A DNA stretch of 64,000 bases from Erinaceus europaeus (taxonomy: Eukaryota > Chordata > Mammalia > Eulipotyphla > Erinaceidae). The stretch covers positions 81,078,570 through 81,142,569 of the forward strand of contig NC_080177.1 in assembly GCF_950295315.1 (NCBI RefSeq). Reading direction: 5' to 3'. Both the position numbers and the translations under genes were made by a program. Of this stretch, positions 1 through 64,000 are shown piece by piece (position 1 is the stretch's first letter; the number at the start of each line of letters is the position of its first letter). Under the pieces are notes generated by a model. It ran no database searches. It had not been told where the DNA came from and saw only the letters and a list, made by a program, of their open reading frames with translations.

Positions 1-121
1 TGCTTCACTGCTGTGTAGCAACCCCCCCTGCAGGTGGGAGCCCGGGGCTCCAACTGGATCCTTAGGCAGGTCCTTTTATTTGTGCCATGTGTGCTTAGCA
101 TGCTGTGCCAATGCCCAGCCC
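1..121 (-). mobile_element. SINE-A (ERI-type tRNA SINE), cut by window start
   Basis: The tRNA-derived head is read on the minus strand: the complement of the B-box region and of the 'gcttaagc' A-box region is visible. The body and tail lie outside the window. Confidence 0.8.
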
Positions 122-138
122 TGGCCTGAGAGATTTTT

Positions 139-422
139 AATTTTTTAAATATTTATTTATTCATTTTCTCTTTGTTTTTTCCCTTGTTGTTTTATTGTCG
201 TAGTTATTCTTGTTGTTGTTATTGATGTCTTTGTTGTTGGATAGGACAGAGAGAAATGGAGAGAGGAGGGGGACAGAGGGGGGGAGAGAAAGACAGACAC
301 CTGCAAACCTGCTTCACCGCCTGTGAAGCGACTCCCCTGCAGGTGGGGAGCCGGGGGCTTGAACTGGGATCCTCTTGCCGGTCCTTGTACTTTCCGCTGT
401 GCTACCGCCTGAGAGATCCCTT
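139..422 (-). mobile_element. SINE-A, complete, with TSD
   Basis: A full tRNA-derived SINE on the minus strand. The A-rich tail shows as T-rich sequence at the left and the tRNA-like head lies at the right. It is flanked by the perfect 14-bp duplication CCTGAGAGATTTTT at 125-138 and 423-436, as expected of L1-mediated insertion. Confidence 0.92.
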
Positions 423-436
423 CCTGAGAGATTTTT

Positions 437-1030
437 GAAAATGAATACATTGAGAAATATGCTGTACATTTGGTCACTGAGTAGTCTACCTCTAGTTAAT
501 AAGATCAGTTTTCTTTGTTGACCATCATTAGGCATTCCCAGCAGATGGCATTATTACACTATGGATTTAAGCTCTCTAGCCTTGAAATTTTTTCATTAAA
601 TACAAAGTTTAGGAGGGAAGAGAAAGGGGAACAGGAAAAATGATTTGCTGCCCTTTATTTAGTAGCAGTTCCTTTGCTGTAGTTAAACTCCATGCTGATG
701 GCAATCTATATAGAGAGGTGCTATCTTAAAAAAATAAGCTAAACATTTAAGAATTTGAGAATTTTAGTGTTTACAAAACAGATAAACAAAAAACACAGTT
801 TATAATCTGCTTCTAGCTCAAAGACCCTGTGTGGCTGCTGTGTTTAGAATTCATGATATTACAATGACATTATTTCTTCCATCAAACAGTATTTCCTTTT
901 TCGTAGGGGAAAACTTAGAGTATTAAAAAAGAGGAGGGATAAGCTTAAAAATGTGGAGAGGCGTTTCTGAAATGGTAGAGCTAGGACGACTGAATGAAAA
1001 TCCATCTCTCTATAAAGGCAATAGGAATGT
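437..1030. other. Unique sequence, no gene seen
   Basis: AT-rich sequence without a recognisable repeat or a convincing open frame. Confidence 0.6.
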
Positions 1031-1035
1031 TTACA

Positions 1036-1141
1036 AAAAGAAGAAGAGGAGGAAGAGGAAGAGAAAGAGGAAGAGGAAGAGGAAGAGGAAGAGGAAGAAG
1101 TAGAAGAATAAGGAGAAAGGAAGAAAGCAAGCAAGAAAGGA
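1036..1141. repeat. Purine-strand simple repeat (GAA/GAG)n
   Basis: An interrupted run of AAG, AGG and GAAGAG units, all purine on the plus strand. It abuts the head of the next SINE. Long open frames across it on both strands are low-complexity artefacts. Confidence 0.9.
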
Positions 1142-1432
1142 AGGGGCCTGGGTGGTGGCACACCTGGTTAAACACGAGAGCAGGAGCTCAAATCCCCACT
1201 CTCCACCTGCAGGGAGGATGTTTCAGGAGTGGTGAAACAGGTCTGTAGATGCCTATCTTTCTCTCCCCTTTCTCTCTCAATTTCTTTTTCCTAGATGAGA
1301 AAAACCAGGGAAGAAAGAATGAAAAAAAAAAAAGAGAAAATAATGGCCACCGGGAATAATGGGTTGGCAGTGGTGTCACCGAGCCCCAGTGCTAACCCTG
1401 GTGACAATAAAAAAATAAAAAGAAAAAGAAAG
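1142..1432 (+). mobile_element. SINE-B with extra 3' module
   Basis: The head 'gggcctgggtggtggcacac' marks the B family (shorter body, 'gaaacaggtctg'). After an A-rich spacer it carries a 3' module ('gccaccg ... accgagccccagtgctaac') that also occurs in several SINE-A copies. Confidence 0.8.
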
Positions 1433-1546
1433 GATGAAATAGTTTCAGAATTTTTTAACTAAACAAAGATTGCAACAATCTGGGATTCTTTACACAAGAA
1501 AAATGATTGATGTTAATAAGAGCAAAATAGTGTAAGGCACTTTAAC

Positions 1547-1790
1547 TTGTTCTGTTCCCAGGCTCCTCTACAACATGGTGGCTTTGAAAACCAGGGATGT
1601 TGTCATTCAAGCAGTTATGAAAATAACAGTCTTAGAGATTATCAGTTATGTGAAAATAGATCTAAAGATAGTTCATCCCAAGATATCTGCCAGTATTTAA
1701 TCTATTTAACAGATGTCTGGATAAACCCACTCAGAACACATTCAGTAGGGAAAGCCATATATCCGCTGAGGTCTGTAAAATGACATCAAA
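1547..1790 (+). other. Exon-like segment with a retroposed second copy
   Basis: Bases 1643-1783 recur almost unchanged at 2579-2720. A pyrimidine tract ending in CAG at about 1561 resembles a splice acceptor, and one frame stays open for about 45 codons after it (…RDVVIQAVMKITVLEIISY…) before several stops. I do not recognise the product. It could be an untranslated exon, a lncRNA 3' end or an unfamiliar repeat. Confidence 0.35.
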
Positions 1791-2420
1791 CAACAATAAT
1801 GAACATAGATGATGTAGCTTCATGGTTGCATGAGAAATGACACTAATTTGGGAAACAAGAAAATTAATGAAAGATCAGGGAAATAGTATTCTCACAAGAA
1901 GTATTAGAAACAGTTACTTCCAAAGGTTGTGTACATAGGCAAACAGTATCATGGCTTGCAAAGAATAGAGAAAGCACAGATCAAAGGAATAGAATGGAAA
2001 CCCCAGAAACAAACTTATATTCCTATGGACAACTCATTTTTGACAAGGGGACCCATGACATTACGTGGTTAGAAAGGAGAATCTCTTCGTTAAACAGTGC
2101 TGGGAAAATTGAACTATGGAGACAGGATCCTCATATTATCACTATCCCAAAAAGTCAACTACAGATAGATACAAGGCATGGACTTTAGCCCAGAAACCAT
2201 CAACGACATAATAGGAAATACTGGCAGAACATGATGCTTAGGAAATGTCTTCTGAGTCCAGCAGCAAGGCAAACAAAACCAAGACCCAGTGGTACTACAT
2301 TCAACCAATAGCTTCTGCAGAGCAAAGGGAGCTGCCACCAAAGCAGAAAGACCACATTCCACATGCCACCAGTCAGCCAACAGGCCAACACTCAAAATAT
2401 CTAAATAACTCGCTGAACTT

Positions 2421-2455
2421 GGCAGCAGCAGCAGCAGCAGCAACAACAACAACAA
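2421..2455 (+). repeat. (CAG)6(CAA)4 trinucleotide run
   Basis: A short pure CAG run passes into CAA within the decayed L1. Confidence 0.9.
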
Positions 2456-2578
2456 AATCCTTCAAACAATGCCATGAAAAAATAGACTGTGAACATGGAT
2501 AGAATTTTCAAAAAAACAGTTCCAAAGAGCCAAAACACATATTAAAAATGCTCAAAGTCACTGATAACCAGAGATGAC

Positions 2579-2745
2579 CAGTTATGTGAAAAATAGATAT
2601 AAAGATAGTTCATCCCAAGATATCTGCTAATATTTAACCTATTTAACAGATGTCTGGATAAACCCACTCAGAACACACTCAGTAGGTAAAGCCATATATC
2701 TGCTGAGGTCTGTAAAATGAAAAAAAAATGTAAAAAAAAAAGTAC
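2579..2745 (+). mobile_element. A-tailed retroposed copy of the 1643-1783 segment
   Basis: About 142 bp closely match 1643-1783, then come two A-runs split by 'tgt'. It breaks the L1 between 'accagagatg' and 'caaatgaagac'. The A-tail is absent from the copy at 1643, so this is the copied version. No clear TSD is visible. Confidence 0.6.
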
Positions 2746-3119
2746 AAATGAAGACAGTAACGGGATACCGTGTGCATGTCATACATTAGAAAGGACAGAG
2801 ACAAGGGTAAGCAAGGATGTGGGCTGAAAAGGGCCATTTCTACATTGCTGATGGGCGTTGTAAGTTGCTTGGTCCAACCACTGTGGTAAAGAGATTTCTC
2901 AGGACACTAGACATAAACATATTTTATGACCCAGCAAATTTTTCCTCTGGGATTAATACAAAGGAAACAAAAACATCTATCCAAAGAAATCCTTGTACAC
3001 CTATGTTAATAATAGCACCAATTTGTAATAGCTCAGACTTGGAAGCCACTCAGATACCTACTGGCAGATAAGTGACTAAGACAGTTGGAAAACTATTCAG
3101 CTCTTAAAATTGATGAAGA

Positions 3120-3414
3120 TGGGAGTCAGGTGATAGCGCAGTGGGTTAAGCGCATGTGGCGCAAAGTGCAAGGACTGGCTCAAGGATCCCGGTTCGAGCC
3201 CCCGGCTCCCCACCTGCAGGGGAGTCGCTTCACAAATGGTGAAACAGGTCTGCAGGTGTCTTTCTTACTCTTCCTGTCTTTCCCTCCTCGCTCCATGTCT
3301 CTCTGATCTATCTAAGAATGACATAAATAACAACAATAACTACAACAACAATAAAAAAACAAGGGCAACAAAAGGGAAAATAAATAAATATAAAAAAAAG
3401 AAAACAAAAAAAAA
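3120..3414 (+). mobile_element. SINE-A inserted in L1, with TSD
   Basis: A full SINE with a tRNA-like head (B box 'ggttcgagccc') and an A-rich tail. ATGAAGA flanks it at 3113-3119 and 3415-3421, and L1 sequence continues on both sides. Confidence 0.9.
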
Positions 3415-3824
3415 ATGAAGACATTTCCATTGGTCATCTTGTATAGATGTTTAATCATATCAAGTGAGATAAACCAAAAAATAAGGCAAATATTAAACTA
3501 TTTACCAGGTGAGACTTGCCTGGCTTTGGGTTGGGGCAGTCGTGCAAAGGATCCAGGGGAGGATGGCATTGGAGAGAATGGAGCTGACATGCTGGTCCTG
3601 GTGCACAGTGACAGAAAATAACAAGTTGAGGTGGCGGCATGGGGAGTTGGTCAGTTGTACCCATGTGTCAGTAACTGTGCAGTAAACCACCCCCCCAATA
3701 AAATAATAAAACAAACAAAAAGGAATTCACACTTCATGCTGCAGTGCCGGTGAACCTTGAAAACTGTATTCTAATACACGTCAAGCAGCACCAACACATA
3801 ATGTTATTGATATGATAAAATTTG

Positions 3825-4076
3825 AGGGGCAGTGGACTACTCAGTAGAGTACACGCATCACTATATGCGGGTGTCTCTCGTGTGGGTGTCTCTCGTGCGG
3901 GTGTCTCTCGTTCTCTCTCCCTCCCTCCCTCCCATTTCCATCTTTATTTCTCTTTGTCTCTGTGAAAATTAAAAGGAAATAAAATGGTCATCAGAAGTGG
4001 TGGATTTGTAGTGTTGGCATTGAGCCCTAATAATAACTCTGGTAGTAATAACGACAATAATTCAAAATAAACAAAT
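3825..4076 (+). mobile_element. SINE-B variant with 3' module
   Basis: A degraded B-type head ('ggggcagtggactactcagt') is followed by CT-rich body, A-rich spacer and the 'gtggatttgtagtgttggca' 3' module. The body contains a 15-bp unit 'gggtgtctctcgtgt' about three times in tandem (3869-3913). Confidence 0.7.
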
Positions 4077-4108
4077 AGAGCCTGTAACCCAAAGAAGATA
4101 GTTAATAT

Positions 4109-4460
4109 GGGGGTTCGGCCATAGCGCAGCGGGTTAAACACACATGGTGCGAAGCACAAGGACCAGAGTAATGATCTCAGTTGGAGCCCCCTGGCTTCCC
4201 ACCTGCAGGGGAGTCGCTTCATAAGCAGGGAAGCAGGTCTGCAGGTGTCTGTCTTTCTCTCCCTCTTTCTGTCTTCCCCTCCTCTCTCCATTTCTCTCTG
4301 TCCTATCCAACAACAAGGACACCAATAACAACAACAATAATAACGACAATGATAAAACAACAAAGGCAACAAAAAGGGAGAAAAATAGTCTCTAGGAGCA
4401 GTGGATTCGTGGTGCAGGCACCGAGCCCCAGCAATAACCCTGGAGAAAAAAAAAAAGAGG
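4109..4460 (+). mobile_element. SINE-A with 3' module, with TSD
   Basis: Head, body, A-rich spacer, 3' module ('gcaccgagccccagcaataa') and A-tail lie in order. The 8-bp duplication GTTAATAT lies at 4101-4108 and 4461-4468. Confidence 0.9.
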
Positions 4461-4660
4461 GTTAATATATGGTAGATAGTCTTCTTAAAGACTCAGAAGT
4501 ATAGGAAGACTTTATCCCAGTTTAAAAGGAAAAATGCATTTATTTTATACATTTAATAAGTTTTATCTAGATATAATTTATACACCATAAAAGTTACCCT
4601 TATAAAGCGTATACTTTTGGCAGCCTTAGGCCAGTATAACCACTAAATGGTGAATCAACA

Positions 4661-4675
4661 CTACAACCTAATTTT
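4661..4675. repeat. Left TSD of the composite L1-type element
   Basis: CTACAACCTAATTTT is repeated perfectly at 13138-13152. It lies next to the T-run that is the complement of the element's poly(A). Confidence 0.93.
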
Positions 4676-5120
4676 TTTTTTTTATTTAAGAAAGGAGACA
4701 TTAACAAAATCATAGGTTGGGGGAGGTACAACTCCACACAATTCCAGCCACCCAATCTCTATATCCCATCCCCTCCCCACTAGCTTTCCCATTCTATATC
4801 CCTCTGGGAGCATGGACCCAGGGACATTGTGGGTTGCAGAAGGTGGAAGGTCTGGCTTCTATAATTGCTTCCCCGCTGAACATGGGCGTTGACTGGTCGG
4901 TCCGTACTCCCAGTCTGCCTCTCTCTTTCCCTAGTAAGGTGTGTCTCAGGGGAAGTGGAGCTCCAGGACGCATTGGTGGGGCCTGCAGTCCAGGGAAGCC
5001 TGGCTGGCATCCTGATGGCATCTGGAACCTGGGGGCTGAAAAGAGAGTTAACATACGAAGCCAAACAAATTGTTGAGCAATCATGGACACAAAGGATGGA
5101 ATAGTGGAGATGAAGTGTTG
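4676..5120 (-). repeat. Family X 3' module (reference copy)
   Basis: This is the part shared by all X copies. On the minus strand it runs from 'cttcatctccactattcc' through a splice-acceptor-like 'ctctcttttcag', 'tcctggagctccacttcccc' and 'ccatgctcccagagggata' to the A-tail. One frame is open (complement 4780-5064) and the matching frame is open in the copy at 44599-44874. That may only reflect shared young sequence. Confidence 0.75.
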
Positions 5121-5505
5121 GGGGGTACTCACTGCAAACTCTAGTGTACTACTGCTTTCAGGTATATATTTGCCCTGGTTTATGGATACGTGTGGACATA
5201 TGCTCTATCTCCTGGAACCTGGTCTATATCTAGGTTTTGGGACTTTGTTAGTAAGTGAACCACCTGGAATGGAATTAGAGAATACTATGAAAGGAAAGGT
5301 CTCACATGAGTGATGAAGCTGATGGGTTGTCATTCCACACCTGAAGTCTCTGGACACAGTCTGAAGTGAAGCATGCTGGGGTGGCACTCATTGTGTTGAT
5401 TAGATTGCGATCAGAGGATGCATTGGATCGACCTTCCCGTGGTGCATCTCGTGAGTACCCATTCATTGGGGAAACTGATGATCCTTCCTAGCTGACTGAA
5501 TCCAC

Positions 5506-8485
5506 ATGGATCCCAGTCATTTTCAAAGCCAGCAACAAGCAGCTCCTGACAGCTTTCAAGCTGTTGGTCCTGCTCTTCAAGTCCTCCAACTTAATGTTGA
5601 GGGGCTGTCCTTTGCCAAACGCGTTCTTATTGGTCAATTGGTGATTCAGCATCAGGCAGATGTTATCTGCCTACAAGAAACACATATAGCAGTCGATGAA
5701 GCTGCTCGATTCACCATCAGTGGATTCGATTTAATATGCTATAATCTCCATCCTAAACATGGCCGAGCCATCTACGCCAAATCGTGTCTTGCGGACGTTT
5801 ACCATACGGCCTCTTCGACCTTCTACGACTCCATTACTATTGGAACTATTCAGCTCGTCAGCGTATATAAGCCTCCCAGTGCCTCATGGGATAATGAGGT
5901 CCTGCCTATCCCGAATCACCCAGGCGTTTACGTTGGAGACTTTAATAGTCATCACCAAGACTGGGGATATTCCTCCACTCGTGCTGATGGCTCTATCTTA
6001 GCCGACTGGGCTTCAGCGAATGACCTCTCCCTATTATACGATCCCAAACAGCCAGGCTCTTTTCACAGTGCTAGATGGAATAAAGACTCTTCACCCGACC
6101 TGTGCTGGATTAGCACAGTCAACGGCCAAGCCTTTCCCGCTACGAGACATGTTCTCAAGATCTTCCCGCACAGTCATCACCGCCCAGCTATCATCCACAT
6201 TGATCTCCAGCTCCCACTGATTCTGTGCTTGGAGAAACTAAGATGGAACTTTCAGAAAGCAAACTGGTGTCTGTTCAGTGATCTTACCAACAAATCTATT
6301 CCTGCAATTCCAATTAACTCTATCCCCTCTGAAAATTTCTATAGGCGCTTCCGCCAAGCCATCTTCAAAGCAGCTTCCCAAGCCATTCCTCGTGGGAGAC
6401 GTGCTAACTATACGCCTTGTCTTGATGCTGAATGCGAGCAACTACTAAAGCAGTATGTTGAGTCGGGCGACCCAGATGTGGCTGACCACCTCATTGCCTC
6501 CCTGGATGCAGCACGCCAAGCCCGCTGGCAACAACTCACGGAAAGTCTGAACTTCACCCACTCAAGTAGGAAGGCCTGGAAGCTTCTTCACAGACTGGGT
6601 GCCGGTAGCCAACCCCCTCCCATCTCCCATCCTCCCGTCTCTCCAAACTCAGTGGCCAGTCACCTAACTCAAGTTGGACGTGCTAAGATCGACCCAGTCT
6701 GGAAAAGAGAAATTTCCCATGAGTGATCGTCCCACTTCCAGTTATCTTGTCCATCTCCAAAACTCTCTCCCTTTACACTGTCTGAACTGGAAGACTTTGA
6801 AGAGGGTTAAACCAGGAACAGCTGCTGGCTATGATAACATCACCCCAGAACTCATTCTTAACCTGGGTCCCACGGCAAAGAAGTGGCTTGCTTCATTCCT
6901 GTCCCACATCTTGGAATCTGAGTCTACGCCCAATGTTTGGCGTTGTGTGAAGATTATAGCGGTTTTGAAACCAAAGAAAGACCCAACACTGGCCGCCAGC
7001 TATAGACCAATTTCTCTCCTCTCCGTGTGTTACAAACTCCTTGAGAGGCTGCTTCTGTCACGTATTTCTCCTCTTACAGAGAAATTCCTATCACCTGCCC
7101 AGGCAGGTTTCTGCCCAGGAAGATCTATCTGCGAACAAGCCCTGGCCCTCTCAACTTACATTGAAAATGGATTCCAGAAGAATTTAAAGATGGGTGCTGT
7201 CTTTGTTGATCTCACAGCAGCCTATGACACGGTCTGGCACCATGGTCTCCTGGTCAAGATCTCAAGATGCCTGCCTCCATGGGTGGCCAACACTATATCG
7301 TTTCTTCTCCAAAACAGAAGATTCCAGGTACATCTGGGTGACAAGTCTAGCAGATGGAGACTTGTCTCAAGTGGCCTCCCCCAGGGCTCTGTTCTGGCTC
7401 CTACGCTATTTAATATTTACATCAATGACCTCCCAGAAACTTCTTCAAGGAAGTTCATCTACACCGATGACATCTGCTGTGCAACTCGGGCATCCAAGTT
7501 CGACATCCTCGAGGAAACACTCACGAAAGACATGTCTCTGATATCTGATTACTGTAAAAAATGGCGACTAATCCCTAGCACTGCAAAAAACGGTATTATC
7601 TGTTTTCTATCTACACCATGCCTTGGCCTCGCTTGAGCTTAATATGCAGCTTGGCGATACGAGAATCTGGCATGAAGCCCAGCCAGTCTATCTTGGCGTT
7701 ACTCTCGATCGCACTCTGTCATTTCACAAACATCTCATAAAAACTGCAGCAAAGGTGGGTGTGAGGAATCACATCATTGCAAGACTGGCCAGCTCCTCAT
7801 GGGGCGCGAGCGCTTCCACACTACGATCATCATCTCTGGCATTCTGCTATTCCACTGCAGAATACTGTGCCCCAGTATAGTTCCGTAGCCCCCATGTCCA
7901 CTTGGTCGATTCCAAATTATATTCCTCCATGAGGATAATTTCTGGATCCATCCGTTCCACCCCGGTTCCATGGCTGCCAGTTCTCAGTAACATCGCCCCG
8001 CCAGATATTCGTCGGGATGCGGCATCATCTAAGTTCATTTCCCACGTCTACGCTCGACCGGACCTGCCAATATACGCGGATATCTTCGCCCACCCTGTTC
8101 AGCGTTTGACGTCTCATCACCCAATCTGGTCCCCTACGCCTACACTGAACTTCTCTGTTCCAGTCTCTTGGAAACAGAGCTGGCAGTCAGCTGAGGTCAA
8201 GAACAAACACCTCATCACAGACCCCTGCGAGCGTCAACCCGGCTCTGACCTAGCACATTATGATCGGGCCCTCCTCAATAGCTATCGAACAGGCCATGGC
8301 CGGTGCGCCGCTATGTTCCATCGCTGGGGAGCCAGAGACGACCCGAACTGCCCCTGAGGCTCCGACAGACTATGACCCACATAGTCAACGACTGCCACCT
8401 CTCCAGATTCAAAGGAGGTCTCGAAACTTGACATCAGGCTCAACCTGATGCTGTTGACTGGCTACGGAAGAAGGGCAAACGCTAG
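5506..8485 (+). pseudogene. LINE ORF: AP endonuclease-reverse transcriptase, broken
   Basis: One ancestral frame of about 990 codons starts at ATG 5506. Residues 1-235 are an APE-type endonuclease with a complete site: N30 (LQLNVEGL), E58 (QETH), Y121 (VYKPP), D145 and N147 (GDFN), SPD at 196-198, and H225 (SHHRP). The RT region lies at about 6840-7600: SYRPISLL, QAGF, motif A FVDLTAAYD, motif B GLPQGSVLAP, motif C YTDD (7460-7471) in place of the usual YADD. A Cys/His motif near 8345-8400 is recognisable in the 153-bp copy but broken here. Breaks in this copy: TGA 6724-6726, a shift near 6795, an extra A in the A-run 7585-7590, TAG 7878-7880, TGA 8355-8357 and a 1-nt loss near 8363. TGA 8429-8431 is shared with the short copy, and TAG 8483-8485 is the end of the reading frame. 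It is inactive, but the few lesions point to a fairly young copy. Confidence 0.88.
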
Positions 8486-8501
8486 AAGAAGAAGAAGAAG
8501 C
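8484..8501 (+). repeat. (AAG)n tail of the Jockey-like LINE
   Basis: About five AAG units follow the TAG stop codon directly, so the element has virtually no 3'UTR. This microsatellite tail is the 3' end in all three copies. Confidence 0.9.
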
Positions 8502-8810
8502 GGATGCAATATTATTTGATAAGAATTGGGAGAAGCATACAGGAAAGTGGGCCCTACCCTAGGGTCCCAGGACTGGGGGAAGTTTAGGCTCTATAGTGAA
8601 AATCTGAGGTTCCTGCTGTCTTAGAGTTCAAGAGGACAATGGATAGTTATTGTTATCATCACATTATTTGGTAATTGGGTTAACTTTGAAAAGTCCCTTT
8701 GTTAGACATACAATCAATTTCCCCCCCTTTCATATTAATTAAATAGTGATTTACATGACTACAATTTAATAGGTGTATACATAAACACCATTCCCACCAC
8801 CAAAAGATTG

Positions 8811-10715
8811 TGTTCATCAGAGATACTGGTCTGTAGTTTTCCTTTTTTGTTGTATCTCTCTCTGTTTTTGGTATCAGGGTGATGGCTTCATAGAAGGTGG
8901 GAGGGAGTGTTCCTGTTTCTTCGATCTTATGGAAAAGTTTTGAAAGTATGGGTACTAACTGTTTCCTGAAAGTTTTGTAGAATTAGTTTGTGAAGCCATC
9001 TGGTCCTGAAACCAAAGTCCTACTTTTGCTGTTGGGGAGATTCTTTTTTTATTTATTTTTTATTTTTATTTATTTATTTATTTTCCCTTTTGTTGCCCTT
9101 GTTGTTTTTCATTGTTGTAGTTATTGATGTCGTCATTGTTGGATAGGACAGAGAGAAATGGAGAGGAGGGGAAGACAGAGAGGGGGAGAGAAAGACAGAC
9201 ACCTGCAGACCTGCTTCACCACTTGTGAAGCGACTCCCCTGCAGGTGGGGAACCGGGGGCGTGAACCGGGATCCTTAGACCAGTCCTTGAGCTTTGCGCC
9301 ACCTGCATTAGGGAGATTCTTAATAACGGTTTCTATTTCTTTGTCTGTGATTGGTGCATTTAGGTTTTGTAGTTCTCCTTGGTTCAATTTTGGAAGAGCA
9401 TATGTTTCTAGGAATTGTTCCATTTCTTCCAGATTCTCTAGTTTGGTGGCGTATAGTTCTTCATAGAAGTTTTGCATGATTTTCTGTATTTCTGTGGTGT
9501 CAGTTGTGATATCTCCTCTATCGTTTACAGTTCTATTAATTTGAATCTTCTCCCTTTTTTTGTTTAGTGAGTCTGGCTAGGGGTTGTCAATTTTGTTTAT
9601 TTTTTCAAAGAACCAACATTTGGCTTCATTGATCTTTTGTATGGTTCTCTTATTTTTGATGTTGTTTATTTCTGCTCTAATTTTAGTGATTTCTGTCCTT
9701 CTGGTTGCTTTAGGGTTCCTTCGTTCCTCTTCCTCTAAGTCCTTGAGGTGTGCAGTAAGGTCATTTATTTGAGCTTTTTCTTGTTGTTTAATATGTGATT
9801 GTATGGCTATGAGTTTCCCTCTCAATACTGCTTTATTTGTGTCCCAAATATTTTGATAGGTTGTGTCTTCATTTTCATTTGTTTCCAGGAACATTTGAAT
9901 GTCTTGCTTGAGTGAATCTCTGACCCAGTGGTTCTTAAGGAGTATGTTGTTTAGTTTCCAAATTCTGTGACTTTTAATAATTTTCTGTTTGTTGTTAAAT
10001 GTTAGTTTTACTGCACTGTGGTCTGAGAAGATACTTGGGATGATTTCAATGCTCTTGAATTTATTTATTTTTGCTGTCTTTGTGGCCTAAAATGTGGTCT
10101 ATCCTTGAGTATGTGTGGTGTGGATTTGAGAAGAATGTGTATTCCAGTTTTTAAGGGTGAAGAACTCTGAAAATGTCCAGGAGGTCTAATCTGACTATCT
10201 CTTCATTTAATTCTCTTGTTTCTTTCTTGGCTCTCTGCTTTGTTGATCTAAGTGTGAGAGTGGGGTGTTAAAATCTCCCACTATTATTGTATTACTATTG
10301 ATGTGTTTTTGAAATTCTTTCAGTAGGTGCTTGATTTATTTAGTTGGTCCCTGATTGGGTGCATAGATGTTAATAATTGTTAAGTCTTCTTGGCTGATTG
10401 ATCCTCTAATCAGTATGTAATGTCCTTGCCTTTTATTACTTTATTTAATTTAAAATCTATCGTGTCTGAGATGAGAATGGCTGTTCCAGCTTTTTTTTTT
10501 TTTTTTTTTTTTTTGTGGTCCATTAGCCTGTATGATAGTTTTCTATCCTTTCACTTTAAGTCTGTGTTTATCCTGCTGTGTCAGATGGGATTCTTGCAAG
10601 CAGCATATGTTTGGGTTATGTTTTCTGATCCATCCTCCCACTCTGTACCTTTTGATGGGTGAGTTTAAGCCATTGACATTTAGTGATATTATGAATTTAA
10701 TGTATTGTAGTGCCA
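8811..10715 (-). pseudogene. L1 ORF2 remnant: endonuclease and first RT block only
   Basis: On the minus strand it begins with ISLNVNGLNSPIKRYRV and CCLQESHL (endonuclease N and E), then NIYAPN, VGDFNTPLS and SDHSAVKL, all L1 endonuclease blocks. The linker follows (…[15 protein letters not shown]…, open at 9577-9894) and then …[11 protein letters not shown], the first RT motif, where it ends at about 8811. RT motifs A to C are missing. Several stops and a SINE (9046-9310) interrupt it, so no active protein is possible. Confidence 0.88.
9046..9310 (-). mobile_element. SINE-A inside L1 ORF2, with TSD
   Basis: GGGAGATTCTT lies at 9035-9045 and 9311-9321. The head is slightly 5'-truncated, ending at 'gcgccacctgc'. 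The ORF2 reading continues on both sides. Confidence 0.93.
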
Positions 10716-10774
10716 GTGTTCAACGAGTTTTTATTTGGTGTGATATATGGCAAGTATTATAGTGAAGTTCTTGT

Positions 10775-11663
10775 TTATAAGAGGTCTTTTATAACCTCTT
10801 TCAGGGCTGGTTTGGTAATGGTTGCTTCCTTTAATTGTAGTTTGTCTAAGAAGGTTTTGATCTCTCCATCTAGTTTGAATGAAAGTCTAGCAGGATATAC
10901 TATCCTTGGTTGAAACCCTTTTTCATTCAAGGCTTGATAGATATCTTGCCATTCTCTTCTGGCTTTTAGAGTTTGAATGGAGAAGTCTGCTGATAGTCTT
11001 ATGGGTTTTCCCCTGTATATGACTTTTTGTTTTTCTCTTGCAGCCTTTAGGATCCTTTCTTTACCTTTCTTTACCCTTACTTCTTCTCATTGTGACTATG
11101 ATATGTCTTGGTGTCTTCAGGTCTGGGTTTATTCTGCTTGGAACTCTCTTGGCCTCTTGAATCTTAATGTCCTTTCTGTTGTTCAGGTCTGGGAAGTTTT
11201 CTTCTATAATTTCCTCTAGAATGTTTCCTTCCCCTTCCTATCTTTCTTCCTCTGGCAGGTCAATTATATGAATGTTACTTCTTTTGAGATCATCCCATAT
11301 GTCTCTGTTGTTTTTTTCAGTGTCTTTCAATCTCTTTTTGAGCTCTTTCACCTCTTTCTTAGTTTTCTCTAGCTCATCCTCTGTCTGACTAATTCTGTTT
11401 TCTGCTTCTGCTAGTCTGCTTTCCCTTCCCTCAACTTCTTTCTTCATTTCAGCTATTTCAGTTTTCATTTCTCTAATTGCCTCAAGGTGATCAGTGTTTT
11501 CCTTGAGGGTCTCGTTTGTTGTTTCTCTAATACTGCCATTCCTTTCCTCCAAAGTTGTTTTCATTTCTGTGATTAATAAGTTTATTATTGCTTGCATACT
11601 TTTCTTATCTATGGTTACTTCTGGCTGATTTGTTGTTTCTTCTGGTCTCTTGTCTTCATTCAT
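10775..11663 (-). pseudogene. L1 ORF1 (RNA-binding coiled-coil protein), broken
   Basis: It starts at ATG 11663 (MNEDKRPEETTNQPEV…). The first 140 residues form a Glu/Lys-rich coiled coil with heptads (…EIAEMKKEVEGRESRLAEAE…), then NIHIIDLPEEER, the usual entry to the ORF1p RRM. A nonsense codon (TAG, near 11230) and a 10-bp tandem duplication ('ctttctttac' twice, about 11055-11074) break it. The reading resumes through ARREWQDIYQALNEKGFQPR to a stop at 10775. The length of about 296 residues is normal for L1 ORF1p. Confidence 0.88.
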
Positions 11664-13137
11664 TGTAGTAGTTGTTTTATTTGCTCTTGATCTACCATTT
11701 TTTTTATTAATGTGTTTCTTATTTTTAAGTTCTGTTGTTCCTCAGTTGTTGTGTTTTGAGTACAGGTAACGCTGTACTAAATACCTTTATGACAAATGCA
11801 ATCACCAACCTCTGAAATTACAATAGCAACTGAAGCAAGGATTGAAGCAGTTTAACCACTACCAGTTAGCCAAACAATGTCTCTAGTCTGTGAAAAAATA
11901 GCAACCAAGTCCAAGTGAAGAAGAAAGTGAAAGGAAAAAAAGGGATGGCAAGAATAGACAATTATGCAAATCTACTATCCCCTATATATTCTAGGGGTAG
12001 CAAGAGGAGAAAGGGAAGTAGATCAGAGATACACACATAGAGAGTCCACTCTGTGTCAGATTTATTCTACAAAATAATTCACAAATAAATATCAGTGAAT
12101 TCAGAAAGCCGAAGAAGGAGGAAGAAAGGAAGACAAGAAAAAGAAAAAAAAGAAGAAAAAGAAGAGAGAGAAAAGATAAGAAAAATAACTGTAATAAAAG
12201 ATCAGTGAAAGGAAAGTGTTTATTTTTTTATTTTTAAATTTTTTGATTAGCTAGAAGGAGGGAGAAGGGGAGTGTGGGTAGAGGAGGTGGGAGTAGTGAA
12301 ACAAGTTCCTCTTGCAATGGGTAATCCGCCCAGTCCTTTAGTATTGGAAAATACACTAAGAGTCAATTCTGGTCAACCTAAAGGAGGGGGGAAAGGGATA
12401 CACCTATATATATTAATAATAAAATAGAGCAGGGTAAAAACCTGCCCCAGATTGCCTCAAGCAGCCTGAGCAGAGGCAGCTGATTGTTAAGAAAGTAAAG
12501 CAGACAGACAAAACAAACAAACAAACAAAAACCCAAAAACAAAACAAAAAGAGGAAAAAAAAAGAAAAAACACCTCAGGGCAGTCTTTCCCATTTGTAGT
12601 TCCAGTTGGCTACTTCTTCTTCTAGCGTTTGCCCTTCTTCCGTAGCCAGTCAACAGCGTCAGGTTGAGCCTGATGTCAAGTTTCGAGACCTCCTTTGAAT
12701 CTGGAGAGGTGGCAGTCGTTGACTATGTGGGTCATAGTCTGTCTGGAGCTGCAGGGGCAGTTTGGGTTGTTGGCTACTTAGACAGAAGGAAAGAGGGACA
12801 AGGGTTTCAGAAAGGAATAGGAAAGGAACAAAGCCCCTGCTGGGCCAGGAATCCTGGTAAAGAAAGAAGCTCAGCAGGGGAGGCTGCTAGGAGCCTGCTA
12901 GGAGCAGCCTGGTTTTGGGGAGAGGGGGCAGGGGTGTGCTTCTGGAATAATAAAAAGTTTTTCCTTTCTTTTTTCCTCTATATTCTAACCCAAAATGATA
13001 TATATTTACCCCCTTGGAGTCACAGCTATGACCCCAAATTTATTGTCTTTCTGAAGGCAAAAAATCCTACCTTTTCCAGCAGTTGTTGTCAGGACTCAGG
13101 CTAGTAGCTCCATCTTGGTCACCATCTTGGCTCCGCC
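11664..13137 (-). other. L1 5'UTR of the composite element
   Basis: Non-coding sequence upstream of ORF1, ending in the L1 start 'gccaagatggtgaccaagat'. It should hold the L1 internal promoter, but I cannot point to specific sites. It includes a purine-rich stretch (about 12115-12180) and the 153-bp Jockey-like insertion. Confidence 0.75.
12616..12768 (-). mobile_element. 5'-truncated copy of the Jockey-like LINE, with TSD
   Basis: The last 153 bp of the LINE on the minus strand, nearly identical to 8347-8499, flanked by GTTGGCTACTT at 12605-12615 and 12769-12779. Here the C-terminal Cys/His segment reads through (NCPCSSRQTMTHIVNDC), showing the frame that is damaged in the long copy. The TGA after LET is present here too. 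Confidence 0.92.
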
Positions 13138-13152
13138 CTACAACCTAATTTT
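13138..13152. repeat. Right TSD of the composite element
   Basis: CTACAACCTAATTTT, identical to 4661-4675 and followed by AAAA, gives the L1 endonuclease site TTTT/AAAA. Confidence 0.93.
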
Positions 13153-13346
13153 AAAATATTATCTTCACCGCAAAAATAAATTCTGTACCTATTACAAAGC
13201 ACTCCTATTCTTTCTCCACATTCCATCAGACCTATATATTCACTAATTTCCTTTCTGGGTAAATACATTTGCCTATTATGAAATTTCATCAGGGGATCTT
13301 TAGCAAATAAATTTTCCTTTGTATAGGGATGGAGAAATTGAAGGCA

Positions 13347-13487
13347 GGGGGGAGATAGCATAAGGGTTATGCAAAGAGACTCTCATGCCTGAGGCTGCAA
13401 AGTCCCAGATTCAGTCACCTGCACTATCATATGCTAGAGCTGAGCAGTGCTCTGGTAGAAAAATAAAGCAAAAAAAAAAGAAGAATT
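13347..13487 (+). mobile_element. SINE-C (short tRNA-derived SINE)
   Basis: 'ggggagatagcataagggtt' head, 'cagattcagtcacctgcac' B-box area, 'gctgagcagtgctctggta' body and an A-tail. Confidence 0.75.
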
Positions 13488-13690
13488 CTAAATGAGATAG
13501 CAGAATAGAGAAAGAAGAGAGGAATAGAGAAGTAGATTGAAAGAGAGAGAGAGAGAGAGGCAGAGACATGCAGCACTATTTTAGTGCTCATGAAGTTTCC
13601 CTCTGTGGGTGGGAGCCAGGGGTTTGAACCTGGGTCCTTGTGCATTGTAATGTGTGTGCTGTGTTGGGTATACCACCTCCCAAACCTGGC
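13488..13690 (-). mobile_element. SINE-B, minus strand, with (GA)n
   Basis: Complement of the B-type body and head ('gggtttgaacctgggtcctt' marks the B-box side). The GA run is the complement of the CT-rich body. Confidence 0.75.
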
Positions 13691-14183
13691 AAGGGATTTA
13701 GGTAAATCATCTCATTTAAACTAGAAATGATTATCATGTTATTCATTACCCTTGTCATTGTGCAAATAAGAAGTGTTAGAGTTTCACTCCTTTCCAAAGC
13801 ATCGCACACAGCGTAAGTGATAGAGACCCTTTTTGTAGTCAACCAATTTCTGGTCCTCCATTCCATGGTTGAGTGAAAGCACAATCTATTGGAGCCATAT
13901 TTTGCTTATTTTATTCTGTAGGGCTATCCAGTTCATGCTTTAGAAAGGGTTGTTCTTTCATAGAGGTACTAATCACCTCCATTTTAATTATTGGCAACAA
14001 GTTGAGGAAACTGTCCATTTTTTTCTTCTCACAATATTAAATGTTACCTTTAAAGCTGGCCAATCTGCAACAGCCTTCATGTTGTATGCTTGGTGGAATT
14101 GTCTTGTCTGTCCGTGAACTAAACTTTGAATCCATCGTAAGAAAGATAATTGCTGTGGGAGGTTGGTGGGATGTTTTTTAAGT
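13691..14183. other. Unique sequence, no gene seen
   Basis: No repeat or coding signal recognised. Confidence 0.55.
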
Positions 14184-14409
14184 TTTTTTTAAATTACACT
14201 TTATTCATTTATTGAAGAGAGACAGAAAGGAATTGAGAGGAAAGGAGGAGGCACGAAAGTGAGAGAGACAGAGAGACGTGGTCCTGCAGTCCTGCTTCAC
14301 CACTTGTGAAGTCCCCCCCCCGCAGGTGGGGAGAAGGGGCTTGAACTTGGGTCCTTGTGCTCTGTAATGTGAGCACTTAAGCAGGTACGCCACCACCATC
14401 TGGACCCCT
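14184..14409 (-). mobile_element. SINE-B, minus strand
   Basis: T-rich left end, GA-rich body complement, 'gggcttgaacttgggtcctt' and the terminal 'accaccatctggacccc' head complement. Confidence 0.8.
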
Positions 14410-15343
14410 TGGGTTTTCTTAAATATAAAAATATCATTTTATTTTATAATTGTTTCCACAGTGTATACAGTTTTATTTCCACAGAAACAGTTTAGAAAAG
14501 CAAGACACATAGTCTTACTTTCCCATAAATGCATTTGTTTGGGGTTTCGTTAGACTTCCTTTGACTTTGTGAAAATCATATATGCTTTGTCATGGGATTT
14601 ATTCATATGTTCAATTATAAAAGAATTACATATGGCGTTCTTTTATGAGGCAAGCTATCTGAGTACATTAATAATGATTCTCCATACAAAGCTTTTGAGG
14701 AACAAGGTACATATTCTCTCTTGGTCTCATTTTCTACGACGAAGCATAGTATTTGTGATTCCTGAAGGTCCTTTCCAGTTCTTTGATTCCATGATGCTCT
14801 GACTAACACAGGGAAGCACACCTGCAGCCCTGCGGAGAGTTCCACAGCATCACTGATGATTATTCATGGCAAGGGAAGAAAAGGTAGCATTGACTTTGAA
14901 AGCCAATCCCTCTCACTGTAGAAGTACAGTCTGCTGTTACAGTGTTTATGCAGATGAGAAATGCCACCTGCCAGTACTTGAAGGTGTCTGAGCTTGAGGG
15001 AGCAGCTCAGTGCCCTTCAGGTTAAAATGTCTCCTGCAAGCCCAGCACCGTGTTCCTGTGGTGAGGAGAATGGTGTAGAGTGTCCATCCATATTGATGTC
15101 TTTTAGAATGTGTGCTACGCTCTACTTGATCATTGTTGCTTACTATAAGGTCCGTGATAAATCTCAGACACTTTCTTAAAAGCTTGTAACTGTTTGACTG
15201 GTAAACAGTGTTTGAGTTCACTAAAATCAATGTTCTCTCAAGGCTTTGTGTTTTCTTCAGGGAGGGCAGTCTATAGAAAGAAAAAAAAAGGGAATGTATT
15301 GCTTACAAGGAAAGTATGTCAATATTACTTCAATTAAAAGGGA
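14410..15343. other. Unique sequence, no gene seen
   Basis: Short open frames overlap on both strands without codon or family support. I recognise no exon. Confidence 0.55.
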
Positions 15344-15350
15344 TATATAG

Positions 15351-15650
15351 TTTTTTTTTCCCTTACCTTCAAGGTTATTGCTAGGACTCAGTGCCACTGC
15401 TCCTGGAGGCCATTTTTCCCATTTTTTGTTGCCATTGTTGTTGTTATTGTTATTGTTTTATTGCTGTTGTTGGGTAGGATAGAGAGTAATGGAGAGAAGC
15501 AGAGAAAGACACCTGCAGACCTGCTTCACCACTTGTGAAACGACCCCCGTGCAGGTGGGGAACCGGGGGCTCAAACTGGGATCCTTACGCTGGTCCTTGT
15601 GCTTCGTGCCATGTGTGCTTAACCCACTGCACTACCCCTCAGCACCCCCA
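15351..15650 (-). mobile_element. SINE-A with 3' module, minus strand
   Basis: The complement of the 3' module ('attgctaggactcagtgcca') precedes the body and tRNA head. A likely TSD is ATAGTTTTT (15347-15355 and about 15655-15663). Confidence 0.85.
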
Positions 15651-15663
15651 CAAAATAGTTTTT

Positions 15664-16230
15664 ATCCTTCATTTTTTTGTCATTGTGGAATATTAGTCAT
15701 TAGCACTATAAACCAACAATTATTCACAAGTATACTGGTAGCACAATGACTAGCGCCTAAAATTGGAACAGTGTTTTTAAAAGTCAGATTTGGAAAATGC
15801 TCAAAGTTGAAATTCATTCTTAATGATCAGAATTTGATTAAATAAAGACAGATTAACATGTCACTTTGAAACCTCATTTGCTTGGAACCCTTCTCATTTT
15901 TGTTTTCCATGGAAACTTGGTCACAACTGACAGCTATATACTTGGAAGGATTGATAGGTCTGTGGATAGGACTGTGAGTAGCCATGTTCTAAATTATTGC
16001 TACCTCTAACTTTAGACTACAAAGACAAAAAATTGATAAAAGAAAACTAGAAACATCCTCTTTTGAACATTCTGCATTTTGTGAACACATCCATGCTCTC
16101 CTTATAATGATACCTTATCGTTTTTACTAATAAAATAAGAATATATCTTCAGTGTGAAGGGGGAGATACAAAATGCATGGAAAAAAGAGAATATAATAAT
16201 AGTTCTTGCTGGTGTCTTGGTGTATTGCAT
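15664..16230. other. Unique sequence, no gene seen
   Basis: AT-rich, with no repeat recognised. Confidence 0.55.
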
Positions 16231-16236
16231 TCTAGT

Positions 16237-16558
16237 TGTTGTTTATGTTCGGGGGCTCCAGCAGGCCAGGCTAGCGTCGCGGTGGTAGAGAGAGACTCGA
16301 GGACACATGGCTGGGCCGGGAAGCTGTATTTCTTTATTCAGGATCAACGATTCATAAACTAAACCAAACTAATCCCCAAACAGAACTCTCCTGCCTCCTT
16401 CTCACGTGGTGGCGCCAATTACTCTCGAACTCTGTCACTCTGGAACTCTGTCGGGTTTCCTTGGGGGGGGGGACAAGCAGGCCCACGAAACTAGCAGGAC
16501 TAAACCAATTTTCCTGTCAGGGGGAGGGCTAGACCAAGCCAATGTAAAGCATGCAACA
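16237..16558 (-). mobile_element. Solo LTR (ERV), 322 bp
   Basis: On the minus strand it runs TGTTGCATGC…ATAAACAACA, with TG/CA ends. A poly(A) signal (complement of tttatt at 16332-16337) and a downstream 'cccagccatgtgtcc' stretch are shared with the LTR at 21035-21456. The flanks TCTAGT and CTAGGT share only CTAG, so the TSD is imperfect. No internal retroviral sequence is attached. Confidence 0.7.
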
Positions 16559-16564
16559 CTAGGT

Positions 16565-16755
16565 ATAATAATCTTTCTTATTCTTTTTATTAAGGTGGTT
16601 AATGCTTTACAGTGCAATCACGGACATATGCAGACAATTTCATTATGTAATTACCCTCCCCCAATTATTATCCTCCTTTCCTCTCTCTCCCTTCCTCATT
16701 CCTTTTCCTCCTTCCCCTAGAATCCTTTGCTTTGATGCAATACACCATGCCTTGT
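16565..16755 (-). mobile_element. Family Y (L1-like 3' end), minus strand
   Basis: 'ggtggttaatgctttacagt' and 'catatgcagacaatttcatt' match the repeat at 47215-47400. A T-rich left end suggests a retroposon tail. Confidence 0.6.
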
Positions 16756-16868
16756 GGACATCCTATTAAGTGAGATAAGCCAAAAAGAGAAGGACAAATA
16801 TCAAATGATCTCTCTTACTAGCAAGACCTAAAAAGGTAGAGGTGGGAAGGGTGAACACAAAGTGAAAC
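16756..16868 (+). mobile_element. L1 3' fragment
   Basis: 'attaagtgagataagccaaa' and 'atgatctctcttac' are L1 3'UTR landmarks, also seen at 3460 and 37530. Confidence 0.7.
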
Positions 16869-16871
16869 AGT

Positions 16872-17232
16872 CTTTTTTACTTTATTTTATTTTTTTATTT
16901 CTAAAATGGAAACACTGACAAGGCCATTGGATAAGAGAGGTACAATTCCACACAGTTCCCACCACCAGAACTCTGTATCCCATCCTCCCCTCCCCTGATA
17001 GCTTTCCTATTCTCTATCCCTCTGGGAGTATGGACCCAGGGTCATTGTGGGATGCAGAAGGTGGAAGGTCTGGCTTCTGTAATTGCTTCCCTGCTGAACA
17101 TGAGCATTGACAGGTGGATCCATACTCCTATATTGTCTCTCTCTTTCCCTAGTGGGGCGAGACTCTGAGGAGTCAGGGCACCAGGACACATTGGTGAGGT
17201 TGTCTGCTCAGGGAAGTCCAGTTGGCATCATG
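16872..17232 (-). mobile_element. Family X 3' module, 5'-truncated
   Basis: It begins with the T-rich tail complement and 'gaaacactgacaaggccatt' and runs to 'agttggcatcatgg', short of the splice-acceptor-like point. A partly open frame (complement 17007-17189) matches the other copies. Confidence 0.8.
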
Positions 17233-17235
17233 GTA

Positions 17236-17316
17236 TGTGAAGCCTCTGTCCTGCAGATGGGTCCTTGTGCGTGGTAACCCCTGTGTTCCACCAGTAGCAC
17301 CATTGCCCAGCCCCCT
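17236..17316 (-). mobile_element. SINE-B head fragment
   Basis: 'gggtccttgtgcgtggtaac' and 'accattgcccagcccc' are the complement of a SINE head. Confidence 0.5.
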
Positions 17317-17663
17317 TATGAGAGTCTTGTGAGTGAATTTTGTCCTATGTGACTCTAGACGTTATTTGTAATTCAATGAGGTGAAAGACAAAGTGTAAGG
17401 TATTTCTGGTAGAGATGCATCAAAGAGTTCTCTATCCTGAGAGAAACGTGTTTATAATTGATGGAATGTGGGCTCCCTCCTGCTTCACCTGTGCTTTGTA
17501 TCTCAGTGCATGCTTCTGAGTGAGTGGCTCACTTAGGAACATTAAATGCAGTTGATGTGTTATGTCTTATGAAACAGACAAGTCCCTTGACTTTATTCTC
17601 TGAGGAGTAAAAGTCGATATAGTTACCTGTGTCTGGAAGGAAGAAGAGATTCAGGATAACCTT
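17317..17663. other. Unique sequence, no gene seen
   Basis: Nothing recognised. Confidence 0.5.
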
Positions 17664-17680
17664 AAGATATGGCCCTTTTA

Positions 17681-18025
17681 GAGGTCGGGCGGTGGCACAG
17701 CGGGTTAAGTGCATGTGGTGCAAAGCGCAAGGACTGGCGTAAGGATCCTGGTTCGAGCCCCCGGCTCCCCATCTGCCGGGGAGTCGCTTCACAGGTGGTG
17801 AAGCTGGTCTGCAGGTGTCTATCTTTCTCTCCCCCTCTCTGTCTGCCCCTCCTCTCTCCATCTCTCTCTGTCCTATCCAACAACGAACATCAACAATGGT
17901 AATAATAATAACCACAATGAGGCTACAACAACAAGGGCAACAAAAGGGGGAAAAATGGCCTCCAGGAGCGGTGGATTCATGGTGCAGGCACCGAGCCCAG
18001 CAATAACCCTGGAGGAAAAAAAAAA
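17681..18025 (+). mobile_element. SINE-A with 3' module, first of a tandem pair
   Basis: A full element with A-tail. Its flank AAGATATGGCCCTTTT occurs at 17664-17679 and again at 18026-18041. Confidence 0.92.
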
Positions 18026-18041
18026 AAGATATGGCCCTTTT

Positions 18042-18102
18042 GGGAGTCGGGCAGTAGCGCAGCGGGTTAAGTCAAGTGGTGCAAAGCTCAAGGACCGGCG
18101 TA
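18042..18102 (+). mobile_element. Tailless SINE-A head, 61 bp, with TSD
   Basis: Only the first 61 bp of SINE-A are present (gggagtcgggcagtagcgca… to 'ggaccggcgta'), ending just before the B box, without body or A-tail. The target sequence follows for a third time (18103-18118, one mismatch). 3' truncation within a tRNA-like head flanked by TSDs is the form described for tailless tRNA retropseudogenes. Confidence 0.88.
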
Positions 18103-18118
18103 AAGTTATGGCCCTTTT

Positions 18119-18529
18119 AATAATTTAGCAAGATGTCATTGACTGTTCTGTATATTGGATACATCTTATGCACATTCTCATATTTTTGTGATGTTACAAA
18201 AATGTGTCAGACATTTTGAGATGTCTCCTAGCCCTTTGTTCCCCCCTCAATAACTGCTTTGAGTAACGTACGTCATGCAGGCTAAGTGATTCTGCTACCA
18301 GCACCCAGCAAACATACAACCATATTCACTGGTATTTCCTACTAATTCAATATGAAATTCAGTACACAGTATTTGGAACATAGAGAGAACACTGGAGGAG
18401 GCAAGAAAGGCTTTTCTGAGAATTAGAAGTTGAAAAGAACTTTGTTGAATGTACAGATTAAAGATGAGAGGTTGCTAGGAAAAAAAACACCAGAGTTCCA
18501 ACAAGCATTAATTTTATGCAAAAATGTCT
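18119..18529. other. Unique sequence, no gene seen
   Basis: Nothing recognised. Confidence 0.5.
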
Positions 18530-18619
18530 TTCATGAGTGGGGTACCAAAAGTCATGGGTTCAACCCCCAGCACCACCATAAGACAAAGCTGAGCAGTGCT
18601 CTCGAAAAAAACAACACCA
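18530..18619 (+). mobile_element. SINE-C fragment
   Basis: 'gggttcaacccccagcacca' (B box) and 'gctgagcagtgctctcg' then an A-run. A SINE-A follows immediately. Confidence 0.65.
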
Positions 18620-18621
18620 AA

Positions 18622-18911
18622 GGGAGTCAGACGGTGGCGCAGTGGGTTAAGCGCACATGGCAAAGCGCAAGGACTGGCATAAGGATCTTGGTTTGAGCCC
18701 CTGGCTCCCCACCTGCAGGGGAATCACTTCACAGGTGGTGAAGCAGGTCTGCAGGTGTCTGTCTTTCTCTCCCCCTCTCTGTCTTCCCCTCCCCTCTCCA
18801 TTTCTCTCTGTCTTGTCCAACAACGATGACATCAAGAACAGCAATAACTACACCAATAAAACAAAGGCAACAAAAAGGAAAATAAATAAATTAAAAAATA
18901 TTAAAAAAAAA
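18622..18911 (+). mobile_element. SINE-A
   Basis: Complete head, body and A-rich tail, without the 3' module. Confidence 0.88.
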
Positions 18912-19311
18912 ACTAGCCACTAACTAATCCTGAACTCTGGGTTTCCATGGTAAATTGTAAATTTCTATGACCACCAGGGATTTCACCCAGAGGAAAATTA
19001 TTATTAGTTCATGAGAAAATACCCACGAACATCTGTTGGTACTTAAAAGTGCTCATCTAGTAATACTGATGTCTTAGGTTTGGATATCTAGTGGCATATA
19101 AATAGTTTTCCTTCTGGCTTTTAGACAGTATTAGTCATTGGTAGCTTCCTCACAGTATAATTATTTACATTAATTTGACATTAGATAAACATTTATGGAA
19201 TGACAACCCTGTGGTAAAAAGAGATAAATCAGTGAACAATGACTCTTGTCCTTACAAAAACTTATATTCAAGAATAGGGCAAGAAATGACTTTGAACCAC
19301 TTTTTAAAAAT

Positions 19312-19602
19312 TTTTACAAAATATTTATTTATTTATTCTCTTTTGTTGCCCTTGTTGTTTTATTGCTGTAGTTATTATTGTTGTTGTTCTTGATGTCATC
19401 GTTGTTGGATAGGACAGAGAGAAATGGAGAGAGGAGGGGAAGACAGGGGGAGAGAAAGACAGACACCTGCAGACCTGCTTCACCACCTGTGAAGGAACAC
19501 CCCTGCAGGTGGGGAGCCAGGGGCTTGAACCGGAATCCTTACGCCGGTCCTTGCGCTTTGCGCCATGTGCGCTTAACCTGCTGCGCTACTGCTGGACTCC
19601 TA
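19312..19602 (-). mobile_element. SINE-A, minus strand
   Basis: Complete. The flanks AACCACTTTTTAAAA (left) and AACTACTTTTATAAA (right) form a slightly diverged TSD. Confidence 0.88.
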
Positions 19603-20080
19603 TTAACTACTTTTATAAAAGGTGATAGACACTATGGCCAAACCAAAACAGGATTAATAGAAGCAGAAATATAGTGATGAAAGAAGCTTGAGGCTGGGTC
19701 AGTGACTATACCTATATGTCTTCATATTCATCTTCTGGATGCTTAGTGCAAAGAGAAGTTAATCAAACATGTATTAAAATGGTAACAGTAGTTAGCAGTT
19801 GGGTACCCGGGAAACAGTGCAGGCAGAAGAGAAGGTAGAGCAAATTCTTCAAGTCAGGTGTGTCCAGGGCATACAGTCAGCACAACACCCCAGCAGATGC
19901 CAGCAGAGTAGGTACTAGGGTCAGGTGGAGTATGCTGGAGTTGGTGTGACTCTTAGCAGCAGTGACATGGGAACTCATTCCCAGGTGGTTATAAAATAAA
20001 GTAACTTGGTTTAACTTGCCATTTACAGAGTCATATTGTGAGCTCTTTTGACAATGGAATTTTTGCTGTTATGCCTGCTC
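19603..20080. other. Unique sequence, no gene seen
   Basis: Nothing recognised. Confidence 0.5.
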
Positions 20081-20178
20081 TTTCTTTCTTTCTTTCTCTC
20101 TTTCTTTCTCTCTTTCTTTCTCTCTTTCTTTCTTTCTTTCTTTCTTTCTTTTTCTTTCTCTCTGTCTTCCTTTCTTTC
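20081..20178. repeat. (TTTC)n / (TC)n microsatellite
   Basis: About 98 bp of TTTC and TCTC units at the tail end of the next minus-strand SINE, so probably grown from its A-rich tail. Confidence 0.93.
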
Positions 20179-20465
20179 AATTATTGCCACTAGGGTTATT
20201 ACTGGGGCTCAGTGTTGGTACTAAGAATCCACTGCTCCCATTGGCCATTTTTCCTTTTTTCAATTTTTAATTTTTATTTATTTTGATTTTTAAAAATATA
20301 ACAGAGACACTGAGAGAGAGTGGGGAGTAGGAACAGAAAGATATCTGTAGACCTGCTTCACTGCTCACAAATTGTCCCCACTGTAAGGGGAGAGTGGGGG
20401 TTCAAACCTGGGTCCTTGCGCTTGGTAATATGTGAACTGAACTGAGTGTGCCTGCCTGGCACCCT
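20179..20465 (-). mobile_element. SINE-B with 3' module, minus strand
   Basis: Module complement ('ttactggggctcagtgttgg'), then GA-rich body and head complement ('gggttcaaacctgggtcctt'). Confidence 0.75.
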
Positions 20466-20984
20466 GCATTTTTGTTTTTTCTATAGCAGTACATTGCGCA
20501 GGAGTAAAAATAGGACTTCCAGGACAAGGTTATAGAAAGATGATGGCGGACTAACAGGATATCAACGAACTGATGAAAAAGAAATAGATTCTTGGCATGT
20601 CAGAAACAGGGAGTTTGGGCAAGCCAGACAGCTTACTTGGACAGTGTGATGTTTGGAGATGTGGCGGTGGGTCAGAGCCTGACCTCTACCACACGGAAGG
20701 AGGCCTTGCTGGTGGTCTCTTGCACTCAGTCTCTCAAGGACTGGTGGGGAGCTAGTGTCTTAAAATTATGAGATAAACAACATTGTATTATTACTGACCA
20801 AGACCTTTTGTGAGAGAGACCATTACAAATGCAAACTTTGGTCTCTTTATGAAGCACATTTGGAAGACATCATAACAATGATGGAAAAACATGCTGGTCT
20901 ATGAACATTGCGATTTCCTTGGTATGAGTAAATGATGAAGTTCTGTACTAAGGTTGATTTTATCTGTGAGCATTCCAAATAGAT
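20466..20984. other. Unassigned; possible old L1 5' end
   Basis: 'gaaagatgatggcggactaa' near 20537 resembles an L1 5'UTR start, but no ORF1 follows. Otherwise nothing is recognised. Confidence 0.3.
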
Positions 20985-21034
20985 ATATTTTTTTATTTGT
21001 TAAAAACAGAGAGAGAGAGAGAGAGAGAGACCTG

Positions 21035-21456
21035 TGTTGTTTTCGCCGGGCTGGCTTCACGGGCGGGTAACAGATGACCCGGGACTCATGGCTGGGTTGT
21101 ACGCAGTATCTCTTTATTCATGCAGGATGCAGCGCAATCTATACCAAGCTAAGCTAAACTCAAGGTACCCTAAAACTCACAATGCTGTCTTTATATATAC
21201 TTGCCAAGTAGGGTGGAAACAGGATGTGACATAGAGAGGGTGGAGAGAAAAGTGACTGGTGAAAATCAGAGAGTGTGACAAGGAGGGGGTGGAGCAGGCG
21301 AGAATCCTATCACTGAACCACCAATGCCCTGGAGGGAGGGTGGTGCTTGTTAACAGCGGTTATGTAAATAGAATGCAGTGGTTATGTAAATAGAATAGTG
21401 TTAAGCAGGGGGGATTTAAACCAAATGAAACAGAAGGGGTCTCATGCATACCAACA
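21035..21456 (-). mobile_element. Solo LTR (ERV, 6-bp TSD), 422 bp
   Basis: Ends are TG…CA (minus: TGTTGGTATG…GAAAACAACA). The 6-bp TSD GACCTG lies at 21029-21034 and 21457-21462, inside a SINE-B. A 6-bp TSD suits class II (betaretrovirus-like) ERVs. On the minus strand: U3 with a 22-bp tandem repeat (about 21353-21398), TATA box 'tatatataaag' (about 21190-21200), poly(A) signal AATAAA (21113-21118) and U5. U3 also holds a tRNA-Gly 5'-half-like segment (21294-21327). No gag, pol or env is present. Confidence 0.9.
21294..21327 (-). other. tRNA-Gly(GCC) 5'-half-like segment in LTR U3
   Basis: 34 nt on the minus strand (GCATTGGTGGTTCAGTGATA… to CTCGCCTGC) match the 5' half of mammalian tRNA-Gly-GCC, as I know it, at 32 of 34 positions. 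It includes the A box. The match stops at the anticodon, and no B box or 3' half follows. It is not a functional tRNA gene. Confidence 0.75.
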
Positions 21457-21588
21457 GACCTGTAGCACTGCTTCACACTTTCTCCTTGCAACACTTTCTC
21501 CTTGCAGGTAGAGTTCAGGGCCTCAAACTCAGGGCCTTGCACACTGTGACGTGTGCACTCAGCCAGGTGTGCCACCACACAGCCCATG

Positions 21589-22480
21589 GATTGATTGTTT
21601 CTAGCACTTTACTTCCTCAGACATCAATAGCCTCTGTTACTGCAGAAGTGTTTTCCCAAGAGTTTTATTAGTACTTTGAGTTCCCTTTTAATTAGCACTT
21701 GCCTTCTGTTTAGATAGTAACACTTTTTCAGGGCAAAGTGAAAAGAGTCATTTAAAGAGCGCCACTGAAGTCCACTGCTCTGCCCCGAAGGGAGCTGCAT
21801 GCTATCTCACCAAAAGTAGATAAGCGTTTTGTAACAAGAGACACCTTGAGAGACCTCTTTGCATCTGGTGAGCATGAATTCTCTAGGGCATGATTTTGCA
21901 GAAGACTGATGACTGGACTGCTTAGCATTAGAAGCAAAATGTTTCTTGGAGGTGGTAGTGAGTGAGAGAGAGAGAGAGAGAGAGAGAGATCTGAGCAGAG
22001 AAAAGAAAAACTGAATCACTTAGTTAAACGTCACAAAATTAAGCAGGGACAATGAATCAGAATAAAATGGGATGAGTGTAAATTAAAAAAAAAAAAAGGC
22101 AGAACTCTAAGGGCTTGGCTGTTCCTGGATATGAGGTAGGGGCTATAGGAGTCATCAAACAGAAGATGATATCCACTGAGATCTGGCTGCCACTTGTTTT
22201 GGTTGGTTTATTTTGAATCTCCATGCGAGTCAAGTATTTCACATTCAAAATGTTTAAGCCATGATTTGATGTGCTGCTCTGCATCAGCTTTTCAGATAGA
22301 AAAAGAAAGAGATGCACAAGAAGAAACCGGAGCACGGACATATCTTCCAGTACCTGGGGGACGCTGGTTTGAACATGGCAGGTGCAATCACCTTTATTTT
22401 ATTTTTTTTTTCCATCACTGGGGCTCAGTGCCTGCATGGCTGCTCCAGCAGTCATATTTTACCCTCTAAATAAAGAACAA
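21589..22480. other. Unique sequence with (GA)n and a SINE-module trace
   Basis: (GA)n at 21961-21989, and a weak SINE 3'-module complement near 22415-22455 ('actggggctcagtgcctgca'). No gene seen. Confidence 0.5.
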
Positions 22481-22482
22481 AA

Positions 22483-22745
22483 GGGGAGAGAGGGGGGGGG
22501 GGGCAGTGACACATCAGGTTAAGCACACATGAACCCACACAAGGACCCTGGTTTGAGCTGTGGCTCCCCACCCTGCAGGGGGGAAGCTTCACCAGTGGTG
22601 AAGCAGGTCTGCAGGTGTCTCTTTCTCTCTCCCTCTCTTATTTCCCCCTCCTCTCTCAATTTATCTCTGTCCTATCCAGTAAGATGGTCAAAAATGGCCT
22701 CTTGGTGCAGTGGATTTGTAGTGCCAAAAAAAAAAAACAAAAAAA
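22483..22745 (+). mobile_element. SINE with G-rich head and 3' module
   Basis: A 13-G run, then an A/B-intermediate head, body 'gtgaagcaggtctgcaggtg', module ('gtgcagtggatttgtagtgc') and A-tail. Confidence 0.78.
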
Positions 22746-22769
22746 GAGTAAAAGGCAGAACAGGTAGGT

Positions 22770-22950
22770 GGGTAAGATGGGAAGGAGGGAGGGAGAGAAG
22801 TACAGGCACTGTAGCACCACCCCGCTGCTCCTGAAGCTTGTCCCTGCAGATCTTCCCCTGTGGAGTACTAAGGGTCAGACATGGGTGCTTGTGCTTGGTA
22901 ACATATGCTGTCCACCAGGTGTGAAGCACATCTGTTGCCCCCCTGGGCCG
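22770..22950 (-). mobile_element. Degraded SINE-B, minus strand
   Basis: Complement of body and head ('gggtgcttgtgcttggtaac'). Confidence 0.55.
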
Positions 22951-23995
22951 TGCAGTTTTAAATGTAATGGGATTTGTTGTAATTCTGTTAAAGGGTTTTG
23001 TGGCATTCCTGTTCTTCTTGGAGTTTAAGCAAGACATTCCTTGAGTGACATTTCAAAACATTTTCAAAGTCTAACAGAAATTGAATAGCTTCTCCTGATA
23101 AGGTGACATGAGCTCAGCAATCTGTCAAATATCTCCTCTGTAATAGAATTATATCCACTCTGCTGATAATTCTGTAATGGTATCGCATGCCTATCAGAAG
23201 CTGTGATTAGCAGCTAGATGTCTTTGATGGAAAAAGTAAAAGAAAACAGTTATTAACAATTTCCATGTCTGCTTCTACCTCCTGGGCTGAGACGGGCACT
23301 CTCATTTAAAGTTGCCTGTGTTCTCTGAGCATATGGTGAGACTACAGACTTATAGGAAAGGCAGACTTCACTGCCTCCTGAATGCCTTCCTAGACGCCCA
23401 CTTCACTGTCAGATAGATGAAAAGTGGTTTTTACAGTCCTGTAATTATAGACATCTCCTCAAGGAAGCCAATAAAACTCTCACTAGAGGCCTCTGCATAT
23501 AAAAGGTGTTAACAAAAGGCATACAACCCTTATAGAGTTCTCACAATTTCTCTTGTGGTTCACAGAGGAACTGGTGTCGTCATTGCTCAGTAACCACTAA
23601 AGAAGATGCAGCTGGAATCCAACATGTAGTCTATTTCATAGTCCCCTAGAAAAATCCAAAAATCCAGATCATCAGCAGCTACCCTTGTAATGATGTTCCC
23701 TAATACAGATCTGTGCTATGCACCCAATCTTGTTCCAGTTTCTGTCTCCCTCCCCCCCCCTCTCTCTCACTCTGAAAGTTATTGGTAAAAATACAGGAGT
23801 TCAGAAACTGATTCCTTGATATTTTTACATGGAATTTATGACAGAAAGAAAGAGTTGGAAGGAGTGTGGTCTAGAGAAGATATATAGTCCTGATTTTCAT
23901 CATCATCTCCTTTTTTAAATTAGTGATTTAGTATTAGTTTACAAACTTACAAGATAACAAGGGTATGATCTGACAACACTGACACCATCACAGTT
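22951..23995. other. Unique sequence, no gene seen
   Basis: A short CT/C run lies at about 23745-23770. I recognise no exon or repeat. Confidence 0.55.
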
Positions 23996-23997
23996 CC

Positions 23998-24461
23998 TTT
24001 TTTTTTTTTTTAAGTTTATTTATTTACCTGTTTAAGAAAGGAGACATTAACAAAGTCATAGGAAGGGGGGATACAACTCCACACAATTCCCGCCACCCAA
24101 TCTCCATATCCCATCCCCTCCCCAATAGCTTTCCCATTCCCTATCCCTCTGGGAGCATGGACCCAGGGTCCTTATGGGTTGCAGAAGGTGGGAGGTCTGG
24201 CTTCTGTAATTGCTTCCCCACTGAACATGGGTGTTGACTGGTCGGTCCTTACTCCCAGTCTGCCTCTCTCTTTCCCTAGTAGGGTGGGTCTCTGGGGAAG
24301 CAGAGAGGGAGAGAAATTGATAGACACCTGCAGACCTGCTTCACCCCCTGTGAAGCGACTCCCCTGCAGGCGGGGAGCCGGGGGCTCAGACCAGGATCCT
24401 TATGTAGGTCCTTGTGCTTTTTGCCACATGCTCTTAAGCCCCTGCGCTACCGCCTGACTCC
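23998..24461 (-). mobile_element. SINE-A : family X chimera
   Basis: On the minus strand a SINE-A head and body (24461-24298) pass, at 'ctctctg/cttcccc', into the X 3' module, which runs to its poly(A) (23998). Both halves share the orientation and there is no A-tail between them. The junction sits on a short near-match between the two elements, which suggests a template switch. I could not find a clear TSD. Confidence 0.7.
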
Positions 24462-24698
24462 TACAACAAAACTTTTTAAACAAGAAATATTTCTGTTTGC
24501 CAAATTTACCTCACACTTAAAGAGGAATGATTGCACACAGCTATAAATGCCAGGAGACTGATTTTCACACGCATTTTTTGTTTTATATTTAAATGGATGC
24601 CAAATATTAAATGTTTATATTTAAATGTATTCATGATGTCTACATATCGCTTTTGTGAGATTAATTTCACGTATAGTAGGTCTTTCAGTTATTTGAAT

Positions 24699-24912
24699 GG
24701 GGGTCCGGCCAGTGGTGTACCTGACTGAGTGCACTTGTTAACAGTGAGCAAGGACTTGGGTTCGAAACCCCCGTCCCCATCTGCAGGTGGAAAGCTTCAC
24801 AAGTGGTGAAGCAGTGTTGCATGTATCTGTCTTTCCCTCTACCTCCCAAACCTCCCACTTGCCTCTACATTTCTTTCTGTCTCTATCCAATAAACAAATA
24901 AAATGTTTAAAG
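24699..24912 (+). mobile_element. SINE-B
   Basis: Head 'gggggtccggccagtggtgt', B box 'ggttcgaaaccc', body, and end 'ctatccaataaacaaataaa'. Confidence 0.85.
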
Positions 24913-24923
24913 ATTATTATTTC

Positions 24924-25204
24924 GGGGATTCGGGCGGTAGTGCAGCGGGTTAAGTGCAGGTTGCGCAAAGCGCCAAGGACCGGCGTAAGGATCCCGGTTC
25001 AAGTCCCCGGCTCCCCACCGGCAGGGGAGTCGCTTCACAGGCGGTGCAGCAGGTCTGCAGGTGTCTGTCTTTCTCTCCCCCTCTCTGTCTTTCCTCTCTC
25101 CATTTCTCTCTGTCCTATCCATCAACGACGACATCAATAACAACAACATTCATACCTACAATAATAAAACAACAAGGGCAACAAGGGAATAAATAAATAT
25201 AAAA
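24924..25204 (+). mobile_element. SINE-A
   Basis: Complete. The flanks ATTATTATTTC and ATAATAATTTC form a near-TSD at the end of the preceding SINE-B. Confidence 0.88.
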
Positions 25205-25281
25205 ATAATAATTTCAGGAATTGGAGCATAAAATCCCCGTTTGCCACTCAAATTTATTATAGTGTTAATATTCTCATTTGA

Positions 25282-25460
25282 GGGGCTAGGTGGTGGCACA
25301 TCTGTTTGAACTCACAAAACCCATTTCCCCAGGGGCAGGGGGAGAGCTTCATGAGTGGTGAAGCAGGGCTGCAGGTCTCACTCTCTCTTTCCCTCTTTAT
25401 CTCCGACTTCCCTCTCAATCTCTGGCTTTCTCTATCTAAATAAACACATAAGTAAATAAA
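25282..25460 (+). mobile_element. SINE-B
   Basis: Head 'ggggctaggtggtggcacat' with a diverged B box, body, and an A-rich end. Confidence 0.8.
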
Positions 25461-26135
25461 TGCAACTGGGTTTCTTAATTTGATATAAATAGTTGTTTGT
25501 TAAAGCATTCTGAAACTTAAAGCACTTGCATAGTTTAAGTGACTTTATAAAGCTGTATATATTTTAGTTGTTGAGAGTTTTGGAATCTAATTATCTTCAT
25601 AAAACTAAAGTTTTCAGACTCTACTTTTCTTATGTTTGTTTAAAATTGTTAACTTTAATATTATCCTCAGGAATGGCAGAATAGTTTGACAGATATTATA
25701 GGCCTAATTTTAGGCATGAGTATTACAGCTATGTTATTCTGTAAGTCAGGAATATTAAACTTTAACACCAATGAATTTTTACATGCACTTCAATGGTATA
25801 AACAGATTAAAATAGCATAATGTGAAGAAAAGAACACATTGTTTTGGATATCTCTCTTCTTTAACTTCAGGTTTTAATCCATGACTTAGATCAAAATATC
25901 CTCTTCTTGATCTCTTTCATGCGTAGTATCTATTTTTGAAATGTTTGTGACAGAAAGAATAAAGCCTAAGTTCCCAGGATCAGTAAAATAATTGTACTTT
26001 GAATTTACAGAATTCTTTCTTTTTAAGTGGTCAACAGTAATAGAACATTTGCATTTCAACTTGCCACCTTGTAAATTTGAAAGTATGTGGAGGGAAAAAA
26101 ATGGTGAACTAAGTGAAGGAAAATATTTTTTATTT
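25461..26135. other. Unique AT-rich sequence, no gene seen
   Basis: Nothing recognised. Confidence 0.55.
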
Positions 26136-26149
26136 AAAATTTTGATTTA

Positions 26150-26346
26150 AGGGGCTGGACAGTGGCACAGTTGGTAGTGTGCACATGTGACAGTGTGCCA
26201 GGACCCAGGTTCAAGTCCTTGTTCTCCACCTGCAGGGGTGAGGCTTAATGAGCAGTGAAGCAGTGCTACAGGTGTTTCTCTCTCTCCCTCTATATTCTAA
26301 GCCTTCCCTCTCCATTTCTGTTTTATTCAAAACAAATAAAATATTA
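26150..26346 (+). mobile_element. SINE-B with perfect TSD
   Basis: AAAATTTTGATTTA lies at 26136-26149 and 26347-26360. Confidence 0.93.
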
Positions 26347-26360
26347 AAAATTTTGATTTA

Positions 26361-26659
26361 GAGGGAGAAAGAGAATTTTTTTAATTTAGACCCATTCAAT
26401 ATAGATTTTAAGCTAATTTGTTTTCTCAGCCAAGAACCCGATCAGCTTTTTCATATTCTTATACATTTCTTCAGGTTCTCCCAACCTTTACTTTGTTGTT
26501 CACTTTCTTGTATGACTTTTTTCATGACTGCTTTCAGGTTGTCTTGGGAATATATGATTAAAGTCTAGAAACAGACCTGGTTATATATTTATGTTTTGTA
26601 CATTTTTTTCTCATTAAGCTCAACTTGAACTTTATAATCAAGTCAACTTAGGCTATAAG
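26361..26659. other. Unique sequence
   Basis: No gene or repeat seen. Confidence 0.5.
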
Positions 26660-26672
26660 ATATTGAAAAGAG

Positions 26673-26952
26673 GGAGTCGGGCGGTAGCGCAGTGGGTTAA
26701 GCGCCACGTGGCGCAGAGCGCAAGGACCGGCATAAGGATCTCGGTTCAATCCCCCAGCTCCCCACCTGCAGGGAGTCGCTTCACAGGTGGTGAAGCAGGT
26801 CTGCAGGTGTCTGTCTTTCTCTCCCCACTCTTGTCTTCCCCTCCTCTCTCCATTTCTCTCTGTCCTATCCAACAACGACAACATCAGTAACAGCAATAAC
26901 TACACCAACAATAAAAAAGGGCAACAAAAGGAAAAATAAAAAATATATAAAT
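26673..26952 (+). mobile_element. SINE-A with perfect TSD
   Basis: ATATTGAAAAGAG lies at 26660-26672 and 26953-26965. The head retains the palindromic 'gcgccacgtggcgc'. Confidence 0.93.
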
Positions 26953-27382
26953 ATATTGAAAAGAGTCTAAAATAAAATTTCAATAAACAGCATAAATTAA
27001 TTTTTAAATTTTTCCTATTTACATGTATGTTTCACCATAAGAAGTTATCACCATAAGAAGTTATACAAGCTAAATTTAATGTTACAAAGGAAAGTCAAAC
27101 CTTTCCAAATATTAATCAGTAGTTGCATATTTCCTAAATTTCCATATTGATTTGAGAAAATTTTGATGACATGTTACTTTTTGATGAAAACTAATCAACA
27201 GTATTGTTAATTTCATAATGTTTATTTTACCCAGAAAAACTAGTTATTCCAGTTAATCAAATTAGCTAAAATACAGAACTTTTCAAAATATAGTCATTGT
27301 GAGAATATATTCAGTATTTGTTAATAATAAGTGCTTCCAAATTTCATTCTAAGAAGACATTACTAGTCATGAGACTTTGCGA

Positions 27383-27505
27383 TCAGGGAGGTGGCATACA
27401 GATAGAATGTCAGATTGCTTGCTCGAAGTACTGGTTTCCATCAGGGATATTACACATGCCAGAGTGATGCTTTGAGACCTTCACTTTGTCATTAGCAAAT
27501 AAATA
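27383..27505 (+). mobile_element. SINE-D (tRNA-derived)
   Basis: 'gggaggtggcatacagatag', 'gccagagtgatgctttgaga' and a terminal 'aaataaatatc'. It is the same family as the copy at 28948. Confidence 0.65.
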
Positions 27506-28309
27506 TCAGGCCAACAAGAGAATATTCAGGGAATACTATCTTCTCCTAATGAATATTCTTTTTTCTCTGGAGCAGAAATCATCTTTACAATAGTAACTTG
27601 ACATTAATTAAACTTCCTACATTCAGTTCCTACTGAACTGCTATTGAATCTCTTAAATTTCCTTTTGTTATATGCAGTAAAACATTTAAGGAGCTTTTTT
27701 TTTTTTTTGAGAGACAATATAGAAAAAGAGTAAGAAATAAAATAAGTATAATATTTATGTCTAGTATCAGGGTTAGAGGCACATTTCCTAGAATTAAAAT
27801 TATTGTGCTACTATCATTAACTTTGTGAAATACATATGCATTCTTAAAAAATTCCTTCTACAGTACAAAACAAATTATTTAAAATTTGAGAGCAATTACG
27901 TAAGGAAAATTAAATCAGCAACTAATACAATCTTATGTAAAATAGATATATGTATGTCTAGAATATCTTGATGTGGAACATATTAGGTACCACATACTTG
28001 ACATTTAAAAAATAAAATACTGAGTTTTGATTTTATATGTCTTTTTAATTAAGATAACTAGGATAATACAATAAAATTAATGTAGCAAAATGTGAATTTA
28101 TCTATGCATATACTGCAGCGTACTTCTGGACATTTTAATTAAAATTAATAAAAACTTTAAAGTAAAACATGGGTAAGGAAGTAAGAAGACTTACAACACA
28201 GCGTGCAAATGAATATTAAAAGAGACAACATTTATTTTGTTGCTGCCCTGGCTGATCAGACTTTAGAATCACTTTGTTGTAATGTTGCTATGTATATAAA
28301 GCACAGGAC
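27506..28309. other. Unique AT-rich sequence, no gene seen
   Basis: Nothing recognised. Confidence 0.55.
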
Positions 28310-29341
28310 AGTTATAAAGATCTCACCAAACTCAGCAACAATAACAACAAAAACAACACTCTGTTCAAAAATGGGGACAGGATATACGGGCAGAGTCGTT
28401 CACCAAAGAGATCAAAAGAGCCAACAGACATAGGGAAAAAATATTCAAAGATATTGTTTGTCAATGGGAAATGCAAATAAAGACACCAATGAGGTACCAC
28501 TTTACAGCTATGAGAATGCCATACAGTAGAAAGGACAGTGACAACAAATGTTGCTGAGGACGTGGGGGAAAAGGAGCCCTCTATACTGTTGGTGTAACAT
28601 AAATTGGTTCAAATCTAGCAACAGTTTGTAGACTTCTCAGAACACCTAGACATGGTCTTCATCTATGACGCTGCGATTCCTTCCCTGGAACATCCAGAGG
28701 AAGCAAGCACACACATCAAAGATACTATTGTACACTTATATTCATACAAGCACAATTTCTTGTAGCCCAATCTTGAACGCAACCTAGATGTCCAATGATG
28801 AGTGAATGGCTAAGTAAGTTGTGGTATATATATATGCCACATTTCTTAGATGAAACTTGAAGCCATTATGTTAAGTGAGATAAGTCAAAAAAGATAAAGA
28901 AAAATGCCAGATTATCTCACTTCTACGAATTTAAGAAACAACAACAGAGTGGTCCAGGAGGTGGCAGAGTGGATAAAACATCGGACTCTCAAACATGAGG
29001 TTCCGAGTTCAACCCCTGGCAGCACATATACCAGAGTGATGCCTGGTTCTTTCTTTCTCCTTCTATCTTTCTCATTAATAAATAAATAAAAACTTTAAAA
29101 AAAAAAACAAAGAAAGAAACACCACCAGAAAAGGTAAACACAAAGTAGAACTTGGATTGGGTAGGTGCTCTGCGTCAGAGCAAAAGACACTGGGGAGTGA
29201 AGGTATGGGAGTGTGTGAAAAAGGCCTTGGGATATTGATGTACCCATATGTCAACCTGTGAGCTATGGACGCAATAAAATGAAGAAGTAGAAAGAGAAGA
29301 AGAATAGGATAAGGATAAAGGATAAGGATAAAGATAAAGAT
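28310..29341 (+). mobile_element. L1 3' part (ORF2 end and 3'UTR) with SINE-D inside
   Basis: L1 landmarks 'gaaatgcaaataaagacacc', 'gaatggctaagtaagttgtg' and 'ttaagtgagataagtcaaaa' are followed, after a SINE-D at 28948-29100, by 'ggtaaacacaaagtagaact' and an end 'acgcaataaaatgaag'. A GGATAA/GATAAA microsatellite (29304-29341) grew from the tail. Confidence 0.82.
28948..29100 (+). mobile_element. SINE-D
   Basis: Head 'ggtccaggaggtggcagagt', anticodon-like 'cggactctcaaacatgaggt', B box 'gagttcaacccc', body, and a (TAAA)n/A tail. Confidence 0.82.
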
Positions 29342-30175
29342 AGGAATAAGGAGGAGGAGAAAACATGAGTGAATTGACATCCTAAAAGAAATGAATACAT
29401 TACAATTGTTTTTATATAACTGTACTCTTCTAATTTGTTATATTAATTGAAAGATAAAGAACAATTTGTCTGGAAAATGTCGGTTTTTTTTTTTTTTTTT
29501 GGTCTTTATTTCTAAAGGTTTAATTGATTGGAAAAGGGAAACCAGATAGATGAAGTGCTACCCTTATCATCTCAAGCACCTGGTGTGATTCTCTTTCCCT
29601 AGGTATGGGAGCGAATTCAGTCTAACAGAAAACATATGCAAAAGTGGTAGAGTATATCTGCTTATTTATGATATTATGTCAAATGTAGTGCCAGTCTCAC
29701 TGGGGTGCCTAAATACCTTCTTGTGAATGAGGAAGAAAGTTGCTATGTTGTGAATTAGCTCTTGGGAGGTCCCTGTAGGAAGGATCCATGTAATTTTGGA
29801 CTGGTTAATTCTCATAGCCATGAGTCAGTTCTTTAAGTTAATAAAGTTAACAATCAGATAGGTGCATATAGTCAAATGGTGGATGAGATACATGCACATT
29901 CTCTTGCTTTTAATTCTCTGGCCAAAATAGCAACATGAGGGTAGAATTCTGACTTGCTGCAGAAAGATCAGATATTGTTCTTTTGTGGTCTTTGGTGGAC
30001 TGAAAGAGGACTACTCATATAGATGATAAAGGTGCTAAGTAATCCCATTAGTTCAAATGCTGATCTTATTAGGTAAGGAAGTGAAAGATTAGTGTATGGC
30101 ATTGCTTATATGTGAAACACAGAGAACTAAAACATTTGGACATGAGATAAAACAAAACAAAACCACATCAAAAAC
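29342..30175. other. Unique sequence, no gene seen
   Basis: A T-run at about 29485-29502, otherwise nothing recognised. Confidence 0.5.
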
Positions 30176-30183
30176 AGTAGCCA

Positions 30184-30532
30184 CAGGGCTGGGCAGTAGC
30201 TCAGTGGGGTAAGTGCACATGGCACGAAGCACAAGGACCAGAGGCAGGATCCAGGTTCGAACCCCCAGCTCCCCACCTGCAGTGGGGGTCGCTTCACAAG
30301 TGGTGAAGCAGGTCTGCAGGTGTTTGTCTTTCTCTCGCCCTCTCTGTCTTCCCCTCCTCTCTCAGTTTCTCTCTGTCCTATCCAACAACAACAACATCAG
30401 TGGCAACAATAACAACAAGAAGGGCAGTAATATGGGAAAAAATGGCCTCCCGGAGCAGTGGATTCCTAGTGCAGGCACTGAGCCCCAGCAATAACCCTGG
30501 AGGGAACAAGACCAAAACAAATAGTAGCCAAT
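30184..30532 (+). mobile_element. SINE-A with 3' module and TSD
   Basis: AGTAGCCA lies at 30176-30183 and 30533-30540. The module is 'gtggattcctagtgcaggca'. Confidence 0.9.
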
Positions 30533-30649
30533 CTGCCTCTAAGACTGAGAACCATGCTGGTAGTATTTGGTGGAACAGAAGCACAGAACGCTGGTGATGG
30601 GTGCTGTTAGTAATTATAGCCCTGTATACTACAGAGGGGACATGGGGAG

Positions 30650-30679
30650 GGAGGGAGGGAGAGAGAGAGACAGAGAGAG

Positions 30680-30745
<66 letters not shown>

Positions 30746-30862
30746 ATGAGAACACTACTACTTATGAAGCTTCCCTCTGAATGTGGGAACTGGGGCCTTG
30801 AACCAAGATCCTTGCATATGGTAATGTGAGTGCTTGACCAGGTGTGCTACCACACTGACCCT
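30650..30862 (-). mobile_element. SINE-B, minus strand, with expanded (GA)n
   Basis: (GA)n at about 30657-30745 grew from the CT-rich body. The head complement 'gccttgaaccaagatccttg' follows. Confidence 0.8.
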
Positions 30863-30864
30863 TA

Positions 30865-31670
30865 AATAGTTTTTATTAGTTATTTAATAATTATTAATAC
30901 GATTGTAAGATAAAAAGGTACAATTCCATATAATTCCCACCACTAGAGTTCCATATCCTATTCCCTCTATGAAAGCTTCCCTATTCTTAATCCCTTCTGG
31001 AAGTATGGACCAAAATTCTTTATGGGAAGCAGAAGGGAGTTCTGGCTTCTGTAGTGCTTTTCTGTTGGACATGGCATTGACAGGTGGATCCATACTCTCA
31101 ACCCATTTCTGTCTTTCTGTAGTAGGCAGGGCTCTGGAGAGGTGGGATTCCAGGAAACATTGGTGGGGTCATCTATCAGGGAATTTAGGATGGCGTTATG
31201 GTAGCGTCTGCATCTTGGTAGCTGAAAAGTGGTAAGATATAAAGCAGGACAAACTTTTTAATAATCAGGAACCTAAAGGTATGACTAAAACAGATGGAAT
31301 TAAGGGTCTCTGTGTGGGAAGAAGCTAGGAAGTCTACTCTAGGTATATTCCCAGGGACCCATTAGTAGTTTTTGCCTGAACCAGATAGCTTACATATAGG
31401 TATAAATATTGACTAAAAATATTGTTTGGGAAGATGGTGTCAGAGTTGAGAATAGGACTAGAGAGCTGAATTTGGGCAGAGAGTAGCTCCCAAATATGAG
31501 TAAAGTATATTAAATACTGTTAACTGTAAACCCCACTGATCTGACCTAGGGCCCTTGTCTATTCATAGTTGGCACAGGAGCCTGGTCTGAAAGGCAAGGA
31601 CTGTGTGTTTGCTATCAATGGCACTTCTTTAGAGCCGGAAGGATTTCTTTTAGGGTCTTCCATTAGCTAT
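30865..31670 (-). mobile_element. Family X, long variant copy
   Basis: Tail complement 'tttttattagttatttaata', the 3' module, then the upstream variant with 'gtaaaccccactgatctgac', which is shared with the copy at 44210 but not with the one at 4676-8700. Confidence 0.8.
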
Positions 31671-31681
31671 AAAAAATCATG

Positions 31682-31874
31682 GAATTGGCGTATCGCACCA
31701 AAGTAAAAGACTCTGGGGTGGGGGTGGTGGGTGGGGAGAATACAGGTCCACGAAGGATGACGGGACCTAGTGGGGGTTGTATTGTTATATGGGAAACTGG
31801 GGAATGTTATGCATGTACAAACTATTGTATTTACTGTGGAATGTAAAACATTAATTCCCCAATAAAGAAATAAG
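31682..31874 (+). mobile_element. L1 3' end, 193 bp, with TSD
   Basis: 'aattggcgtatcgcaccaaa' to 'ttccccaataaagaaataag'. AAAAAATCATG lies at 31671-31681 and 31875-31885. A typical short 5'-truncated L1. Confidence 0.92.
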
Positions 31875-31885
31875 AAAAAATCATG

Positions 31886-33071
31886 CCTCTTACAAGATTT
31901 CCATGATAAATCGTTCCTCATTGTTCTTGTGACACCAATTTGATGATATATTACACTGTCCTGCAGGATTTTTAGTGTTCATTTCACATGAAAGAATGAC
32001 ATCATCATCAGAATGCTGCAACAGGTATTTGTGTAAGTGGTTTCAGCTAAGAGGATATGCTAACACGGTTTAGTTTGCTGTAGATTCTGGTAGAGTGAGG
32101 TAAATTTTAAATTTAATGTCCCCTAATGTGGATATTCCATATGATAGATGAGTTCTATGATGCACAATTGCCTTTCACTTTGCCTGAATCATCTCACATC
32201 AAATGCAGTGATTGCATTGATTCTCTAAGTGATTGAAAAATGTTTACCAAAAGACACTATTGCAGGAGTGTTTGTCAGATCCTAGAGGGAAGTACTTATT
32301 CTTCTTTATACTCTGTCATTTTTTAAAGATGTTGTACAGGGGTTGAGGAGGTGCTTCACTGGGCAGGGTACCTGCCTTCCATGCAGAAGACCCCTGTGTT
32401 TGAGACAGAGAGCAATATTCAGAAAAGATTTCATTTAGTAAACTAGCATTGATTATGTTTTGGAGGCTGAACAAAGGTGAACTAGAGGAATGAAAAAAAT
32501 AATAACAGGAACTTTCCTACTATCTAGTTCTCTATCTTAATTAGAAAGTCATTTCCCTAAATTAATCCATTTATATTTTAAATAGGTATTTTGTAAACTC
32601 ACTTGCATATTACAGAAAAAAAATCTGAAGTTTTGAAAGCAACTGAAGTAAAGGACAAAAAGCTTTCAGACTCCTTTTAAATGTCTGTGTGTGCCTTCTG
32701 GTAATTAAGGGTGCAATTACTCCTGTGTACATTTCTACCGGTCCCATAAATGATGGTTAAAAAAGAGCACAGGAAGCTCCGCCAGAAACCATTTTAAATG
32801 GGTCAACACTCATTAACTACAAAATCTCTAAATGAGCACAAGCAAGGTAAACTATGAGCACAGATAAAAGCACAAGATGTTATAGATGTGTAGTCCAGTG
32901 TGTCCTCTCTTCTGCTCTATTTGGTCTACAGTCTAGTGTCAAGGATCATAGAAATTCCAGGGTGAAATAGATGAATCTAAATAAGGAATATGATTCTGTA
33001 TATTACAGTTCAACTCAAGACACAAACGATCTTTTCTACTACATTATAAGGGCTTCAAGTCCTATAGTTTG
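31886..33071. other. Mostly unique; tRNA-like SINE trace near 32340-32410
   Basis: 'aggggttgaggaggtgcttc' and 'gcagaagacccctgtgtttg' look like a decayed SINE head. No gene seen. Confidence 0.45.
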
Positions 33072-33199
33072 GTGGGGAGTTGGGGAGAAGGGAGTGAATA
33101 ATGACATGTTCTGTTGATCACACTGCTTACCTTATACAAGGACCCCAGTGCTCACCTGCTGGGAGAATCATCACAAACAGTGGAATAAAGAGTTGCAGG

Positions 33200-33241
<42 letters not shown>

Positions 33242-33370
33242 TCTATCACCTATCTATCTGTTCCTCCCTCTCTATGTATCGCTGTTTCTATAAAAAGAAA
33301 GCTGAAAAAGGAAGTAAATCGGTGCTTGGAGCAGTCGATTCATTGTGTACCAAAAACACAGAGAAAGATG
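33072..33370 (+). mobile_element. SINE-B variant with (CT)n and its own 3' module
   Basis: (CT)n at 33200-33238, then 'gtgcttggagcagtcgattc' and 'attgtgtaccaaaaacac'. The same module occurs reversed at 35730-35780. Confidence 0.75.
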
Positions 33371-33469
33371 GAGATAGAGATAGATAGATAGATAGACAGA
33401 CAGATAGATAGATATACAGACAGACAGACAGACAGATAGATAGATATACAGACAGACAGACAGACAGAC

Positions 33470-33507
<38 letters not shown>

Positions 33508-33508
33508 G
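33371..33508. repeat. (GATA)n/(GACA)n microsatellite
   Basis: 138 bp of GATA and GACA units with occasional ATACA at the tail of the preceding SINE. Confidence 0.95.
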
Positions 33509-34916
33509 GATTCAAATTTCAGTTCTGCCTTTATTCATGGACCTCAAGAAAGTCAACTGAGTTGTCAAAGCTGCACCCACACAGTGAAGGTAGCAATAGC
33601 AGTGTTGCCTGCCTCTGAGCTATGGTTGGAATCAATGCTCACACCATGTCTACTAGATATTGGGCAGGTGACAGCCTTGGTCTCTCTTGGTCTCCTTTAT
33701 ATATTACCGGCTTTGATTTTATTCTCTTCTTAAAGGTCTCATATTAAATCAAAAACGATATGGCTAACTTGTCCTTTCACTACTCTTCATTGTAGAGGAA
33801 TTGTTATTTCATTTTAGAATTTTCAGCTTTCTCTATTTTGCCTTTGTTGTATATGCACAGAAATGATACAGTTCCTTCCTTCAAAGCTCACATTCTGAGC
33901 AAGCGTCTACCGAGAGAGGGGTTTCCCTGGAAACTCTTTCTGTAAGCCTGGTCATCAACTAGTGGATTGGTAGCAATTTCCTTGTATTTCTCTCAATATG
34001 ATGTATATTTTTAATAGTTACATTTGCAAAAAAACCTGAATTATTCACTGTCTGTACTAATACAGAAAACTAAAGGTACTTCCTTGATAGACTAACAAAC
34101 TTTTGAAACTTAAATCTTTATTGGAGTCTGCATGCACTTTCAACATGAGCGATATGTGTGTATTTGAATAGGAACAATCCAGTGACAACAAAAGTCTCTT
34201 CCCATTTTCTTTCTTCATGTTCTTCCATGATTATAATTCAGGCCTAAAACAGTCAGTATGGTTTTGCTTATGTTTTTGGTCATCACTGAGGTTCCTCTGT
34301 TTTGGATGGAATGACAGATACAGCAGTAGAGATGTAGAGAAAGACATCAGAGCATTAAGGTTTCTCTCAGTGTGTTGGGGGGTGGGCTGGAACCCAGGTC
34401 ATACTCATGGCAAAGCCAGAGCACTACCCATTGTGAGCTATCTTGCTGGCCGTTGATGGTTCTTTAAAAATTGGGCTTTGGGCATAAATCTTGTCAAGAT
34501 TTATGCTAAGACAGGAATACTTTCATTTTTTTTCTAACTCTGGTATCATCTTATGAATGAAATGTTGATGCATAGGATTCTAGTTGTCATAAGGACACCT
34601 TTCCACATTTCCCTCAGATAGGTACCCGTACCCCTGACCTTCACCCAAACCATTACCTGTTCTACCACAGGGACTAGGACTCCAGCCTCCTCTTAGTGCT
34701 TCTTCCTTCCTTCCACATTCTGTTCCTAAGTCTGCTGTGATGGACTTTGCTCATTGAAGATTCACTCAGGAATAGTTTCTTGAGCACTCCTAAAGCACTT
34801 GATAGGGTAAACATCATCATGGATTTTGTTACATTCTTTCTTTACTCATGTTATATATTGATACATACCTAAGTGACTTTAGCAAACCAGATGGATTCCT
34901 GCATACATTAATAGTC
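33509..34916. other. Mostly unique; decayed minus-strand SINE near 34321-34453
   Basis: 'ggctggaacccaggtcatac' and 'gagctatcttgctggcc' are a SINE head complement. No gene seen. Confidence 0.5.
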
Positions 34917-34920
34917 ACTG

Positions 34921-35212
34921 GGAGTCAGGCAGTAGCACAGCTGATTAAGTGCATGTGGCAGGAAGTGCAAGGACCTGAGGAAGGATCCTGGTTCGAGCCC
35001 CCGGCTCCCCACCTACAGGGGAGTCGCTTCACAGGCAGTGAAGCAGGTCTGCAGGTGTCTATCTTTGTCTCCCCCTCTCTGTCTTCCCCTCCTCTTTCCA
35101 TTTCTCTCTGTCCTGTCCAACAACAACATCAATAACAATAACTACTACAATAAAAATTAACAGTGGCAACAAAATTGAAAATAAATATTTAAAAAATTTA
35201 AAATAAAATACA
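34921..35212 (+). mobile_element. SINE-A
   Basis: Complete. The flanks AATAGTCAC and AATAGTAAC are a near-TSD. Confidence 0.87.
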
Positions 35213-35243
35213 ATAGTAACAGAGTTTTCAGGTTAATTCTTTA

Positions 35244-35454
35244 ATTTCTTTTGTATTATCTTTATATATTGGATAGAGACAGCCAGAAATTGAGAGGGAA
35301 GGGGGTGCTAGAGGGAGAGAGACAGTCACCTGACACACTGCTTCACCACTTGTGAAGCTTTCCTCCTGCAGGTGGGGACTGGGGGCTTGAACCCGGGTCC
35401 TTGCACATTGTAACATGTGCACTCAACCAGGGGCACCACCACCCGGCCCCTCAA
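35244..35454 (-). mobile_element. SINE-B with perfect TSD
   Basis: GTTAATTCTTTA lies at 35232-35243 and 35455-35466. Confidence 0.93.
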
Positions 35455-35684
35455 GTTAATTCTTTAGGTTTATTTGGTCCCACAGTTTCTCTTTTTCTAT
35501 GTTTGTTATAAGCTATTGACTAGATTCCAGTTATTTTTTTAATAAAAGAACTTTAACCTCACAGCAGAGTTCCTACTTTCAGGAATCAGCCTAGGAAGAG
35601 AAGGGGGTCTGAGGGCCTGGGTCTTCCCCTTGACCCCCAAACTAGTTGTCTGTTTAAGGAACAGCAGGGACCTTGATCAGTTGA

Positions 35685-35884
35685 ATTTCCTATCTATCCA
35701 TCTCTCTCTCTCTCTCCATCTCTCTCTCTGTTATTGGTACACAATGAATCAACTGTTCCCAGCACTGATTTATTGATTTACTTCCTTTTTCATCTTTCTT
35801 TTTATAGAAACAGAGATAGAGAGGGGGGAACAGATAGATATGTGATAGGTAGATAGATATATAGACAGAGAGAGATAGAGAGAT

Positions 35885-35915
<31 letters not shown>

Positions 35916-36003
35916 CCTGCAACACTCTTCCACTGTTTGTGAAGATTCCCCCTGCAGGTGTACACTGGGGTCTTGAACCTGAGTCCTTGTACATGGTTAA
36001 TAG
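35685..36003 (-). mobile_element. SINE-B variant, minus strand
   Basis: Reverse of the 33072 variant: the module complement 'ggtacacaatgaatcaactg' comes first, then GATA/GA-rich body and head. Confidence 0.78.
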
Positions 36004-36610
36004 TGTTTGTTCTCGTTCAGCATAGTCTGAAAGCTTTCAGGGCTTATCTCTTCCCTCCACATGCCACCTGTGGGCAGCCACAGAAACCAAAGCAGATCAA
36101 TACAACCAAGAAAACCACAAGCTACTAAAATCTCCTGGGTGGGGGTTTCAGTTGGGGCAGGAGGCTACTAGGTGAGGAAGGATGTGACAGTTCAACTTCT
36201 AGTGAGCAGAGTTACTGGGCCATAGTGCAGCAGGAGCAACTGGGGCATGTGACCCGCTGTCCTGCTTTTCCGTGAAGTTCTCCCAGGTGGCTTTGAGCAG
36301 CTCTGTCATCAGCTGTCCTTTCATGCTTAGCTGTGACTGTGGTGGTTCCCAGGTTCCAGTTCTTCTCCAAGAGTCTCACTCCCCTCCACATAGGGTCTGG
36401 TACCCTGAATTATCTTGCATCACTTTTCTGTACTGGCAGAGGGACTTTGTCTTCCTTTTGAAACTCTTACTTTATATCTAATTCAGGAGAACAACCAACG
36501 TTTTGGAATAAACCTTAGTAACAGATTCAGGACAAGGAAAGTTTATCCAGGCTTCCTTTCTCCTCCCTACCCCCTGGATTAGGCCACCTTGAGTATAAGT
36601 TATTAATCCA
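36004..36610. other. Unassigned sequence, GC-richer than its surroundings
   Basis: No family recognised. It could be unique DNA or an old LTR. The 69-codon open frame at 36272 has no support. Confidence 0.4.
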
Positions 36611-36636
36611 TGGAGGGAGGGAGGAAGTGAGGGAGG

Positions 36637-36667
<31 letters not shown>

Positions 36668-36781
36668 GACAGAGCACTGCTCAGCTCTGGTTTATAGTGG
36701 TTTAGGGAATTGAACCTGGGACCTCAGAGCCTCAGACATGAAAGTTTTTTTGCAGAACCGTTATGCTGTCTCCCCAGCCCT
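36611..36781 (-). mobile_element. SINE-C, minus strand, with (GA)n
   Basis: (GGGA)n/(GA)n, then 'agcactgctcagctctggtt' and 'ccgttatgctgtctccccag', the complement of SINE-C. Confidence 0.8.
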
Positions 36782-37153
36782 ACATTACTTCTTATATCAT
36801 GATTCTTACCCCAGACATAATGCACTGGACCTAACGGTAGCCCACCACATATCCTTTCTCTGATAAGTGGAATCAGTGAAATAGTTTTAAGTAAACTAGG
36901 ACTCTCTAGGACATTATGCTGGTGAGCTTTACTAGAAGCTTTTGTCATCAGTGTTGCTAGATAGGTTCTTGGGGAAATTAGTAAAGGGTCTTGGAAGGCA
37001 ATGAACTAGGAACCAAGTTTATGTTGGAGGCTAAGGGAAAATACCTGTTTTTTAGGGCAAGAATTTTGTCCAGATAATAATCTTGTTTCTTGCTCTATGT
37101 CAAGTTACATCCATACACTGAGTGCTTCCATCTCTAGAATAGGTAGGAAAAAC
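36782..37153. other. Unique sequence, no gene seen
   Basis: Nothing recognised. Confidence 0.5.
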
Positions 37154-37164
37154 TGTCCACTTCT

Positions 37165-37812
37165 GGGGATAAAGGAACCCTCCTGCACTGCTGGTGGGAA
37201 TATCAATTGGTCCAACCCCAGTGGAGAGCAGTTGGAGAACTCTCAGAAGGCTAGACATGGACCAGCCCTATGACCCTGCAATTCCTCTCCTGGGGATATA
37301 TCCGAAGAAACCAAGCATACCCATCCAAAAAGATTTGTGTACACCTATGTTCATAGCAGCACAATTTGGAATAGCCAAAAACTGGAAGCAACTCAGATGT
37401 CTGACAATAGATGAATGGCTGAGAAAGTTGTGATCTATATACACAATGTAATACTACTCAGCTATTAAAAATGAGGGATTATCTACCTTCACCCTATCTT
37501 GGATGGAGCTTGAAGGAATCATGTTAAGTGAGATAGGTCAGAGTCAAAAGGATGAATATGGGATGATCTCACTCACAGGCATAAGTTGAAATACAAGAAC
37601 AGAAGGGAAAACACTAAGCAGAACTTGAACTGGAGTTGGTGTACTGCACCAAAGTCAAAGACTCTGAGGTGGGGGGGGGGGTTCAGGTCCTGAAACAGGA
37701 TGGCAGAGGAGGGCCTCATGGGCGTTGTACTGTTATGTGGAAGTGTTATGCATGTACAAACTATTGTATTTCACTGTTGACTGAAAACCATTAATCCCCC
37801 CCCAAAAAAATG
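37165..37812 (+). mobile_element. L1, 5'-truncated, with TSD
   Basis: The last 650 bp of a young-looking L1: ORF2 C-terminus ('ctgctggtgggaatatcaat', 'gatgaatggctgagaaagtt'), 3'UTR with a G-run, and end 'tgttatgcatgtacaaacta'. The TSD TGTCCACTTCT lies at 37154-37164 and 37813-37823. It gives a reference for the normal L1 3' end, which differs from family X. Confidence 0.93.
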
Positions 37813-37823
37813 TGTCCACTTCT

Positions 37824-38370
37824 TTCACAAGAGGTATCTTAGAAGCGTCTAATATCATTAGCATCACACAGAATGGAAACATATAATTTTGTAAATATAC
37901 TTTTATTCAGAAACTTGAACTAGGATGCAGTACTGTAGTCATAGTCATTGAAGCCCTGCTTGTAGCATATTCAGCTTACTAGGAAGGCCATGCTCCTTAT
38001 ATTTGCTATGTTACATATGTGCATTTGTTATATGAAGATGACCAAGCATACACAATAGCTATTTGCTCTCAATGGAGCATTTAAGGTGTTTTACATCAGT
38101 GTGTGCTTTAATGAGTAAAGTCTGTGTGACTGTGTGTGAACACAAACTGCACCATAAATTAATGATTAAGAGGGCGTGGCATTCTCAAAGGCATTTAACT
38201 TAACTTTGAAACTTGGCACATTTACACCACTTTAGTCTTGGACTAATGGGTTTCTGCACTCATAAAACTTTATTTATGGTACTCAGGCATATATTTTTGT
38301 TTTGTTAAATGAACATGGTGAACAGAAGAAGGTGAGAATAACTAGAAAGTCTGTATAGAAAAAGAGAGAA
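37824..38370. other. Unique sequence, no gene seen
   Basis: Nothing recognised. Confidence 0.5.
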
Positions 38371-38385
38371 AGGGTAGAATTTTTT

Positions 38386-38664
38386 AAATAATTATTTTAA
38401 TATTTGTTTTTGTTGCCCTTGTTTTATTGTTGTAGTAGTTGTTGTTGTTGATGTTGTTGTTGTTGGATAGGACAGAGAGAAATGGAGAGAAGAGGGGAAG
38501 ACAGAGGGGGGGAGAGAAAGACAGACACCTGCAGACCTGCTTCACCGCCTGGGAAGCGACTCCCCTGCAGGTGGGGAGCCGGGGGCTCGAACTGGGGTCC
38601 TTATGCCGGTCCTTGTGCTTTGAGCCACCTGCGCTTAACCTGCTGCGCTGCCGCCCAACTCCCT
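38386..38664 (-). mobile_element. SINE-A, minus strand
   Basis: Complete. The flanks AGGGTAGAATTTTTT (38371-38385) and AGGGCAGAGTTTTTT (from 38665) form a diverged TSD. Confidence 0.9.
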
Positions 38665-39820
38665 AGGGCAGAGTTTTTTTTTTTTTTTTTTATAGCCAAG
38701 ATGATAAAGTCTAGATAAGAGATTTTTCAAGTAGATTTCACCCTTTTATTACTTGCTATGTTTCTTCCTTCTCAAGGGCACAAGTTTCTGATATTTTTGT
38801 GTTTCTTTTCCACTTAGAAAACATTGGATACTAATTGGAGTAGAGAGGCTTCCTATTCCTGCAATATAGTATTAAAAGGGATTACCTTACTCTGTTTCTC
38901 TTACTGTAGGTGTGGATGTGAAGCAAATGAAAATGAAAAGTGTTGACATTTGTAGAAACCAAATGCCCTGAGTCACTAGCAAGTTCTTCTGCTTGCAGAC
39001 TTGAACAGAAACAAATCTATCCCCAACCAAACTATTTCTTTGTCCAGTAGTTCTGTTTTTTGTAGTTAAATTTTCTCATATTCTTTTTAAAACAATAAAT
39101 GATGGACTAATTTAAAAAATATTTACCTATGAATTGGTACTTTGGTTTTGTAGTGAAATCGTTTTTTGATCCATTTAGGGACTCCTCAGGTTTATCTAGG
39201 GGAACCAACTCAATGGTGCAGGCATTGAAATAGTAAGACTGCAGAGAGTTGATTTGTTGTTGTAATCAACTAAAATCCACTTAAACTTTATTGAAATTTA
39301 GAAATATGCTTTACTTTCCTTCAAACTAACTAGACAGAAATAGTATTCAGTTTAAGAATCTGACTTAATCTGATTAGCATTCATTTTAAAGAATTGAATT
39401 AATTTAGAATTAATTCCATTCTTCTGCCTAGCTCATTCATATCTATAAATAATTCTATGCTAAAGTTTTTGCCTCGTGTTCTGCTAGGCGAATTTCCCCT
39501 TTGTCTCTTATCTCCCAAATGCTCTGATTTCTTTTCCATTCTCTTTCTGGTCTGTCAGATTTCCTCCTCATCCTCTGTGAGGGTTCTGGATTTTTGACTC
39601 ATCTAGCTTCTTTCAACTCCAACCCCAATATGTCAAATAGACATAAAATGTATCCCGTGAAATGGCCTTAGGATGAGAGAAAAGGCAACATTAGAGTCAG
39701 TTGACCAGCCTAAACATGCCAGCACGACTAGCACGGATAGTGAGCTAGAGTGAGGTTGGAGAGAGCCCAGCAGAACATTCTGAGCTCATTCTCCAGAAGA
39801 GAAGCTGAAGTTTCTAATCA
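38665..39820. other. Unique sequence, no gene seen
   Basis: A T-run at about 38674-38691, otherwise nothing recognised. Confidence 0.5.
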
Positions 39821-39895
39821 CCAAGCTCAGTGGGAGAGCATATGCTTCGCATGTATGGATGCATGGGCTGTATTTCTAGCACCAAACATCCTATA
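39821..39895 (+). mobile_element. SINE-E fragment (tRNA-like head)
   Basis: 'aagctcagtgggagagcata' and 'tttctagcaccaaacatc' resemble A- and B-box parts of a tRNA SINE. No tail is visible. Confidence 0.45.
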
Positions 39896-41061
39896 CAGAT
39901 GAAAGTGGAAGAGACGCTAACATGTCACTGAACTGAAGAAGCAGCATTGTGCAAGTTCCCACACACGACTCCTTACATAACTGGAAACATGTAAATTGGC
40001 CACCCTCCTGCCAATGCAGGCAATGCTCCGAAGTGAAAAGCAGAAGGGTGAAATGAAGGCTTCTTTCACAGTGTGGGTGCAGAAGGTGAGCATTCTTTGT
40101 GACCTGTGTGTATTTACAGTTCTCCAAGGTTAGAAGCAATCGCTGGCTTAAACTCTGAGCTTGAAGAGCTCCCAGTGTACTGTAGTTTGCTTGTCCTGAG
40201 CTACTTTCATAAAATTTAACTTAATCTACATTTAATTCCACTAATAGGCTTCCTAGGAAGCAGTCTAGCTTATACATCTGAAAAGAGAACAAAAATTATA
40301 GGAAAGTGCAAGATGATTTGGGAATTTTTTCCCCCCCGTAATACAACTCTACTTAGCCAGTGGATAAGGCTTGGCAAGCACATTTTGCTTTTGTGTACTT
40401 CCTGCTTCTCAATGCAAAAGTTTTTCCTCTCTTACCTTCTGAAAATGAGAAAAACATATAAGCACTATGATTTAAAATGGGACTATGGCATTGACATTCT
40501 GAGACACCTGCATATGCTTCTGAGGTGGGGCCCAATAGTCAAATGAGGTACGAGCAAGGAGAAGTGTGGACATGGACACCCTTGAGATGCAGGATCTGTC
40601 TGGTAGGGAATTAATAAGTGCAGGTACACAATCAAGAGGAATTGTTTTTTCCCCTTGTTTTCTATTACTTCCAGATGTTGGAAGTGATGTGTGATGTGGT
40701 GGTTAGGAGTTGTGTTTGTGACTAGAACAAGACCAGACACTGCATGGTGAGAAGTAGACCTGTCAGGTTGATATCTGTGTTCAGTTGGCAGTCAAATAAA
40801 TGGAGGAGAAAAGTGGGCTAGAAATACCTAAGCACAAGTGTTTAAGTGTGAGGTTACAGCAAAATGAGCACATCCTCAGTTTGCCAACTTATAGGGGCCA
40901 TTGATGCATTGTGGTTGCTTTTGACACTGTTGAAATAAAGAAAATCCTATTAGACTTATTGGAGCAGAAAAGCAAACGGAATCTATTCAACAGTCATAAT
41001 CGGGAGTGGGCATGCTAATAAGAAAGGGAATGCATGCAAAGACCATACTGTTGAGATGTAC
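39896..41061. other. Unique sequence, no gene seen
   Basis: The overlapping open frames at 40313-40740 have no support. Confidence 0.5.
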
Positions 41062-41078
41062 TATTTCAATGAATTTTA

Positions 41079-41296
41079 TTTTATTGTTTGTTATATCTAA
41101 GTTTATTATTAGATAGAGACAGAAAAAATTTGAGAACGGAGGGGGAGAGAGAGAGGGGGAGAGACAGAGAGACACCTGCAGACTTGTTTCATCACTTGGG
41201 AAGCTTTCCCCCTGCAGATGGGGACCAGGGGCTTGAACCCACGCCCTTACGCACTGTGGTGTGAGCACTTAGCCAGGTGCGCCACCTCTTAGCTCT
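41079..41296 (-). mobile_element. SINE-B with 17-bp TSD
   Basis: TATTTCAATGAATTTTA (41062-41078) and TATTTCAGTGAATTTTA (41297-41313), 16 of 17 identical. Confidence 0.93.
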
Positions 41297-41313
41297 TATT
41301 TCAGTGAATTTTA

Positions 41314-41609
41314 GTGACACTTATCAGTATGACATATTGTCTATGTTTTCAGTCAAGAATTTTTTGATAAGTAATTATTAGATATCATGTACTTAGTGAA
41401 GTCGTGAATAGTCCTGAGCCGCAGCATGAAAATAGTGATATTTGTCCAGATTTTCTGTAATTATTCAATGATCTATAAAGATAAAACATATAAATGGTGG
41501 AAAGATTTTACTCTAGCATGGTGAAGAATGTGATTTCTTAATGGATAAGGTTAACTTAAGTTGTGTGAAGCCTGATACCCTATATTGTGGGAGATATTTA
41601 TACAACGTA
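41314..41609. other. Unique sequence, no gene seen
   Basis: Nothing recognised. Confidence 0.5.
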
Positions 41610-41785
41610 AGTCAGATAAAGGAATCATAAGCAAAATGCATAAATAACTTCGTAAACAGCACCAAAAGAACTAACATGAAACAATCTCATTAAAAAACGG
41701 GGCGAGATCTGGACAGAGGGCCAACAGATAATCAGAGAAATGCAAATAAGACAACAGCTGAGGGCACATCAGTAAGCAGTATTAA
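41610..41785 (+). mobile_element. Old L1 ORF2 fragment
   Basis: 'atctcattaaaaaacggggc', 'ggccaacagataatcagaga' and 'aatgcaaataagacaac' are L1 ORF2 3'-part landmarks. Both ends are lost. Confidence 0.7.
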
Positions 41786-42112
41786 ACGCTAAACATTCTC
41801 AGTCCCATGCCAATATTTTTATGTCTGCTGTGTGTCAGTAAGTTTTCCTCCCCTGTGTCATGGACCACAGCTTTATATGTCCAGGAACTGTTGTGCATGA
41901 AAGTTGTTGCTCTTTGACCCCATCCACATTTGAAGAATTTTCAGATGACTCACAGAGTACAGAGACCTTTAGGTAGGTACTGAGTTACGCACTAAGTGCA
42001 CATTAAGCCTCATGATCAGAGATCAGTTGGGCTATTGGAAAAGTCCTGGCCCATTTTTGCATGGAAAAATTCATTCTGACTTTTCTTTTTTTTTACTGTG
42101 TGTTTTTTTTTC

Positions 42113-42332
42113 TTTTCTTTATTGGCGGGGATTAATGGTTTACAGTCCAGAGTAAAATCCAGTAGTTTGTACATGTGTAGCATTTCTCAGTTTAACCCCC
42201 TTTATATCCTTCTCTGCCATCACTTTCCAAGACCTGAGCCCCACCGCCACCCACCAATCTTTTACACGGTGCAATTCACCAAACCTACTCCAAGTTCTGC
42301 TTTGTGTTTTCTTATTTTTCAACTTCTTCTTC
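42113..42332 (-). mobile_element. L1 3' end, minus strand, diverged
   Basis: 'gggattaatggtttacagtc' and 'gtttgtacatgtgtagcatt' are the complement of the L1 3' end seen at 37740-37800. Confidence 0.72.
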
Positions 42333-42505
42333 TTATTACTATTATTATTATTAGTGATTCAATAATGATCAACAAGTTTGTGGGATAAGAGGTGTACAAT
42401 TCACCCAGTTTCTACCTCCACAGGGCCATATCCCATCCTCCTCTATTAGAAGCTTCCCTCTTCTTAATCTCTCTGGCAGTGTGGACCAGAGATCTCTATG
42501 GAGAC
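42333..42505 (-). mobile_element. Family X 3' module, short copy
   Basis: 'attagtgattcaataatgat' to 'ggcagtgtggaccagagatc'. Confidence 0.75.
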
Positions 42506-43279
42506 TCCTGATTTTCTGACAACCCAGTAGCTTGAATGTTCTAATACACCATGCAGTTGTCAGTTTATTTAGAGGGCCATCTCAAGCTCCAGGTAGCAGT
42601 AGGCAACACATTTCTTTCTTAAGTCAGGATCTCTGATATTTGCCATAGCACATTCGTCCTGCTATGATTTCCCACACCCCTTAGCTGTCTTTCTCTTCCC
42701 CAGGAGTTTGGCTCCTTCTCACAGATAGACATCTACGGATCTGATGTTTGCCCCTAAGGCTGCTGCCCAGCACCACTGCAGTTGTGACCATTTCATTCTA
42801 ATCTTCGCGTTACATGTGCCAAAACTTCTGTCTCCCTTACCAGACACACAGTGTCTTTTTGTTCTCGCTCTAAATATATTTCTTATCTTGTATGGAATAA
42901 TGAATTCAAACTATCAGTTTTAAATAGTACATGTGCCCCAGAAGACTTTTGTTTTAGTTCTTCAGAGAAAAGACTAAACGAGAATGCTATAGTTGCTGAT
43001 TTTTCCATTTACTCGTGATAAAAAGAAATCTTGTGTCCCAAAACTTTTTCTCAAAGTTATTTCTTCTAGGGATAGATAGATAATAGATTAGATAGATAGG
43101 TATATGATAGATTATAGATAGGTAGATAGATAAATAGGCGCTAAGTATTCTACTAGCAAAACTGATCCAATGAAATAAAAGTATTATTAAATAAAAAATC
43201 ATCTTGCATGTTTAAAAATAAGCCCAGAGAGCATCTTTTTTGATATATGCATCCCCTGATTCCATAAAGGACATTTATA
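42506..43279. other. Unique sequence with a GATA-type run near 43067-43135
   Basis: No gene or other repeat recognised. Confidence 0.5.
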
Positions 43280-43294
43280 AAATTCTTCATTTTC

Positions 43295-43440
43295 TTTTTT
43301 TTCTTTTTTATTAGTTATTCAATAATGATTGACAAGATTATGGGATAAGAGGGTTATAAATCTATCCAATTCCCACCACCAGAGCCTCATATCTCCTCCC
43401 CTTCATGGGAAGTTTCCATATTCTGTATCATAGGATAAAA
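43295..43440 (-). mobile_element. Family X 3' end, 146 bp, with TSD
   Basis: AAATTCTTCATTTTC (43280-43294) and AAATTCTGCATTTTC (43441-43455) flank it. Confidence 0.9.
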
Positions 43441-43468
43441 AAATTCTGCATTTTCTACCAGAAATAAT

Positions 43469-43492
43469 CTTCTTCTTCTTCTAGCATTTGCC
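43469..43492 (-). mobile_element. 24-bp copy of the Jockey-like LINE, with 12-bp TSD
   Basis: The segment is the complement of the last 24 bp of the LINE (final Gly-Lys-Arg codons, TAG, AAG tail), with one difference: CG has become CA, as by CpG decay. ACCAGAAATAAT flanks it perfectly at 43457-43468 and 43493-43504. Such an extreme 5' truncation would be missed by standard repeat masking. Confidence 0.87.
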
Positions 43493-43702
43493 ACCAGAAA
43501 TAATGTGATTATTTGTTTCCATTTTTTCAGCTATTCTGTGTTCACTGACTGTTTGACTGACTCAGATGTTATTGTATCCCTATACTCTATCACACAACTT
43601 TTTTGTACTAAGTACAAAATCTGCGTTACATGATTAAGATACATAATGGCCTTTGAGATTTTTTCTGTTTCATTTTTTGAATATTAAATGATAAACTATT
43701 TA

Positions 43703-43828
43703 ATTATTTTTATTTATAAAAAGGAAACACTGACAAAAACCATAGGATAAGAGGGGTACAACTCCACACAATTCCCACCACCAGAACTCTGTATCCCATC
43801 CCCTCCCAGGGTCCATACTCCCAGAGGG
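43703..43828 (-). mobile_element. Family X 3' end with inverted 5' part (twin priming)
   Basis: The normal minus-strand module (43703-43807) is followed directly by 21 bp in the opposite orientation ('gggtccatactcccagaggg', 43808-43828), which belongs about 40 bp further upstream in the element. This is the 5' inversion typical of L1 target-primed reverse transcription. Confidence 0.8.
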
Positions 43829-44209
43829 TTACAGAATGTTTAATCTTCTAATTGAGTGGGTAACTATATGGGATTATCACTCCATTCTCTTATAACTCTT
43901 AAGTGGGTACCTATTATTTTTTGTTTTGTTTTGTTTTAATAATGATAGTCTAAAGCTCAGAGAGGAATTCTAAGCATTTACCCAAGTAAGATGCCTAATG
44001 AAAGAATACTAAAGAAAGAATCCAAATCAGTAAGAGCTCTAGCCACTAGTCTCCAGCCTTAGTGTGAACAAATGGCAGTTCCTCATTAACTTGGATTTGA
44101 TAAAGTTCCTCAGCATTTTGACCATAAATCTGGAAAAGGATGGAAATGGATCCTTTAGTGTTTCTTGGATGGACATTGGGATCCTTTAGTGTTTCTTGGA
44201 CATTTTAAT

Positions 44210-45006
44210 CAAGGAGAGATGAGAGGCTACAGATGAGATGGGTCTACAGGGATATAGAGGTCACATAGGCTCCTAAGCTGAATATGGGCCCCAGATCAGA
44301 TCAAATCGATGAGGTTTACAGTCAACAATATTTATACATCTTTCCCATATTTGGGAGCTACTCTCTTCCCTGATGCAGCTTTCTGGTCCTTTTTCCAGCC
44401 ATGACATCATCTCCCCAGACAATAACTTGGATACACCTGCATATCAGATTTCAGTCTTGGGGGAAAAAAAACTAGTATAACCACAGGCCCTTTGGAATAT
44501 AACTAAAATAGACCTACTAGTTATTTACAAAACAGAGACACCCCCCCAACTCTTCATCTGCACTATTCCAGCCTTCAGGTTCATGATAAGTCAACAATTT
44601 GGCTTTATATGTTAACTCTCTTTTCAGCCACCAGGTTCCAAATGCTAACATGATGCCAACCGGACTTCCCTGGACAGATGACCCTACCAATGTGTCCTGG
44701 AGCTCTGCTTCCCCGGAGCCCTGCCCCACTAGGGAAAGAGAGAGACAGGCTGGGAGTGTGAATCCACCTGTCAGTGCCCATGGTCAGTGGGGAAGCAATT
44801 ACAGAAGCCAGACCTTCCACCTTCTGCATCCCACAGTGACCCTGGGTCCATACTCCCAGAGGGATAAAGAATAGGAAAGCTGTCAGGGGAGAGGATGGGA
44901 TACGGAGTTCTGGTGGTGGGAATTGTATGGAGTTGTACCCCTCTTATCCTATGGTTTTGTCAATGTTTTCTTTTTATAAATAATAATAATAATAATAATA
45001 GTAATA
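44210..45006 (+). mobile_element. Family X, long variant copy, plus strand
   Basis: It reads from about 'gtcacataggctcctaagct' through 'ttacagtcaacaatatttat', the splice-acceptor-like 'ctctcttttcag' (about 44616-44627) and the 3' module to a (TAA)n tail (44981-45006). The 92-codon frame at 44599-44874 parallels that at 4780-5064. The 5' edge is uncertain. Just upstream, 'atcctttagtgtttcttgga' is present twice (44149-44202). Confidence 0.82.
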
Positions 45007-45011
45007 AATTG

Positions 45012-45094
45012 ACCTCTTGGGGACAGATGGTAGCACAATTAGTATAGAGCAAGAACATTGTGCTTGAATAAACAGCTTTAACAGTGGTGGGGTA

Positions 45095-45144
<50 letters not shown>

Positions 45145-45150
45145 ACCAGG
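45012..45150 (+). mobile_element. Decayed SINE with (TC)n
   Basis: 'ggggacagatggtagcacaa' is a SINE-like head. (TC)n spans 45096-45142. Confidence 0.55.
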
Positions 45151-46635
45151 AACTGTGGGGTCTCTGTAAAGGCACAGACCTACAATCCTTAGATTAATGA
45201 GGATGTTGCTCAAGTGAAATACCTCTTTCTTTCCCTTCATTCAACCAATTATTAGTGAAGTGTTTCAAATTTGTAGGACCAGAGAACCAGAAGGGAGATA
45301 AAATTTCAGAAGAAATGTAGCTATCCTGTAGACTTAGTGATTAGGCCGAAATACCTGAGCTTTCACGGTCATCTAGTCAATCCTGAATTCTTTTAGCTTG
45401 TATGCATAATTTGCGTCTCTAGAAACAGTACATCTAGCCCTTCAGTATCTTGCCTCTCAGTGTGGTGATGATTGTGTTCATCGTGACCTTTCCTTAGATT
45501 TTTCTGTTTAAATGCAAACTGTATCTGGGGAGAACTTGCCGTGGCAATCATTTGGAATTACAGTACCTGCAATGCCTCTGAAATATGTTCACAAGAACAA
45601 TCGCCATGATAAAGTATTCACAGTTTCTGAAAAATGTGTTCATTTATGTCTGCCTTTCATTGCGGAGCAGGCTTACTTAAAGGTAAATCACCTCTATATT
45701 CCCTTGCTTCTGTTCCTTTCAAAGCAATAGTTCACTGTAGCTAGGCTTCCCTTGAGCAACTAAAAAATGGGAAATGTATATAAAACCCAGATATTTAACT
45801 GATTACTTCTAAGAGTTGTTTTGAAAATGCATTCTTTAATGAAAGAACAACAAGTACAATTTTCTATCAAGTCCATTCTCAGAGGAAGAGCTTTTTCAAT
45901 GGTTTGAATAATTGAAGGGTGTTGAATATATTTAGAATATCCCCAGATGAATTTACTATGCAAGTTGAAAGCACAAAAATCATGTTACAAGATTATAACA
46001 ACCAGGTTAAGGAATCAGCACCAATATAGAAGCGTTTTGCTCAACTTACTCATTGACCGTTTGACTGTGTCTCTGTGTTGCTCACGGGATGACTGTGAAC
46101 TCCACACTATGGAGCATGGACATGATTCTCACAATCTTTCCTGTCATTCACAATTTTCTAGCCATACTCCGAAAACCATTTTTTCTCGCTACTTAACATA
46201 GGTCTCCAAGTAGATGTGTATCATATAATCAAATAATTAGGCTTGTATGTTCATTTTCCCATGGAATTACCTAACACTTCTGAGTTCGTACATCACCAAT
46301 TAAGTTTATTTGTATTTATCAGTGGTTGTATACATATTGTTAAATAACTCAAATCCAATTGAATTAATTATTTAAAATCTAATTGACTTTATTAAACCTG
46401 AATTAGTGACTACCCCATCTAGCTCAAAAAGGACTTATACAAATGTATATAAAATTTGATGTTTTTCATAGTCAGAAAGAGAATGGGGCAAGATAATGAA
46501 CAAAGCACTCAGAAGAATTCCTTCAGGCCAGGCCACCTTCCATTAGTGGAACACGTGTATGGGGCTGGGGGTGTTCTTATCATGGAGATGGTCTCACCTG
46601 TGATGACCTGGAAACTCTAGAATACCTAGTTTGAC
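45151..46635. other. Unique sequence, no gene seen
   Basis: The frame at 45512-45690 (MQTVSGENLPWQSFGITVPA…) ends near a GGTAAA and could be looked at as an exon, but I recognise no family. Confidence 0.4.
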
Positions 46636-47211
46636 TTTTTTTATTAAAAAAATTATTAGTGATTTAAGAATGATCCACAAGATTGTGGGATAACAGGGGT
46701 ACAATTCCATACAGTCCCTACCACCAGAGTTACAAAGACCCTCCCTGCTAATGGAAGCGTCCCTATTCTTTATCCCTCTGGGATTATGGACCCAGGGTCA
46801 TTACGGGGTGCAGCAGGTGGAAGGCTGCTGGCTTCTGAAATTGCTTCTCTGCTGGACATGGACATAGGCAGGTGGGTCCATACCCCCAGCCTGTTTCTGT
46901 TTTTCCCTAGTGGGGCAGGGTTCTGGGGAGATGGGGCTCCAGGACACATTGGTGATGTCGAATCTGCCCAGTGAAGTCAGGTTGGCGTCATGGTAACATC
47001 TTCAACTTGGTGGCTTTAAATTGTCTTTACTTCCATTCAGGGGTTCCCTCAGCTTCTCTTCCTCTGCTGTTTTTTCTTCCTTTTTTGTGGTTTATGGCTT
47101 GCCCCAGTTATTATTGGTTCCTGTAGTTTCCATAAGTGTGGATTTTGTTGTCAGTTTGGCAGAGAATAGTCACAGAGCTGCTAGATGGTCACCATCTTGC
47201 TTCCCTCCACC
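46636..47211 (-). mobile_element. L1 5'UTR joined directly to the family X 3' module
   Basis: On the minus strand an L1 start ('gcaagatggtgaccatctag', 47211-47014) passes without ORF1 or ORF2 into the X 3' module (47013-46636). In other copies the module continues upstream here as 'ctctcttttcag', so the join falls just after a splice-acceptor-like CAG. It looks like a retroposed spliced transcript. No clear TSD is visible, because another repeat adjoins on the right. Confidence 0.68.
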
Positions 47212-47214
47212 TTA

Positions 47215-47400
47215 ATTTTTTAGGGGGTTATTGTTTTACAGCGCAGTCATTGACATATGCAGACAATCTCATTATATAATAGGTCCCCAGAATTTTTTTT
47301 CTTATCCACCTTCTCCGTCCCTCCCCAGAGTCCTCTACTTCGGTGCAGTATGCCATGTCCAGCCCATGTTTCACTTTGTGCTCTCCCTCTCCAGAGTCAT
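47215..47400 (-). mobile_element. Family Y (L1-like 3' end), minus strand
   Basis: 'gggggttattgttttacagc' and 'catatgcagacaatctcatt' match 16565-16755. Confidence 0.6.
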
Positions 47401-47423
47401 TTGATTACTTTGAATTTTTACTT

Positions 47424-47600
47424 TTGGGGGAGCCAGGAGATAGCTAACTCTGTATGCTAAGTGCTTTGCTGTGCTTTGGGTCCAGGTTTGAGCCTGGAAG
47501 CCACCTAGGAGACTATAACAGCAAGGGGAGCCCTGGTGCTATGTGCCCCATCCCTCCTCCCCGTCTCTCCACCTCTGAGGTAAATGCCTATCTGAGGTAA
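47424..47600 (+). mobile_element. SINE-C-like
   Basis: 'gggggagccaggagatagct' head and 'ggtttgagcctggaagccac' B-box area. The body is diverged. Confidence 0.55.
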
Positions 47601-47944
47601 ATAATGAAAATATATGTCTGACAGTGGTGGGATTTAGTATGCACAAGAGCCTGGAACTTCAAGTTAGTAAATTTCTACTTTCAAGACTACCTCAACTGCT
47701 TTAAGTATGAAGTCTTGGTGGAACATGGGACTTGTCACAAATGACTTTGTTTTGGACTTTAGACACTTTTTTTTGGCCACCAAGGCTATCACTATGAATC
47801 TACAACTCTTGATGTCAAATTTATCCTTTTTTAATTCTTTTCTTTTCAATTAATTTCATTTTTATTAGCTAGGAAAGACAATAGTACTTTACCCCTATTA
47901 TCTTGTAATTTTGTAAATCAATATTAAATCACTAATAAAAATTA
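47601..47944. other. Unique sequence, no gene seen
   Basis: Nothing recognised. Confidence 0.5.
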
Positions 47945-48265
47945 GAACAAGAAAGATGATGCTGAATATGGGGTGATCTCACTATTGGGCAGAACTTAAG
48001 AAACAAGAATAGAAAGGGGAAACACAAAGTTTAAAATGAGATTGGATTTGGTGCATTGCACTGAAGCAAAGAACTCTGGGTAAGAAGGGCACCGGAGTCC
48101 TGGGTGCTATGGTGGGGGTTCTTTCAGGTCCAGATACATGGTGATGGACCTAATTTGGGAGTGCAAGTATTTCGAAGACACCTATCTTGGTGAGGTGAGA
48201 AAGTATATTCACACAGCAGCAACTATACTGTAAACCATTAACCTCCCAATAAAATTAAATAAAGA
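47945..48265 (+). mobile_element. Old L1 3' end
   Basis: 'aatatggggtgatctcacta', 'gtgcattgcactgaagcaaa' and end 'ctgtaaaccattaacctccc', the same subfamily as 62880-63085. Confidence 0.78.
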
Positions 48266-50344
48266 GAAACAAACTTGAAAAAGAAACAGTCAGTGGGCAA
48301 GAGAAAAAGAAGAAATACACACCACAGCTCTGTAATTTCTTCCAGTGTGGAGAGGCTGGACTAGAAGCTGGTCAAAGGTGTGACAGCAGGTTCAGTACTC
48401 AGGCTAACTGTCCTGCTGACCTGAGGTCAGCATTTACGGATGCAATTCTGGACATTGGTATAATTATTAGCTGGGAAGTAAAGGGTGAAAAAACATAAAA
48501 GCAATATATACAAAATCTTTTTGTTACTGCTGTTGTTGTAGATATGGAATCTTAGAAACATGGTAGGACCATAATCTATCTCTTGTGTGTCAAATTTTTG
48601 CAGGTATAGAAATGGCTTTGCACACTCTGTTCACCATTATTAGCATTACATGTGTTGAACCTTAAGATTTTAGGGACTGCTGGAATTGCTTTCATGGGAA
48701 AGAGAGATAATCACTTTAGTGCTTCTGTGTTTTTTGAACTGATTCATCAGAACTCAGATATCCACTCTGTTGGGTAGGGAAGGAAATTTTCTTTTGTCCC
48801 TCATATTGAAACCAGACAGATTATTGGGGAAAACATTAATATATGACGTACTTCCGGACCTAAATGCTATATAGGAAAACCAGGCTCTTAAAGAACATCT
48901 GTTTCCTTGAAAGTTGACTGTGGTGTTTGTCTCCTCAGCATCATGATGAAATGACATTGAATGAGCTGATATCATTTGAGGACATGCACGGGTTTTTCCC
49001 CTAAATAATGCAGATTTGACATGAAAATTATATATACATGATGTAATTATGTTGGCACAATTTGATCTGGATGTTAACCTATTACCATACCTTTAATTTA
49101 AAAGTATAATGAATTTTAAGAAAAATCATACAGACATTCCAAAATTAGACCCTAACATTTGAAAATTGGTCAGCGTATCACTGTAGTTCTTAAGAGGGTG
49201 GTTGTTGGAGTTCTGACTATGTCATTATTATCGACTACCTTGTCGGTATGAAGTCAGTACTCAGTAACTACTAGAAGAAGCCAATGAGTGGAGAAAAAAA
49301 TGGAGAGAAGGAAAAAGTAAAAAAAGGGGAAATATTTAAAGTATTATTCCAAATGTGATAACATTTACAAACTAAAACCGACCGTATTTTAAAACAACTC
49401 TAACATAATTTTTAACTGCAGGAAGTTTATACTAAATTTCAGTATAAAAGATAAATGTCATAATTTTTGATCCACACGTTTCTGTTTAAGTCGTTATTTT
49501 TCTGAGAGGAAAAACAAATGCTCCAAACACAAAGTAAAATGTCATCTGAGCTTGTTGAGGGAGACTCATAATGTAGGGTGATAATTAAAAATTTAAAGGC
49601 CAGATGGCTTACAATGAGAAAGATAAAATAGTTATCATAAGGACTAAATGAAATTCACCACGATATTATAGCCAAAAGGCTCATAATTGATCTCAGGAAC
49701 ACATATAAAGAGGGGATACTATTTGGAAAAATGGTAAAAATCTTCAGATTCCAAAATAACTTATGCCACTCATTTTTCCCCTTTAAACTGTTTATATTGA
49801 TTTTTATATTCACAAATCGGAATGATTTTTCTTAATATGTGATCACAGCCATAAATAAATCAGGGAAAAGCGTTGCAATTCAGAAGACCTCAAGTAAGAA
49901 TATAAATTGGCCCCTTTGACAGAGCGGGAGCAGGAGTCCAAGCTGTAGCTCCTGTTGCGGGATATGATATGGGATATGGTTTAATGCATGAGGTAAATGT
50001 ACTTTGGAAAGACAATGAAAAACCACTCTCAAGAGGAATTTTATCTATAATTGCCTTTGATGAGCTAGAATTGTGAGCAACAGGAAGGACAGTGACTCAG
50101 TGTTGAGTGAGCTAAAGACAAAATGTATCTACCTCTACAATAATCTTAGGAGACGAAGTCTCACCCAAATCGCAGAGCTTGGCGCGATGCAGATTTAACG
50201 GTGTTGACTGATGGTGTGGTTGTGAGTCCTCAACCCATTTCCCATAAGACTACAACAGTGTGAAGTGTCAGGAGCAAATATTAACGGCAGTGATTACTCT
50301 CGTGTTTTATTACTTATTTCTTATATTTTTAGATTTTTTTCACT
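48266..50344. other. Unique sequence, no gene seen
   Basis: 2.1 kb of AT-rich DNA, the longest repeat-poor stretch before 55 kb. No coding or RNA signal recognised. Confidence 0.55.
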
Positions 50345-50470
50345 TGAGTTTAATGTGAGACAGAGAGAAGAGAGACAGATGAGGTGGAGCGCCACTCCAG
50401 CGCAGGTGATGCTTGGATGTTCAGGTGTGAACCACCGACCTCAAGCATGAGAGTTTGAGCTATTTCCCTT
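50345..50470 (-). mobile_element. SINE-D-like, minus strand
   Basis: 'gtgtgaaccaccgacctcaa' and 'gcatgagagtttgagctatt' are the complement of a tRNA-SINE head. Confidence 0.5.
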
Positions 50471-50483
50471 ATCACTATTGTTG

Positions 50484-50880
50484 TATTTTTTTCAAAAAAA
50501 ATATTAGTGATTTAATAATGATTCACAAGATTGTAAGATAACAGGGGTACAATTCTGTGTAGTTCCTACCACCAGAATTGGAACACTGGAACATTCCCTA
50601 TTCATTCCATTGGAACATTCCCTATTCGTTTTTATTATTATTATTATTATTATTTATTGGATAGAGAATGTCATAAATCAAAAGGGAAGGGGGAGGAAGA
50701 GAGGGAGAGATAGACAACTGCAGCCCTCTTTCATCACTTGTAAAGCTTTCCCCCCTGCAGGTGGGGACCAGGGGCTTGAACCTTGGGTCCTTGGGCATTA
50801 TAACATATGCAGGTGCACCACCAACTGGCCCCGGAATGTTCCCTGTTCTTTATCCCTCTGGGAGTATGGACCAAAATTCT
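50484..50880 (-). mobile_element. Family X 3' module, split by a SINE-B
   Basis: Module parts 50484-50627 and 50833-50880 are interrupted by 50628-50832. A local 24-bp tandem duplication containing GGAACATTCCCTATTC (50588-50603 and 50612-50627) lies before the insertion site. Confidence 0.78.
50628..50832 (-). mobile_element. SINE-B with (TTA)n tail and TSD
   Basis: GGAACATTCCCTATTC (50612-50627) and GGAATGTTCCCTGTTC (50833-50848) flank it. Confidence 0.88.
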
Positions 50881-51790
50881 TTTTTTATTAGTTTTTTTTT
50901 AAATATTTACTTAATTCCCTTTTGTTGCCCTTGTAGTTATTGATGTTGTCGTTGTTGGATAGGACAGAGAGAAATGGAGAGAGGAGAGGAAGACAGAGAG
51001 GGGGGAGAGAAAGACAGCTGTGAAGCGACTCCCCTGCAGGTGGGGAGCTGGGGGCTCAAACTGAGATCCTTACGCCGGTCCTTGTGCTTTGCACCGCCTG
51101 TGCTTAACCCGCTAAACTACTGCCCGACTCCCTTTTATTAGTGATTTAATAATGATTTAAAACGGTTTTAGGATAAAAGAGGTGCAATTCCATGCAATTC
51201 CCATCACCAGATTCCCACATCCCTCCATTGGAAGCTTCCCTTTTCTTTATTCCTCTGGGAATATGCACCAAAATTCTTTTTGGGGTTCAGAAGGTGGAGG
51301 GTCTGGCTTCTGTAGTTGTTCTCTGCTGGACACGGGCATTGGCAGGTTGGCTCATACTCCCGCCTGTTTCTATCTTTCCCTACTAGGGCAGGGCTCTGTA
51401 GAGGAGGGGTTCCAGGATGCATTGGTGAGATCACCTGCTTAGGAAAATCAGGATGGAGTCCTAGTAGAGTCTGCAACTTGGTGGTTGAAAGGCAGTAAGA
51501 TATAAAGCAGAACAAATTAATAAACAGGAACCCAGAGGTAGGCAAAGAGCAGATGAAACTAGGCGTCTTTGTGTAGGAAGAAGCTAGGAAGTCTATTTTA
51601 GGTGTGTTTCACGTGGCCCAGGACTTTAGCAATTTTTGCCTGAGCCTGATAGCTGACATGCAGGTGGACTGAAAGTACTGTCTGTATTTTAAATAGGATG
51701 GTTATGTTAATGTGCAGAAAGAAGGGGCTGATGGCAGAAGGGTAGCGGAGTGTGCATTAGTAGGACTGATTTTGAGACTGAAGAGTGACA
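50881..51790 (-). mobile_element. Second family X copy, split by a SINE-A
   Basis: Its tail complement 'tttttattag' starts at 50881 and resumes after the SINE at 51133. The module and the long-variant upstream part follow to about 51690-51790. Confidence 0.75.
50892..51132 (-). mobile_element. SINE-A in the tail of a family X copy, with TSD
   Basis: TTTTATTAG lies at 50883-50891 and 51133-51141. The body is shortened ('agaaagacag/ctgtgaagcg'). Confidence 0.88.
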
Positions 51791-52321
51791 CATTTCAATT
51801 CAACTGTTTAAACCTAGCAGAAAATTATTATCTGGGGAGGGGGAGGTATTTTTTTTAATATTAAATGCTTGAGTATAACAATGTTATTTCTTTCTCTCTC
51901 TCCCCCCCCCCTCTCTCTTTTACCATGAGGGTTATCTAATATTTATTGTGAAGTTACTTTAAAATAAAATAATATAAGGCAATTGTTTATAATAATAATT
52001 GACATAAAATGAAGTTTAGATTCAAAATTTTCCATACATTAATATATTTGTTTCCTTCCTCTGTGAATCTGAGATTCTAACACATTAATATTTTCAATAA
52101 CAGTATACAAGTAAAGTACAGTTTAGTGTCCTTACAGACAAGATCATCTTATAGCAGACATCTAGCTTCCATACGGAAACCTGTTATAATAGAAATTCAT
52201 CAAGCAGAGTTTCCAGAAGACGGATTGTTCTACCTCCAGCTAGAGGTGAATGCTTAGCTTGCTTCTGTATGTAAGTTTGTGTGTGTCTTTGTGGAAGCAT
52301 ATGACATGCACCTTTTAAAAA
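51791..52321. other. Unique sequence, no gene seen
   Basis: A CT/C run at about 51890-51920, otherwise nothing recognised. Confidence 0.5.
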
Positions 52322-52531
52322 GCTTTTTAAAATTATCTTTAATTTTGAAGATACACAAAGCCAGAAACAGAGAGGGGAGGGTGATAGAGAGGGAGAGAGA
52401 CAGAGAGACACCTGTAACACTGCTTCACCACTCGCAAAACTTTCCCCAAGCAGGTGGGGACTGTGGACTCGAACCCTGGTCCTTGCGCACTGTAACATAT
52501 GTGCTCAACCAGATACACCACCATCTGGCCC
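52322..52531 (-). mobile_element. SINE-B, minus strand
   Basis: GA-rich body complement and 'ggactcgaaccctggtcctt' head complement. Confidence 0.82.
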
Positions 52532-52983
52532 CTGACAAGCATCTTTATTAATTATGTTAAAGGAATTTCTGAATGCATTTATGATTCTTAGATTTTATCT
52601 CAAAAAAGCACATTTGAAATATAATTTTAATGATGAATTCTTATTTAAATTTTAGCTGATAGTGTTTTCTTTTTTGGTATGACAAAAATAGAGGGTATCA
52701 GAGTGAAATATAAACTATTTTAAATTTATGCCATTGAGCAGTTTATATGTTATTTGGGTTTTGTATTTATCAGACAATAATGTTAGACTCTGTGAAGACA
52801 TCAAAGGAAAAGAAGAGATTATTCTTGTCCCAAAGACATGAACAGTTTATTGTCCTTTTCCCAAATGAAAATATAATGTAACTCCTCCAGAATTGGTTAA
52901 CTTTCAAGAAAATAAATATTTTTCTTTTCCAAATATCTTGTTTCGTTAGTTTCATCACAGACTGTCCCAATAGGTGTAAAGAA
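52532..52983. other. Unique sequence, no gene seen
   Basis: Nothing recognised. Confidence 0.5.
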
Positions 52984-52994
52984 CAAACAGATAT

Positions 52995-53295
52995 GTTCGA
53001 GCCTCCAGGTCCCCACCTGCAGGTGGGTTGATTCATAGGCGGTGAAGCAGGTCTGCAGGTGTCTGTCCTTCTCTCCCCCTCTGTCTTCCCCTCTCTCTTC
53101 ATTTCTGTCTGTCCTATCCAACATAGACAAAATCAACAACAACAACAATAACTACAGCAATAAAACAAACAACAAGGGCAATGAAAGGTAAAAAAAAAAA
53201 AAGCCTCCAGGAGCAGTGGATTTGTTGTGCAGGCACGCTCGAGCCCCAGAGGTAACCCTGGAGGCAAAAAAAAAAAGAAAACTTAAAAAAAAGAT
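52995..53295 (+). mobile_element. SINE-A, 5'-truncated at the B box, with TSD
   Basis: It starts at 'gttcgagcc', so the A box is missing, and runs through body and 3' module to an A-tail. CAAACAGATAT lies at 52984-52994 and 53296-53306. Confidence 0.92.
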
Positions 53296-53467
53296 CAAAC
53301 AGATATTCATATGAATTTGTCAGGGTGGGGAGAGGGTCTTTGGGATGGTAGAGAGAAAGTCCGGAATCTCAGCATTTTAGTGAGAGGAGGAAGAGGAAGC
53401 TACTTAACATGCTGACAGCTCATATAGCTTTATGGAAAATACAAAGATGTATTAATTTGTGATTCTT

Positions 53468-53733
53468 ACTTAATATTTATTTATTCCCTTTTGTTTCTCT
53501 TGTTGTTTTATTGTTGTAAATGTCATTGTTGTTGGATAGGACAGAGAGAAATGGAGAGAGGAGGGGAAGACAGAGGGGGAGAGAAAGACAGACACCTGCA
53601 GACCTGCTTCACCACCTGTGAAGTGACTCCCCTGCAGGTGGGGAGCCAGGGGCTTGAACTGGGATCCTTACAATGGTTCTTGCTCTTTGCACCACCTATG
53701 CTTAACCCACTTCATTACCACCTGACTCCCCTC
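53468..53733 (-). mobile_element. SINE-A, minus strand, with TSD
   Basis: ATTTGTGATTCTT (53455-53467) and ATTTGCGATTCTT (53734-53746). Confidence 0.92.
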
Positions 53734-53753
53734 ATTTGCGATTCTTTTTTTTT

Positions 53754-53771
53754 TATCTATCATCTATCTAC

Positions 53772-53829
<58 letters not shown>
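53754..53829. repeat. (TCTA)n microsatellite
   Basis: About 76 bp of nearly pure TCTA/CTAT units at the tail of the next minus-strand SINE. Confidence 0.95.
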
Positions 53830-53830
<1 letters not shown>

Positions 53831-53982
53831 CCCGTTTGTTGCCCTTGTTGTAGTTCTTGATGTCATCATTGTTAGAACAGAGAGAAATGGAGAAAGGAGG
53901 AGAAGATAGAGAGGGGGAGAGAAAAATAGACACCTGCAGACCTGCTTCACCACCTGTGAAGCGACTCACCTGCAGGAGGGGA
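53830..53982 (-). mobile_element. SINE-A body, head missing
   Basis: It runs from the tail complement to 'gcgactcacctgcagg', where it meets an opposing SINE-B. Confidence 0.82.
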
Positions 53983-54120
53983 GAAAGCTTTCTCCCACCT
54001 GCAGGGAGAAAGCTTCATAAGTGGTGAAGCAGGGCTGCAGGTATCTCTGTCCCTTTTATCTCCCCTACCCCTCTCAATTTCCCTTAGTCTCTATCCAATA
54101 ATAAATAAAAAAATTTATAA
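53983..54120 (+). mobile_element. SINE-B body, head missing
   Basis: It starts at 'acctgcagggagaaagcttc' and runs to the (AATAAA)-rich tail. The junction with the preceding SINE is the 18-bp perfect palindrome GGGAGAAAGCTTTCTCCC at 53979-53996. Confidence 0.82.
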
Positions 54121-54812
54121 AAGTGTTACAAATTTAGTATAAAGTATTTGTGTTTATGGCATCATCTCTCCTTTTTTCTTCTTCTTCTTCTCCTTCTCCT
54201 CCTCCTCCTCTCTCTCCTCCTCCTTTTTCTTCACCTTAGTTCATCAGTGTTACATAACATATTCTGGGATTTTATTTTGTTTCTTCCATCTTTTGTATTC
54301 TCTCTCTCTCTTTCTTTTATTACTGTAGTGACAAAAGCACAGCTTGGTAAAGAGTTTTTTTTTCTAAGTTTATTCAGTCAGAAGTTGAAGGCACGTGCTT
54401 CTGTGTCTGTAATAATTTCACTCTAAGTACTTGGGAAAGCGAGTTCTTTCATTTTAAAGATGAAGATGTTTCTGGGAATGGAGAGCCACTTGTTAATTGT
54501 TCTCCTGATCAAAATCAAACCAAGTGGACTGTGAAATGATTGTGTTCATAAAAAGGCATTTAAGAAGGTTAGTGTGGGTGTAACAGAAACCTTTCACTGT
54601 CTATGTAATCAGTAGAAACCTATAAAGAGATGGTGGTTGTGCTAATGGAGCTGGTATACTGAATTAAAAAATAAATATGTGTTTCAAATGACTAAGTTGT
54701 TGACATTTTAGACCTAGACTTAAGGGTGAACTCTTCAGCATGATTTTATTTTGGAGGCCAGATGTTGGAGCACTTAGTTAAGCACACGAACACTGAAAGC
54801 ATTATTTTATTC
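54121..54812. other. Unique sequence with (TTC/TCC)n
   Basis: (TTC/TCC)n at about 54175-54232. No gene seen. Confidence 0.5.
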
Positions 54813-54862
54813 TATATATGAGTATATATATATATACTCACATATATATATATATATGTGAG

Positions 54863-54895
<33 letters not shown>

Positions 54896-54916
54896 TATAT
54901 ATATATATATATATTA
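54813..54916. repeat. (TA)n with symmetric hairpin arms
   Basis: TA runs bounded by 'gagtata…tatactc' and 'cacatat…atatgtg', giving two adjacent perfect inverted repeats, plus a short (CA)n. Confidence 0.9.
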
Positions 54917-54934
54917 CATATTTATTTTTGGCTA

Positions 54935-55172
54935 CCTTTATAGTTGAAGTTCAGTACTTAGTACTCAGAATGCACTGTTCCCAGTCATCATTTTTCCCCT
55001 CTGTTTTATTGATAGATACAGACAGAAATAGGGGAGTAGAAGGAAAGATAAATAGACATCTGTAGCATTGTTCCATAGCTCATGAAGCTTTTCCCCTTCA
55101 GGCAGGGATTAGGGACTTGGACCAGGGTACGAGAATAGGGTGACTCTTGCATTACTGGGTACACCACCAAAG
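54935..55172 (-). mobile_element. Old SINE-B with module, minus strand
   Basis: 'ttagtactcagaatgcactg' (module complement), then body and 'ttgcattactgggtacacca'. Confidence 0.65.
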
Positions 55173-56992
55173 GGTTTGCTTTGAGCATTTTGCAAATGCT
55201 TTAAATTCTTTCTATTTTCAAAACTTCACATTTTTTAATGTAATAAGTTAATTGTGGCTTCTTATCAGTCCATCAGATGAGAAACTATCGCCTAGCCTTA
55301 CTTTTTATTTTCTTTCTTTATTTTTTTTTATGGGGAGGTTAGTAGGTCAATTCTTCTACCTATTACAGTCTTTTCTATGGCTTCAAATACTGACACTTTC
55401 ACACACATATAATGTAACCCATCCTTGTGTCCTCAATATTCTTAACATATTGCAGCATCAATTCAGAGGTCAAAGCTTTTCACTAAATGTCCTAGGCTAA
55501 AAATACCACACCTCATTCATACTTTCCGTCACTTCAGTCTAGGTTGTATGAGATTTCACTCATCATCCCTCTCTGTGATGTTTCTACTGGCCTATGAGCA
55601 TGTGAAACCAAGTAATAGATTATCCAATACCATAATGCTTGGCGAGACAGGCATAGGACAATGTTGAGAGACATTTTGGTTCCTGAATCTAGAAAATAGA
55701 AGGGGGGAAATGGAGTTACTAGTCCCACAAACTTTTGAAACCTAGCCTAGCAACCTTCATTAGATATCAAGCCCACTGGTGGCCCTCTGTCTTTCCTCCT
55801 GTGTCAAATTTCCTTTCCATAAAAGTTTAGCAAATATTACTATCTGGGTAGGTGTGTCAGCATCTTTCTTGTCATTGACATTCAGAGGCAGAGGAGAAGC
55901 CTTCTTCCATTTCATATTCTCTTTGTCCCTTCAGGTGGAAGCTGATGGCATTTCTGTCGATGTAAAAGCCTTAAGGCTTTTGTGACTATCCTGCACTTGT
56001 CACAGATTTATATTAGCAAGAGGATTATTTTTCCTTTCTCCCTAGATAATTCCATCTCCGTTTTATTGATTATTATTATTTTGGCATCTACGAATCTGAC
56101 TGGAAAGCAACCCCCTCTAAGTTTCTATTATCCTATCTGGTTTAAGTGAGGTGTGTAGTCTACACTGTTTTCTCTGCAAATAGTAGTCCATGTCACTAAA
56201 TAACTCTGACTTTGGGATCTCCAATACAGGCAAAAGGTTGACCAGCTACACTCTTTGCTTTGTGTCTAGTGTGTGTTTCCTAAGGGTGAATCCTTTGATT
56301 CTGACAACTTTTGAAATCTGAATAGTCTGCTAATTTCTCAAATTATCAAGCTGTGGCTCTTTCTCATTTTACAATTCTTCCTTTGTCTTCTCACATTTCA
56401 CTGTATCAATAAGATAACCAAAATGTCTCTTTGTGATGCCTATAAGCCTTCTTCATTCTGAATATCTAAGCTTCCCACTTATAAATTATGCTTCCCACAT
56501 TATTGCAAGACACAATTGCACTAAGCTTTCTTCTACTATCCAACAAAGGTCCACCTCTCCTTTATTCTCTAATAATGTGTTTCTCCTTTCTTTTTTTCAG
56601 GCCTCCTTAGCAGTACCTTTCGTGTCTTACTCCCAACAGTTTGCTCATGGTTATTTAGCTATTCTCTAGGGCAGTTTAAATTTTGTTGACAGTGTTCCTC
56701 ACTTAATTACAAGCCTTCAACAACAGTCATTAACATACATATTTCTTTCAACAGTCTGTTCAGAGCAATCTAGATTTTTTTTTCTCTCATGTTCTTCACA
56801 ACAGACAGATGAGAGAAATATATTAAGAATTATAATTAAAGCCTGACACGTACTTTAGACTTCTCAAAATTCAGAAATTAACCTGTTGTGCTTATTTATG
56901 AAAAACTTTATAAAACATACTCATTCACTTTGGTGACCTACGTTAGATCCCCTGACCTTTAGCCAGTACGTTGATGGTAAGAATTTTCTTGG
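55173..56992. other. Unique sequence, no gene seen
   Basis: 1.8 kb. Several short frames on both strands lack support. Confidence 0.55.
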
Positions 56993-57178
56993 CAGGCCAA
57001 GTGATGGCACACTGGGTAGACTTTACGTGTTATCAGACTTAAGGGCAAGGCTTCAAGCCCCTGGTCTCCACCTGCAGGAGGGAAACTTCCTGAGCGGTGG
57101 AACAGTGCTAGAGGTCTCTCTCCTCTGTTTCTTTCTGTCTTGCTCTCTACTGAAAATGTATATTGGAAAAAAGGAAAA
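56993..57178 (+). mobile_element. SINE-B, diverged
   Basis: 'ggcaggccaagtgatggcac', B-box area 'gcttcaagcccctggtctcc', body and A-tail. Confidence 0.75.
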
Positions 57179-58019
57179 GATACGTTGCTTATTTCTGTAG
57201 TATTGAAGATGAACTTTTTATTGTTTTGACATAATAGAAATGTTTCTCTGTCCTTCATGACTTGCAGATGGAAATATGTAATATTTTAGAAGATTATTAT
57301 TAGTTATTAATCGATTTATCATTTATATTTTTTTACTATTATCAATATCTTGCCAACATCATTATTTTGATCGACTGAGGATTCAAGTCAAATATGGTTT
57401 CACTGCTCTCCATGCACTAGTTCATCACCTAACAAAAAGAGCGTATTCAATATCAGCCATTGATCCGCAGATCTACATGTCTGGATGTTTTATCATTGAG
57501 AGACGTACTTCAGGGCATATGTTTGCATGGGAGTATATCCATGTATATGCCAAACTCGATCCAAGTACATTTTTAACTTAATTATCTTATTCTGATGCCA
57601 GAAGTAGCTGCAGTCTTTCCAGTAGTAGCTTTATAGGAAGAAAACCAACATGATCAAGAGCATCCCCATTCTCAGCTGATTTGGGAAAGCAACATAAAGG
57701 TCTAGGCATTTTTATAGAATGCTATAGCCGTGTGAATAAAATTTAGAATCTCTCCTGCATCTTCAAAGGGACTGTGCTAAACTATCGGGGGGGGGGGGGC
57801 ACTGTGTTAGGTAAATCCCTCGAAGACTGGCACCAGACGGACAGACGGAGGAGTTGCTGGGGCTTCTCTACACTCTCACTCCCTCTCTTTTCCCTTCTCT
57901 CTCTAGCTAAGAGTATGTGAGTGTATATATATATATATATCCCAAAGGAGTGAAATCATGCATGTAAGAGGGCTCATCACTACAAAAGAAGAAAAAATAA
58001 TTTAACGTGAAAGGAAAGA
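57179..58019. other. Unique sequence with a G-run and (TA)n
   Basis: A G-run at 57785-57799 and (TA)n at about 57923-57940. No gene seen. Confidence 0.5.
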
Positions 58020-58330
58020 ATGGGGGCTGGGTGACGGTGCACCGAGTTAAGCGCACATCCGACGACGTTCAAGGACCCGCAGCAAGGGCCTGGGTTCGAG
58101 CCCCCACTCCCTGCCTGCAGAGGTGAAGCTTCAGGAGTGGTGAAGCAGGGCTTCAAGTGTTTCTCTTTCTCCCTTTGTATCTCCATCTCCCCTCTCAATT
58201 TCTGTATGTTCTGTCCAACAAAATGGAAAAAAAAATGGCCACCAATAAGAGTGGATTCGTAGGGCTGGCACCAAGACTCATGGAGAAACCTGGAGGATAA
58301 AAAAGAGGAAAAAAAAAGGAAAAGGAAAGA
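58020..58330 (+). mobile_element. SINE-B with 3' module
   Basis: Head 'ggggctgggtgacggtgcac', B box 'ggttcgagccc', body, and module 'gtggattcgtagggctggca'. Confidence 0.85.
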
Positions 58331-58422
58331 AAAGAAAGAGCTAGTACCACAGATATTTAAGTAGCATTCCCCTTTCTTTAAAAAAAAACAAACACTTCAT
58401 TTCATAGTACTCTTTTGTTTTA

Positions 58423-58700
58423 TTTATGTTCCTTTTTTTGCTGCCCTTATTGTTTTTCATTGTTGTTGTAGTTACTATTGTTATTGATGTTGTTGTTGTT
58501 AGATAGGGCAGAGAGACATGGAGAGAGGAGGGGAAGACAGAGAGGGGGAGAGAAAGACAGACACCTGCAGACCTGCTTCACCGCCTGTGAAGCGACTCCC
58601 CTGCAGGTGGGGAGCCGCGGGCTGGAACTGGGATCCTTCCACCTGTCCCTGAGCTTAGTGCCATGTGCATTTAACCCACTGCGCTACCGCCTGACTCCCC
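58423..58700 (-). mobile_element. SINE-A in the tail of the RPL10/SNORA70 retrocopy
   Basis: Complete. The target lies in A-rich tail sequence (TTTTGTTTTA on the left, TTTTTATTTTA on the right). Confidence 0.85.
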
Positions 58701-59077
58701 TTTTTATTTTAAAGCAGGATCTTGATTTATTGTCATTGATTAAGGGATACCTCTGAGGCTCTCAGGCGTGCAGGGCCCGCCACTTGTCCAGGGGACCTCA
58801 GTTGAGGACGTATTTGACTCCACAGCCTTCTGGGATGGGGTGCATTTCAGCTGCGATGTCTTCAAATTCATCTGCGTTAAACTTGGTGAAGCCCCACTTC
58901 TTGGAGATGCGGATTTTCTGGTGTCCCAGGAACTTGAACTTGGCCCTGTGCAGGGCCTCCATCACATGCTCCTAGTTCTGCAGCTCGGTGCAGATGGTCA
59001 TGATGACCTGGCCAGTGTGGACTCTGGCCACAGTGCCCTGGGGCTTTCCCAAAGCACCTCGAATCCCTGTCTGGAGC
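58701..59077 (-). pseudogene. RPL10: RPL10 (uL16) pseudogene, 3' exons
   Basis: The minus-strand reading contains [42 protein letters not shown] and GPLDKWRALHA, the C-terminal half of large-subunit ribosomal protein uL16. It starts at an exon boundary (59077) after a retained splice acceptor and ends at TGA 58762-58764. In-frame stops at 58972-58974 and 58798-58800 and several substitutions (for example CTEL for the conserved basic segment) show it is dead. The exons downstream of the snoRNA intron are joined without introns, as in spliced RNA. The poly(A) signal is at 58726-58731. Confidence 0.92.
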
Positions 59078-59130
59078 CTAAGGTTAGGGACAGCAGGAGG
59101 TCAGGCATAAAATGAACACAGAGCAGGAAG

Positions 59131-59267
59131 GGCTGTTTCCAGGGTCCCTCGCGCAGCCTATACAAGCAGTGGATGCATGCACTACTCAGGAGGCTGCTGT
59201 TTGCAGCCACTGCACATGCACACGGGGCGCCATGGGGAGGCCAGCACGGTCGGCTTAATTGGCTGCA
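59131..59267 (-). ncRNA. SNORA70: SNORA70 (U70) H/ACA snoRNA copy
   Basis: 137 nt on the minus strand beginning TGCAGCCAATTAAGCCGACC. H box ACAGCA lies at 59195-59200 between two hairpin-forming halves, and the ACA box (59134-59136) lies 3 nt before the end, the H/ACA layout. SNORA70 normally sits in an RPL10 intron, and here it is followed by RPL10 exons, which supports the name. The parent gene's copy directs pseudouridylation of rRNA. This retrocopy has no host promoter visible and its pairing loops differ from the human sequence as I recall it, so function is doubtful. Confidence 0.85.
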
Positions 59268-59280
59268 GACATTTCATAGT

Positions 59281-59510
59281 TTTCTGTAATGAAAATGATG
59301 GCAACCACATCAAAAACATGGACTCATTTTGACTTTTTCATTCAGGTTTTATATCTACTAGTAAATCCTTCAGAATAGGCTTTGTTGACTTCTGGCTCCT
59401 CTCTGTCATTGTGAACTGAACCACTGTCAACTTTTCATTTGTGTTATTCTAATAAGCTCCTGACCCACCTTTTTCATGTCACTCTTTTGCTTTATCTCTC
59501 TCTCTCTTTA
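59281..59510. other. Unique sequence
   Basis: No gene or repeat seen. Confidence 0.5.
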
Positions 59511-59773
59511 ATATTTGTTTATTCTCTTTTGTTGCCCTTGTGTTTTTTATTGTTGTTGTAGTTATTATTGTTGTTGTTATTGATGTCGTCATTGTTGGAT
59601 AGGACAGAGAAAAATGGAGAAAGGAGGGGAAGACTGGGAGAGAAAGACAGACACCTGCAGACCTGTGAAGCCTGTGAAGCAACTCCCTGTCAGGTGGGGA
59701 GCCGGGATCCTTATGCCAGTCCTTGAGCTTCCTGCCACTTGCACTTAACCTGCTGCGCTACTGCCTGACTCCC
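59511..59773 (-). mobile_element. SINE-A, minus strand
   Basis: T-rich tail complement, shortened body ('agacctgtgaagcctgtgaa' duplication) and head. CT-rich flanks on both sides may be the TSD. Confidence 0.85.
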
Positions 59774-59947
59774 TCTCTCTTTTTTTTTTAATCCACCTTC
59801 TCTGTGATCACTAGAGTTCTGTATTCTGCACTGAGTTATATAGGCTTATTCTGCTGCTTCTCTGCTCAACATCCTCCTGGCCTGTCATTTCACTTATGAT
59901 ACAGACAAAATCATTACCATGGAATCTTTGATTTTGTCCCTTTTGTT
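59774..59947. other. Unique sequence
   Basis: No gene seen. Confidence 0.5.
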
Positions 59948-59957
59948 TTCTCCTTAT

Positions 59958-60302
59958 CCTTTCTTTCTTTTTTTATTTTTGTTTTGCCTCCAGGGTTATC
60001 GCTGGGGCTTGGTGCTAGAACTCTGAATCCACTGCTCATGGAGGCCATTTTCCCATTTGTTGCCCTTGTTGTGATTGTTATTGTTGTTGTTGTTATAGCT
60101 GTTGTTATTGTTGGATAGGACAGAGAAATCGAGAGAGGAGTGTAAAACAGAGAGGGGGAGAGAAAGACACCTGCAGACCTGCTTCACCGCTTGTGAAGTG
60201 ACCCCCCTGCAGGTCGAGAGCAGGGGGCTCGAACCAGGATCCTTAGCCAGTCCTAGCACTTTGTGCCATGTGCGCTTAACCCGCTGTGCTATTGCCCAGC
60301 CC
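59958..60302 (-). mobile_element. SINE-A with 3' module and TSD
   Basis: TTCTCCTTAT (59948-59957) and TTCTCCTCAT (60303-60312) flank it. The module complement is 'cgctggggcttggtgctaga'. Confidence 0.9.
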
Positions 60303-60603
60303 TTCTCCTCATGCTTTACTACTGCACACATATCAGGTCCATCCATGTACAGTCTGTACAATCGCCCGTCACTATTTTACTGCCACTGTGACTGTCTAGT
60401 TATCTGTGGGACTTGTTCACTGATTTTCATGAGGTTTTTGTGCATATGTCACTTCAGTGAAGTTGCCCTTGGCTGCCTTAGAATTTTAGTAATCACAGAT
60501 TTTTCAGATTAATTTTTAGCTAATTTTTTTATGAATCATGACTTTCTAAATGATAATTTGCTTTGCTTGTTTATTTTATTATTTACATTTTTATTTTAGC
60601 TTG

Positions 60604-60609
<6 letters not shown>

Positions 60610-60651
<42 letters not shown>
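60610..60651. repeat. (GT)n microsatellite
   Basis: About 21 perfect GT units. Confidence 0.97.
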
Positions 60652-60653
<2 letters not shown>

Positions 60654-61420
60654 AATGTAAAATACATATCACCAGACAGTAAGCACATGGGGTTGACATA
60701 CTTGTTTCTTTTGCTCATGCTACCCCCAGTATCCACAGTATCTTGCTTAGAAGAGTGTCTGACACTAAGTTTTAGTTATCAACTTCTTGGATTTTCCCCA
60801 AATTCTTCAAAGAACAGTTAATAGTCACCCGTCACTTTATTACTTTGCAATAGTGAGCAAGAATCATGGTGATCATAATGTACTGATCTATTCATTTTCT
60901 TCTTTACATCTTTTTCTTATGAATGCTCCTTGGTCAGAATCCATGATCGTCTTTATGGTCAGAGTGCATAGTGTCTGACTTAGGAGGAGTATGAATATTA
61001 TTTATTAAAATAATCTTAAAATCTAAGTGGATATAGTAAGTAGGAGCTAATAATCAATGAGGAATTCTACATTTGAAAAGAGACAAAACTCTTTCATTGG
61101 AAAACTCAAGCTAGAGAATTCTTGAAGTTCTCTATTCAGCAAGAAAGCATCAGTAGCATTTTTGTAGCTAGAGAAGTTAGAATCAGGGAAGAGATTGTGA
61201 TGGATTATTCATTAGGCTAGCTGTTTGCAAATCCGGGAGCATGTAATAGACACACTCCTGAGCCCAACACACCACTTATTTATTTCTCATGTTAATGAGC
61301 AGGGGACAATCACTTAAACTGTTGGGGGAAATCTCTTCTTTTATAGATTACCTTCCAGAGAAGCATTTCTCAAAGTGTGAAGAAAATTTTGTTAATGGTT
61401 ATTGATGAGGTTAAGTGACA

Positions 61421-61425
<5 letters not shown>

Positions 61426-61458
<33 letters not shown>
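61426..61458. repeat. (CA)n microsatellite
   Basis: About 16 perfect CA units. Confidence 0.97.
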
Positions 61459-61459
<1 letters not shown>

Positions 61460-62879
61460 TTGTTAAGTTAGAGCCAGTGATTTCTCCAGCCTTTACTGTG
61501 TATTGTGATTTGCCAAGTAGTAGATACAGAAATTCATGTTCTTAAAAAGCTTTTGTTTATAGAACTCTTTTCATCTACTTGTTTCATGGGCACCTTCATT
61601 TTGAGACACTTTTCAGAAGTATCTCCATGAACAGTAAATCCTGATGTGACATGTGGGAAAAAAAAAAAGAAAAAAAATCAGATAGAGACCTTAGCTTTTG
61701 ATACCCTTCTGCAAAGGTTGACAGCGTGTACTGTGACAGTGTGACATCTTACCACACATTCTTTGAGTTCATAATTGTAAATCATAACACTCATTTGATT
61801 GATGTTTGATTATAGCAAACATATTTTTCCCCTTATGAAGATATGTTAGCTGAGATATCATAGGATGTTCAAAATTTCAGTTAAAGTGAGTTGTTCTGAG
61901 AAACTACTTTGGGGCCGCTACTTGAGAAACATCATTAGATTCTAAGGTATGAAACTACCATAATCATTTTACCAACTGCTGAAAGTTTCCTTGGACACTG
62001 GGACATGATCAAAGTGCTTTGTAAATGTGAAACCTTTTCGGGTAGCTATTTGGGACTATGTATTCTCATACGTCATTTGGTAGAGACTGTTTTTCTAAAA
62101 GGACATGATTTGTATCTGCAATGTTGCACAGGATGGCTCAGCAGCTGTGTGGAAAGCTGGCTGATTTCAAAGTGAACTCCAGCCTCATGATTGTCCAAGT
62201 TCCAAAATGGAACTGAGTGATTATAGTCTAGATATGTCAAGGGCTATAGACACATCGGCTCCAATGCCATTGTCCAATACTGCTGCCATCTATTAGACTT
62301 TAGTCTGTAAAGTTGAACATGTGGGGAAACAATTAGTTTGTTTCAACAAATATTTATTAAGCACCCATTATATTGCAAAATAGTTTGTTACAGGCTAATG
62401 CATTCACCTGAAACAAAATAAAAGTTTAAGAGTGTAAAGAGCAAAGCATTTGTTTAGCCAGCAAAATGGCTCCCTTCAATGCCACAGTAGTTCTATGTAG
62501 TAAACCATTATCCAAGTCCTATACATAGCAAGTCAAGGTAAGTGAAGGACTGTAATTGGGAAATAATTCAGTTCTGTTAGACTCCAAACATCCTACATCA
62601 ACTTCCCGTTTGATGATTTGGCATAGACAAGGCCAGTATGTAGTTTTGATAGGGATGGGTCATGACAGGCCTATGCCACTATTGTTGCAAGATTAATTTC
62701 CAATTGGAGATTCTGATCAAAACCAAAAAGTAAATAAAACTTTTATCTAATTCAGGTCTTAGGTGATTATGATTACTACCACTAATGCTGTTGCTGCTAT
62801 TTGTCATCTCCAGGGATGTGTTGCTCTGGAAAGACTTTAAGTTTTTTCTCAGACAGAAAGATAAAGTGAGATGCCACAG

Positions 62880-63085
62880 CACTGGGTTCTCCTTCAGTGT
62901 TCAGCTGGTCCGGGGCTTGAACTTGTGTTTATGCATACCATCCTGGTGCATGGTGGTGAAAAAGGACTTAAGTTGGGTGTGAGAGTGTTTCACAGACACC
63001 TTTCATGGTGAGATGAGAAGTTTTACCAGTGCGTCAACAACTTACTGTAAACCATCAACCACCCAATAATAAAAAAAAAAACAAG
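62880..63085 (+). mobile_element. Old L1 3' end
   Basis: 'gagtgtttcacagacacctt' and 'ctgtaaaccatcaaccaccc' then an A-rich tail, as at 47945-48265. Confidence 0.78.
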
Positions 63086-63203
63086 AAGACAATGAAAAAA
63101 TAAAAGCATATTTGAGCCCTACAGATTACCTGAGACTTTTTAATTAACTGTATCCCCCACCCCAACTTGTACAGTCAATTTAGAATTGATTGGATAAATA
63201 AGT

Positions 63204-63482
63204 GCATGAGAGGGCCTGGGGGGTGGTGCACTGGGATAAGCACACACAGTACGAAGTGTAAAGACCGGTGTCATGATCCCAGCTCGAGCCTCCAGCTCGC
63301 CACCTTAGTGGGGTTGCTTCACAAGTGGTGAAACAGGTCTGAAGATGGCTATTTTTTTCTTTTTCTCTATTTACCTTTCCTATTTCCCTCTGTCCTATTC
63401 AAAACATTGAAAAAAAAATGGCCACAGGAGCGGTGGATTCATAGTGCAGCCACCGAGCCCCAGGGATACTCCTGGAGACAAT
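63204..63482 (+). mobile_element. SINE (A/B intermediate) with 3' module and TSD
   Basis: ATAAATAAGT lies at 63194-63203 and 63483-63492. Head 'gggcctggggggtggtgcac' (B-like), body 'gtcctattcaaaac' (A-like), module 'gcggtggattcatagtgcag'. Confidence 0.88.
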
Positions 63483-63492
63483 ATAAATAAGT

Positions 63493-64000
63493 AAATCATT
63501 TCATGAAATAAGTATGCCTCATTTCTCAAAAAATTATAGGAAGTAAATGTAAGATTATCATTAGAGTTGGAGTGAGCCAACAGTGACTGGCGATCATGTA
63601 CCATTATAATGTTAACAGATGTTTCTTATACTTAGATTGATTTGATTCTTGTCCATAGATTGAGGAAATGGATGCTGTCCTCCCTTCTCCAGAAGACTGA
63701 TCCGATGGATCTTCTGAATGCTGAATATGGAATCAGGTAGGGACCACTCTCAAACACAGGACATATATCAAAAATATCTCTCTTATTCCAGCTGCTACTG
63801 GGTGCCCAATTCCAGTACACACTATTAGTGTTCCTCATGTCTTTTTCACTGTCTCCTGCTTTCCTGCCACAAGGTTTTCCTTAAAGTGCTGGAGAATTGT
63901 TCAACCTTGGTGTTTTCTGGAACCATAAAATCTCCTTGAGGATTCCTTACCCACAGGGGTCAGTATTTTGGTTGATAAAGGTCCAGTCTTCTTTCCACTG
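63493..64000. other. Unique sequence, no gene seen
   Basis: The 68-codon frame at 63632-63838 (minus) has no support. Confidence 0.5.

Follow-up and report, generated by a model that had tools for sequence, protein, structure and literature searches.

Positions 5416-8501 of the window (the whole stretch of hedgehog DNA that was analysed, 64,000 nucleotides) hold a full-length but inactivated member of the hedgehog Vingi family, a reading to which we give a probability of about 0.94. We infer that the family is the one entered in Repbase as Vingi-1_EE, with which the element was compared by description. Its clade is most likely Vingi, related to Ingi, and not Jockey/CR1, as indicated by host type, structure, derivatives and the literature. 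Both the hedgehog Vingi and the likelihood of its horizontal origin have been published before; the element is known, not new.

Results

Copies in the genome and features of the window

The genome searched for copies comprised 2.72 Gb in 1172 contigs. In the protein search 124 of 47,882 candidates were scored, all of them matching, and in the DNA search 40 of 8,842 candidates were scored, giving 43 match rows (the window copy is included in both searches). With these matches in the same genome, the element is not a chance resemblance. A recent LINE of the Jockey/CR1 group in a mammal had been proposed in an earlier note on this DNA; a non-L1 LINE with a fairly recent expansion, rightly regarded there as unusual for a mammal, is confirmed. 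The features identified are listed in Table 1.

Table 1. Features of the Vingi-type element and of its siblings in the window
Feature	Position	Strand	Basis
Full-length inactive Vingi-type LINE, tail included	5416..8501	+	Body, (G)GGATGCAT 5' terminus and 3' end common to sibling copies
GGATGCA, 5' terminus of the element, coincident with the target sequence	5416..5422	+	16 of 25 copies with a 5' end, window copy included
Remaining short 5' leader	5423..5505	+	First in-frame ATG at 5506
APE endonuclease and linker frame	5506..6726	+	Pfam Exo_endo_phos and Exo_endo_phos_2; catalytic residues; nonsense codon at 6724 ends the frame
Reverse transcriptase frame	6794..7636	+	RVT_1 (1.5e-30), alignment; preceded by a 2-nt loss, out of the family frame from A6 near 7585
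RT active-site codons, YTDD in this copy	7460..7471	+	YADD in 25 of 35 copies
C-terminal region	7572..8483	+	CX1CX7HX4C motif (CPCGYRQTMTHIVNDC) in sibling copies; interrupted here by TAG (7878) and by the loss of 1 nt near 8363
(GAA)n tail	8484..8501	+	Variable GAA-repeat tail in sibling copies
Target GGATGCA	8502..8508	+	Single occurrence in the empty paralog
5'-truncated sibling, about 160 bp of the 3' end	12610..12770	-	95.7% identical; GTAGCCAAC repeats on both sides
Extremely 5'-truncated sibling, 25 bp of the 3' end alone	43468..43492	-	Between 12-bp ATTATTTCTGGT repeats

Protein domains

Pfam domains identified in the window copy were Exo_endo_phos_2 (2.7e-12), Exo_endo_phos (8.4e-11) and RVT_1 (1.5e-30). 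The six APE residues named earlier (N30, E58, Y121, D145, N147 and H225, numbered from the ATG at 5506) were all confirmed in their places. The YTDD motif, also reported earlier, is present but is a minority reading in the family, where YADD was identified in 25 of 35 copies, YTDD in 5 and other readings in 5; CpG decay would explain the change from YADD to YTDD. The sibling copies carry a C-terminal CCHC motif, shortly after which the protein stops, and the combination of this motif with PF14529 is shared by the siblings and their relatives. RNase H gave no Pfam match in the C-terminal region of the window copy, nor was its model identified in the frames of two siblings (L019 and L026) at E up to 10, within HMMER filters. 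The best solved-structure matches of a sibling protein were R2 and L1 ORF2p.

The broken reading frame

The single open reading frame described earlier was refuted by comparison with 34 sibling copies, which revealed two nonsense codons and three indels. This alignment comprises 35 of 50 loci (L009-L058, window copy included), those starting by query position 1000 and ending after 3000; the other 15 were excluded. The nonsense changes, TGG to TGA at 6724 (TGG in 34 of 35 copies) and TGG to TAG at 7878, were each identified in the window copy alone (1 of 35). The 2-nt loss near 6794 recurs in L013, and L011 has a larger gap at the same place, while the 1-nt loss near 8363 is absent from the 34 other copies. 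The third indel is in a run near 7585, A6 in place of the A5 of the open frame, a variant also present in 17 of the 34 other copies. The endonuclease/linker part and the RT part lie in different frames, and the window copy is dead. The whole family frame of about 990 codons was open in none of the 50 loci examined, 13 of which extend to the 5' end, and the longest open piece among the 50 was of 712 aa.

The presence of A6 in 18 of the 35 aligned copies, a share biased by the query, suggested a frameshifted defective subfamily moved in trans. This candidate was rejected: exact A6 sites numbered 297 genome-wide versus 6,832 for A5, and none of the other variants in the 35 copies was associated with A6 at p<1e-3. 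Being scarce in the genome and free of linked variants, A6 looks like recurrent homopolymer slippage.

The 5' end and the target site

In the earlier note the element started at 5423, preceded by GGATGCA as the left target site duplication (TSD); neither was borne out. The sequence (G)GGATGCAT, or a near variant, directly precedes TGGATCG in 5'-end copies at unrelated sites. GGATGCA itself stands before TGGATCG or its variant in 15 of the 24 other 5'-end copies (16 of 25 with the window copy), GCA does so in all 25, and the bases G, G, A and T upstream of GCA are present in 19, 22, 20 and 23 of the 25, respectively. TSDs of at least 10 bp were identified in twelve 5'-end copies, and in 11 of them the repeat ends 8-11 nt upstream of TGGATCG; the twelfth is L012, where the TSD overlaps the element. 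Since these bases are common to other 5' ends and the TSDs end further upstream, the element starts at about 5415/5416. The short 5'UTR noted earlier stands, with a leader of about 90 nt before the first in-frame ATG.

The left GGATGCA as a TSD had the support of an empty site in L021 (306-516), where a paralog of the target repeat lacks the insertion, with 188 of 213 bases identical and GGATGCA once, and was rejected because the upstream sequence of other copies identifies these bases as the element's own terminus. This empty paralog is located near another Vingi copy. The 5' junction of the window copy is thus either a 7-bp TSD overlapping the end of the element or an insertion without TSD. 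Most probably the target was duplicated and the left repeat fused with the identical 5' bases of the element, and L012 and L013 have TSD/element overlaps resembling this one; insertion without target duplication is possible.

The 3' end and insertion hallmarks

The AAG tail reported earlier was recognised as (GAA)n at the 3' end. The copies share this 3' end and many are 5'-truncated; 5' inversions were identified in 2 of the 40 scored DNA hits and in L016. A first TSD pass covered 46 loci (4 of 50 were dropped for a different 3' end), of which 15 had exact repeats of at least 9 bp, 10 had repeats of 6-8 bp and 21 had none. In the 15 loci with long TSDs, T was the most frequent base at four of the five positions preceding the repeat and tied with A at the fifth; 13 of these 15 TSDs start with A, a base that the longest-match rule may borrow from the GAA tail. 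A revised pass, in which 2 of 25 5'-end copies were dropped for want of a recognised tail, identified TSDs of at least 9 bp in 13 of 23 5'-end copies and in 16 of 33 truncated copies, and none of that length in the remaining 10 and 17. The shared 3' end, the GAA tail, the 5' truncations and the inversions are typical of elements inserted by target-primed reverse transcription.

By homology to LINEs, the single family protein of about 990 residues would nick the target DNA by means of its APE domain, and the RT would copy the element RNA from its GAA-repeat 3' end at the nick. Joining of the 5' end would follow, sometimes with the help of a few matching bases. Thousands of 5'-truncated copies would have been spread by this machinery, as would, presumably in trans, short internally deleted derivatives.

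Other elements

Broken pieces of L1 ORF2 were identified downstream of the element, in 8680-9576 of the minus strand, with matches to L1 ORF2p at 8683-8982 (2.7e-16) and 9136-9576 (7.1e-27). The top RT matches of the genome include long frames, and the one tested (L004) is L1 ORF2, which identifies the genome as a mammal's. L004 resembles the Vingi-type element in its signatures of target-primed reverse transcription and differs from it in matching human L1 ORF2p over 1,256 residues and in being a very distant outgroup in the tree. The window also contains a SNORA70-like snoRNA sequence (59131-59268, minus strand, 82.8 bits, full model length), which is a gene or a retroposed copy, and a tRNA-like sequence with an unreadable anticodon (26156-26230, plus strand), perhaps the head of a SINE.

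Family size, age and deleted derivatives

Exact 21-24-mer sites numbered 23,204 near the 3' end, 6,832 in the middle of the RT and 6,919 near the 5' end, counts in which diverged copies are underrepresented; reversed-sequence controls gave 0. Aligning genomic copies for divergence, a check that the earlier note had proposed, gave for the 35 copies a mean distance to the column majority of 1.2% (range 0.6-2.2%) when non-CpG sites were counted and of 2.3% when all sites were. Non-CpG columns contained 513 private versus 83 shared variants. The family is therefore the product of a star-like, fairly young burst. Mammalian DNA has a substitution rate near 2.2e-9 per site per year, at which the expansion would be of the order of 5-10 million years old; the age of the whole family may be greater, since the copies were chosen for their likeness to the window copy.

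Among the first 100 listed 5' ends, seven had the exact A5 mid-RT site in phase within 3.5 kb, six of them at 2,120-2,129 bases. Twelve of the first 17 listed 5' ends (L059-L070) formed the derivative sample, which leans to deleted copies, as two of the five omitted had a known mid-RT site. Eleven of the twelve are internal deletions, where the first 108-198 nt are joined to the last 41-100 nt for a total of about 150-300 bp, mostly near 190; in the twelfth a segment is inverted. A single junction (140/3017), at which 8 nt match on both sides, recurs in 7 of the 12 chosen loci. The low share of in-phase mid-RT sites and the 11 deleted loci indicate that SINE-like internal-deletion derivatives are common.

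Relatives and RT tree

The search with the sibling RT gave 1,291 relatives at E<=1e-3 among 6,656 candidates. The best match (P0001, 582 aa, 97% identical to the sibling RT) comes from an ENA contig of 2,072 bases and is probably host DNA. The other relatives among the best 120 of the 1,291 were 44-70% identical, one of them (P0012) being collinear at 58% identity over 679 aa. The search with the C-terminal part gave 558 relatives among 2,217 candidates, at most 57% identical among the 120 listed. Organism names were available for 18 of the 240 listed rows (3 of 120 in the RT search and 15 of 120 in the C-terminal search): Muraenolepis (fish), Uroleucon (aphid), Cordylochernes (pseudoscorpion, 12 rows), Trachemys (turtle), Phlebotomus (sand fly), Callosobruchus (beetle) and Moorena (cyanobacterium, perhaps foreign DNA). 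No mammal was identified among these 18 named rows, though mammal repeats may be poorly represented in that database. Over 334 aa, the Trachemys protein (P0147) has 52% identity. A viral carrier was also considered and rejected, a scan of viral contigs having given five pattern-matched stretches, none encoding a relative.

In a quick tree of 37 rows, three hedgehog-type rows share a stem 0.59 changes per column long and belong to a supported clade of 20; this clade includes the turtle row, which fills 35% of the tree columns, and rows without organism name. Their nearest neighbours are two rows without organism name (support 91), and several nearby forks are unsupported. None of the 37 rows is a labelled Jockey, CR1, L2, Ingi, Vingi or RTE reference.

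Discussion

The Vingi clade, related to Ingi, was reportedly described in hedgehogs by Kojima, Kapitonov and Jurka in 2011 (MBE 28:17-20). The clade is said to have lost RNase H, to include in the European hedgehog a number of derivative families with internal deletions and to be absent from 33 other mammals, horizontal transfer being reportedly likely, not certain. The present element agrees with this in its APE and RT, in the lack of an RNase H match and in its internal-deletion derivatives. Compared by description only, the present element is like Vingi-1_EE in host type, recent expansion, APE and RT without RNase H, internally deleted non-autonomous derivatives and suspected horizontal origin. 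The Ingi of trypanosomes belongs to a clade related to Vingi, as the title of the 2011 paper has it; it carries an RNase H domain, whereas the hedgehog element has no RNase H match. The turtle protein P0147, probably a reptile Vingi, is collinear with the end of the RT and the C-terminal region, but it belongs to a separate family and is too distant for a recent donor. Vingi is given as 'reported in hedgehogs and reptiles' in a passage of PMC5753468, Vingi-1N3_EE has 311 copies at <1% divergence in Erinaceus europaeus according to a passage of PMC3183009, and a reptile member, Vingi-2_Acar, is named in a passage of PMC3747384.

The Jockey/CR1 group, to which the element had been assigned earlier, is most likely wrong, the only fitting report being that of the Vingi clade in hedgehogs. 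An element of the Jockey/CR1/L2 group would have the same APE and RT layout, and PF14529 is common to several clades of this kind; however, Vingi is the clade documented in the hedgehog, and the internal-deletion derivatives, the missing RNase H match and the turtle relative fit Vingi, which makes a Jockey/CR1/L2 origin very improbable. An RTE/BovB element is hardly credible at all. Elements of this type are of similar length and also end in a short-repeat tail, as does the present one with its 3.1 kb, APE and RT, but PF14529 together with a C-terminal CCHC motif, as carried by the sibling copies and their relatives, is a layout unlike that of RTE. A passage of PMC6542046 describes an RTE that entered the common shrew by horizontal transfer and states that this RTE had no hit in hedgehog, solenodon or star-nosed mole.

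The origin of the Vingi family is a question apart from the identity of the element. A passage of PMC3183009 counts the hedgehog Vingi among likely horizontal transfers. A close relative in an unrelated host, the kind of evidence that the earlier note had proposed to seek, was not found among the best 120 rows of the RT search, all at most 70% identical, P0001 aside. The family sits on a long stem of 0.59 with no close donor, so that horizontal transfer, as published, is still an inference from the patchy distribution; the present data neither prove nor refute it. Vertical descent from Vingi-bearing amniote ancestors, with survival only in the hedgehog lineage, is possible, if the less expected course. 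It would agree with the presence of Vingi in reptiles and of ancient Vingi traces (X12_LINE) in the human genome, both mentioned in a passage of PMC5753468, with one pre-amniote Vingi fossil in the human genome tabulated in PMC9004415, with the 52% identical turtle protein and with a hedgehog branch that is a long stem with no close donor. The young, star-like expansion, the lack of mammals among the named relatives (with the reservation made above on the database) and the listing as a likely transfer in PMC3183009 stand against it.

The additions made here are modest and comprise a copy census in the assembly, a corrected 5' end and a warning on the apparent left TSD. That the family or its short derivatives are still jumping in living hedgehogs, as a second LINE engine beside L1 and with insertion polymorphism between individuals, is doubtful. 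The family clearly illustrates a non-L1 LINE that either invaded a single lineage of mammals or revived within it, and that gave rise there to SINE-like derivatives.
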